IMG/VR virus record: IMGVR_UViG_3300037852_000207
Coordinates: 1 to 34,783 of that record
DNA: 34,783 nucleotides
Reading direction: 5' to 3' (one strand)
Origin: a virus
The position numbers and the translations under genes are program-made. A model generated the notes under the pieces. That model had not been told where the DNA came from. It did not search any database and worked only from the letters and a program-made list of their open reading frames with translations. How positions within the stretch are numbered: the stretch's first letter is position 1; every line of letters begins with the position of its first letter. Positions 1 through 34,783 of this stretch are shown here, piece after piece.

Positions 1-127
1 ATAGGATGGTAGCGGAAATATGTTTAATGCCTGATAAGCAAATGTAGGCGGATTGACTCCATTGTACTGACTGATATAGACACGTGCTGGCGGATAAAGT
101 GGGTGACTGAAAATGATTGCATCATTA
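1..127. repeat. Terminal overlap copy 1 (circular contig join)
   Basis: These 127 bases are identical to the last 127 bases of the window. A minus-strand tail gene reads through both copies in the same frame, so the two ends represent one locus. The length of 127 equals a common maximum assembler k-mer, which points to a circular assembly graph rather than a packaged terminal repeat. The true genome length would then be 34,656 bp. Confidence 0.95.
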
Positions 128-567
128 TCCTGTGTGTAGTCAAGATTATCTAAATCACTTGTCTGGTAAGGAACTGGAATATCCTGTACGAATTGCACCC
201 CATTTCCGTGTGCTACTACATTAGTACCACGACCTGTTACAACATCATGACCATCCATTGTCACAACTTGAACCTGATCGGTCGGTGCAGTAAAGACATA
301 GAAGTGTCCGGACGCTGAAAGCAACACGTAATGATTTCCGAAGTTATCGACGAAATCATACATGTTTGAGTTGAATTGTGCGTAACCCTTGACATTAATT
401 AAAAAAGATGTGCCTTTACGTTTTTTTGAAAGGCCAGTGGTTCCTACTTCAGCGTTCAAAAGAGATTGAGCAGCCGTTAAATATTCATTAACGTCTGTAC
501 GCTTCCATGTGACAACATCCACTTCGCCAGTGTTAAACATCGTTTGGCGTATCATCTTATCTGCCAT
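1..567 (-). CDS. Tail nozzle protein (T7 gp12-like), N-terminal part
   Basis: This is the first 189 codons of a 696-codon gene whose remainder lies at the other end of the window (34656 down to 33133). The ATG is at 567. The N-terminus reads MADKMIRQTMFNTGEVDVVT, followed by a region with TGLSKKRKGT, as in podovirus tail nozzle or stabilisation proteins, where a conserved N-terminal segment describes coverage and then a beta-rich fold follows. It sits directly after the tail adaptor gene with a 14-base gap, which is the T7 gene 11-12 order. The nozzle closes the end of the short tail and carries DNA out of the virion. Family placement rests on order, length and motifs; no homology search was made. 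Confidence 0.8.
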   Translation of the reverse strand, partial: MADKMIRQTMFNTGEVDVVTWKRTDVNEYLTAAQSLLNAEVGTTGLSKKRKGTSFLINVKGYAQFNSNMYDFVDNFGNHYVLLSASGHFYVFTAPTDQVQVVTMDGHDVVTGRGTNVVAHGNGVQFVQDIPVPYQTSDLDNLDYTQDNDAIIFSHPLYPPARVYISQYNGVNPPTFAYQALNIFPLPSY

Positions 568-581
568 AGCGCATCCTTGTG

Positions 582-1151
582 CTATACAAACGTGATTCGA
601 TTGAAGTCGTTATAAGGTGTCGACATAACGCTTCGTTCCATATCATTTTGTAGTATAGCCTTGGTGCGGGCTTTCTCATATTCCTTTTCAAGATAAGAGG
701 CGAGTTGAATATTGTTGGTAAGTGTTGGCGCTACTTTAGATGCTGCATAAAGAATTAACGCTCTTGAAACGAGCGGTGGCCATATTTCAAATGGTGCATC
801 ATTACGAATGTAGTAGTATTGAATTGGCAATGTATTGGCAAGTAACATGCCGTCGATAATGGCGTATAAAGGCCATTGTGCACCGGTTGTTGCCCATTGA
901 AAAAATTTGCCATAGTTACCCGGCAACTGATAGCTATACACATAATCAGGGGAAAAATTCATTGTTTCAGGGGAATAGTTTGCGACATAAACAACCGCAA
1001 AATTCCAGTTGTAATCCAACAGTACTTCCGGAGCGAGTTCAATTATTTTGTTTGAAACAATAAGAGCATCATCACTATCTGAAATGGCTGATACAGGCAA
1101 CCTTCCTAATTCAGACAATGCCCTATTCGTTAGATCAAGCAATGAAGGCAT
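582..1151 (-). CDS. Tail adaptor / tail tubular protein A-like (T7 gp11-like)
   Basis: 189 aa. The N-terminus (LLDLTNRALSELGRLPVSAI) followed by a region ending in LLDYNWNFAV is typical of gp11-type tail tubular proteins, which form the ring joining the portal to the nozzle. T7 gp11 is 196 aa, so the length fits. The ATG at 1151 follows a strong AGGAGG ribosome binding site at about 1157-1162. The gene lies between the capsid genes and the nozzle gene, as in T7. Residues 30-60 are rich in Leu, Glu and Pro, and the helical body around residues 130-165 (SKVAPTLTNNIQLASYLEKE) also fits. Good confidence in role, moderate in exact family. Confidence 0.82.
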   Translation of the reverse strand: MPSLLDLTNRALSELGRLPVSAISDSDDALIVSNKIIELAPEVLLDYNWNFAVVYVANYSPETMNFSPDYVYSYQLPGNYGKFFQWATTGAQWPLYAIIDGMLLANTLPIQYYYIRNDAPFEIWPPLVSRALILYAASKVAPTLTNNIQLASYLEKEYEKARTKAILQNDMERSVMSTPYNDFNRITFV

Positions 1152-1162
1152 CCAGTCCTCCT

Positions 1163-1188
1163 AAGAAAAGAAGGGGGCATAAGCCCCC
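1163..1188 (-). terminator. Stem-loop terminator after the capsid genes
   Basis: Read on the minus strand, GGGGGC (1188-1183), loop TTAT and GCCCCC (1178-1173) form a perfect 6 bp GC stem followed by a pyrimidine-rich run, TTCTTTTCTT. It lies 14 bases past the stop of the 283 aa capsid-associated gene and just before the ribosome binding site of the tail adaptor. It could thus reduce tail transcription relative to capsid. The T-run is interrupted by C, so termination may be partial. Confidence 0.7.
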
Positions 1189-1201
1189 ATATAGCCTATG
1201 G

Positions 1202-2053
1202 TTAGGCAGTCGCAATAATGCGATAGTGGATTTTAGCAACCCATGTGCTATCACCTGTTGTGAAGGCACCGGAAGCATTGGACAGATACAATCCTTTGTT
1301 CACACTGGTTGAGAATGGAACCGCACCGACTGTGTTGCCTGAAACGCCATTGAACAGGAAGGAAGTACTTGCAGCTGCAAAGAAGTCAGCAGCAGCTTCA
1401 CTGTTAGTAGCCAGAGCACCACCACCATGAACCGTGTTGTCGTATTGCGCAGCAACTACACCGCCCGCAGCATAATCAGCTGATACGAATGTCATGACCA
1501 GTTCCATACGGTCGACAACGATCAACTTGTTAGCACCGGGGGCAGCAATAAGAAGTTTAGGTGCTGCGTACATTCCATTAAACTCAGCTGCCGTAACTGC
1601 AACGCTCGCATAGAGTTGAAGATTATTAACGTTATAACCAGAATCAGTGCCGATACTTCCGTTCGTATCACCAGCTAGTAATATGCTACCAGCGGTATAT
1701 GAAGCGGGAGCACCATCAACAGACGCCACATATGACTTGGTGTTATCAGTCACATTCTTGGCAGCTGCCTGACCGAGACCAGTTAGAACGCTTGTTAATC
1801 CCCAGTTACCTGCTGAATAGGTAACCATGAACTCACCTAACGTTGAAGCTTCGCCGGTGTTCAATGGAAATACTGACGTATCGCTATAATTGATATAGAA
1901 CACGTCATTCAGTTTGACACGATGCGACTGGTCGTTTAAATAACCTGTTGCTGTAATCGTTCCCAAACTGTCAGCCGTAGAGGCAACGAAGATAGTGGGC
2001 GCTGTGCCTACCAAGCCTTCCGAGACTTGCGCTAATGAACCAAAATTTGACAT
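1202..2053 (-). CDS. Capsid-associated structural protein (decoration or head fibre candidate)
   Basis: 283 aa, rich in Ala, Gly, Ser, Thr and Val with few charged residues and no Cys, a composition typical of beta-rich phage surface proteins. It is the next gene after the major capsid protein (14-base gap, ribosome binding site AGGAGATAAA before the ATG) and is followed by a terminator. In T7-like genomes this slot can hold a minor capsid or decoration protein. The C-terminus (STWVAKIHYRIIATA) looks like a closing beta strand. I do not recognise the exact family. A structural role is inferred from position and composition. Confidence 0.6.
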   Translation of the reverse strand: MSNFGSLAQVSEGLVGTAPTIFVASTADSLGTITATGYLNDQSHRVKLNDVFYINYSDTSVFPLNTGEASTLGEFMVTYSAGNWGLTSVLTGLGQAAAKNVTDNTKSYVASVDGAPASYTAGSILLAGDTNGSIGTDSGYNVNNLQLYASVAVTAAEFNGMYAAPKLLIAAPGANKLIVVDRMELVMTFVSADYAAGGVVAAQYDNTVHGGGALATNSEAAADFFAAASTSFLFNGVSGNTVGAVPFSTSVNKGLYLSNASGAFTTGDSTWVAKIHYRIIATA

Positions 2054-2067
2054 GAGTTTATCTCCTA

Positions 2068-2949
2068 TTAGTTAGCAACGTATGGGTTGTTAACAGTTAG
2101 CAGCGCAATACCGTTTGCTTGGATAACCTGAGCGCCAGAGGTCATTACAGTCAGTAATTCCCATCTGTCGTTTTGTGGAACCCATGTGATTGAGGTTTGC
2201 ACATCCCTGTTGAAAATTTGAACCATTGCTTCTTTATTAACCAATGGAGTTAAATAAGTATCAATGCCCATTGAAACTGTGAAAGGTATGGTGTTGATAC
2301 CATTGCTACCCAATGTACGAATGTCGACGCCAAGGTATGAAACTAACTGGTTATCTACCAAAGGACGGCGATCGTTATAGAATAAATTGACAACCCGATC
2401 GTCATTCAACATGGATTGTTTGGTAATAGCAGGTAACCACAAGGAACACGCATGGTTCATGACGTCTACGCCCTGATCTTCAAGGTAAGATAAACCTTGC
2501 GCCAGTTTCCCTTCGTTCATACCGCTATTCACGCCGACTGTGACAGGCACAGTAAAGATGCTGCCAAATCCACTATAGGTGAATAAAGAATTGATCTTGA
2601 TATAGTCACACATACGACCCGCTGCTTTTGCATGCAACTTTGCATGGTCAACGATCTTGTCGTAAGCGAATAAAGTCTTTTCACCGCCACCAATGACAGT
2701 CTTAAGTGCATAGTTATAAGGCACGATCATGACGTTGGTCGGGTTGACAGGTGTTACGGGGATATCAACAGGTGCGTACGTTTGTTGCTGCATTTCGATG
2801 ATATCGGAAACAGGTACGTTTGTAGCATCACCCGTTGTGCCGTGACGTTCTTCGATTGTGTTCATCAAGAACTGATGGTTCTGAAATTTGATTGTTACTT
2901 CGGTGTCAAATAGCTGTGACGCCGTAGCTAAATTGATTTGGTTAGTCAT
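2068..2949 (-). CDS. Major capsid protein
   Basis: 293 aa from the ATG at 2949, which has GGGAGAAG about 8 bases upstream. The open frame extends five codons further to a TTG, but the ATG is better placed. It follows the scaffold gene, as T7 gene 10 follows gene 9. The N-terminal segment (MTNQINLATASQLFDTEVTI) followed by QNHQFLMNTIEERHG resembles HK97-fold capsid proteins of the P22-coat/podovirus type. Later features include AAGRMCDYIKINSLF and a long beta-rich C-terminal half ending in LLTVNNPYVAN. A promoter sits in the 182-base leader and a terminator follows the next gene, which suits a highly expressed coat protein. Role is confident; exact family is not. Confidence 0.82.
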   Translation of the reverse strand: MTNQINLATASQLFDTEVTIKFQNHQFLMNTIEERHGTTGDATNVPVSDIIEMQQQTYAPVDIPVTPVNPTNVMIVPYNYALKTVIGGGEKTLFAYDKIVDHAKLHAKAAGRMCDYIKINSLFTYSGFGSIFTVPVTVGVNSGMNEGKLAQGLSYLEDQGVDVMNHACSLWLPAITKQSMLNDDRVVNLFYNDRRPLVDNQLVSYLGVDIRTLGSNGINTIPFTVSMGIDTYLTPLVNKEAMVQIFNRDVQTSITWVPQNDRWELLTVMTSGAQVIQANGIALLTVNNPYVAN

Positions 2950-3101
2950 CCTGACTTCTCCCAATAGAGTCCAATAATTAGAAAGGCTTTATGCCAATCA
3001 TCTATTGACCATCTATCAGGTTACCGTCAAAGACAGGCTGATAATTGTCCTGATCTTGGGTCGAGGTTTCCGCTTGCGCAGGCTCTTGCCAGGATGATTT
3101 A

Positions 3102-3131
3102 ATTCTACGCTATAGTTTTTTATTTCGTCAA
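3102..3131 (-). promoter_or_regulatory. Sigma70-type promoter upstream of the capsid gene
   Basis: On the minus strand, TTGACG (-35, 3131-3126) and TAGAAT (-10, 3107-3102) are separated by 18 bases. Each matches the consensus at 5 of 6 positions. It starts immediately after the scaffold stop codon and leaves an untranslated leader of roughly 145 bases before the capsid ATG. It is the only good promoter-like pair I noticed inside the structural block, consistent with extra capsid transcription. Confidence 0.55.
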
Positions 3132-3773
3132 CTATGCCTGGACGGCTTTTTGTGCGACAAGGTTTAAATACCGGTTGATGTCGTTAGGCATTTTTGTTTT
3201 TTCCTTTTGCGCATAAGCTTTGCGAATGTCTTCGTCTGATACTGTATAACCACCATGTGACGGTTTTTCCATACCTGGCATACGATTGTCCAAAGCCCTT
3301 TGGCGCTGATTCAATATGGCTTGACGCGCTTCCTTGTTCACAACCGTTGCATTGATAATGCCTTCCGCGACTTCTTTGGGATAAGCTTTATTAACAAAGT
3401 CCTGAATCAGATTCATGGTTTCTTCGCCTAATTCTTTCTTGGCCTTTTCGAAATTCTGTTTTTGTTGCTCAACCCGTGCTTTATCACTACGCAGGAATTT
3501 TTCATATTGCGCCTGTGTCATACCTGCTTCCTTTGCACGTGCCTGAATATCTGTTGCTCTCGCCTGATCAACTTCAAGATCAGCAGGATTTAAATAACTA
3601 GATGGTACTTCGCTTAATTCAGACATCTGTTTTTTTAATTTTTCGTTTTCATCATAAACAGTCGCAGCATTTTTATAACCGGTTTCAAGGTCTTCGACGG
3701 TTTTAAATTTTCCTGCATATAACTTATTTTCGTTTTCGTTTTGATTTGTCTGGTTCTGGTTGTCCTGTGTCAT
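3132..3773 (-). CDS. Capsid assembly scaffolding protein
   Basis: 213 aa, highly charged and predicted mostly helical. The N-terminus is rich in Asn and Gln (TQDNQNQTNQNENENK), then comes YAGKFKTVEDLETGYKNA, a motif often seen at the start of phage scaffolds, then a Lys/Glu/Gln coiled-coil-like body (residues about 75-150). The basic C-terminal segment (about residues 180-213) is typical of the part that binds coat protein. It lies between portal and major capsid, like T7 gene 9. The start at 3773 has AAAGGA upstream. Its first 50 bases overlap the end of the Bbp19-like gene. It would direct procapsid assembly and then leave the shell. Confidence 0.8.
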   Translation of the reverse strand: MTQDNQNQTNQNENENKLYAGKFKTVEDLETGYKNAATVYDENEKLKKQMSELSEVPSSYLNPADLEVDQARATDIQARAKEAGMTQAQYEKFLRSDKARVEQQKQNFEKAKKELGEETMNLIQDFVNKAYPKEVAEGIINATVVNKEARQAILNQRQRALDNRMPGMEKPSHGGYTVSDEDIRKAYAQKEKTKMPNDINRYLNLVAQKAVQA

Positions 3774-4020
3774 TTTGCAATTCCTTTATCAAATACTGAA
3801 CTTTTAAAATAGTTCGGTGAATGTCCCTAAACACCGAACGCCTTCCGTCATAGAAAGCAAAACCCACTCCACCAAACTCCCTGTCGGATGGTTCATCCAT
3901 GAAGGTATCCTGCATCATCCTGTCAAGGGTCTTGCGTCCTAACTCATTGGTCTGAAAGAGTATGTACAAGTCATACTCTGGCTGACTAATCTTTTTAAGC
4001 TTCAATAAATCATCAATCAT
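3724..4020 (-). CDS. Bbp19-like phage head-region protein
   Basis: 98 aa from the ATG at 4020; a GTG at 4029 would add three residues. The segment FQTNELGRKTLDRMMQDTF followed about 20 residues later by GRRSVFRDI matches the pattern of the Bbp19 family named after Bordetella phage BPP-1 (a phenylalanine near the start, G..vL, then a GRRSV box). Such proteins lie near portal and scaffold genes; their function is not established. The C-terminus is very basic (KSKRKRK). It overlaps the CxxC mini-gene upstream and the scaffold gene downstream, implying translational coupling. Confidence 0.6.
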   Translation of the reverse strand: MIDDLLKLKKISQPEYDLYILFQTNELGRKTLDRMMQDTFMDEPSDREFGGVGFAFYDGRRSVFRDIHRTILKVQYLIKELQNDTGQPEPDKSKRKRK

Positions 4021-4186
4021 CGTCGTCACTCAAACATGGGCAAACTGTTTTTGTCCATTTGCCGTCACCATAAAAATCACGCACTATCCCGCCATCTTTC
4101 TTACTAAAATAGGGTCTACTCCATATAACGCCTTCCGTTAATATCTCACCCGACCCTTTGCACTCTTCACAATCTTTATCAGCCAT
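4013..4186 (-). CDS. CxxC mini-protein between portal and Bbp19-like gene
   Basis: 57 aa. The ATG at 4186 overlaps the portal stop codon (TAATG), and the 3' end overlaps the start of the next gene by 8 bases. The protein begins MADKDCEECKGSGEI, which is a DnaJ-type CxxCxGxG half-motif, and ends with VCPCLSDDDD, giving a second CxC pair. Two cysteine pairs about 40 residues apart suggest one structural zinc site. The tight packing and coupled start support a real gene. Function is unknown; proteins with similar half zinc fingers occur in many phages. Confidence 0.7.
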   Translation of the reverse strand: MADKDCEECKGSGEILTEGVIWSRPYFSKKDGGIVRDFYGDGKWTKTVCPCLSDDDD

Positions 4187-5769
4187 TAAATCGTAACTCC
4201 CGGCGATTCAGGGAATTTAACCGCACCCGCTGTGGTACTTGGGCTTGGCGGTGGCAGATTGCCCAGCTGTTGTTGCTGTAGCATGTTGCCCAAGAAGCCC
4301 CTGATCTCATCATCTGTCGCAAACAATTTTCTGGGTAAATTAAGTTTATCTGTCAGGAAGTTGCTCGCTTCAAATATATTGACTGAGGCAAGCGCTGCAC
4401 CCTGTCCAAAGAACTGCTGCTTGATCTGCATATTAGTAATGAAATGGTTCAAGTCCTGCTGGTTCTGCAAATCATAGAGTGGTGAGACATAATCAAACTT
4501 GAGCTTGCGCGTTGAAAAGCCCGGTATGTTCTGTCGGCTTTTTAATAGTAATCCACGTTCATTTAAAATTTTAGCGGCCACTTCAAATATCTGTTTTGGT
4601 AATTCATTGATCAAGCGGGATATATCTGTCGCGGACGTTCGCTGTGCACGATTCTCACGGATTGAAACTTCAGTTGCGCTTCGTACTGGTGTTTGTATTT
4701 CACCCAAAGGATCAACCTGAAAGCCACGCTGAATCGCTTCCTGCAAGTGCATGATGTGTTGCAATACGTCCGGATATTCCGGCATCTGTAATGCTTCCAG
4801 AGGATTGCGCCCCTGCGGGTTCCTTGCAATCATGGCACCCGACCATTGACGTATTGAATATGGATTAAAATAGGTTCCAGCGTCATAGAACATAGGCGGA
4901 TTGGCTTTAAATGCCATATTCTGACGGCTGTATTGAACAATTAAATTCACATCACGAATGGTCGGCAACATATCCGTACCAATGCCACGACCCTCAGCTT
5001 CACCGGGTCGAACACGATCACGATAGACTATAATTTGTGGATAAGTTGACTCACGATCAAAACAGAGTGAATGAGGATCATCATCGAGAACTGCATAAAT
5101 ATAAAAACTATCATCGCTATATTTAATCTGACCAAAGTTAACCGTAAAGATTTCGTCCGGTTCTTCCATCAATGTTGCACGTAACTTGCCCCGATAGTTT
5201 GGAAAGTATTGTAATATTGATCGCGCTGTCATCTTTTGCGCAAACCAGCATGTATTTATAACATCATCAGTACTGTACTCAATATACAGAGCAACAGCAG
5301 GAATGCTTCGAAAATACAAAGGCACTTCGTCGGATTGACTTTCAACCCAGATTGCGCCAGTCCCCCCAACCAAGTCAAGGTTGGAGCTACTAACAACACG
5401 GGATAGATTTGATTCATTAAGGTAGAAAAAGATTCTGTCATTGACTTCATCCATTGTGATTTGAGCTTGTTTGATTAATTGCGGATCGTATAGATGAGGA
5501 TCGAGTACTAATTTTCCCCAGATGCGATCTTTTGGCAATAGCAAACCGTGCAGGTCATTAGCTCGCTGATACGCTGCAAGCATTGCTGTGTTATCCCAGA
5601 TTTGCTGGGTTACGGGCTTGCCATCATCACGGTAATTGAATTTGACGTTAAAGGCATCGCGATCTGGAATGACATAGAAATAAAGTTCTTTATACAATGC
5701 AAGCCAGCGATCTTTATACTGTCGCGCTTCCCAAAATCGTCGGTAAAGCTTCTGGAGATCTTCGCTCAT
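4186..5769 (-). CDS. Portal protein (T7 gp8-like head-tail connector)
   Basis: 527 aa, close to T7 gp8 (536 aa). The N-terminus (LQKLYRRFWEARQYKDRWLA), then a region ending YVIPDRDAFN, and IWDNTAMLAAYQRANDLHGL followed by LLPKDRIWGKL are typical of gp8-family portals. The central helical domain includes REAIQRGFQVDPL-like text (QEAIQRGFQVDPLGEIQTPV) and an RSATEVSIRENRAQ segment. The C-terminus is Pro- and Gln-rich. The protein forms the dodecameric ring at one capsid vertex through which DNA is packaged and ejected, and it docks terminase and tail. The gene is followed without gap by a CxxC mini-gene. Confidence 0.92.
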   Translation of the reverse strand: MSEDLQKLYRRFWEARQYKDRWLALYKELYFYVIPDRDAFNVKFNYRDDGKPVTQQIWDNTAMLAAYQRANDLHGLLLPKDRIWGKLVLDPHLYDPQLIKQAQITMDEVNDRIFFYLNESNLSRVVSSSNLDLVGGTGAIWVESQSDEVPLYFRSIPAVALYIEYSTDDVINTCWFAQKMTARSILQYFPNYRGKLRATLMEEPDEIFTVNFGQIKYSDDSFYIYAVLDDDPHSLCFDRESTYPQIIVYRDRVRPGEAEGRGIGTDMLPTIRDVNLIVQYSRQNMAFKANPPMFYDAGTYFNPYSIRQWSGAMIARNPQGRNPLEALQMPEYPDVLQHIMHLQEAIQRGFQVDPLGEIQTPVRSATEVSIRENRAQRTSATDISRLINELPKQIFEVAAKILNERGLLLKSRQNIPGFSTRKLKFDYVSPLYDLQNQQDLNHFITNMQIKQQFFGQGAALASVNIFEASNFLTDKLNLPRKLFATDDEIRGFLGNMLQQQQLGNLPPPSPSTTAGAVKFPESPGVTI

Positions 5770-5788
5770 CTGTTGCCATCCTTAGCAA

Positions 5789-6043
5789 TCAAGATAAAAA
5801 CCCGCGTCCGCCAAATGGGAACCCGGCCGGTAAGCGGGATTCTTTAGCAACAGGTGCCTTTGTATTATAATCAGGTGTCCATACCTGTTGGCCTTCGCCC
5901 TTGATAATATCAAGTCTGGTCTGGTATAGACTCTGCTTCCTGGCTTCCAGTTCCGCCTTGTTCATTGACAGCTGTTCGCTGGCTAACTGGTCGGCCTGAC
6001 TCTGACCATCGTCGTTGTCGTTGTCGCCCCCGAAAAATCCCAT
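5789..6043 (-). CDS. Small pre-portal protein
   Basis: 84 aa. The ATG at 6043 has a strong GGAGG site at about 6049-6053, itself inside the upstream frame. The N-terminus is acidic (MGFFGGDNDNDDGQSQADQL), the middle is helical (SMNKAELEARKQSLYQTR), and the C-terminus is rich in Gly and Phe. A small gene directly before the portal is common in T7-like genomes (T7 7.3 lies there and is a virion protein), but I see no sequence likeness to 7.3. The long overlap with the frame of the 189 aa gene upstream is unusual. A virion or assembly role is an inference from position. Confidence 0.68.
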   Translation of the reverse strand: MGFFGGDNDNDDGQSQADQLASEQLSMNKAELEARKQSLYQTRLDIIKGEGQQVWTPDYNTKAPVAKESRLPAGFPFGGRGFLS

Positions 6044-6479
6044 GCTTACGCCTCCATGCGTCTAACACTTCATAATTTCGTGTATGTCTATACTTTAACA
6101 ATTTCTTGTACAAATGCACAGGATTGAACGTAAACCCTATATTGATTCCAGCGGTGTATCTACATATCTCATTACAGGATCGGACAATAAAAGGCTTCCA
6201 TTTCGTTTTATGTCTTTTTTTTATGATAACTGTAATAACTGCTGTAACATCTTTGATAACTCTCAAGTTTCTGATCAAGCCGTTTGGATCATTACATTTA
6301 ATCTTGCGTGTCAATATACCCGTTCGATCAAAGTCAAGCATGATCCAGTCTGAACCATCATAAGTAATTGTATTGCAATGCTTGAACTCATCAGAGAATG
6401 CAAAACCTGCTTGCACACCTGTTGCAATTTTATAGAATATAAATATTGCTACTAAGTCACACTCTTCATTGACTGGCAT
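5910..6479 (-). CDS. Conserved phage protein, overlaps the next gene out of frame
   Basis: 189 aa from the ATG at 6479, which has GAGG about 5 bases upstream. The body looks coding: SDEFKHCNTITYDGSDWIML, FDRTGILTRKIKC, then WKPFIVRSCNEICRYTAGIN followed by FNPVHLYKKLLKY and NYEVLDAWRR. I recall similar text (RSCNE.CRY, TFNP.HLYNKL) in phage proteins encoded just before the portal, but the family has no function I can name. The last 134 bases overlap the 84 aa gene in another frame. In that stretch this protein becomes Arg/Gln-rich (RGRQRQRRWSESGRP), as expected when a second frame dictates the sequence. Confidence 0.65.
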   Translation of the reverse strand: MPVNEECDLVAIFIFYKIATGVQAGFAFSDEFKHCNTITYDGSDWIMLDFDRTGILTRKIKCNDPNGLIRNLRVIKDVTAVITVIIKKRHKTKWKPFIVRSCNEICRYTAGINIGFTFNPVHLYKKLLKYRHTRNYEVLDAWRRKHGIFRGRQRQRRWSESGRPVSQRTAVNEQGGTGSQEAESIPDQT

Positions 6480-6682
6480 ATCGCCTCATATAATTCAATA
6501 GCAGCATCGTATTGTTCAAACACTTTATTGAATATAAGTTGCTTGGTACATAACTGTATTAGCCAGCTATTTTTTTCACCTGATTTTTCATCAGATGGTC
6601 GAAGGTGAATTGTTACTGATTCAACATGACTTAAATTAATGAGAGTTCTATTATTAATATCAATCCATTCAAAAAAACTCAT
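6452..6682 (-). CDS. Hypothetical small protein
   Basis: 76 aa (MSFFEWIDINNRTLINLSHV). The start ATG at 6682 overlaps the stop of the upstream gene, and its 3' end overlaps the next gene by 28 bases, so it belongs to one translationally coupled chain. The text SHVESVTIHLRPSDEKS and WLIQLCTKQLIFNKV suggests a small alpha/beta fold resembling phage proteins that begin with an 'INLDHV' type strand. No function is assignable. Confidence 0.65.
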   Translation of the reverse strand: MSFFEWIDINNRTLINLSHVESVTIHLRPSDEKSGEKNSWLIQLCTKQLIFNKVFEQYDAAIELYEAICQSMKSVT

Positions 6683-6933
6683 AAATATCTTTCCAGTACA
6701 TTGTGTGATTTGGCTAATGCGTCACGATAGACAACTTCGCATTTAATCGCTACAGCATTTAATATGTCTTCTATTTCCATGATCGTATCGGTTCGATGCT
6801 CACGCTCAACAGCATTGTTGATAACATTCAATGCGACTTTATATTCCTTAATGAAAGATTTATTCAATGACTTCAAACGTTTTTGAATCTTGTCAATCTG
6901 ATCAACTGCCAAACTTGCGAAATCGTAATCCAT
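6679..6933 (-). CDS. Hypothetical helical small protein
   Basis: 84 aa, no Trp and only one Cys, predicted almost wholly helical. A basic stretch (DKIQKRLKSLNKSFIKEYK, about residues 13-31) is followed by HRTDTIMEIEDILNAVAIKC. It overlaps the next gene by 4 bases (ATGA type). It is part of the run of tiny minus-strand genes between the small terminase candidate and the portal. Nothing identifies its role. Confidence 0.6.
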   Translation of the reverse strand: MDYDFASLAVDQIDKIQKRLKSLNKSFIKEYKVALNVINNAVEREHRTDTIMEIEDILNAVAIKCEVVYRDALAKSHNVLERYL

Positions 6934-6951
6934 TACAATTTACTCCATTAG

Positions 6952-7146
6952 TTAAAAACGTGGTTTCTGCAAAAGGTGTTCCATATGATCTAATACATAT
7001 GGATGTAATTGAGCCAATTTTTTTCTAAATTCATAAAGATATTCAATTGCTGTTTTCATGTCTTCGAGTTCGTTTCTATCCCATAAATTATTACTGACAG
7101 GAACAGATGGACTGGGTAATGGAGTGCACGCGATACGTGATAACAT
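6952..7146 (-). CDS. Hypothetical small protein
   Basis: 64 aa. The first 20 residues are Pro/Ser-rich (MLSRIACTPLPSPSVPVSNN), followed by a helical part (NELEDMKTAIEYLYEFRKKL) and a hydrophilic end with HPYVLDHMEHLLQKPRF. An AGGGAG site lies about 5 bases before the ATG (CTAGGGAGAAATAA). It is flanked closely by other small genes. The function is unknown. Confidence 0.55.
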   Translation of the reverse strand: MLSRIACTPLPSPSVPVSNNLWDRNELEDMKTAIEYLYEFRKKLAQLHPYVLDHMEHLLQKPRF

Positions 7147-7156
7147 TTATTTCTCC

Positions 7157-7438
7157 CTAGTTAAGTTTTTTATTACTCTCAAGTATTTCAACTCTTGCCT
7201 TTAATTCTTGAATCATGTCATTTAGTGTTGTTGTATTATGACCTATGATATCGCTTAAAATTTTTAAGCTGTTATGTAGCTTCTCCAATGTCTTTTTATG
7301 ATTATTAAAAACTTCATCAAATAAATAAGCTGCCTTTTTTAAAACAGCAGTTTGCTGTACCAGATGGTCTTCGACGGTTTCACATATCGATTCATCATAA
7401 TAAAGTACGCCTTCAATTGTTGATTTATCTATTGTCAT
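7157..7438 (-). CDS. Hypothetical coiled-coil small protein
   Basis: 93 aa (MTIDKSTIEGVLYYDESICE). From about residue 30 it is predicted to be helical and coiled-coil, with heptad-like Leu spacing (LEKLHNSLKILSDIIGHNTT then LNDMIQELKARVEILES). The ATG overlaps the stop of the upstream gene by 4 bases. A structural or scaffold-like binding role would be a guess. No family recognised. Confidence 0.6.
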   Translation of the reverse strand: MTIDKSTIEGVLYYDESICETVEDHLVQQTAVLKKAAYLFDEVFNNHKKTLEKLHNSLKILSDIIGHNTTTLNDMIQELKARVEILESNKKLN

Positions 7439-7704
7439 TGTATTAAACCTTTTTCAACTAATTCATGAATATCAATTATTTCAGTCTTGAATGATATATG
7501 CAAATTACGATAAGTAAACATGACATTATCCCATTTGCACTCACACTCAAGCTCATACGCAACGCCTTCGTATTTGAACTCGCCCACATATTTCCACCAC
7601 TGATCACGTGGCTTGCGTGCTACAAAGTCAAAAAGGTATGAAATGATTTCGCGTTTAAGCAATGGAAGTTCTTTCATGCGTTCAAACTTCATCTTGTCAT
7701 TCAT
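7435..7704 (-). CDS. Hypothetical small protein
   Basis: 89 aa. The N-terminus is MNDKMKFERMKELPLLKREI, then YLFDFVARKPRDQWWKYVGE and an acidic, Cys-containing strand region (VAYELECECKW). The 3' end overlaps the next gene and the 5' end overlaps the previous gene by 4 bases each (ATGA), so it is co-translated. The mixed alpha/beta text with two Trp in a row is not typical of random frames. The function is unknown. Confidence 0.62.
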   Translation of the reverse strand: MNDKMKFERMKELPLLKREIISYLFDFVARKPRDQWWKYVGEFKYEGVAYELECECKWDNVMFTYRNLHISFKTEIIDIHELVEKGLIQ

Positions 7705-7961
7705 AACTTGCAGCCATAATGCGGGTGATATTCTAATTTTTTATTCAAATCATCGATTTTTTGTAATAACAAAGCAATTTGTGTTTCTTTTTCTGTAATG
7801 ATCTGTTTGAGTATTTCAACTTGATTTATATGATGCAGCATTGAAATAGGCGCTAATCCTAAATCTTTTGTTCTTTGTTCGCGTGATAATTCTATTACTT
7901 GATTTTCAAGATTTGATATTCGAGTATTTAAGCTTAATATAAATTCATTTATCTCTGACAT
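7701..7961 (-). CDS. Hypothetical coiled-coil small protein
   Basis: 86 aa, with strong heptad text: FILSLNTRISNLENQVIELS near the N-terminus and KQIITEKETQIALLLQKIDD then LNKKLEYHPHYGCKL at the C-terminus. It overlaps both neighbours (4 bases downstream, 13 upstream). It is likely a small oligomeric coiled-coil protein. The role is unknown. Confidence 0.6.
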   Translation of the reverse strand: MSEINEFILSLNTRISNLENQVIELSREQRTKDLGLAPISMLHHINQVEILKQIITEKETQIALLLQKIDDLNKKLEYHPHYGCKL

Positions 7962-8182
7962 AATTTCTTCACTTTTTCAATTTGTTTGGTATTGAAAGCA
8001 ATTCCTGCCTCAATTTTCTCAAAAAATCGCACATGATTGGGTAATTCGCAAGATTCTTTTTGACCGTGACAATATACTGTTACCCAAACTGAATCAGTCT
8101 CATAACAATTAACCCATTCGATTGTCTCGACAGGTTTGTTACATACCGCACAATGTGGTTTGAGCGCTTCGATCAAGGCCAA
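7949..8182 (-). CDS. Small putative zinc-binding protein
   Basis: 77 aa. CAVCNKPVETIEWVNCYETD near the N-terminus gives a CxxC pair, and YCHGQKESCELPNH gives a second set of Cys/His. Together they resemble a compact zinc ribbon found in many phage mini-proteins (CxxCxxPV followed by CHG..E). The C-terminal half (IAFNTKQIEKVKKLCQR) is helical and basic. It overlaps both neighbours. It could be a nucleic-acid or protein adaptor, but there is no direct evidence of a target. Confidence 0.65.
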   Translation of the reverse strand: MALIEALKPHCAVCNKPVETIEWVNCYETDSVWVTVYCHGQKESCELPNHVRFFEKIEAGIAFNTKQIEKVKKLCQR

Positions 8183-8361
8183 TATCCATCTAATCTTGAA
8201 TCAATAAACGATTTAAGTTTTGCTACACGACCGCGCTTGATCATTTCTATAGGGGTGATACCGCCAAGCCCTACATTTGGCGATTGAAACCAAATCCAGG
8301 CTTTCCCGGTATCACCATCAAAAAAGTTTTTAACCTTATTGAAATAGTGCTGTGGGATCAT
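8173..8361 (-). CDS. Stand-alone MbcA/ParS-like (DUF2384) domain
   Basis: 62 aa. The text TGKAWIWFQSPNVGLGGITP followed by IEMIKRGRVAKLKSFIDSRL matches the C-terminal toxin-binding domain of Xre/MbcA/ParS antitoxins (pattern aw.wl..pn..lgg.tPlemi..G....v...i). Here it stands alone without the N-terminal HTH that antitoxins carry, and there is no RES-domain toxin next to it. It overlaps the upstream gene by 4 bases and the downstream gene by 10. It might bind a host toxin or act as a structural adaptor; that is inference. Confidence 0.6.
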   Translation of the reverse strand: MIPQHYFNKVKNFFDGDTGKAWIWFQSPNVGLGGITPIEMIKRGRVAKLKSFIDSRLDGYWP

Positions 8362-8675
8362 GCAGCGTCTGGCGCTTCCTCAACGGGTGCGGATGCTTCA
8401 TTTACTTCATCTTGAGGTGGCACAGCTTCAGGTTGCTGGAAAACTGGCTTAACTTCTAATTGCATCATCAAGATGCCTTTTTCGATCCAGAGAAATGCAG
8501 AATCAAATAAACCGAAAGCCATTTCAATTACTCTTTTGTCCAAAGGTAAATTAGCCAGTGATGAAACTAATACATTAAAGTTATTCTGAAAGTTGGCAAA
8601 AATATTTTGTTTGATTGCAACGATTTGTTGCGGTGTTACGCTTTCAGCGGGTTTGTTTTCAACTTGTTCTGTCAT
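8358..8675 (-). CDS. Hypothetical protein with acidic Pro/Glu tail
   Basis: 105 aa. A GGAG site lies 8 bases before the ATG. Residues about 18-70 are helical and amphipathic (VAIKQNIFANFQNNFNVLVS then LANLPLDKRVIEMAFGLFDS). The C-terminal 35 residues are rich in Pro, Glu and Ala (FQQPEAVPPQDEVNEASAPV). This resembles phage proteins that track the number of particles with acidic tails, but I cannot name a family. It is the first of the small genes after the Lys-rich protein. Confidence 0.6.
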   Translation of the reverse strand: MTEQVENKPAESVTPQQIVAIKQNIFANFQNNFNVLVSSLANLPLDKRVIEMAFGLFDSAFLWIEKGILMMQLEVKPVFQQPEAVPPQDEVNEASAPVEEAPDAA

Positions 8676-8693
8676 GACTTTACTCCATATGTG

Positions 8694-8876
8694 TTATTTT
8701 TTCTTCCTTAGCTTTCCTAATGTTTTGGCCAGTCGTGCACGCTGTCCGAGCTTGCCCCCTTTCCTGGCTGCTGCATTGAGTTTCTTTGCAGGGATTTTCT
8801 TACCTTTCTTGACGTGAAGGGCTTTTCTTAATGCGCCTTTCTTCTTGATAGCCTTTGAAATCCATTTCTCAGCCAT
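8694..8876 (-). CDS. Lys/Arg-rich conserved phage mini-protein
   Basis: 60 aa. MAEKWISKAIKKKGALRKAL, then KKGKKIPAKKLNAAARKGGK and RARLAKTLGKLRKKK. I recognise this pattern (KW..KAIKKPGALRK.LGVK.G.KIPAKKL..AAKKGGK.G.RARLA.TL) as widespread in phages. Its function is not established; the strong positive charge suggests nucleic-acid contact or a structural role. GGGAGCA precedes the ATG. The gene overlaps the end of the terminase candidate by 8 bases. It is one of three very basic mini-proteins in this genome. Confidence 0.75.
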   Translation of the reverse strand: MAEKWISKAIKKKGALRKALHVKKGKKIPAKKLNAAARKGGKLGQRARLAKTLGKLRKKK

Positions 8877-9315
8877 GATTGATTGCTCCCTGCAGTGGGT
8901 TGATTTCCAACCGTTTTAAAGATTGCTCCATTTTTTCTGCTTTTTCAAGCAGGATTTGAATAACGCCAGCATCGGCTCCAAAGTCTTCACGAAAGCATCG
9001 TTCAAGTAACCACGCAATCGCCTGCCAGTTTTTAACCTTGGCTTTAATCTCAGCCACCATGATTGTTATTTCATCCGCTTGAGCCTTCTTTAACGCATAA
9101 AAGAACCTGGCGTGCTCTGTCCATCGACCTTCCCGAATGTCCTGTTCGCCCTGATTTAGCCAATTATAAACACTTACAACATGTACCTCAGCCAATCCCG
9201 CAGCATGTCTCAATACAAATACTTTTCTGATTCCATCTACTAATTTATCAATCATTTCCTGATTGAATTTAGTTGGCTGACCTCCTCCGACTCCTCTACC
9301 AACTCCCTTGGCCAT
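8869..9315 (-). CDS. Small terminase subunit candidate
   Basis: 148 aa. GGGQPTKFNQEMIDKLVDGI followed by HAAGLAEVHVVSVYNWLNQG reads as a helix-turn-helix of the phage small-terminase type (PTKF.pe....i......aA..agvs..tvynWl..Ge), then FFYALKKAQADEITIM, and WQAIAWLLERCFREDFGADA, also usual in that family. The small subunit recognises the packaging site and regulates the large subunit. Its gene is about 14 kb from the large subunit gene on the circle, whereas T7 has them close. It is the first gene of the late operon and carries a hairpin at its ribosome binding site. Confidence 0.7.
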   Translation of the reverse strand: MAKGVGRGVGGGQPTKFNQEMIDKLVDGIRKVFVLRHAAGLAEVHVVSVYNWLNQGEQDIREGRWTEHARFFYALKKAQADEITIMVAEIKAKVKNWQAIAWLLERCFREDFGADAGVIQILLEKAEKMEQSLKRLEINPLQGAINHG

Positions 9316-9318
9316 TTT

Positions 9319-9332
9319 CGCAATCCTTTGCG
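9319..9332 (-). promoter_or_regulatory. Ribosome binding site in a hairpin loop
   Basis: Read on the minus strand, CGCAA-AGGA-TTGCG forms a 5 bp stem with the Shine-Dalgarno core AGGA as the four-base loop, ending just before the ATG of the terminase candidate. It could modulate translation of the first late gene. The stem is short. Confidence 0.5.
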
Positions 9333-9350
9333 TAATTGAATGATAAAAAA

Positions 9351-9377
9351 ATTATAACACCTAAAAATAAATGTTAA
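9351..9377 (-). promoter_or_regulatory. Candidate late promoter (minus strand)
   Basis: On the minus strand a perfect TATAAT (9356-9351) lies 15 bases after TTAACA (9377-9372). The -10 is ideal and the -35 matches 5 of 6, but the spacing is shorter than optimal. It faces the start of the late operon (terminase candidate at 9315) and lies back to back with the ArdA promoter. It is the only promoter-like sequence I see before the 22.7 kb late block. Confidence 0.45.
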
Positions 9378-9383
9378 TACATA

Positions 9384-9412
9384 TTGACATTGTTATTCTT
9401 TTAGAATATTAT
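9384..9412 (+). promoter_or_regulatory. Early promoter of ardA, twin of 16440-16468
   Basis: TTGACA (9384-9389), 17 bases, TATTAT (9407-9412). The spacer contains ATTCTTTTAGAAT, a short inverted repeat, and the segment ATTCTTTnAGnATATTATTG is shared with the promoter at 16440. The leader after it (TGATGAGGnAATAAAA before ATG) is also shared. This suggests both promoters answer to the same regulator. Confidence 0.75.
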
Positions 9413-9445
9413 TGTCATATATTAACTTGTGATGAGGCAATAAAA

Positions 9446-9991
9446 ATGCAACCACTTAACATTTCAGTTACCACCGTTTCAACACCCCGTATCTATGTTA
9501 GATGCTTGGCTGCTTACAATAGCGGAAAGTTACACGGCAAATGGATTGATGCTAATCAAGATGTAGAAAGTATCTGGGACGAGATCAAAGATGTCCTTCA
9601 TACATCCCCTGAACATATGAAGCCTTATCCATGTGAAGAATGGGCTATTCACGACTACGAATATTTACCTGATCTCGGTGAATATCCATCCATCGAGAAA
9701 GTTGCCGATGTTGCGAAATTTATCGCAGAACATGGCGATTTGGGTGAAGCAGTGATTGAACACTTTTGTGGTTCTATCGATGATGCAAAAGTCGCAATGG
9801 AGAATTATCACGGTACATTCAACAATGATGAAGATTTTGCAATGTATTGGGTATTAGAGGTTGAATGTCGTGAAATTCCCGATTATCTTTCGCACTACAT
9901 TGATTATGCGAGTATGGGGCACGATATGTTAATAAATGATTTTTACTCAATTGAATCAGGAAATAAAATTCACGTTTTCTTGCATCACTAA
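9446..9991 (+). CDS. ardA: ArdA-type antirestriction protein
   Basis: 181 aa from the ATG at 9446, which has GAGG about 9 bases upstream; an earlier ATG at 9371 lies inside the promoter. The text PRIYVRCLAAYNSGKLHGKW near the N-terminus, CEEWAIHDYEYLPDLGEYPS in the middle and NYHGTFNNDEDFAMYWVLE are ArdA signatures. The protein is strongly acidic throughout. ArdA is an elongated DNA mimic that binds type I restriction-modification enzymes and protects entering DNA. It is transcribed against the flanking minus-strand genes from its own early-type promoter, which suits early expression. Confidence 0.93.
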   Translation: MQPLNISVTTVSTPRIYVRCLAAYNSGKLHGKWIDANQDVESIWDEIKDVLHTSPEHMKPYPCEEWAIHDYEYLPDLGEYPSIEKVADVAKFIAEHGDLGEAVIEHFCGSIDDAKVAMENYHGTFNNDEDFAMYWVLEVECREIPDYLSHYIDYASMGHDMLINDFYSIESGNKIHVFLHH

Positions 9992-10002
9992 AAATAAGTT
10001 AT

Positions 10003-10018
10003 CCCCCCTTTCGGGGGG
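10003..10018 (+). terminator. GC hairpin after ardA
   Basis: CCCCCC (10003-10008), loop TTTC, GGGGGG (10013-10018), 12 bases after the ardA stop. There is no T-run after it, so it may act as an RNA-stabilising stem or partial terminator between ardA and the next plus-strand gene. Confidence 0.45.
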
Positions 10019-10036
10019 AATATAAGGATATAACCG

Positions 10037-10351
10037 ATGAATGAATATACATGTATAGCACAAAAAAACCATTTTGTAAGCCTGACCGGTTTCAAAAATG
10101 TAATGAACACAATCAAGGCAGCTCGCGAATTTGGTTTCACAGAAAAGTTTGAGATTCACTATATTGTCAGCCATGAAAAAATAAATTATTTACATACTCT
10201 TTTTTTCATTGGAAAAAATAACGAAATAAACGGACGAATTAAATCTTTCATGCCATATGAAAGGGAGCTTTCGCCCCCTTTAAACATTATTGCTCACCGC
10301 CATTGTAATATGACACATTGTAGTGACCCATATCAGCCATTGCCCCTTTAG
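10037..10351 (+). CDS. Hypothetical protein downstream of ardA
   Basis: 104 aa. The ATG at 10037 has AAGGA about 9 bases upstream. The N-terminal 80 residues look like a folded protein (MNEYTCIAQKNHFVSLTGFK then EFGFTEKFEIHYIVSHEKIN). The C-terminal 20 residues are encoded antisense to the end of the 73 aa minus-strand gene and pass through its terminator hairpin. The last residues (His/Cys/Pro-rich) may therefore be an incidental extension. It is likely co-transcribed with ardA and could be another early defence-related protein; that is inference. Confidence 0.5.
   Translation: MNEYTCIAQKNHFVSLTGFKNVMNTIKAAREFGFTEKFEIHYIVSHEKINYLHTLFFIGKNNEINGRIKSFMPYERELSPPLNIIAHRHCNMTHCSDPYQPLPL
10260..10281 (-). 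terminator. Terminator after the lysis genes
   Basis: Minus-strand AAAGGGGGC, GAAA tetraloop, GCTCCCTTT: a 9 bp stem with one A-C mismatch, 6 bases past the stop of the 73 aa gene, ending in TTT. It likely ends the replication-lysis transcript. The GAAA loop is a stable GNRA type. Confidence 0.6.
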
Positions 10352-10508
10352 CAGCAGCAGCGTGTTTACCGTGGTCAATTTTGTCTACCATGTGATGATC
10401 TACAATACCTTTATTTGCACCCGGACGTTCAGCAGCTTTGTTACCGCCCTGGTTCGGGTCAATTTCAACAGCGTTTTTTGCTGCACCATTTACACTGATT
10501 GCATCCAT
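10287..10508 (-). CDS. Hypothetical small Gly/Ala/His-rich protein
   Basis: 73 aa. The GGGAGA site 7 bases before the ATG at 10508 is strong, which makes this a better gene than the antisense frame over the same bases. The sequence (MDAISVNGAAKNAVEIDPNQ, then HHMVDKIDHGKHAAAAKGAM) is rich in Ala, His and Asn without a clear hydrophobic core. It directly follows the holin, so it may belong to the lysis group, but no transmembrane segment or lipobox is present. Function unknown. Confidence 0.6.
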   Translation of the reverse strand: MDAISVNGAAKNAVEIDPNQGGNKAAERPGANKGIVDHHMVDKIDHGKHAAAAKGAMADMGHYNVSYYNGGEQ

Positions 10509-10510
10509 GC

Positions 10511-11008
10511 TTAAGTCTCCCTGGTTGTGGATTTGTGGGAACTACCAAAGTAGTAGCTCATGATCATTATAAGCACATCCTGAAATCTTGCACTAATTAC
10601 ATCAATTGCACTTGACGGATGAGTGACACAATAGAATTGAATTAGCGCATAATTAAGCAAAAATCCGACAGCCAGAATAGTAGGCACATAATCCCGTAAA
10701 GCAATCTCTCGCGATCTGGCATTTTTTCGATCATCCACTTCCGTCGCATAATCACCCGATGCAATCTTTGAGAGTGTCTCAAAGTGTTCATATTCCAGTG
10801 TTTTGATTTTAAGGTTTGCCTCAGGATCAGCAACAATTGCATCATGAAGTGCAGTCACATTCTGTGGGTCAACATGAAAAAGATTAGCCAGAAGAGTGAT
10901 ACCAACGGCAGCCAGAGGACTGCCGAGCACAGAAGCCAGAAGAGGGGCGATCTTGCCAACCGCTCCAGCAATTCCGTTAAATTTTGTAGCATCGGTCAAG
11001 CCAGCCAT
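10511..11008 (-). CDS. Holin of the 3-TM type
   Basis: 165 aa from the ATG at 11008, which has AAGGA about 8 bases upstream; an earlier start at 11041 lies further inside the endolysin gene. Three hydrophobic parts are visible: about residues 18-43 (IAPLLASVLGSPLAAVGITL), then after a charged stretch with DDRKNARSREIALRDYVPTI a second segment (LAVGFLLNYALIQFYC), and a third (VLIMIMSYYFGSSHKS). The R..AR.RE...D..P box followed by a C-terminal GSS is what I associate with 'holin of 3TMs' proteins. It overlaps the endolysin by 32 bases. It would release endolysin by opening the inner membrane. Confidence 0.75.
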   Translation of the reverse strand: MAGLTDATKFNGIAGAVGKIAPLLASVLGSPLAAVGITLLANLFHVDPQNVTALHDAIVADPEANLKIKTLEYEHFETLSKIASGDYATEVDDRKNARSREIALRDYVPTILAVGFLLNYALIQFYCVTHPSSAIDVISARFQDVLIMIMSYYFGSSHKSTTRET

Positions 11009-11522
11009 CCAGAAAATCCTTATCTTTAGGGCGAATCTCAACTAATAACCTACAATATGATGCACGCATGGCAATGAGTACAGGCAAAAAAGAATCACCG
11101 AGATCATTTAAAACTTCAAGTGTGCCAGACCCCATAATACCATCATCACGTATATAGCTGCGCTTTCTATACACAGCCCAGCTGGCACGCTGAACCAGCT
11201 TAACAGCTTCACTAATGCCATGGTGTACAGCCATATCAAGGCAATAATTACAAACCAGCTGGTCAGTAACAGATTCAAACGGAGCAGCTTCCCAAAACTC
11301 ACCACGATAGATATTCCTGGCCTGTTCAACATGCAGCTCCCTGATCACATTGACAGTCAATTCGCCAAATATTCCGTATTTTTTTAACCTGTCAGCATCG
11401 ATTGACCGTAAAAAACGGAGCGACAAACCGAAGTTGGTCGCTCCTCCCGCATCATTGGGGTTGTTCACAAAACCTTTTTCATTCCCCAAAACATACTCAA
11501 TTGCGTCGTTGAAGTTACACAT
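10977..11522 (-). CDS. Endolysin, glycoside hydrolase family 108
   Basis: 181 aa. The N-terminal motif NEKGFVNNPNDAGGATNFGL (residues 14-33) matches the GH108 signature E-G-G-Y.n.p.D.GG.T..Gi; Glu15 is the likely catalytic acid, with Lys16 in place of the first Gly. The middle has FWEAAPFESVTDQLVCNYCL. A C-terminal peptidoglycan-binding type part follows around residues 105-165 (DDGIMGSGTLEVLNDLGDS). There is no signal peptide, so it needs a holin. GH108 enzymes cleave the glycan strands of peptidoglycan. The start overlaps the stop of the upstream gene. Confidence 0.88.
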   Translation of the reverse strand: MCNFNDAIEYVLGNEKGFVNNPNDAGGATNFGLSLRFLRSIDADRLKKYGIFGELTVNVIRELHVEQARNIYRGEFWEAAPFESVTDQLVCNYCLDMAVHHGISEAVKLVQRASWAVYRKRSYIRDDGIMGSGTLEVLNDLGDSFLPVLIAMRASYCRLLVEIRPKDKDFLDGWLDRCYKI

Positions 11523-11923
11523 CAGCCACGTGTCCAGCTCATTGATTGCTCCATGCCGGTATTTTTGGTATTAAAATTACGCTTCCAGCGGTTTTCATGG
11601 TTCGTCATCCATTCTTTGCGCTGTTCAGGGGTCAAATCATGCCATGTCTGTCCAGGTTGAACAGGATATCCCCGACTGACTTTCTTGTAAGGAACAGCTT
11701 CCTTCGTCGGATTAATCTGATCACTGAATATTTTTTCAGGTATGGGCGCACTTTTTGGCATTAACTGTGAAATGATGGTCGGTATAGCTCCCGCTATGGC
11801 TTTTGATACAGCCTCTTCAATTGCAACCTGTAAGGAAGGGCTTAAATCCTTCGATACAGCCGTTTTCTCAACCTGACCCTTGTCTACCCTACCCTCTGTT
11901 ACGTTTCGTTCTTCCTTGCTCAT
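11522..11923 (-). CDS. Hypothetical protein
   Basis: 133 aa. The N-terminal 25 residues are charged (MSKEERNVTEGRVDKGQVEK), then an amphipathic helix (LQVAIEEAVSKAIAGAIPTI), and a C-terminal part rich in Trp, Pro and Asn (VQPGQTWHDLTPEQRKEWMT). It shares short overlaps with the VRR-NUC gene (4 bases) and the endolysin gene. The C-terminal block looks like one seen in phage proteins of unknown function. No domain named with confidence. Confidence 0.6.
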   Translation of the reverse strand: MSKEERNVTEGRVDKGQVEKTAVSKDLSPSLQVAIEEAVSKAIAGAIPTIISQLMPKSAPIPEKIFSDQINPTKEAVPYKKVSRGYPVQPGQTWHDLTPEQRKEWMTNHENRWKRNFNTKNTGMEQSMSWTRG

Positions 11924-12309
11924 GTATTAGCTCCCAATAGATAATTTTTAACGTATTGAATTAAAGCTTCCGCACCCTGTGCGACAAAAACATCATAACC
12001 CTGACGCTTCAATTCGTCTAACCAGTATTGCTGATTTTCAGATATGACCCCTTTCTCTTTCCGTTTAAGCTCAATATAAAGCCCGTGGTGCCCCGATCTT
12101 GCTACAGGTATGCAAATGTCAGGGATGCCAGCTTTAACGCCCATACGTTTAAATTTCATGGCTTCAATAAGATTTCTGCGTCCGCCATTGGGGATGTGAT
12201 AGAAAGGGATGTTGTTTTTATCAAGCCATGTCGCTGCTACGATCTGTTCGTGGTCTTCTTTCGGTATGACAGGCGTCAAACGAAAGTTGTTCGGGTTTCT
12301 TCTCTTCAT
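11920..12309 (-). CDS. VRR-NUC domain nuclease
   Basis: 129 aa from the second ATG (12309), which has AAGGA about 8 bases upstream. Motifs in order: EDHEQIVAATWLDK (residues 18-31), FYHIPNGGRRNLIEAMKFKR (36-55), GIPDICIP (61-68, with Asp64), YIELKR (78-83, with Glu80 and Lys82) and an SENQQYWL segment. This is the PD-(D/E)XK core of the VRR-NUC family, present in FAN1 and in stand-alone phage nucleases. Phage copies usually lie with replication genes and may cut branched DNA; the exact substrate here is unknown. The gene lies near the origin and the RepA-like gene. Confidence 0.88.
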   Translation of the reverse strand: MKRRNPNNFRLTPVIPKEDHEQIVAATWLDKNNIPFYHIPNGGRRNLIEAMKFKRMGVKAGIPDICIPVARSGHHGLYIELKRKEKGVISENQQYWLDELKRQGYDVFVAQGAEALIQYVKNYLLGANT

Positions 12310-12353
12310 TATTGGCATCCTTGCCGTAAAGCAGACGAAAAGCAGAAAAGAAT

Positions 12354-12596
12354 TTAGCTTTCTTCTTTTTGCCCATACGCTGCCACTGGTTGTCCATTAC
12401 CATAGGGTTTCCATCCGTACTTGGGTATCAGGCTTTCAAAGCAATCAATTGCGTCCTGCAAATGAGTTGCATATTTCCTGACTACCTCCCGAGCATAATC
12501 CCTTAACCATTCCCTGTCATCCCCTCCATAAGCGTCTGATAATTTTTTAATCAAACTACATAAATAATCTCTTTGTCCTTTCCATGTTTGCTTCAT
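12354..12596 (-). CDS. Hypothetical small protein near the origin
   Basis: 80 aa (MKQTWKGQRDYLCSLIKKLS). Predicted mostly helical with a conserved-looking middle (REWLRDYAREVVRKYATHLQ). The ATG at 12596 is preceded by GAGGTGAATT. It is the first gene after the iteron region on the minus strand. The 44-base gap to the nuclease gene is small. Basic N-terminal half and position suggest a DNA-associated role, but this is only inference. Confidence 0.58.
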   Translation of the reverse strand: MKQTWKGQRDYLCSLIKKLSDAYGGDDREWLRDYAREVVRKYATHLQDAIDCFESLIPKYGWKPYGNGQPVAAYGQKEES

Positions 12597-12632
12597 AATT
12601 CACCTCTGAGTGCTCTCTCGCGCGCGTAGACA

Positions 12633-12826
12633 TGAACACTGGTGTTCACTTAAATATAACATATTAATTTTATTATATTTTTTTTAAAATATATGGTGTT
12701 CAAACCGGTGTTCAAGACGGTGTTCAGAGTGTTCAGCAGTGAGTACCAGCTGAACACCATCTGAGTACCACATGGTGTTCACCCTCCATCCTTACAGCCA
12801 CGTGGCTTCCAGCGATAGTGAACACT
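12633..12826. repeat. Iteron array, likely replication origin
   Basis: Eight copies of the 7-mer GTGTTCA (most as GGTGTTCA) occur in both orientations. Direct copies start at 12641, 12695, 12707, 12719, 12729 (GTGTTCA) and 12774; inverted copies (TGAACAC) are at 12633-12639, 12751-12757 and 12819-12825. Three central copies are spaced exactly 12 bases apart. Copies 12633-12648 form a near-palindrome. An AT-rich run at 12649-12694 lies between the first pair and the rest and could be the DNA unwinding element. Placed in a 245-base gene-free gap beside the RepA-like ATPase gene, this fits a theta-type, iteron-controlled origin. The binding protein is not proven. Confidence 0.78.
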
Positions 12827-12841
12827 GCGCCTCAGCCACCG

Positions 12842-13897
12842 TCAGTCCCGAATGAGTCGGAGGTCTTTGGCCTTGCGAATCAGTTTACAGACCATTGTCT
12901 GACTGCATCCTAAATCAGCAGAAATTGATCTTGTGCTCATTTTCATGCTAACCATCTCAACAACCCTATCCAGCTGAGTTTGTTCAATTGATTTACAAGA
13001 CCATATGCCATTTTCAAAATTGACTTCATATGAAAGGGCATCCTTGCCACCAAAGACGCGAGATTTTCCATAAATGATTTTAAATTTTTTGATTTGAACA
13101 GATTCGTTTTCTAATGAATCATCATTGATCGCATGAAGCCCGATTGCGACATCGGCACAATCGAGCATTTTGGAAGTACCACGATAGTCATCACCCTTGC
13201 CAGCATGATGAACAATAATGATGGTCTTTCCTTTTGAGCGTAGCTCAAGTAACCATTCCTGTATTTTTTTCCATTCGTGGGCTTTATTTTCATCGAATGA
13301 TGAGAGCATCGAAAGATTGTCAAAAATAATGACTTCAATATTGTATTTGTCCAGCAGCTTTGTGTAGAGTTCCTGTCCATAGATTTCATCTATCATGGGC
13401 ATTTTGAAGGGCAAAACTTTGTCTGGAGTAAGCAAGTTAAAATTTTCTTTAAAATCCAACTCACCCTGTTGCTTGGCAATTTGCATGATGCGGTTATAGA
13501 TTTGAACATAAGGCATTTCACCATCTACATACAAAACTTTACGAGGTTTCTGACAGTAATATCTTAAAAAACTGCCACCCGCAGCAATGGCATAGGCAAG
13601 ATTAAGAGTAAATAAAGTTTTTCCCAGTCCTGTTTTTGCATAAATCCAACCAATTCCCTGCACAGTCAAACAGGGACTTAATACAAATTCCAAAGGAGAA
13701 GGTTTCTCATTTTCAAGCTGATCAAAAGTTAATGGAACATAGCGACTTGTATCAGGGGACGGTTTAAAATTTATAATATTACCTTTGTCGTCAAACGAAA
13801 CGTCTGCTTCAAAATCGGGATCGGATTTTCTTATCTCATCTAGTAATTCCTTTGGTGTAAATGTATCTTTTATTGGTGTATCATTGCCGTTGCTCAT
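12842..13897 (-). CDS. RepA-like hexameric replicative ATPase/helicase
   Basis: 351 aa. Walker A AKTGLGKT at residues 87-94, DGEMP at 125-129, Walker B VIIFDN at 189-194, VHHAGK at 229-234, and a YRGTSKMLD sensor region at 238-246 identify the RecA/DnaB-like AAA_25 (RepA) family. The C-terminal 30 residues (MSTRSISADLGCSQTMVCKL) form a helix-turn-helix, which could bind the iterons that begin 16 bases past the stop codon. The ATG has AAGGAGCG upstream and overlaps the preceding gene by 4 bases. Such proteins unwind DNA for plasmid and phage replication using host polymerase; no phage polymerase is seen here. Confidence 0.88.
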   Translation of the reverse strand: MSNGNDTPIKDTFTPKELLDEIRKSDPDFEADVSFDDKGNIINFKPSPDTSRYVPLTFDQLENEKPSPLEFVLSPCLTVQGIGWIYAKTGLGKTLFTLNLAYAIAAGGSFLRYYCQKPRKVLYVDGEMPYVQIYNRIMQIAKQQGELDFKENFNLLTPDKVLPFKMPMIDEIYGQELYTKLLDKYNIEVIIFDNLSMLSSFDENKAHEWKKIQEWLLELRSKGKTIIIVHHAGKGDDYRGTSKMLDCADVAIGLHAINDDSLENESVQIKKFKIIYGKSRVFGGKDALSYEVNFENGIWSCKSIEQTQLDRVVEMVSMKMSTRSISADLGCSQTMVCKLIRKAKDLRLIRD

Positions 13898-14244
13898 GAT
13901 TTCGCTCCTTTGAAAAATTGACAGGGGTGTTCCTCAGACCAGAAATAGAGAACTCTTGGACTGAACCTTAGTAAATGGAAACAAATTTTGTGCAATGTAA
14001 TTGAAGAAAGTCCTCCCGTATCGTAAACAATGATGTGTTGGTCATAGATTGGCCACATATATCGGCTGACATCATCATTGTTTGGGAGAAAAGAACAGAG
14101 GGTGCCCATCCTTTTTTGGGTATATGCTTCATCCTTGGCCTCCTTGCCAATATAAATGTAGATCGGATGATCTAGTCTAATGGTTTCCTGCTGATAAGCT
14201 AAGAGTACTCGTCCGAAAGGCGGTAATGGTCGCTGATCATTCAT
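13894..14244 (-). CDS. Conserved protein coupled to the RepA-like gene
   Basis: 116 aa. PPFGRVLLAYQQETIRLDHP followed by IYIYIGKEAKDEA, then LPNNDDVSRYMWPIYDQHII and VYDTGGLSSI. I recall similar small proteins (..IYIYLG..A...A......L.LPP....Y.WPV....V.D.G..) beside phage RepA genes. The alternating beta-strand and helix pattern suggests a Rossmann-like fold. It overlaps the ATPase start by 4 bases, so the two are co-translated. It may be a primase or loader partner; that is inference from neighbourhood, with no catalytic motif seen. Confidence 0.6.
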   Translation of the reverse strand: MNDQRPLPPFGRVLLAYQQETIRLDHPIYIYIGKEAKDEAYTQKRMGTLCSFLPNNDDVSRYMWPIYDQHIIVYDTGGLSSITLHKICFHLLRFSPRVLYFWSEEHPCQFFKGAKS

Positions 14245-14336
14245 ACAAATTTGTCCTTAAGAGTGATAATAGTTGCAAATCCGTGAGCTTCCATTAAAAT
14301 CACTCTTGTCGAAAAGTAGAAATTAAATTTTTACGC

Positions 14337-14366
14337 TTGAAGGGGAGTTCGTCGCTCCCCTTTCAA
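14337..14366. other. GC-rich hairpin in the intergenic gap
   Basis: TTGAAGGGGAG (14337-14347), loop TTCGTCG, CTCCCCTTTCAA (14355-14366): about 11 bp with one bulged T. It lies in the 215-base gene-free stretch 14245-14459, between the start of the minus-strand replication genes and a plus-strand small gene. On the plus strand it is followed by ATCC, so no classical T-run is present. It could insulate transcripts or stabilise an RNA end. Confidence 0.5.
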
Positions 14367-14398
14367 ATCCAAATCCATGTTACTTCTTAAGCCCCTCA

Positions 14399-14427
14399 TT
14401 CTCAATAACATTCTAAAGTGCTATAAC
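14399..14427 (+). promoter_or_regulatory. Candidate promoter for the small plus-strand genes
   Basis: TTCTCA (14399-14404), 17-base spacer, TATAAC (14422-14427), 33 bases before the ATG at 14460. The -10 matches 5 of 6 and the -35 only about 4 of 6, so the call is tentative. The spacer contains ATTCT, as the twin early promoters do. Confidence 0.35.
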
Positions 14428-14459
14428 TAAAAAAGTTTTTTCAGAATAAAGGATTATTT

Positions 14460-14645
14460 ATGAAAAAGTTTTGGGGTTATGTAGATAAATCAGGATGTAT
14501 CTCAATCAAATATTTTGTGAACAAGAATCAGTTAACCGATGTGTTCAATGCAGCGAACATACAAATCATCATCCATCCATTTAAAGCACATGATTATTTT
14601 AAAGCGCATGAGATAGTCAAAGAAATGCTGAATAACGCTTTCTGA
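14460..14645 (+). CDS. Hypothetical small protein
   Basis: 61 aa (MKKFWGYVDKSGCISIKYFV). AAAGGA lies about 7 bases before the ATG. The first part reads as a beta hairpin and the second as a helix with many charged residues (FKAHDYFKAHEIVKEMLNNA). It is followed 42 bases later by a Lys-rich mini-gene and a terminator, so the two form a short plus-strand transcription unit facing the minus-strand genes. Function unknown. Confidence 0.55.
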   Translation: MKKFWGYVDKSGCISIKYFVNKNQLTDVFNAANIQIIIHPFKAHDYFKAHEIVKEMLNNAF

Positions 14646-14687
14646 TACGTTAAGATAAAACTTCCAACCACTCATAAGGATATGATC

Positions 14688-14837
14688 ATGAAAAAGAAAA
14701 AAGGATCAAAGGCCGCGACTAAGGCTGATATCGCCAAGGCTAAAAAGGAAGATATCAAGCAGGACAAAGAGATGATGAAGAAAATGAAAAAAGTTAAGAA
14801 AGCCCGCAAGAAAGCCAGGAAAAAAGCCGCTAAATAA
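14688..14837 (+). CDS. Lys-rich mini-protein
   Basis: 49 aa, more than 40% lysine: MKKKKGSKAATKADIAKAKK, then a helical KEMMKKMKKVKKARKKARKK-type end. The ATG at 14688 has ATAAGGA 7 bases upstream; an ATG at 14682 would be too close. The stop codon lies in the loop of the terminator. It could be a nucleic-acid binding or condensing peptide, but charge alone supports this. Compare 8694-8876 and 21090-21263. Confidence 0.65.
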   Translation: MKKKKGSKAATKADIAKAKKEDIKQDKEMMKKMKKVKKARKKARKKAAK

Positions 14838-14852
14838 GCGGCTTTTCTTTTT
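14822..14852. terminator. Bidirectional intrinsic terminator
   Basis: AAAAGCCGC (14822-14830), loop TAAATAA, GCGGCTTTT (14838-14846), then CTTTTT. A 9 bp stem with a U-rich tail on the plus strand, and an equally good TTTTTT tail on the minus strand. It includes the stop codons of both convergent genes (plus stop 14835-14837, minus stop 14830-14832). Confidence 0.85.
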
Positions 14853-14973
14853 GAATTGTCTCGATAATCTGGATAAATTTCTTACGTTCATCCATTCGTC
14901 CTATGATGTAAGAACCAAGGCATACTATGACATAACAAAGTAACGCAATTGTGATTGACTGCCAGTGTGTCAT
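14830..14973 (-). CDS. Small single-TM membrane protein
   Basis: 47 aa. MTHWQSITIALLCYVIVCLG, then SYIIGRMDERKKFIQIIETI. Residues 6-25 form one hydrophobic segment, followed by a charged tail, so a single-pass inner-membrane protein with cytoplasmic tail is likely. The ATG overlaps the stop of the preceding gene (ATGA). The 3' end runs into the shared terminator. No gene family recognised. It could be a holin-like or superinfection-related membrane protein, but nothing proves it. Confidence 0.6.
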   Translation of the reverse strand: MTHWQSITIALLCYVIVCLGSYIIGRMDERKKFIQIIETIQKEKPLI

Positions 14974-15113
14974 TTCTTCTTTTCCAATTCTTTAATTGCA
15001 AAGTTAAGTGCAGCTGTCAGTGAACCAATCGACATATGTGCCAGATGCGTATTAATTAAAATAACTACTTCTTTGAGTGACGCGACATAAGTTTGTTTAC
15101 AACATTCATTCAT
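14970..15113 (-). CDS. Hypothetical small protein
   Basis: 47 aa (MNECCKQTYVASLKEVVILI, then NTHLAHMSIGSLTAALNFAI). It overlaps both neighbours by four bases or fewer (ATGA), which is the best support. The middle is moderately hydrophobic and could be an amphipathic helix; the C-terminus is KELEKKK. No function assignable. Confidence 0.52.
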   Translation of the reverse strand: MNECCKQTYVASLKEVVILINTHLAHMSIGSLTAALNFAIKELEKKK

Positions 15114-15433
15114 TGTTTATTTCCTTTTTTATTTTTTAATTCATCGTCATTACTAAAAAAATCAACTTTAGTAATAAAAGTCAAGCTCTCGACTGCTTTA
15201 ATTAAAGTATTTTGTGCCATTTTAATGTTTACAAATAATTGAGGTTCACCCTCAGTCATTTCTAAAATTTTATCCAGAACATTTACTAAAGAACCTAAGA
15301 AGACACCCATAGTAAGATTAAGCAATGGAGAAGTATCAATATCTTGTCTAAATTCTTTATAAGTACTTAATATCGATAAATATGAGTGAGTTAATTTTTG
15401 TGATATTTCTATTATTAAATGATCAAAATTCAT
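15110..15433 (-). CDS. Hypothetical helical protein
   Basis: 107 aa (MNFDHLIIEISQKLTHSYLS). Predicted helical, hydrophobic in alternating fashion, with a basic tail (ELKNKKGNKQ). The ATG overlaps the stop of the upstream gene (TAATG). It may be a small structural or regulatory partner in the operon that starts with the Xre repressor. No recognised motif. Confidence 0.57.
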   Translation of the reverse strand: MNFDHLIIEISQKLTHSYLSILSTYKEFRQDIDTSPLLNLTMGVFLGSLVNVLDKILEMTEGEPQLFVNIKMAQNTLIKAVESLTFITKVDFFSNDDELKNKKGNKQ

Positions 15434-15849
15434 TATCCTTTACCCTCCATAAATTTATTTACTTTTAAATTGTGATAACCATTATCAAACTGAGGTGAAA
15501 ATTCAATTGGCACAGTGATCTTTTGAAAATCCTGTTTTCTTTTTCTTCGCCACATTTCAAATTCTTTAAGAAGAGAGTCTGCAAAAAAATAAGCTCTCGG
15601 GAAATAGTCACATTCATCTATCATCGCAAGTCGTGCTGACTCACAGGTGCTAGCTGCTTCATATGCACACTTCTTTGTTTCAGCGATCCATTTGAAGGCA
15701 CCCCGATCACTGCATGATGCAAGAAGTTTCTCAAAATGATTGATCGTGAAATCTGTTTCGACAACGATGTAATAAGCATCGTAACAACCCAGCAAATATG
15801 CAAAATTTGACAGATTTGCTTTACCACCCACCAGTACAAAATCTTTCAT
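15433..15849 (-). CDS. Hypothetical protein
   Basis: 138 aa from the ATG at 15849, which overlaps the preceding stop (TAATG); a longer frame upstream reads antisense-like sequence through the neighbour. It begins MKDFVLVGGKANLSNFAYLL, with several Cys in the middle (YEAASTCESARLAMIDECDY) and a basic stretch (MWRRKRKQDFQKI). The N-terminal VLVGGKANL looks like a nucleotide-type loop but is not a Walker motif. Function unknown. Confidence 0.6.
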   Translation of the reverse strand: MKDFVLVGGKANLSNFAYLLGCYDAYYIVVETDFTINHFEKLLASCSDRGAFKWIAETKKCAYEAASTCESARLAMIDECDYFPRAYFFADSLLKEFEMWRRKRKQDFQKITVPIEFSPQFDNGYHNLKVNKFMEGKG

Positions 15850-16094
15850 TATCCTAAATGTCCTTTCATAAAAATTGTTGCCAGTGTCAAAACCAGTCCT
15901 AATAATGCACCCATGATCCATCTGAAATGCGACCATGAAAGTGAACGCATGTCTTTGATGTCCTGCTCTACCTTTTCAAATTTTTTATCTCCTCTCTCAA
16001 ATCCAAGATCTATTTTTTTTTCCAGTCGCATTAATGTTTCATTGATATGCCCTATACTCTGTTCCAGTAATGCCAGTCTGGTAATTTCTTTCAT
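15849..16094 (-). CDS. Coiled-coil protein with C-terminal membrane anchor
   Basis: 81 aa from the ATG at 16094, with GGGGAGAG 4-5 bases upstream; an earlier ATG at 16124 includes that site. MKEITRLALLEQSIGHINET then LMRLEKKIDLGFERGDKKFE form a coiled coil, then KDMRSLSWSHFRWIMGALLG LV starts a single C-terminal TM segment (residues about 57-78). This layout matches hemolysin XhlA-like and DUF1640-like prophage proteins, which are membrane-associated with no proven enzymatic activity. It follows the Xre gene in the same operon. Confidence 0.65.
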   Translation of the reverse strand: MKEITRLALLEQSIGHINETLMRLEKKIDLGFERGDKKFEKVEQDIKDMRSLSWSHFRWIMGALLGLVLTLATIFMKGHLG

Positions 16095-16134
16095 ATGACT
16101 CTCCCCTGATTGATGAGCATTCATAATCCATTCC

Positions 16135-16341
16135 TTATGACAAAAAATCCTCTATATTCATTTTTATCTTATGCTTCTTGGCTAATTCCACCATCTTTCT
16201 GATCTTGGGTAGACGGGGCGATCTTCGTCCTGTTTCCCAGTTACAGACGGTGCCTGTGGTCACTTCAAGCTCTTGACCAAATTCTGATTGTTCCAATCCT
16301 ATCAACAGTCTGAGCTTCTTTATTGCTTCGTTGACTGACAT
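16135..16341 (-). CDS. Xre-family HTH repressor
   Basis: 68 aa, a single Cro/C1-type HTH: LLIGLEQSEFGQELEVTTGT followed by VCNWETGRRSPRLPKIRKMV. The helix pattern (sQ..fg..l.vt...v..WE.G.r.P) is typical. AAAGGAGA precedes the ATG. It is divergent from the plus-strand recombination operon and probably controls both its own promoter (16369-16397) and the facing one (16440-16468). No integrase is present, so it may control an early-late switch rather than classical lysogeny; that is inference. Confidence 0.85.
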   Translation of the reverse strand: MSVNEAIKKLRLLIGLEQSEFGQELEVTTGTVCNWETGRRSPRLPKIRKMVELAKKHKIKMNIEDFLS

Positions 16342-16368
16342 ATTTTTTCTCCTTTAATTTCAAAAAAC

Positions 16369-16397
16369 TTTATATACATTAATTATTAGTTAGTCAA
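16369..16397 (-). promoter_or_regulatory. Promoter of the Xre operon
   Basis: On the minus strand TTGACT (16397-16392), 17-base spacer, TATAAA (16374-16369), each one mismatch from consensus, 28 bases before the Xre ATG. The -35 lies in a run of TTAGTTAGTCAATCAAT-like repeats that may form operator half-sites. Confidence 0.7.
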
Positions 16398-16439
16398 TCA
16401 ATAGTTTGCAAACAGAATATAAAAACTTATCACACTATG

Positions 16440-16468
16440 TTGACAGTAATATTCTTTGAGTATATTAT
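16440..16468 (+). promoter_or_regulatory. Early promoter of the recombination operon, twin of 9384-9412
   Basis: TTGACA (16440-16445), 17-base spacer, TATTAT (16463-16468). The spacer contains ATTCTTTGAGTAT, and the segment ATTCTTTnAGnATATTATTG is shared with the ardA promoter. The leader also carries the shared TGATGAGGnAATAAAA before ATG. With the Xre promoter 43 bases away on the other strand, this is a classic divergent control region. Confidence 0.8.
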
Positions 16469-16507
16469 TGCAATTGTAACTAATTAACAGTGATGAGGAA
16501 ATAAAAT

Positions 16508-16609
16508 ATGAAATATGATAATAATGTAGTGTTTATAGTAATATCACAAAGCCAAAAGGATTTTGGTGTAATTGACAGACTGGTCAAACCCAGTTTGTTG
16601 ATGGGTTAA
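16508..16609 (+). CDS. Leader peptide candidate of the recombination operon
   Basis: 33 aa (MKYDNNVVFIVISQSQKDFG, then VIDRLVKPSLLMG). It begins directly after the leader shared with ardA, and GATGAGG gives a ribosome binding site 9-10 bases upstream. It ends 12 bases before the next gene, which has its own GGAGG site. The frame shows no hydrophobic anchor. It may be a regulatory leader peptide or a true micro-protein. The argument is position and leader quality. Confidence 0.45.
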   Translation: MKYDNNVVFIVISQSQKDFGVIDRLVKPSLLMG

Positions 16610-16621
16610 GGAGGGCTGACC

Positions 16622-16870
16622 ATGAAAGAAATTAATTCCTATATTGATCGTTGTCTGATTGATGAATATGCCACTAAGAGTTTTGATGAAGGTTATTCAC
16701 TTGATGTTGATGATCTATCCGAACATGAACGCTCAAATTTCCTTGATGTATTGATGAAGCATGACACGAATGTCCGTGACTATGTGTTATTTCAAATGCA
16801 GAAATTAATTGATCAGCGCTTACCTCAAGTTGAAGTTGAAGACCGCTTCTTTGGTCGGGGTGCAGCATGA
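16622..16870 (+). CDS. Hypothetical acidic protein
   Basis: 82 aa (MKEINSYIDRCLIDEYATKS). Strong GGAGG site before the ATG. The middle is acidic (SFDEGYSLDVDDLSEHERSN), and the C-terminus ends with EVEDRFFGRGAA. The stop overlaps the next ATG (ATGA). It is the first sizeable gene of the recombination operon, ahead of the Sak4-like ATPase. Function unknown, though it is conserved-looking in composition. Confidence 0.6.
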   Translation: MKEINSYIDRCLIDEYATKSFDEGYSLDVDDLSEHERSNFLDVLMKHDTNVRDYVLFQMQKLIDQRLPQVEVEDRFFGRGAA

Positions 16871-17001
16871 AAGATTTTGTAACTGCGAGACAACGATTAA
16901 CTAATCCATTTAAGAAACGCCTCTTTACTGAGGCGTTCTGGATCAGCTGCACTTTCTTTTCTATCACAATTATTATTTTTGAGGTGATCAATCATGTCTA
17001 A
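16867..17001 (+). CDS. Small TM protein candidate
   Basis: 44 aa. MKDFVTARQRLTNPFKKRLF followed by a hydrophobic segment FWISCTFFSITIIIF (residues about 24-38). Its start overlaps the preceding stop (ATGA) and its end overlaps the next ATG by 8 bases. The same bases contain a perfect 8 bp hairpin (16916-16937), so the region may be a regulatory RNA element instead of a gene. The case for coding rests on coupling and the TM segment. Confidence 0.42.
   Translation: MKDFVTARQRLTNPFKKRLFTEAFWISCTFFSITIIIFEVINHV
16916..16937 (+). other. Hairpin inside the recombination operon
   Basis: AACGCCTC (16916-16923), loop TTTACT, GAGGCGTT (16930-16937): eight perfect base pairs. It lies 57 bases before the Sak4-like ATG. 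There is no immediate T-run, so it is more likely an RNA processing or attenuation element than a strong terminator. It overlaps the 44 aa reading frame. Confidence 0.55.
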
Positions 17002-17665
17002 TACATCAATCATTATGGGCGAATCGGGAACCGGTAAAAGTACATCAATGAGAAACCTTGATCCAGCTGAAACATTCATCATTAATGTAATGAATAAGCC
17101 ACTACCATTTCGTGGTTACAAAAGCATGTACACCAAGGTTTCACCCGATGGTCTGACCGGTAATTATTATGCGTCAACGAACTATGATCACATTACACTG
17201 GTCATTAACAAAATTAATTTAAAACGTCCTGAAATTAAAACCATTATCTTGGATGACTTCCAATATTTAATGGCGGATGAATTTATGATGCGCTGCATGG
17301 AGCGTGGCTTTGACAAGTTTGCTGAAATGGGAAATCATGCCTATCAGCTTTTGAAAATGTTACCGACGTTACGTGATGACTTGGACATTTTTATTTTGAC
17401 CCACTCTGAACCCAATGAGCTGGGCAAAATGAAAATTAAGACTATCGGCAAGATGATTGACAATAATGTGACGATTGAAGGAATGTACTCAACCGTACTT
17501 CAAACAGAATTACGTGACGGTCAATATACTTTTATCACCCAGGGTGATGCGCGTCACATAGCAAAATCACCAATGGGCATGTTTGATTCACGCAACATTC
17601 CAAATGATCTGGCTATCGTAAAACAAAGAATGTCTGCTTACTTCAATGAGGGGGCTATTCTATGA
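16994..17665 (+). CDS. Sak4-like single-strand annealing ATPase
   Basis: 223 aa. Walker A GESGTGKST at residues 9-17 close to the N-terminus, Walker B TIILDDFQ at 83-90, and an ILTHSEP segment at 134-140 define the small RecA-like AAA_24 family of phages, which includes Sak4. Sak4 binds single-stranded DNA and promotes annealing-type homologous recombination, usually together with an SSB. The gene is followed by Gp157-like and DUF669-like genes, the usual neighbours of Sak4. It overlaps the 44 aa frame at its start and the 34 aa frame at its end. Confidence 0.88.
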   Translation: MSNTSIIMGESGTGKSTSMRNLDPAETFIINVMNKPLPFRGYKSMYTKVSPDGLTGNYYASTNYDHITLVINKINLKRPEIKTIILDDFQYLMADEFMMRCMERGFDKFAEMGNHAYQLLKMLPTLRDDLDIFILTHSEPNELGKMKIKTIGKMIDNNVTIEGMYSTVLQTELRDGQYTFITQGDARHIAKSPMGMFDSRNIPNDLAIVKQRMSAYFNEGAIL

Positions 17666-17766
17666 GCAAAATGGGTCAGTGGTTTTTTGAGCTGGAAGAA
17701 AAACATCTTAATAAAGAATGTGACAATAAATGTTATTTTTGTGAACACGAAGGATATGAACTATGA
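17662..17766 (+). CDS. Cys-containing mini-protein
   Basis: 34 aa (MSKMGQWFFELEEKHLNKEC, then DNKCYFCEHEGYEL). CxxxC and CxxC within 10 residues suggest a small metal site. Its start overlaps the Sak4-like stop (ATGA) and its stop overlaps the Gp157-like start (ATGA), so it is translationally coupled on both sides, which argues for a real gene despite its size. Function unknown. Confidence 0.62.
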   Translation: MSKMGQWFFELEEKHLNKECDNKCYFCEHEGYEL

Positions 17767-18257
17767 AACTGTTTGAAATTGCGAATGAATATGAATCTTT
17801 GTTAGAACAGGCTTTTGACGCTGAAACCGGTGAGATAGATGTACAGGCCATTGCCCGTCTGGATGAAGTACAAATAGATATTAAAGAAAAAGGGATTGCG
17901 GTTGCATCGTATATTAAAAATATCGATGCAGAACGTAAGGCCATTGAAGATGCAAAGAAAGCCATGGCAGAACGGGAAGCGCGACTTGAACGTCGCGTTT
18001 CCTATCTGACTGACTATCTTAAATCGAATATGGCACGATGCGGGATGACAGAAATTTCATGCCCTTATTTTGTAGTGAAATTGAAAAAATGTCCTGTATC
18101 GGTTGAGATACTTGATGAAGCATCCATTCCTGACAGTTACAAAAAAGAAAAGGTAACGGTCAGTCTGGATAAGATGAAAATCAAGGAAGAAATTCTGGCG
18201 GGTACATCCATTCCGGGTGCAAGACTCAATCAGAATATGCGGTTAGAAATTCGTTAA
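17763..18257 (+). CDS. Gp157-like protein (siphovirus Gp157 family)
   Basis: 164 aa. Begins MKLFEIANEYESLLEQAFDA, then a coiled-coil middle (ERKAIEDAKKAMAEREARLE, about residues 55-75), RRVSYLTDYLKSNMARCGMT and C-terminal IPDSYKKEKVTVSLDKMKIK. This order is the siphovirus Gp157 pattern, a family linked with phage resistance in Streptococcus and common in recombination modules beside Sak4 and SSB-like genes. Mechanism is not established. The ATG overlaps the preceding stop. Confidence 0.86.
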   Translation: MKLFEIANEYESLLEQAFDAETGEIDVQAIARLDEVQIDIKEKGIAVASYIKNIDAERKAIEDAKKAMAEREARLERRVSYLTDYLKSNMARCGMTEISCPYFVVKLKKCPVSVEILDEASIPDSYKKEKVTVSLDKMKIKEEILAGTSIPGARLNQNMRLEIR

Positions 18258-18278
18258 TTTATTAAAGGGAGAACACCA

Positions 18279-18740
18279 ATGGCTTTATCGTATCACCGTA
18301 TTAATGAAGAAGAAGATCAAATGCGTAATGTCTTTGAAAAGGGAGGATATGCATTTCAGGTCAAAAGTATTGAATCAAAGAAAACAAAGTCTGGTAACAA
18401 TTTAATGCTGGTTGTGGAACTAAGCGTTCATGATTCAAAGTTCGCACGCACCATAAATGTCAAAGACTGGATTGTACTCGATATGGAAGAAATGGCATGG
18501 AAATTACGTCACTTTGCAGCGACCTGCGGTTTGCTTGAAAAGTATGATGCAGAAGAACTGGACGCTAAAGATTTCCTGGGAAAATATGGAGTAGTTAAGT
18601 TATCCATTCGTGAATATGAACAGGATGGTGAGCTACGCAAGGCCAATGCAGTTGCTGACTATATCAAGCCCGGCAAGGAAAATTTGAAAGAAGCGACACC
18701 GTCCAATGACTTTGTTGACGACGATATTCCAAATATGTAA
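18279..18740 (+). CDS. DUF669 single-strand binding-like protein
   Basis: 153 aa. AFQVKSIESKKTKSGNNLML followed by VVELSVHDSKFARTINVKDW, then WKLRHFAATCGLLEKYDAEE and an acidic C-terminus ending in DDDIPNM. The acidic tail is the usual feature of SSB proteins, which use it to recruit partners, and the domain matches DUF669, often the SSB partner of Sak or Sak4 recombinases. It has an AGGGAGA site about 8 bases before the ATG. It closes the recombination module. Confidence 0.82.
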   Translation: MALSYHRINEEEDQMRNVFEKGGYAFQVKSIESKKTKSGNNLMLVVELSVHDSKFARTINVKDWIVLDMEEMAWKLRHFAATCGLLEKYDAEELDAKDFLGKYGVVKLSIREYEQDGELRKANAVADYIKPGKENLKEATPSNDFVDDDIPNM

Positions 18741-18800
18741 AAGTCTTGCATACTGAATGAATATTGCGCCAAAATGTCCGGCTTTGTGCATGGAGGCGCA

Positions 18801-18950
18801 ATGGTTTCACGATGTTGTTCCACGGACGTTGATCTTGTCCGGTCAGAAACAGATTATTATGCCTGTTGTAAATGTTTGAGACCGTGTGAATTAAAGGAAT
18901 TGAAAGATGACAGCAGAGTGGGAAACGATCAATCAGATTTCTACCAGTGA
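18801..18950 (+). CDS. Small Cys-rich protein
   Basis: 49 aa (MVSRCCSTDVDLVRSETDYY, then ACCKCLRPCELKELKDD). GGAGG lies 4 bases before the ATG at 18801; an in-frame ATG at 18774 lacks such a site. Cys5/6 and C..C-type clusters (Cys22, 23, 25, 29) could bind one zinc ion. It overlaps the next small gene by 44 bases in another frame. No family recognised. Confidence 0.58.
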   Translation: MVSRCCSTDVDLVRSETDYYACCKCLRPCELKELKDDSRVGNDQSDFYQ

Positions 18951-19074
18951 TACAACGCAGCGCATGTCGGTATTAGGTGGCTGGCTTGTCTGTCGTGTCA
19001 ATGGCATACATTTACCACAACAAATGGCATCATGGTTTGTTAGTGATCCAGAACATAGCTGGGTCATTGATTAG
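18907..19074 (+). CDS. Hypothetical small protein
   Basis: 55 aa (MTAEWETINQISTSDTTQRM, then SVLGGWLVCRVNGIHLPQQM and WFVSDPEHSWVID). GAATTGAAAG before the ATG gives only a weak ribosome binding site. The text GGWLVCRVNG followed by VSDPEHSW resembles small phage proteins with a beta hairpin; I cannot name a family. It ends just before the RNA-like module at 19082. Confidence 0.5.
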   Translation: MTAEWETINQISTSDTTQRMSVLGGWLVCRVNGIHLPQQMASWFVSDPEHSWVID

Positions 19075-19081
19075 AGTTTAT

Positions 19082-19132
19082 GTCCGCAGTGGCCTTTACC
19101 TCATCACTAATGGCCAATAATCTGCGGACGCC
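19082..19132 (+). ncRNA. RNA-like module 1 (minimal, 8 bp closing stem)
   Basis: GTCCGCAG (19082-19089) pairs perfectly with CTGCGGAC (19122-19129), enclosing a second stem TGGCC/GGCCA (19090-19094, 19112-19116). It is preceded by AGTTTAT and followed by GCC, like the other modules. The closing stem shares GT..GCAG with module 6 (20213). A transcript is not proven. The same bases can be read as a 40-codon frame, but without a good ribosome binding site. Confidence 0.55.
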
Positions 19133-19133
19133 T

Positions 19134-19238
19134 TTTATGGCCGACGATACTGGAGACTGGATTATAAAAACGGTCGCGCGCAAACGCATAAATTCCGTGT
19201 AATAAAAATCCTATGCACTCACGGGAAAATAGGCCACC
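19134..19238 (+). ncRNA. RNA-like module 2 (shares head and tail with module 4)
   Basis: The 17-base head TTTATGGCCGACGATAC (19134-19150) is repeated exactly at 19740-19756, and the tail GGGAAAATAnGCCACC (19223-19238) is repeated at 19792-19807. The middle differs from module 4. GGATT (19158-19162) can pair with AATCC, and ACGG with CCGT inside. It lies in the 5' region of the cspA-like gene, so it could act as a leader element. Function unknown. Confidence 0.5.
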
Positions 19239-19264
19239 CATTAATTTATTAAGGACGATTTAAA

Positions 19265-19477
19265 ATGAGAGCGCAAGGGAATGTTAAGTGGTTTGATAAT
19301 CAGAAAGGTTATGGATTTATCGCAGGCGATGACGGAAAAGATGTCTTTGTTCACTTCTCGGCTGTACGTGCCAAAGGCTTTCGTACACTGGATGAAGGAC
19401 AGCGAGTTGACTTCACTGTCACTCAAGGCAAAAAAGGTTTGCAAGCCGAAGATGTTGAAGTTATAAGTGAGCGTTAA
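19265..19477 (+). CDS. CspA-family cold-shock protein
   Basis: 70 aa, a single cold-shock domain. [20 protein letters not shown] followed by DVFVHFSAV matches RNP1 (KGYGFI) and RNP2 (VFVHFS), then [20 protein letters not shown]. It is of the usual length for the family. AAGGACGA lies before the ATG. These proteins bind single-stranded nucleic acid and melt RNA structure. Its place between structured RNA modules is suggestive: it could act as a chaperone for those RNAs, though that is inference. Confidence 0.96.
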
Positions 19478-19486
19478 TTAAAAAAT

Positions 19487-19552
19487 GGCAATCAGGATGT
19501 AACCTTGGCGAAAGGTACATTGAATGGCTGCGGGTCATTCAGATTGCCACCA
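19487..19552 (+). ncRNA. RNA-like module 3 (three-way junction ending ACCA)
   Basis: GGCAATC (19487-19493) pairs with GATTGCC (19542-19548), followed by ACCA. Inside are ATGT-(A)-ACCTT/AAGGT-ACAT (19497-19520) and GAATG/CATTC (19522-19526, 19536-19540) separated by one base from the closing stem. The 66-base element has acceptor-stem geometry of 7 bp plus ACCA but lacks a recognisable anticodon arm or canonical T-loop. The same acceptor sequence is used by module 5 at 19954. Confidence 0.6.
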
Positions 19553-19567
19553 ATTTAAGGTGAAGAT

Positions 19568-19735
19568 ATGAAGAAATTATTTTTATTAGGATTAGCTTTA
19601 ATCAGTTTTAATTGTTACGCAGAAGATACGAAAACTATTAATTTACCCACAGTCTGTAACGGCAAGCCGTGCCCTCGTTGTTGCCCACCATGGGAGCAAC
19701 CTGATCCTTGCTGTCAGAAGAAATTGTGTCATTAA
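19568..19735 (+). CDS. Small secreted Cys-rich protein
   Basis: 55 aa. MKKLFLLGLALISFNCYA is a clear signal peptide (cleavage predicted after Ala18; Cys16 is not in a standard lipobox). The mature part has VCNGKPCPRCCPPWEQPDPC and CQKKLCH, with seven Cys in about 36 residues, so disulfide pairs in the periplasm are likely. AAGGTGAAG lies before the ATG. No family recognised. It sits between two RNA-like modules. It might modify the host envelope or exclude superinfection; not shown. Confidence 0.68.
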   Translation: MKKLFLLGLALISFNCYAEDTKTINLPTVCNGKPCPRCCPPWEQPDPCCQKKLCH

Positions 19736-19739
19736 AAAG

Positions 19740-19808
19740 TTTATGGCCGACGATACCAGCATTAACTGGTTATAATGCTAGCATACCATCTGGGAAAATA
19801 AGCCACCA
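19740..19808 (+). ncRNA. RNA-like module 4 (shares head and tail with module 2)
   Basis: Head TTTATGGCCGACGATAC (19740-19756) and tail GGGAAAATAAGCCACCA (19792-19808) repeat module 2. Between them AGCATTA and TAATGCT form a 7 bp stem with loop ACTGGTTA. The end GCC-ACCA resembles an acceptor end (pairs with GGC at 19745-19747), although that closing stem is only 3 bp. It starts 4 bases past the preceding stop codon. Confidence 0.5.
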
Positions 19809-19814
19809 GTTTAT

Positions 19815-19907
19815 GGGGAGAGAAGGGATAAAGACCCTAGTAGTCGTCAAAGTAAGCGTACGATGAAATGATGATGGTCGGTAAAACTCGCGGCCTCTTC
19901 CCCTCCA
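19815..19907 (+). ncRNA. RNA-like module (acceptor-like stem, ends TCCA)
   Basis: GGGGAGA (19815-19821) pairs with TCTTCCCC (19896-19903, one bulged T). AGGG/CCCT (19824-19827, 19835-19838) makes a 4 bp arm close to the first stem, and GGTCG/CGGCC (19876-19880, 19891-19895) makes a 5 bp arm directly against the last stem. This is tRNA-like placement of D-like and T-like arms. It ends T-CCA and is followed at once by AGTTTATG. It starts just after the octamer that follows module 4. Confidence 0.5.
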
Positions 19908-19953
19908 GTTTATGTTATTAAGTTATTACAAAAAAATGTTGTTACAAGTTTAT

Positions 19954-20170
19954 GGCAATCGCAGCGCGGACAGTGACGCGCTTGGATATGTGTACGACAA
20001 GCTCGATACTCAAAGTAGAGAACAAATAGCAATATTTGGTGATTAACTCTATGCCGGACTATAAGGGGGTCTTAACGGCGCATTGTGGGGTTCGTACGGT
20101 AGCTATCATCCCGGTTATATCGATAGCAACTTACTGAGTAAGCAGGTGCAATTCCTGCCGATTGCCACCA
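19954..20170 (+). ncRNA. RNA-like module 5 (tRNA-like ends, 160-base insert)
   Basis: GGCAATCG/CGATTGCC closes 8 bp (19954-19961, 20159-20166), CA, then a 4 bp arm GCGC with loop GGACAGTGAC (19964-19981), and at the 3' side GCAGG-TGCAATT-CCTGC (20142-20158) directly against the closing stem, then ACCA. The T-arm-like loop matches the tRNA T-loop consensus at all but one position. The insert holds further stems, including CAAATA-GCAA-TATTTG (20023-20038) within TAGAG/CTCTA, GTACGA/TCGTAC (19992, 20092) and GCTATC/GATAGC (20102, 20122). Not a standard tRNA: no anticodon arm seen. Confidence 0.68.
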
Positions 20171-20182
20171 GATTTATAGTGA

Positions 20183-20200
20183 TTTAGAGCAACCTCTAAA
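20183..20200 (+). terminator. Hairpin with T-rich tail after module 5
   Basis: TTTAGAG (20183-20189), loop CAAC, CTCTAAA (20194-20200), then TTTATAGTTT. A 7 bp stem, AU-rich, followed by U's: a weak intrinsic terminator or processing site separating modules 5 and 6. Confidence 0.45.
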
Positions 20201-20212
20201 TTTATAGTTTAT

Positions 20213-20340
20213 GTTAGCAGCAGTGCGGACAGTGACGTACTCAATCTAACTTGAGGATGTAGAATGGGATATATATTTGCGCTTACTCAAGAAGCGTGAT
20301 TCAAAACCATAGCCGGTGCAATTCCGGCCTGCTAACACTT
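20213..20340 (+). ncRNA. RNA-like module 6 (same family as module 5)
   Basis: GTTAGCAG/CTGCTAAC closes 8 bp (20213-20220, 20329-20336), CA, GTGC-GGACAGTGAC-GTAC (20223-20240), and GCCGG-TGCAATT-CCGGC (20312-20328) directly against the closing stem, then ACTT. Both loops are identical to those of module 5 while the stems differ by compensating changes. The insert is 71 bases and includes CGCTT/AAGCG. It ends 16 bases before the next gene (ATG 20357), so it may also serve as its leader. Confidence 0.68.
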
Positions 20341-20356
20341 ATTTAGGAATGAAAGA

Positions 20357-20590
20357 ATGAAAAAAATGTTAGTTGTATTATTTCTTTTTTCTCTGGCAAG
20401 TATTGTTTCAATCAATATTGTTCTTGGACATTGCATCTATCTTTTAACTCATAGTTTGGTATATCAATGCCTCTTTCAAACATCATCGAGTTTTCTATCA
20501 GCATTATTTCTTTTTCAATGGATAATAGATAAATTTGTTAAACCATTTTACCGAGAATTATTTCTTATGAAGAAGGTTATCAATGACTAA
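20357..20590 (+). CDS. Membrane mini-protein with two TM segments
   Basis: 77 aa. MKKMLVVLFLFSLASIVSIN then hydrophobic residues to about 30, a short loop and a second hydrophobic segment (SSFLSALFLFQWIIDKFV). The first segment may be a signal anchor. The ATG has TAGGAATGAAAGA upstream. Its 3' end overlaps the next gene by 8 bases. No conserved motif; a holin, antiholin or superinfection exclusion role is possible but unproven. Confidence 0.6.
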   Translation: MKKMLVVLFLFSLASIVSINIVLGHCIYLLTHSLVYQCLFQTSSSFLSALFLFQWIIDKFVKPFYRELFLMKKVIND

Positions 20591-20783
20591 TATCGCATCT
20601 ATTAAAGCTAATGATAAAAGCGAAAAAATTTTCTCTCTCTTAAAGAATAAAAAGTTTTTTGCAATCAGCCTAGAGAAAAATGGAAAAATGGTTCTTCATC
20701 AAAATAAAATAAGTAATGAAGAAATTGTATATGCTTCAAACTTTGTTATTGCTTCGATTATAAATCCAGATTTAATTAAGTAA
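20583..20783 (+). CDS. Hypothetical small soluble protein
   Basis: 66 aa (MTNIASIKANDKSEKIFSLL then KNKKFFAISLEKNGKMVLHQ). Overlaps the upstream membrane protein by 8 bases. Basic and charged in the first half, with a hydrophobic C-terminal helix (ASNFVIASIINPDLIK). No recognised domain. The overlap suggests co-translation with the membrane protein. Confidence 0.52.
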   Translation: MTNIASIKANDKSEKIFSLLKNKKFFAISLEKNGKMVLHQNKISNEEIVYASNFVIASIINPDLIK

Positions 20784-20813
20784 AACCTATCGAAAAAATA
20801 AATAAAAATCGAC

Positions 20814-20877
20814 ATACTATGCGCACATGTCGAATGGATCGACATACTCTATCTACAAGGAAAGTCATATGCGCACC
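20814..20877 (+). repeat. Short direct repeats and hairpin upstream of the secreted protein
   Basis: The 9-mer CGACATACT occurs twice about 28 bases apart, and ATGCGCAC occurs twice. The first half also folds as CGACAT with ATGTCG (about 6 bp). The region covers the leader and start of the secreted protein. It may be an operator or recent duplication. Confidence 0.5.
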
Positions 20878-21078
20878 TTACTCTTATTATCTTTTTTCCT
20901 GGTTACATTTAATGCGTTTGCTGATCAGGTACGTTGTTATTCAAACGGTCGAAAAGTCTATCAGCATCAGGTTCAGGATATCCGCTATGTTAATCCTGAT
21001 CTTCTTGCTTTTCAGGAAGCAGATAGCCAAGATGTTATTTTAACTTCCATGGACTGTATCGTTAAAATTTCCGCATAA
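20869..21078 (+). CDS. Secreted small protein
   Basis: 69 aa from the ATG at 20869, which has AAGG AAAG upstream; the longer frame starts at 20827 through the repeats. MRTLLLLSFFLVTFNAFADQ is a signal peptide (cleavage likely after Ala18). The mature part has one Cys pair (Cys22 and Cys63) and reads VRCYSNGRKVYQHQVQDIRY. Function unknown. It resembles many periplasmic phage or prophage mini-proteins in layout only. Confidence 0.62.
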   Translation: MRTLLLLSFFLVTFNAFADQVRCYSNGRKVYQHQVQDIRYVNPDLLAFQEADSQDVILTSMDCIVKISA

Positions 21079-21089
21079 GGAGTTTTATC

Positions 21090-21263
21090 ATGCCATTAGT
21101 CAAAGGCCGTGCTGCCCGATCAAAGAAAGGATTTTCTGAGAATGTACGTCGTGAAGTGAATGCTGGAAAACCACAGAAACAGGCTGTAGCCATTGCCTAT
21201 TCTGTTGCGCGAAAGAGTAAAAAGAAAAAGTCTAAAGCAAAAAAGAAAAGGGCTAAAAAATAG
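21090..21263 (+). CDS. Lys-rich conserved phage mini-protein
   Basis: 57 aa. MPLVKGRAARSKKGFSENVR followed by REVNAGKPQKQAVAIAYSVA and a run KKKKSKAKKKRAKK. The ENVR.E...GKPQKQAVAIAYS segment is a pattern I recognise in many tailed-phage proteins of unknown function. AAGGAG lies 8 bases before the ATG. The last codons form the stem of the terminator. It is the third very basic mini-protein in the genome. Confidence 0.8.
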   Translation: MPLVKGRAARSKKGFSENVRREVNAGKPQKQAVAIAYSVARKSKKKKSKAKKKRAKK

Positions 21264-21266
21264 CCC
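21250..21266. terminator. Hairpin between the convergent transcripts
   Basis: GGGCTA (21250-21255), loop AAAAA, TAGCCC (21261-21266) forms 6 bp; the stop codon of the basic protein is inside the stem. The minus-strand spike gene ends 16 bases further. The tract after it is not T-rich on the plus strand, so termination may be weak. On the minus strand the tail reads CTTTTCTTTT. Confidence 0.6.
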
Positions 21267-21281
21267 TCACGAAATTAAGTA

Positions 21282-23066
21282 TTATCTTGCGCGTCTTGCT
21301 GCAATAAATCCAGTGGCAGAATATGTTGATGCGGTAAAACTTGTAAACACAACTAAATAGACTGTTGTCGTTGTTGCCAGAGACAATCTTATAGATGGAA
21401 TAGCTCCGGCTGGATTTGCACCTATTATTGGACTGGTTCCAGCGCTATATTCAAAATTCCAATTTGGATCAATAGTTGCGCTTACTGTACTCGCACTAGC
21501 TAAAGCATATGATACTGAAGTTGAAGATGTTCCCTGAAAAGCAATTGCTCCAGTTATATCCCAGTCACCGGCCGTTAATGATATTGATGTAACATTTATC
21601 TGTTGACCACTCGTTAATGACTGGCCCCCCGTATTTTGAGCAATAACATATTCACCTACATAACCAGTACTGGCATTATTATTTGTAATCGTGCCAACAA
21701 TTCCTTGTGTGCTTGGATTAAATGTAATGCTGGACGTTGTAAATGATGGAAGTGTTTGTGACCAATTGGGTAAGTATTCAGCATTCCATGATGCAGCAGT
21801 TGTGCCCGTAAGTAATATACAAGTGACGAGCAACGTAGTTCCAGCAGCCATTGCCTGGATTGTATTACCACCAGATGATTCAACAGTAACAACACCTGTT
21901 GAATTATTTGTAATATAAAATGCCTGACCAAGCACCAGGGTTGATGTCACCGGAAGAAGAACAGTCTGTGTTGTCGTTCCTGTGAAAAATTGCTGATAAG
22001 CACTCGTCGCAATTAAAGTTGTCGTAGTTGCTGCGGTTGCTGTCGTCGCATATGTAGATAAATTATTGGATACCGTAATAGAATTGTGACCGTTAACAAT
22101 ATTAACACCTGCGCCGGCTGTAAGGTTTGCAGCACCAGGCGCCCCTGTGCTCGATCCTATTGCCAGTTGGCCATCGGTAAGTGCCGTCCAATTGGGCGCG
22201 CCCACACCCGTACTTGTTAATACTGAATTCGCAGTCGTAGTAAATTGCCCTACAACATTAGTTGCACTTCCATATAAAAGCTGTCCTGATACAATCGTTG
22301 AAGGATAAGTTGCTGTCGTCCAATTGGGCGCGCCCGCACCACCTGACTGGAATAATTGTCCAGAGGTGCCAGGTGCCATGAAAGCAATGGCTGATGCTGT
22401 TGAATAAGGAATTGCACCATTAGCAGCAGTTAAATTTGCGTTCGTTCCACCATTTGCTAATGATAATGGGAATGACGGAATAGCAGAAGCAAGCGCCAGG
22501 GTTCCATTAGCATCAGGAAGGTTCCATGTTCGTCCGGCACTTAATGAAGCATTTGTCAGTACGCCAAGAAAGTTGCCACTTGAAGCAGCAGCAATAAATT
22601 GTAAAGAACCATTATTAGCTGTCGAAGAAAACGTTTCAAAGTAAGCATTCCCACCGGCTGCGCTACCGCTAATAATTGGATATCCGAGCGCAGTGATTGC
22701 ACCCGCTGCGGTTATAGCCCCTGCATTCCAGACACCGGATGTAATCGTACCAAGGCTTGTAATATTGCCCTGAACAGTACTTGGTAATGTGGTACCCCAT
22801 GCAGGAACTCCACTAGCATTTGACATTAAAACTGAGTTATTTGCGGGATTGATTACGGCGTAAGTATTTAAAGCTGTCGTATAAATTAAATTGTTTGCGA
22901 CCGTTGTTAATCCTGCGATTGAGCTTAATGCAGGATAGGCTGAAATGACTTGCGCAATCGTACACTGCACTTCATTCCACGCATCCGCACTGTCACCTAC
23001 ATAAATAATATCAGCGGGTACGGGCGACGCTTTCGAGGGAAATTGATATAAACGTTCATTAGCCAT
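21282..23066 (-). CDS. Tail fibre or spike protein with repeats
   Basis: 594 aa. The first 70 residues may be an attachment domain (RLYQFPSKASPVPADIIYVG). The centre has repeats of the type GAPNWT (TSGQLFQSGGAGAPNWTTAT, NSVLTSTGVGAPNWTALTDG), a pattern of triple-stranded fibre shafts. The DNA contains the matching repeat CCAATTGGGCGCGCCC at two sites. The last 150 residues look like a beta-rich receptor-binding domain (SLTAGDWDITGAIAFQGTSS), a frequent C-terminal end of phage fibres. It is the last gene of the late block. Probably binds the host surface. Confidence 0.72.
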   Translation of the reverse strand: MANERLYQFPSKASPVPADIIYVGDSADAWNEVQCTIAQVISAYPALSSIAGLTTVANNLIYTTALNTYAVINPANNSVLMSNASGVPAWGTTLPSTVQGNITSLGTITSGVWNAGAITAAGAITALGYPIISGSAAGGNAYFETFSSTANNGSLQFIAAASSGNFLGVLTNASLSAGRTWNLPDANGTLALASAIPSFPLSLANGGTNANLTAANGAIPYSTASAIAFMAPGTSGQLFQSGGAGAPNWTTATYPSTIVSGQLLYGSATNVVGQFTTTANSVLTSTGVGAPNWTALTDGQLAIGSSTGAPGAANLTAGAGVNIVNGHNSITVSNNLSTYATTATAATTTTLIATSAYQQFFTGTTTQTVLLPVTSTLVLGQAFYITNNSTGVVTVESSGGNTIQAMAAGTTLLVTCILLTGTTAASWNAEYLPNWSQTLPSFTTSSITFNPSTQGIVGTITNNNASTGYVGEYVIAQNTGGQSLTSGQQINVTSISLTAGDWDITGAIAFQGTSSTSVSYALASASTVSATIDPNWNFEYSAGTSPIIGANPAGAIPSIRLSLATTTTVYLVVFTSFTASTYSATGFIAARRAR

Positions 23067-23077
23067 TCCATTGACTC

Positions 23078-23242
23078 CTATACGTATTTTTTAGCGATTA
23101 CAAAGGCGCTCCGTGACGTCACAACATAGCTTAATCGTTTGGTAATCACACGATCGAAACCTGTTGGAATATCCTCAGTTTGATCCATGATCATTACCTG
23201 CAAGGGCAACATGGTTGTAATCAGTCGAAGTAAGAAACGCAT
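23078..23242 (-). CDS. Hypothetical small protein
   Basis: 54 aa (MRFLLRLITTMLPLQVMIMD then QTEDIPTGFDRVITKRLSYV). Starts at 23242, ten bases beyond the stop of the 102 aa gene, and ends 12 bases before the spike gene. The first 20 residues are hydrophobic. A ribosome binding site is weak (ATAAGGATATGGT). Could be a small chaperone or holin-like protein; no motif. Confidence 0.48.
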   Translation of the reverse strand: MRFLLRLITTMLPLQVMIMDQTEDIPTGFDRVITKRLSYVVTSRSAFVIAKKYV

Positions 23243-23251
23243 ACCATATCC

Positions 23252-23560
23252 TTATGGTGCATTGTAGGTTGTGTTAACCGCAGTCCAGACCAAACCAGTT
23301 GCTGTAGTTGATCTTGCTGTACCTCTAACTGTAGCTGCACTCAAGATTCGGGTTGCCCCTAAAATATAGTTTTGCCCTTGCAAAGCACCCGGGTACCATT
23401 GTGGTTCACCCTTGTTATTTTCCCAGACGATATCGCCTGACAGACCTGTTACTGAGATATAAGCAGCTGTTAGTTTGGTAAGATTGGTATCGGTAATCGT
23501 GAAGTATTGGTCATTAACAACCACATCACTATAACTCGGTGGAAAGCCCCATGTAATCAT
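23252..23560 (-). CDS. Hypothetical virion-associated small protein
   Basis: 102 aa from the ATG at 23560, which has GGAGG 7 bases upstream; a start at 23584 lacks one. Beta-rich text (VVNDQYFTITDTNLTKLTAA then WENNKGEPQWYPGALQGQNY) and many Thr, Tyr and Trp suggest a fibre- or tail-associated protein. It lies between the large terminase and the spike, a position that often holds fibre accessory genes. No family recognised. Confidence 0.6.
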   Translation of the reverse strand: MITWGFPPSYSDVVVNDQYFTITDTNLTKLTAAYISVTGLSGDIVWENNKGEPQWYPGALQGQNYILGATRILSAATVRGTARSTTATGLVWTAVNTTYNAP

Positions 23561-23580
23561 TAACAACCTCCATGTTGTTA

Positions 23581-25044
23581 TCAAGCATAATATACAACGT
23601 CAAACGGCCTGTCGCTAATCATATCGCCATCGAGAGCAAGCGTCATCGTCTGAAAAGAATCAACTCCATGCGACGCCCAATTGTGTAATGGCCGGTTCTT
23701 GTATGTACCCATCTTATCATCAAATTCTTTGGAATAGTTAGCGAGGCAGTCAATTAATCGTTGAGTATTTTCTTTATTAAAGTCACACAAATAAAGCATT
23801 CGCCTCATTGACTCAATCGCATTTTCCTTGCTTGTCGGACGGGGAACAACAAACCCGCTTTCACCCATATCCCGAAGAAAATCAATGGTATTTTTACCCG
23901 TATTAAAATCTCTTTTCTGGCCGTCATGTGGCACAAAATGATCTTTGAAAGTGAGATTGTACCGGTTACAGAATCTTCTTATTTCCATCACATAAAATGC
24001 AAGATCACGGTTATTATTTTCAAAGTAACCAATAACTGACGGCTTCAGATAATTATCAATTCGTCTGACTTGAAAAAGAGTAATCGCAGTACAATCATTC
24101 ACGCCAATATCAAATGCCGAGTACACATTTGCATTAGGAATAACAAGGTTCGGAACAAGGCGACCGCACTCTAAAATAACCTTCATTGCATGGGCAAAAT
24201 ATTTGGTTTCCTGATTGATTTGGACAACACCATAATATTCCTGCTGGATCAGATATTCAGGCATTCCGGCTCGTCTATCTTCCTCAATCATCTCATCCGT
24301 TATATAGCGATTTCCATTCTCATCAAGCAGAGTCACAATGCTATCCGCACGGCAATACCAGAGCGGATCATTCTTGTTATGCTCAATCAATTGGTAGAAA
24401 TGATTCATGCCATCGAATGTGGATTGCCCTATGAGCCAACCACCATTTTGACGCAACGCCGGTAGCATGACATAGAACACTCTCGGGTCTTGGAAAGCAA
24501 ATTCAGAATAGACAATCCCGCGCGGGTTTGTACCGCGAAGTTTGTCAGGATCAATATCAGAACCCACTACCCATATGACTGATCCGTTAACTAACTTTAT
24601 CTTCATTTCCTGATTGTTAATGCTCTGGATTAACCGCTTCGGAATCATCTCAAGAAACTTGACACTCGCACCATTCGGCATCAGTATCGCGCCATCCCAG
24701 AGCACTGCTTTTGCTCTCACATTGGTCGGGTAAACCATCATGTAAAGGCCGGGTGACTCGATTGATCCTTCAATCAGTAAATTCCATGATTCGACTTCTT
24801 TACCTGATCGTCTTGGTCTTTCAAGTAAATGACGAAGTACTTTTTCTATGTAAAGTTTAACCTGTAATTCAATCTGATATGGTCTGAATGGAATGTAAGG
24901 AAGCTTGACCTCTTCGCCATCGTCAAACGTAACAAAGAGATTTGCATCCTTGTCACGTCGCGTTTCATAGCGCGAAGATGTTCGACAACTGATCGCTTCA
25001 TCAATCATTGAAAATCTTTTTAACAACTCGCGTGATCTGCTCAT
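23581..25044 (-). CDS. Large terminase subunit (ATPase/nuclease)
   Basis: 487 aa. Walker A-like RPRRSGKE at residues 76-83 (the final Ser/Thr replaced by Glu, a variant known in phage terminases with RRxGK[DE]), Walker B RGIVYSEFAF at 175-184 with catalytic Glu181, and the RNase H-type nuclease domain with FDIGVND (311-317) and HGVDSF (459-464). Together these give the packaging motor and the nuclease that cuts the concatemer. The gene lies after the tail fibre, as gene 19 does in T7. The ATG overlaps with GTGAAAC upstream, a weak ribosome binding site. Confidence 0.93.
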   Translation of the reverse strand: MSRSRELLKRFSMIDEAISCRTSSRYETRRDKDANLFVTFDDGEEVKLPYIPFRPYQIELQVKLYIEKVLRHLLERPRRSGKEVESWNLLIEGSIESPGLYMMVYPTNVRAKAVLWDGAILMPNGASVKFLEMIPKRLIQSINNQEMKIKLVNGSVIWVVGSDIDPDKLRGTNPRGIVYSEFAFQDPRVFYVMLPALRQNGGWLIGQSTFDGMNHFYQLIEHNKNDPLWYCRADSIVTLLDENGNRYITDEMIEEDRRAGMPEYLIQQEYYGVVQINQETKYFAHAMKVILECGRLVPNLVIPNANVYSAFDIGVNDCTAITLFQVRRIDNYLKPSVIGYFENNNRDLAFYVMEIRRFCNRYNLTFKDHFVPHDGQKRDFNTGKNTIDFLRDMGESGFVVPRPTSKENAIESMRRMLYLCDFNKENTQRLIDCLANYSKEFDDKMGTYKNRPLHNWASHGVDSFQTMTLALDGDMISDRPFDVVYYA

Positions 25045-25060
25045 GTTTCACGTAGAACGC

Positions 25061-26224
25061 TTAAGTTTTAATAATTTTAGTAACAACAGCACTGGGCTGT
25101 ATCAAACTGACAGCAGTTTGAGGGCCACTATAACTATGTATCAGACCGGTTGTTGAACTTTTACCACCGCTTGTTCCTCCAGTGAATGGGCCACCTGCAT
25201 TCTGGTCAGTAATAAATTGAGAACCCGGATCATCATGACTGTGTTCAGGAATATCCTGTAAGCCCAGTGTATGAGATTCAGTACCACCTGTATTGCCAGT
25301 GGCATTTCCAATAATCCCTGTACCTGAACCACCTGAACCAATAGCAACAGCACGTCTGAAGTCTGGAAGATTGAATGTGGTTGAACCATCACCAACACCC
25401 CATGTCGTTCCAATAGCTGCAAAAAGGGTCGCATAGGTTGTTCTTGAAACCGCTGAACCATCACATAGTAACCAGCCAATCGGTGCAACAGTACCGGCGA
25501 AATCATTCATCATACCGGCCTTGAATGTATATTCACTGGTTGAAATCAATGCCGGAATGCCATCAAGATATGTACCGACCGAATTGAGATAATCCGAGAC
25601 ATTTGTGGGGTTGAGTGCTGTCGGATCATAGTAACCTACAATCGAGGCGCCATTGGTGACAGGCTGATTATTGGCAAGCTGGGATCGTAACGTGCTCGTA
25701 TCTGGATTTTGTTCCAATGTAACTGCTATGACGCCCGATGCAGTGCCCTGCCATATCTGCTGATTGGCAAGTGTAGGCAGCTGAGTATAGGGTACGGAAT
25801 TGGGTAAATAAGTATTAATGACGTAGGATAAATTTCTTTGTAACGCATAATTCTGATTTTGCTGACAGAGCAAAAGTAATCTGTCAAACGCAGCATCGAG
25901 GTTTGCGCCATTGATCGTTTGAGCATTTGCAAAGGTCGTATTTAAACTTGCTCCAACCTGGCGATTGATCGTTAAAATAAAGCCGGTTGTCGCAGTAAAG
26001 AGCAACGTAATATAGCCACCCGTAATAGGATCAGCGTTATAAGTAACCGTGTAATCCGTATTAAGTAATAGAAGATCAGTTGCCGGAATGGGTGGTGCAT
26101 TGGACGCCTGATAATAGAGCTGAATATCAGTTGGAAGTGGCGCATAAAATGCAAAGGTATATTGAGACTGTGCGCTATTTGCAACGTACTGAACAATCGT
26201 TTGCTGTTGTGGAATATTTGGCAT
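25061..26224 (-). CDS. Tail fibre with T7-like N-terminus and collar domain
   Basis: 387 aa. Residues about 5-135 match the T7 tail fibre N-terminal domain (IVQYVANSAQSQYTFAFYAP, GFILTINRQVGASLNTTFAN, then LDAAFDRLLLLCQQN), which attaches the fibre to the tail. Residues 237-290 form a phage tail collar domain (APIGWLLCDGSAVSRTTYAT then FAAIGTTWG), and HSHDDPGSQ is a typical HxH-type end pattern. The order after the internal virion genes is that of T7 gene 17. It is shorter than T7 gp17 (553 aa). Confidence 0.92.
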   Translation of the reverse strand: MPNIPQQQTIVQYVANSAQSQYTFAFYAPLPTDIQLYYQASNAPPIPATDLLLLNTDYTVTYNADPITGGYITLLFTATTGFILTINRQVGASLNTTFANAQTINGANLDAAFDRLLLLCQQNQNYALQRNLSYVINTYLPNSVPYTQLPTLANQQIWQGTASGVIAVTLEQNPDTSTLRSQLANNQPVTNGASIVGYYDPTALNPTNVSDYLNSVGTYLDGIPALISTSEYTFKAGMMNDFAGTVAPIGWLLCDGSAVSRTTYATLFAAIGTTWGVGDGSTTFNLPDFRRAVAIGSGGSGTGIIGNATGNTGGTESHTLGLQDIPEHSHDDPGSQFITDQNAGGPFTGGTSGGKSSTTGLIHSYSGPQTAVSLIQPSAVVTKIIKT

Positions 26225-26236
26225 TGGTTGATATCC

Positions 26237-28636
26237 TTATCGTCCAAAAATGTGTGTCTGCCCCGGTTCTAAATGTGCCTCATCACCCATTGCCTGCCTG
26301 ATCATGGGTGAGATAATCGGCGTTGTCTGAATGGGAAAAACATAATTTGCAGCAGCCTTTAATTTTTTGGCTGCACGCGCCGGATCGCCTTCCGCCAATG
26401 CAAAGGGAACCGACATTGCATTGCCAATTAAACTGGTCGAAGGCGATCCCAATAAACTCCATACCATCGAACTATTCTGGTTTTTAGGATCAAGCATACC
26501 AGAGAAAATCGCAAGGCTTGGAGCAAGTATGGATAACAAATATTTTTCACGCTCCGGCACATTCATCTGATTATAATCAGGCATCGTCAGACCCTGACTG
26601 ATATTATGGAAATAGGTCGACATGACAGAAAGTGGAATGGTTCCCATCAGCATCGATGTAGCCCAGAGAATCTTTTGAGAAGCCGTGTCCGCGTCTTTAA
26701 ATCCTTTTATCAGTACACGATCAATATAAGCGAGGGTGTACATCTTGAAATGACCAAATAATCTTAATAACTCACCCGGCACTGTACCCGGATTTTTGCC
26801 ATGAAATACAAATGCCCTTTCAAATTCAGTCGGTGATAACACCGCATTTTCCGATGCGATCGTAAACATGGAATGGACTTTACGGTAGAGATCATCACGT
26901 ACTTCACTCAATGGCAATGATTTATCTGTATTGGCATAGTGCGCTCTGATTTCACTATCTGAAAGTGCATCAACATTTTCCGTGGTAAATAAACCTTGGG
27001 AATTTTTTTTCCTTAATAAATCCCATTCTTTTTCATCTAAAAATTTATTGACCCATTTCTGTAATGACGGGTCTAAATCAGAAAATGATTTACTGGAATT
27101 GTCCGCAACATGCTTTGCCATTAAGTGCATCATTCCAACTTTATTGCCACGGTCGAAGGCTTCAAGCATATTGTATTTAAAAAATTTCGTACTGATCTTT
27201 CCAAGTAAGTCCGTCGCATTATTTATTTCAGTCCAGCGACCCATGTAACCCAAATGTGAATCAACCTGTGTCTTGAATAATTTCGCAATCTTTCTTCTTT
27301 CTTCATTGCCAAATGTATCAAAGATATGCGTCATCTGATTTAACCACGCACGTGAATAATTGATTCCCATGCGTTGGGCAAATGATGCGATATATCCAAT
27401 ATCTGATATGGAATCGATTGCGATAAATGGAAGTCGTGCCATAGTCGAAATGGTGCGAATGTTTGCCATGAAATTTGTGAGTGTGGGTGATGTACTTGCC
27501 TTATCAAGACCCATGACAGCTTTAAAATAATTATCGGTATTTTGCCACCAGAGCGATCCTTTGGGGTCAGTCTCTTCCTGCACTTTTCTCAAATCGTTAT
27601 ACATCGTATAGGGATTATCACCCCACATTTTTGTACTGCCGATTTTGTTGGCTGACGCCTGAGCATCAGACATAAACATATTGAATAGATTTCCCTTACC
27701 ATATGTCTTGTTATACTCATAAAGCGATCGCAAATCTTTCCACTTGAAGAACATGCGTGACTTTTTAGCAACAGCATCACGATCATTAGCGACGACGGAC
27801 TTTGTAAAAATATTGCTTCGACCAGTCGTAATATTATCGAAGATACGATCGAGTATTTTGTTGGCCTCGGCTTCATCGAGATTGCCCTCAATGTCTACGG
27901 CTTTAGTCTTTGAAAATGTTTCATCCATATCAAGAAAAGGTTTAATAAAATTACGCCATGCAGTCTTATGGTTTTTTAAATCATATTTTTTAGATATCCT
28001 TTCAGCTGCGATTGTCCTTAAACTTTTTCCAGCATTGATAATCTTTTGTTGATCATGTACCGCACGGAACAATCTGTCTTCATTGATCTCTGAAAATTTC
28101 ATTGCACCGGATAAAACAATCTGAGCATTTCGATAAGTGAAATAATCTTTTAACTTATCAGCAATCTTTTTGCTGAATGGGTCTTTTACTTCCCTTCCAT
28201 CAAATGAATCAATAATTGTTTCATCAGAATTACCTGAACTGAAGTGTTCAACTTCTTCATGAGACAGATCATTCAGCACATAATTAACTATTTTTTCGTA
28301 CTCGGCTTTTTGTGCGGTTGAAATATTTTTTGAAAGATTTTTTCCACGCGCTGCAAGTAATCCGCGCACATCTAATTTTCCCTCACGGATTTCTTTTGCA
28401 TTACGATCAAACTTCATGACATTGTTTGCTTTGATCGTTGCATCTTCAAAAAATGATTTGAGTCTTTCATCATTAATTTCTTTCATTGCCTGATCAAACG
28501 CACGCATGTTTTGAAGATTGTCATAACTTTTCGCACGCAGGAAAACATCCTGAACATATTCTTCAAGCTCATCCTTGCTGAAATTTTTAAGCGCCTTGAA
28601 CGCTTCTTCAATACAATCCTGACTGATCCTAGCCAC
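26237..28636 (-). CDS. Large internal virion protein, C-terminal half (T7 gp16-like)
   Basis: 799 aa from a GTG at 28636, which has GGGAGGA 6 bases upstream; an earlier GTG at 28654 has none. Long and mostly helical, with RLPFIAIDSISDIGYIASFA, then NYSRAWLNQMTHIFD, and C-terminal FGHFKMYTLAYIDRVLIKGF and NYVFPIQTTPIISPMIRQAM. Such regions are seen in big ejection proteins that form a channel from virion into the cell. With the 644 aa gene it covers the size of T7 gp16 (1318 aa). No lytic transglycosylase motif was seen. Role is inferred from order and length. Confidence 0.72.
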   Translation of the reverse strand: MARISQDCIEEAFKALKNFSKDELEEYVQDVFLRAKSYDNLQNMRAFDQAMKEINDERLKSFFEDATIKANNVMKFDRNAKEIREGKLDVRGLLAARGKNLSKNISTAQKAEYEKIVNYVLNDLSHEEVEHFSSGNSDETIIDSFDGREVKDPFSKKIADKLKDYFTYRNAQIVLSGAMKFSEINEDRLFRAVHDQQKIINAGKSLRTIAAERISKKYDLKNHKTAWRNFIKPFLDMDETFSKTKAVDIEGNLDEAEANKILDRIFDNITTGRSNIFTKSVVANDRDAVAKKSRMFFKWKDLRSLYEYNKTYGKGNLFNMFMSDAQASANKIGSTKMWGDNPYTMYNDLRKVQEETDPKGSLWWQNTDNYFKAVMGLDKASTSPTLTNFMANIRTISTMARLPFIAIDSISDIGYIASFAQRMGINYSRAWLNQMTHIFDTFGNEERRKIAKLFKTQVDSHLGYMGRWTEINNATDLLGKISTKFFKYNMLEAFDRGNKVGMMHLMAKHVADNSSKSFSDLDPSLQKWVNKFLDEKEWDLLRKKNSQGLFTTENVDALSDSEIRAHYANTDKSLPLSEVRDDLYRKVHSMFTIASENAVLSPTEFERAFVFHGKNPGTVPGELLRLFGHFKMYTLAYIDRVLIKGFKDADTASQKILWATSMLMGTIPLSVMSTYFHNISQGLTMPDYNQMNVPEREKYLLSILAPSLAIFSGMLDPKNQNSSMVWSLLGSPSTSLIGNAMSVPFALAEGDPARAAKKLKAAANYVFPIQTTPIISPMIRQAMGDEAHLEPGQTHIFGR

Positions 28637-30563
28637 CAAGTCCTCCCATGACACAAGAGATTAAATTTTTAAAAATATTGGGTGACTCTTTAAATTCTTT
28701 GAAGCGTTCGAGTGACGCATTAAATTCATTCTTGGCTTCATCTGCCACGCTATTTTTAATCTGTGCTTCCTGATCTGACAAAATAGTATCGGAATCAGCC
28801 GGAACCGCCTGTTGTTCTCTTACAGCCTTTTCAACCTCAGCAATGGGTTCAACTTTGTTTAAGGTGCCTTCGATGCGGCGTCTTAAATAATCCATCACAT
28901 TTTCTGGCCTTGCGAGTTTCGGCATGTCAGAATCAGCTATTTTTAAAGTTTGATGCGCGAGGTCACGAAATGCAGTTTGACGATTATATTCATTCTCTAA
29001 ATGAACCCTATCGAGTAGAGTTCGCGCGTTATGCCAAACGTTCGATAGATCAAGTAATCGATGATATGCGTTACTCCGTTCCCAATTGGGAGACAGACCT
29101 TGATCTCCGACTAATATTTTTCTCAGTTGCTGTAGTTCTTCTCTCGGAGTTAGTATCTTCGGAGTCGCTTTCTCAAGCTCATCAATCCGACGAATAGTTT
29201 TTTTGTTGGGTTCCAAGCCCCAACGCTTCTCTGAATTGACCTTTGATTTAAGCTTCTTGATCTTGTTATTCATGCTGATCAACTTGCTCATATTCTCAGG
29301 CATAGTGATCGGTAAGTGTTTCAGATGTGACGGTTCAAAGTTAGCTTGTTTGACCATCTTGAATATTTCTTTCTGACTGAAAGGCAAATCGTTCTTTGCA
29401 CCTTTCTCTAAATGCTCATCCAGAATTTTATCTGCTTCAGCCAGTTTGGATGCCTTGTTATCGAGTTTATTATTAATAAAGTCTACATAACCCCGAACCC
29501 CGTCCAGCCACTTAGGGTCTTGTCGTATATAGTCCATTCGGTTATGTACAACAAAATCAGATAATGCTTTCTGATATTGCTCTGGTACGCCTCCCGCGAC
29601 CTGATCCGCTATCATGCCATGAAGTGTTGACACATCATTGGGTGACAGAATATCGAACATGGCTTCATTCGTGACGGTATTAGCGGTATGACCATTCTGA
29701 TTGATAATTTGAGAGGCACGATTTTTAAGATCATCCATCTTTGCCGTGTCTTCGGGATTGGCTTGGTGCGCCAGATAATCGTTATACCACTGATGTTCAT
29801 CCGGAGTGATGTGCCCTGCTGCCAGCGCTTTATCCAAAGTAGAAGGTTCAACCGGATCAGTTACATCACGACCAAGGCCACGATTAATTTTTCCACGAAG
29901 GACACCCCATGCAAAAGGCACACTTCCAATTGCCAATCCAAATGCACCCATTTCACCGGCTTCACGTGCAACACCACCCCATTCAATGTGGTTGGTGTCA
30001 GCTTTGTAATTATCAACGATACCTTGTGGAACACCAGCACCCGCAAACGTACCAAACGTATTGAATGCCTTGTCAGTTATCAATCCAAATGAAAGTGGTT
30101 TTTCAGCTCCTTCCTTTCCGACCATTTCAGGGATGTACTGGCCAATTGGCTTTGACACAATATCCTTGATGGGGGATCGCATAAATACGGATGCTGCATC
30201 AGGTGCAATACGTGAAGCACCTGTCGCTAATCCACGTGCAGCCAAACCACCGGCTTCACCAAATGCCCATGTCACAGGATTTAATCCAAAGCCGAGCATG
30301 TTTGATCCTTCAGATGCCAGCCACTGGCTTGTACTCATACCCGGTGTTTCATTCTGCAAGCGGATTGCATCAAAAGCGCTTAAAATGGCACGGCCTTCCG
30401 GTTTTTTGGAAAACTGACTATCCAGCATGTTTAATGCAACGATGGGTGTGGCAAATCCCATTGCAAGATTGTTGTAAACAGATTGCGATAAGGTTGGCTG
30501 CGTCAGAAGAGAATCAGCATAATATTCCTGTTGTGGTGCTACCTGATTACTGCGCGTTAGCAT
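28629..30563 (-). CDS. Internal virion protein, N-terminal half (T7 gp16-like)
   Basis: 644 aa. The N-terminal 230 residues are rich in Gly, Ala and Pro with hydrophobic stretches (NNLAMGFATPIVALNMLDSQ, LGFGLNPVTWAFGEAGGLAA), suggesting membrane insertion. The rest is helical and charged (about residues 360-620). The gene starts inside the end of the gp15-like gene and overlaps the next by 8 bases, which supports co-translation. T7 carries one large gene here; this genome has two. I found no transglycosylase motif. Confidence 0.7.
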   Translation of the reverse strand: MLTRSNQVAPQQEYYADSLLTQPTLSQSVYNNLAMGFATPIVALNMLDSQFSKKPEGRAILSAFDAIRLQNETPGMSTSQWLASEGSNMLGFGLNPVTWAFGEAGGLAARGLATGASRIAPDAASVFMRSPIKDIVSKPIGQYIPEMVGKEGAEKPLSFGLITDKAFNTFGTFAGAGVPQGIVDNYKADTNHIEWGGVAREAGEMGAFGLAIGSVPFAWGVLRGKINRGLGRDVTDPVEPSTLDKALAAGHITPDEHQWYNDYLAHQANPEDTAKMDDLKNRASQIINQNGHTANTVTNEAMFDILSPNDVSTLHGMIADQVAGGVPEQYQKALSDFVVHNRMDYIRQDPKWLDGVRGYVDFINNKLDNKASKLAEADKILDEHLEKGAKNDLPFSQKEIFKMVKQANFEPSHLKHLPITMPENMSKLISMNNKIKKLKSKVNSEKRWGLEPNKKTIRRIDELEKATPKILTPREELQQLRKILVGDQGLSPNWERSNAYHRLLDLSNVWHNARTLLDRVHLENEYNRQTAFRDLAHQTLKIADSDMPKLARPENVMDYLRRRIEGTLNKVEPIAEVEKAVREQQAVPADSDTILSDQEAQIKNSVADEAKNEFNASLERFKEFKESPNIFKNLISCVMGGLGG

Positions 30564-32670
30564 CTTCGGGTAACCTCACATTGAGTTGTGTTTTAACATT
30601 TTGCTCATACGCTTGAAGATTCATTTTTCTCATTTCAGCTTCACGTCGCATTTTTGATTCTCTCGCATAAGGAATCGTATTGGTGGTAAATGGCATTGAG
30701 TAATAAATTTTTCCGTTACCATCCACTGCCTGCAAATTATTGGTAGGGGATATCACCATATGCAAAGGATTACGGCTAATTGCTGAATCGTACTCAGCAT
30801 CAGAACGACCAGCTTTCAAATATTTATAACCTTCATTCGTCACATGATCAGCCAGAATATCAAGATCGGAATGTGATAGCGGTTGTGGCAATTGCTGGGG
30901 ATTGACCATCCAGATTGTACCGCTCATTTGTTGGAATGATGCAGCATAAATTTTTGAGGCCTGATCGATATATTTATTCGCCTGACTGCCCCATGACAGA
31001 AATCCTTTATTTTCCATCAATAAATTATTATCTTTTTGCGCGAGATACTTTGCATATTTTAGTGTGGTCGTAAGCATTGCATTTTGCAGCGCCTGCGCAT
31101 CTTCATAATTATAATTTGTGCCAATCATTTTCATAGCTGGCGAAAGGTTTGAATAGATTCGATTCATCATTGTTTTATCTTTTTCGTCAGCACCAACTTC
31201 TTTACCTAAATAATTTCGCCCAGTCTGATTTGCAGCAATGAAATCTAATTTATCCTGTGGCTTGATTTCATTTCCGGATAATGTCATCGATTGCACAATC
31301 ATGCGCTGTTCCGGATTTTTCATTGAGTTGGCTAACCATGCCTGATTTTGTTTAGAGTATTGACCCACAATATTTAAAACGGTTGTTGGGTCTTGACCTA
31401 ACTTGAATGCCCCTTCCACTTCCGCAACATCAGCCTGTGGAACTGGGCGAATGTAGTCACTTGGAATATGATGCGCTTCACCATATGACACAGCCTGATT
31501 AACCAGATTATTTTTATTTTGTAATAACTGAACTGCTTTCTGTTGTGGATCGATCGGTGAATTTTGAATGGCGCTATTGCGCTGAACAAAGTCACGCATG
31601 ATTGCGTTGCCCGCTGGCGTCTGTCCTATCGTATCGAGATAGTTACCATTCTTGAGTTGATTAAGATAAAGTCCTAACGCATTACGTGTGGCTTCATCCC
31701 GATAATTTAAAACACGTCCTTTCTCACTCAATCTTTCGTGCATGTTTTGAATGACAGGATAAGGTTCGCCAGAATTAATATAGCCATCTGCTATTTGTGT
31801 ACCCTGCATGGCCATGATCGCATGTTGTCTTTCATTCGGCGGAAGTGAATCAAAGGCTTCGGGATTAGGTAACATCCGATTATTAATATCGGATAAAACA
31901 CCCTGTAAACTTTTATCATTATTATGATAGTTAATCAGCCATCCGGTTGATTGATTGATTGGCTGACCTGTATTGTCATTGCCTTTATTTAAAGCGTTTG
32001 AGGTAACAGTATGATAATCACGTGCAGTCGTATTGGGATTACCAAACATGGAATAATGATCTTGAGCAATCTCTACGACACCCTGCATTGTTTTGATACT
32101 GCTTCCAGCCTGTTCAGGTGTGATTGCACGAATTGAAACAAGGTTATGCAGATTGGCAATCATCGCATCTTTCAAATTTTCTGCATGATCAGGATCGCTC
32201 AATAATGCTTGCTGGTAAGCTTTTAATTGCTCTGGCCAGTTAGCATAGTGTGTAAAGGCTGCCTGAAGCTGACCCTGTTTAACACGGGTTTCTGTGCCTT
32301 TCAATGCTACATCATCAATCGCACCGCTGATATAAGCATTTAATTTTGTACGGTCACCCTTATTAACAAAGGATGCCTGCTTTACCATGTCCATTGCTTC
32401 GGCATTTTGATCAGTTATCTTTTGTGCCTGATCTGGATTTTCAATCAAACGCATTTGTGCGGTTGTTTTTAACTGTTCAATATTGGCAATCGAATTGATA
32501 TACATCGATTTTGACTGCTCTGAAACAATATCTTCAGCCTTATTTTCAGTCTTTTCAGCCAGTGCACCCAGAGTTTTTGCAAACGCATCATAGCTTTCGG
32601 CACCACTTTCAACATTTTGTGGGGCTAATATCGGCTGCGAATCTTCTAATTGAGGCGTTTGTTCTGCCAT
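30547..32670 (-). CDS. Internal virion protein (T7 gp15-like)
   Basis: 707 aa, close to T7 gp15 (747 aa). Predominantly helical with many Gln and Asn (MAEQTPQLEDSQPILAPQNV, then DAFAKTLGALAEKTENKAED). It follows the gp14-like gene and precedes the gp16-like genes. Proteins in this slot form part of the inner core that is ejected and spans the periplasm. AAGGAAT precedes the ATG. Assignment rests on order, size and composition. Confidence 0.72.
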   Translation of the reverse strand: MAEQTPQLEDSQPILAPQNVESGAESYDAFAKTLGALAEKTENKAEDIVSEQSKSMYINSIANIEQLKTTAQMRLIENPDQAQKITDQNAEAMDMVKQASFVNKGDRTKLNAYISGAIDDVALKGTETRVKQGQLQAAFTHYANWPEQLKAYQQALLSDPDHAENLKDAMIANLHNLVSIRAITPEQAGSSIKTMQGVVEIAQDHYSMFGNPNTTARDYHTVTSNALNKGNDNTGQPINQSTGWLINYHNNDKSLQGVLSDINNRMLPNPEAFDSLPPNERQHAIMAMQGTQIADGYINSGEPYPVIQNMHERLSEKGRVLNYRDEATRNALGLYLNQLKNGNYLDTIGQTPAGNAIMRDFVQRNSAIQNSPIDPQQKAVQLLQNKNNLVNQAVSYGEAHHIPSDYIRPVPQADVAEVEGAFKLGQDPTTVLNIVGQYSKQNQAWLANSMKNPEQRMIVQSMTLSGNEIKPQDKLDFIAANQTGRNYLGKEVGADEKDKTMMNRIYSNLSPAMKMIGTNYNYEDAQALQNAMLTTTLKYAKYLAQKDNNLLMENKGFLSWGSQANKYIDQASKIYAASFQQMSGTIWMVNPQQLPQPLSHSDLDILADHVTNEGYKYLKAGRSDAEYDSAISRNPLHMVISPTNNLQAVDGNGKIYYSMPFTTNTIPYARESKMRREAEMRKMNLQAYEQNVKTQLNVRLPEDANAQ

Positions 32671-32673
32671 ATT

Positions 32674-33120
32674 TTATTCCTTCATCGTTGGCATTTTTGA
32701 AGTAAAGCTTGCTACTGATTCTGCACTCGTCGCTACATCACCAAAGAGCTGTGCAAATAAGGTAGTGCGAACATTTCGTTTTTCCTGTTCGATATTTTCT
32801 TCAGCAATATCACCTTCCAACTCAAGATTTTTTGCTTTCTTTTCGCCAATGTTAAGTGTGTTCCGCTGAATCGCATTAAAACTTGGGGAGGAAAACGCAG
32901 TTCCGGTTGTTGTTTGATGTGCTATTTGAGCGTCTATCACTTTTTCCATGACGTCATAATTCGCAAGCGCTTTTTGCTGCGATTGAATTTGCATCTGCTT
33001 GCCTTCCAAGTCGAGAGATTTTTCCCGCTCGTTAGCAGCATTCACTTCCATGACGCCTTTGCCGACTTCGGCACCGACTGCAACACCTGCCATAATTAAT
33101 GCAGCTGTTTCAATACCCAT
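32674..33120 (-). CDS. Internal virion protein (T7 gp14-like)
   Basis: 148 aa. The N-terminal hydrophobic helix (AALIMAGVAVGAEVGKGVME) followed by a long helical part with QQKALANYDVMEKVIDAQIA and the Ser/Thr-rich GTAFSSPSFNAIQRN is typical of gp14-type ejection proteins (T7: 196 aa). These form the outer-membrane-side pore after ejection. The gene lies directly after the nozzle gene, as in T7. GGGAGATAGC precedes the ATG. Confidence 0.78.
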   Translation of the reverse strand: MGIETAALIMAGVAVGAEVGKGVMEVNAANEREKSLDLEGKQMQIQSQQKALANYDVMEKVIDAQIAHQTTTGTAFSSPSFNAIQRNTLNIGEKKAKNLELEGDIAEENIEQEKRNVRTTLFAQLFGDVATSAESVASFTSKMPTMKE

Positions 33121-33132
33121 AGTGCTATCTCC

Positions 33133-34783
33133 CTATATCACTGCGGATGAAATCTGATATCCGATACTTAAAATTTGTAAATCAAAAGGCGAGGATTGGG
33201 TAATCGAAAAAGTCGCAAATCGATCATAACCCGATACTGGGGCTATAATCGCCGTCCCTGTTTGTGGCGTGAGTGGCAATCCTGCCTGTATATCAGAAAA
33301 CACCTGATATGGAACTAATTTACCATTGATCGAAAAATTGAGCGACTGGTAATAATCAACATAAATACGGCTCATCTGCTTCATGAAGGGTGCTTCGGTC
33401 GATCCAGTATAAAGATACATTGGGGTTATATTCACATCATAAAGAAGCCCAATTTCAACCGCCCCTGATAATTGATCAGGATTATTAACTGTAATCTGAC
33501 CATTTTGAACGACATATTGTCCAAAATCCTGATTCTGAAATACCACCTGAACCATATAACCATTAAGCAAGCTTAATCCCGTAACTACTCCATTTGTTGC
33601 CATGCTTGATAAAATCTGACAGTCAACACGAGTCGTATCATCAAATACTTCAATTGTGTATTGTTCGTCTAACTCATAGAGTTTTAAGATATAAATTGAA
33701 TTATCAATGGTGCAAACATCGATTAATTGCACGTTTTCCTGAAACACAATGGGAGTCAGTGCTGCAAGTTTATATTCGGTTGCAAACTGGAATGCTGTGA
33801 GTGTGTCATCCTGATCATTCAGAAAGTAAATAAAGTTATCTTGTGAAGTATCGCTACCACGTAATAAAGCTCTATTGATTGGCTGCTTGACCAAATGGCT
33901 TGAAGCGACTGAAATATTACTAGATGAATAAGTTAAACCTATGCCATTAAAGTGAAAATTAACTAACGCTTTGCCAGTTTTCGTTAAGTAATAGCTATCG
34001 TTAATATAGGTAATGGGTTTAAGTTTAGGTGATGAACCATACGCTGATTGCTGACGTATCGAGAACGTACCGGGTGTCAATGCAGCATTTTGATCCTGAG
34101 GGCAAGCGAACTCTAAATTCTGGCAGTAAATCTCCATTTGCTTACCACCGTTCATCCAAAGAATAGCACCGCTATTTGTCTGGCCGATCGTATATACAAT
34201 CGCATCCGTATCTTTACCGGTTCCCACATCAAAGTTAATAGGTTGGTTTATCTTGGAACCAAACACTGTATTAGATAATGACGACGTATTACCAAACCAT
34301 AGTCTATTTTGGAAGAATAGTACTTTAGCCGGATAGCCTAAAGCTGCGCTCCATGCAGGCTGTCTGATTGAATATTGAGAACCCTGTGTTGCGTAACCTG
34401 TAGTTTGAAATGGTATCTGGACGTTTCCTGTAAATGTCACTGTACCACCACCTGAACCACTGTACGATACCGCTGTAATAATCGCATAACCAATCGGTGC
34501 AATATCCGATGCGCCACCACCAATGATCTGTCCGCCAACCCAAGCATTGGTATATCCGGGATTAGCACCAATTCCGGTAAATTGAAATGTAATGACATTG
34601 CTCGAATTGACGCTTAATACAACCGTGTAATTATTATAATTGATCGTATTAAAATCATAGGATGGTAGCGGAAATATGTTTAATGCCTGATAAGCAAATG
34701 TAGGCGGATTGACTCCATTGTACTGACTGATATAGACACGTGCTGGCGGATAAAGTGGGTGACTGAAAATGATTGCATCATTA
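33133..34783 (-). CDS. Tail nozzle protein (T7 gp12-like), C-terminal part
   Basis: Continuation of the gene starting at 567; the reading frame enters at the right edge and runs to the stop at 33133, giving 508 codons to position 34656. VLFFQNRLWFGNTSSLSNTV, followed by NFDVGTGKDTDAIVYTIGQT and SGAILWMNGGKQMEIYCQNL, matches the nozzle pattern in which a P..V.FF..RL.F strand precedes a beta-propeller-like body. The full protein would be 696 aa (T7 gp12: 794 aa). The 127 bases after 34656 duplicate positions 1-127. An internal ATG at 34440 is not the start. Confidence 0.82.
   Translation of the reverse strand, partial: NDAIIFSHPLYPPARVYISQYNGVNPPTFAYQALNIFPLPSYDFNTINYNNYTVVLSVNSSNVITFQFTGIGANPGYTNAWVGGQIIGGGASDIAPIGYAIITAVSYSGSGGGTVTFTGNVQIPFQTTGYATQGSQYSIRQPAWSAALGYPAKVLFFQNRLWFGNTSSLSNTVFGSKINQPINFDVGTGKDTDAIVYTIGQTNSGAILWMNGGKQMEIYCQNLEFACPQDQNAALTPGTFSIRQQSAYGSSPKLKPITYINDSYYLTKTGKALVNFHFNGIGLTYSSSNISVASSHLVKQPINRALLRGSDTSQDNFIYFLNDQDDTLTAFQFATEYKLAALTPIVFQENVQLIDVCTIDNSIYILKLYELDEQYTIEVFDDTTRVDCQILSSMATNGVVTGLSLLNGYMVQVVFQNQDFGQYVVQNGQITVNNPDQLSGAVEIGLLYDVNITPMYLYTGSTEAPFMKQMSRIYVDYYQSLNFSINGKLVPYQVFSDIQAGLPLTPQTGTAIIAPVSGYDRFATFSITQSSPFDLQILSIGYQISSAVI
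34657..34783. repeat. Terminal overlap copy 2 (circular contig join)
   Basis: Exact copy of positions 1-127. Removing one copy leaves a 34,656 bp circle in which the nozzle gene is intact. It is probably a by-product of circular assembly, so it should not be counted as a biological direct repeat without read evidence. Confidence 0.95.

What the first reader, a model, noticed from the sequence alone, without database searches (positions are those of the whole stretch)
19954..20340. Two modules share identical D-arm-like and T-arm-like loops with covarying stems
At 19954-20170 and 20213-20340 both have an 8 bp closing stem, CA, a 4 bp arm with loop GGACAGTGAC, and a 5 bp arm with loop TGCAATT placed directly against the closing stem. 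Loops are identical. Closing stems differ completely but pair perfectly in both (GGCAATCG/CGATTGCC; GTTAGCAG/CTGCTAAC). The T-arm-like stem changes A-T to C-G and the D-arm-like stem changes C-G to T-A. Compensating changes between two copies are strong evidence for RNA structure. The inserts differ (160 versus 71 bases), which is unlike tRNA and only superficially like tmRNA.
Basis: seen in the sequence. Interest (0 to 1): 0.83.

Follow-up and report, generated by a model that had tools for sequence, protein, structure and literature searches.

The report
Phage tRNA-like RNA family
The two look-alike stretches are members of a widespread, apparently undescribed family of phage RNAs that copy the acceptor, D and T arms of a tRNA but replace the anticodon arm with a variable insert, so they probably act as tRNA mimics that cannot decode.

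Summary
Both modules are real: 8-bp closing stem, 2-nt linker, 5-bp hairpin with loop GACAGTGA, variable insert, then a 5-bp hairpin with loop TGCAATT set against the closing stem. I found 148 distinct RNAs at 135 loci, nearly all uncultivated phage contigs. In 138 unique cores 98.6% of pair cells form, against 71% after column shuffling. Among 77 loci chosen only by the 18-nt D-arm, 64 carry the downstream T-arm and closing stem; shuffles reach this 8 times in 385. A scan open to any D-loop gave 160 hits in 5.1 Mb and none in reversed sequence. Rfam has no match. tRNA genes lie within 500 nt five times more often than expected, always on the same strand, and several arrays share AGTTTATG linkers with real tRNAs. 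The RNAs are intergenic, lack a conserved downstream gene, and show U-1/G+1/A73 with occasional encoded NCCA. In the window they sit in an array with at least five other modules, including a second covarying family. Best reading: a new family of non-decoding phage tRNA mimics, processed like tRNA. The decoy role is inferred, not shown.

The parts
19954..20166 (+). Type I tRNA-like RNA, copy 1: closing stem 19954-19961/20159-20166; linker CA 19962-19963; D-like arm 19964-19968/19977-19981 with loop GACAGTGA 19969-19976; insert 19982-20141 (160 nt); T-like arm 20142-20146/20154-20158 with loop TGCAATT 20147-20153; followed by ACCA 20167-20170
   Evidence: family
20213..20336 (+). Type I tRNA-like RNA, copy 2: closing stem 20213-20220/20329-20336; linker CA; D-like arm 20223-20227/20236-20240 with loop 20228-20235; insert 20241-20311 (71 nt); T-like arm 20312-20316/20324-20328 with loop 20317-20323; followed by ACTT
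19139..19235 (+). Type II module: GGCC-GACGATA ... GAAAATA-GGCC, then ACCC; second covarying RNA family with variable insert
19745..19804 (+). Type II module, slightly degenerate (GGCC/AGCC): GACGATA-CCAG ... CTGG-GAAAATA, then ACCA 19805-19808
19082..19129 (+). Module A: 8-bp closing stem GTCCGCAG/CTGCGGAC directly after AGTTTAT, then GCCT
19487..19548 (+). Module D: 7-bp acceptor-like stem GGCAATC/GATTGCC, two hairpins, then ACCA 19549-19552
   Evidence: read directly from the sequence
19815..19903 (+). Module G: closing stem, GGGGAGAG with CTCTTCCCC, directly after AGTTTAT, then TCCA
19075..20213 (+). Linkers AGTTTATG at 19075, 19738, 19808, 19907, 19947 and 20206; the final G is usually base 1 of the next module. 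Probable single-stranded processing spacers
   Evidence: same linker beside true tRNAs in L005, L090, L091

Best explanation
The two modules are small RNAs of a new phage family (type I). Shown: a common fold with an 8-bp acceptor-like closing stem, a 5-bp D-like arm with loop GACAGTGA, a 5-bp T-arm with a tRNA-type T-loop set against the closing stem, and an unrelated, partly structured insert of 29-332 nt where a tRNA has its anticodon arm; the genes are mostly intergenic and often lie in tRNA and RNA arrays. Inferred: the long transcript is cut at UUUAU|G by RNase P, with RNase E cutting the UUUA linkers and 3' trimming or CCA addition, giving free, stable tRNA-like RNAs. Inferred and weaker: having no anticodon arm in the place of a tRNA's, they do not decode. 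They bind host proteins that recognise the elbow and acceptor of tRNA, most likely as decoys for tRNA-cleaving defences or tRNA-handling enzymes, with the insert as the variable part that fits the local target.
For: Structure: (160 hits against 0 in reversed control). T-arm signature: in the 48 perfect members found from the D-arm alone, all have a T[GT][CT][AG]A-type loop closed by G-C; true phage tRNAs Gly, Tyr, Ala and Arg with the identical loop TGCAATT exist on other contigs. tRNA company: 20 of 98 members within 500 nt of a tRNA gene, 4 expected, 20 of 20 on the same strand. Noncoding: an ORF of 100 aa or more covers 20 of 86 modules, against 69% of random places. Processing signature: U-1 104/148, G+1 102/148, A73 79/148, with U-1 and A73 together 65/148 where about 11% is expected; NCCA encoded in 9 of 98 type I and 16 of 23 type II. 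Not cis-acting: 106 downstream genes fall in 80 families, and in 28 more cases the next gene lies on the opposite strand. Phages use their own tRNAs against tRNA-cleaving defences (PMC13096335).
Against: No transcript or end mapping was available. CCA is encoded in a minority of type I RNAs. T-loop position 55 is G rather than T, while 43 of 43 readable true tRNAs on contigs not selected by T-arm have T55. The D-loop GACAGTGA is not a canonical tRNA D-loop. Rfam tRNA, tRNA-Sec and tmRNA models do not reach threshold on type I RNAs; the best is tRNA-Sec at 26 bits on L299. Nothing here links the RNA to a named defence system or host protein, so the decoy step is conjecture.
Confidence: 0.45

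Rival explanations
1. Natural tRNA scaffold: the constant tRNA-like frame only stabilises and processes the RNA, and the insert is the working part, for example a regulatory or antisense RNA, aptamer or protein-binding domain that differs between phages.
For: 88 of 98 inserts are non-redundant with no shared motif; insert folding z-score -0.64 +/- 0.13; a helix near the T-arm is enriched and one covarying pseudoknot-like helix is seen in L090/L119/L369. Type II has the same design of constant ends and variable middle, and one member, L096, appears to hold a tRNA as insert.
Against: No excess of antisense matches to the own locus (observed 9.56, shuffled 9.64). Near-invariant D and T loops suggest that the frame itself is recognised.
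Confidence: 0.3
2. A ribosome-directed relative of tmRNA: a tRNA-like domain with an inserted domain that enters stalled or initiating ribosomes.
For: Same topology as tmRNA: acceptor, D, insert with possible pseudoknots, T-arm. A variant in G010 (D-loop CACGGTGA, T-loop TTCGACT) gives a weak tmRNA model match (18.7 bits), and one type I phage (G029) also encodes a real tmRNA.
Against: Inserts as short as 29-40 nt leave no room for a tag reading frame; no tmRNA match in the window; the D-arm is a closed 5-bp hairpin, unlike tmRNA.
Confidence: 0.08
3. Cis-acting element such as a riboswitch or attenuator of the next gene, with a T-loop hairpin resembling cobalamin riboswitch L4.
For: T-loop hairpins occur in riboswitches (recalled, not tested); modules are mostly intergenic.
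Against: Tandem arrays with tRNAs; no conserved downstream gene; no riboswitch match among 4227 Rfam families.
Confidence: 0.04

Closest known systems
YrlA (bacterial Y RNA, Rfam RF02553)
   Same: Small modular RNA with a domain mimicking the D, T and acceptor arms of tRNA and a stem made by the 5' and 3' ends (PMC8394870)
   Different: YrlA ends form a long Rsr-binding stem; type I ends form an 8-bp acceptor-like stem. No YrlA match over threshold, none in the window, and no Ro/Rsr TROVE protein in 29 phage records, the window and 28 contigs of fetched loci
tmRNA (RF00023)
   Same: tRNA-like acceptor and T-arm with a long insert between D and T parts
   Different: No tag reading frame or model match in the window; D-arm is a true hairpin; inserts much shorter and unrelated to each other
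tRNA-Sec and tRNA (RF01852, RF00005)
   Same: 8-bp acceptor plus 5-bp T stem as in bacterial tRNA-Sec (recalled geometry); tRNA T-loop signature; genes in tRNA arrays
   Different: No anticodon arm at the tRNA position; weak single match only (L299, 26.2 bits, gathering 47); G55 instead of T55
GOLLD and ROOL RNAs
   Same: Noncoding RNAs of unknown function in phages, often near tRNA islands (PMC12286853)
   Different: Those are large RNAs (many GOLLD exceed 800 nt) forming cages; type I cores are 53 nt plus insert, median insert 85 nt, and match neither model

Membership tests
tRNA | cloverleaf with anticodon arm, detected by ARAGORN or the Rfam tRNA model | tested here: not met
   no tRNA call at either module
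tRNA | T-arm with G53, T54, C56, R57, A58, C61 set against the acceptor stem | tested here: met
   position 55 is mostly G
tmRNA | tmRNA model match with tag reading frame | tested here: not met
   for the window
YrlA | match to RF02553 over gathering score | tested here: not met
YrlA | Rsr/Ro partner protein | tested here: not met
   0 of 29 phage records with TROVE domain; the host could not be tested
Any Rfam 15 family | cmscan match at gathering score | tested here: not met
Type I phage tRNA-like RNA (this family) | 8-2-5-loop-5-insert-5-7-5-8 architecture with covarying stems | tested here: met
Type I phage tRNA-like RNA (this family) | T-loop docks on D-loop | not testable with these tools
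   both loops nearly invariant, so no covariation to read

The most novel reading that the evidence does not exclude
Environmental phages carry a whole class of non-decoding tRNA look-alikes (type I, type II and others), made from shared arrays by the host's tRNA-processing enzymes, as a general RNA-based counter-defence or takeover tool, with exchangeable inserts fitted to different host targets.
Probability: 0.3. Interest if true: 0.93.

Novelty: new variant of a known kind. Interest (0 to 1): 0.8.

Why it matters
tRNA mimicry is known from tmRNA, YrlA and plant-virus tails, but I found no record of a tRNA-mimic family spread over many unrelated phages with a free insertion site in place of the anticodon arm. 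Phages and bacteria are known to fight over tRNA, so such a family is a ready candidate for RNA-based counter-defence, and a naturally tested tRNA scaffold for expressing RNA inserts. It also shows that phage tRNA clusters hold structured RNAs that present annotation does not see. Open-access papers only were searched; an earlier description in a preprint or subscription journal cannot be excluded.

Tried and rejected
Rfam at gathering and at permissive thresholds: nothing for the modules. Similarity to 50,697 phage records: no type I match, also with seven D-arm variants; one search used wrong coordinates for its query and is void. Exact patterns in 85,000 bacterial and archaeal genomes: one pattern gave nothing; a 20-mer gave six hits, of which L240 and L241 lack the structure and four lie on MAG contigs, L245 with portal and terminase genes. 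L242 is GC-rich and fits less well. Antisense inserts: no excess. Shared insert motifs or hairpins: none. A general pseudoknot: only a modest excess (22% against 9% of shuffles at the chosen score), so it is not claimed for the family. Insert clustering was too loose to be useful except for one trio. The first type II scan used a mistyped pattern and was redone. Cis-regulation: rejected. Ro/YrlA: rejected. My early thought that phage tRNAs in general carry G55 was wrong: it came from loci selected by that T-loop. The source organism of L400, which has an isolate-style IMG number, could not be named.

Full report
What is in the window. The window is an entire IMG/VR record of 34,783 bases from a podovirus-like phage: head-tail adaptor, major head protein, terminase, endolysin, Sak4-like annealing protein and Gam-like protein. 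Its terminase and portal are only 22-35% identical to those of described phages of, among others, Pelagibacter and Vibrio. The host is unknown.

The family. Relatives of the neighbouring Sak4 gene gave the first homologues, L009, L010, L004 and L005, in different phages with different stem sequences. Pattern scans of viral contigs extended this. The final count is 148 distinct RNAs from 135 loci; among 138 unique cores, 98.6% of pair cells are standard pairs, against 70.9% when the 3' letters are dealt out among sequences and 32-41% when partners are slid by one or two bases. Seventeen of eighteen pairs vary and stay paired; the exception is G53-C61 of the T-arm, which is invariant, as in tRNA (the tRNA comparison is from general knowledge).

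Bias control. Members were partly selected by pairing, so two less biased tests were made. Of 77 loci chosen only because they contain the 18-nt D-arm, 64 have at least 12 of 13 closing-stem and T-arm pairs within 300 nt; only 8 of 385 shuffled stretches do, and none reaches 13, which 48 real ones reach. Those 48 all carry the T-loop signature, although the loop was not used in the search. A scan that fixed only the T-loop pattern and the geometry and left the D-loop open gave 160 hits in 5.1 Mb and none in the reversed sequences; because the loci were gathered with this family in mind, 160 is not an abundance, but the zero control shows the specificity. It also revealed D-loop variants GACAGCGA, GTTTAGTTGA, GTTTAGGGA and CACGGTGA.

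Why tRNA-like. The T-arm lies directly against the closing stem, as in tRNA; positions 53, 54, 56, 57, 58 and 61 follow the tRNA rule, and rare members have the canonical loops TTCAATT, TTCGACT or TTCGAAT. True tRNAs with loop TGCAATT exist on other phage contigs, but the true tRNAs on contigs not selected by the T-arm use T55, so G55 is a feature of the mimic rather than of these phages in general. Twenty of 98 members have a tRNA gene within 500 nt, five times the expectation, all on the same strand, nine of them within 25 nt. In L005, L090 and L091 tRNAs and type I RNAs alternate with the same AGTTTATG linker. The flanks favour U-1, G+1 and A73, which suits bacterial RNase P (general knowledge; no cleavage was tested).

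The insert. Inserts are 29-332 nt, median 85, and almost all unrelated; 146 of 148 end in A just before the T-stem. They fold slightly better than shuffles. A helix ending close to the T-arm is enriched, and the related inserts of L090, L119 and L369 show compensating changes in such a helix within a pseudoknot-like arrangement. This is suggestive only.

The array. Between 19075 and 20340 the window holds at least five further modules with closing stems beside AGTTTATG-type or similar linkers and, in four of seven modules counting both copies, an encoded NCCA. Two belong to a second family, type II: a 4-bp stem that covaries (GGCC/GGCC, GCCC/GGGC, GGTC/GACC, GTCC/GGAC, GGGC/GCCC, ATCC/GGAT), a fixed internal loop GACGATA/GAAAATA, a variable second stem and a variable insert; 16 of 23 examples are followed by NCCA (presence of NCC or a TTTA leader was one of the listing criteria there, so this fraction leans high). 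Like type I, it has constant ends and a variable middle.

Mechanism and limits. That this is a structured RNA family is close to certain (about 0.97). A tRNA-like elbow is likely (about 0.85), tRNA-type processing probable (about 0.7). What the RNA does is not shown. The decoy reading (about 0.35-0.4 taken alone) rests on the absence of an anticodon arm, the near-invariant elbow loops, the finding of the RNA almost only in phage contigs and the known struggle over tRNA between phages and defences (PMC13096335). The scaffold reading, in which the insert is the working part, is the main rival. No expression data were available, hosts are unknown, and no isolated phage with the RNA was found in the 50,697-record collection.

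Comparison. Rfam 15 has no matching family at threshold. The nearest in kind are YrlA and tmRNA as tRNA mimics and GOLLD and ROOL as phage RNAs of tRNA islands; none fits by test (PMC8394870; PMC12286853). Paper searches found no description of such a family. I therefore rate it a new variant of a known kind, tRNA-mimicking noncoding RNA, with a real chance that it deserves a class of its own.

Noticed in passing
window 19139-19235 and 19745-19804; L004, L006, L096, L098, L114, L119, L132, L233 and others: Second RNA family (type II): covarying 4-bp stem, fixed internal loop GACGATA/GAAAATA, variable insert, usually encoded NCCA. In L096 the insert looks like a tRNA.
   Followed up: partly
L092:457-605 and L006:8729-8843 (approximate ends): Possible third module type with a GGAGCTCGAAAAG-like 5' part and a T-arm-like hairpin with loop TGAAAAT or CGAAAAT against or near a 6-7 bp closing stem, followed by ACC.
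   Followed up: no
L517 (G029:C1:27317-27593): A type I phage contig (58.5 kb) also encodes a tmRNA (61.9 bits, over cut-off) with an apparent tag ending AKSFAVAA, next to a tRNA-Gln.
   Followed up: partly
L278:7294, L279:4758, L296 minus strand: Type I relatives in which the T-loop itself seems to carry an insertion between TG and AATT, from a few to about 60 nt.
   Followed up: no
L152 and L202 minus strand: Type I RNA whose insert appears to contain a tRNA-like element with T-arm GTTGG-TTCGACT-CCAAC.
   Followed up: no
L314, L316, L403, L451: Phage tRNAs (Gly, Arg, Tyr, Ala) with T-loop TGCAATT, i.e. G at position 55 instead of the usual T.
   Followed up: partly
window 19265-19477: Phage cold-shock protein gene inside the RNA array; its region weakly resembles the cspA thermoregulator (35.7 bits, gathering 78).
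   Followed up: no
window 19568-19735: Small ORF for a short cysteine-rich protein with a signal-peptide-like start, between RNA modules D and F.
   Followed up: no
window 28580-28662, minus strand: ARAGORN calls a tRNA-Pro (agg) that overlaps long ORFs on the same strand; probably a false call.
   Followed up: no
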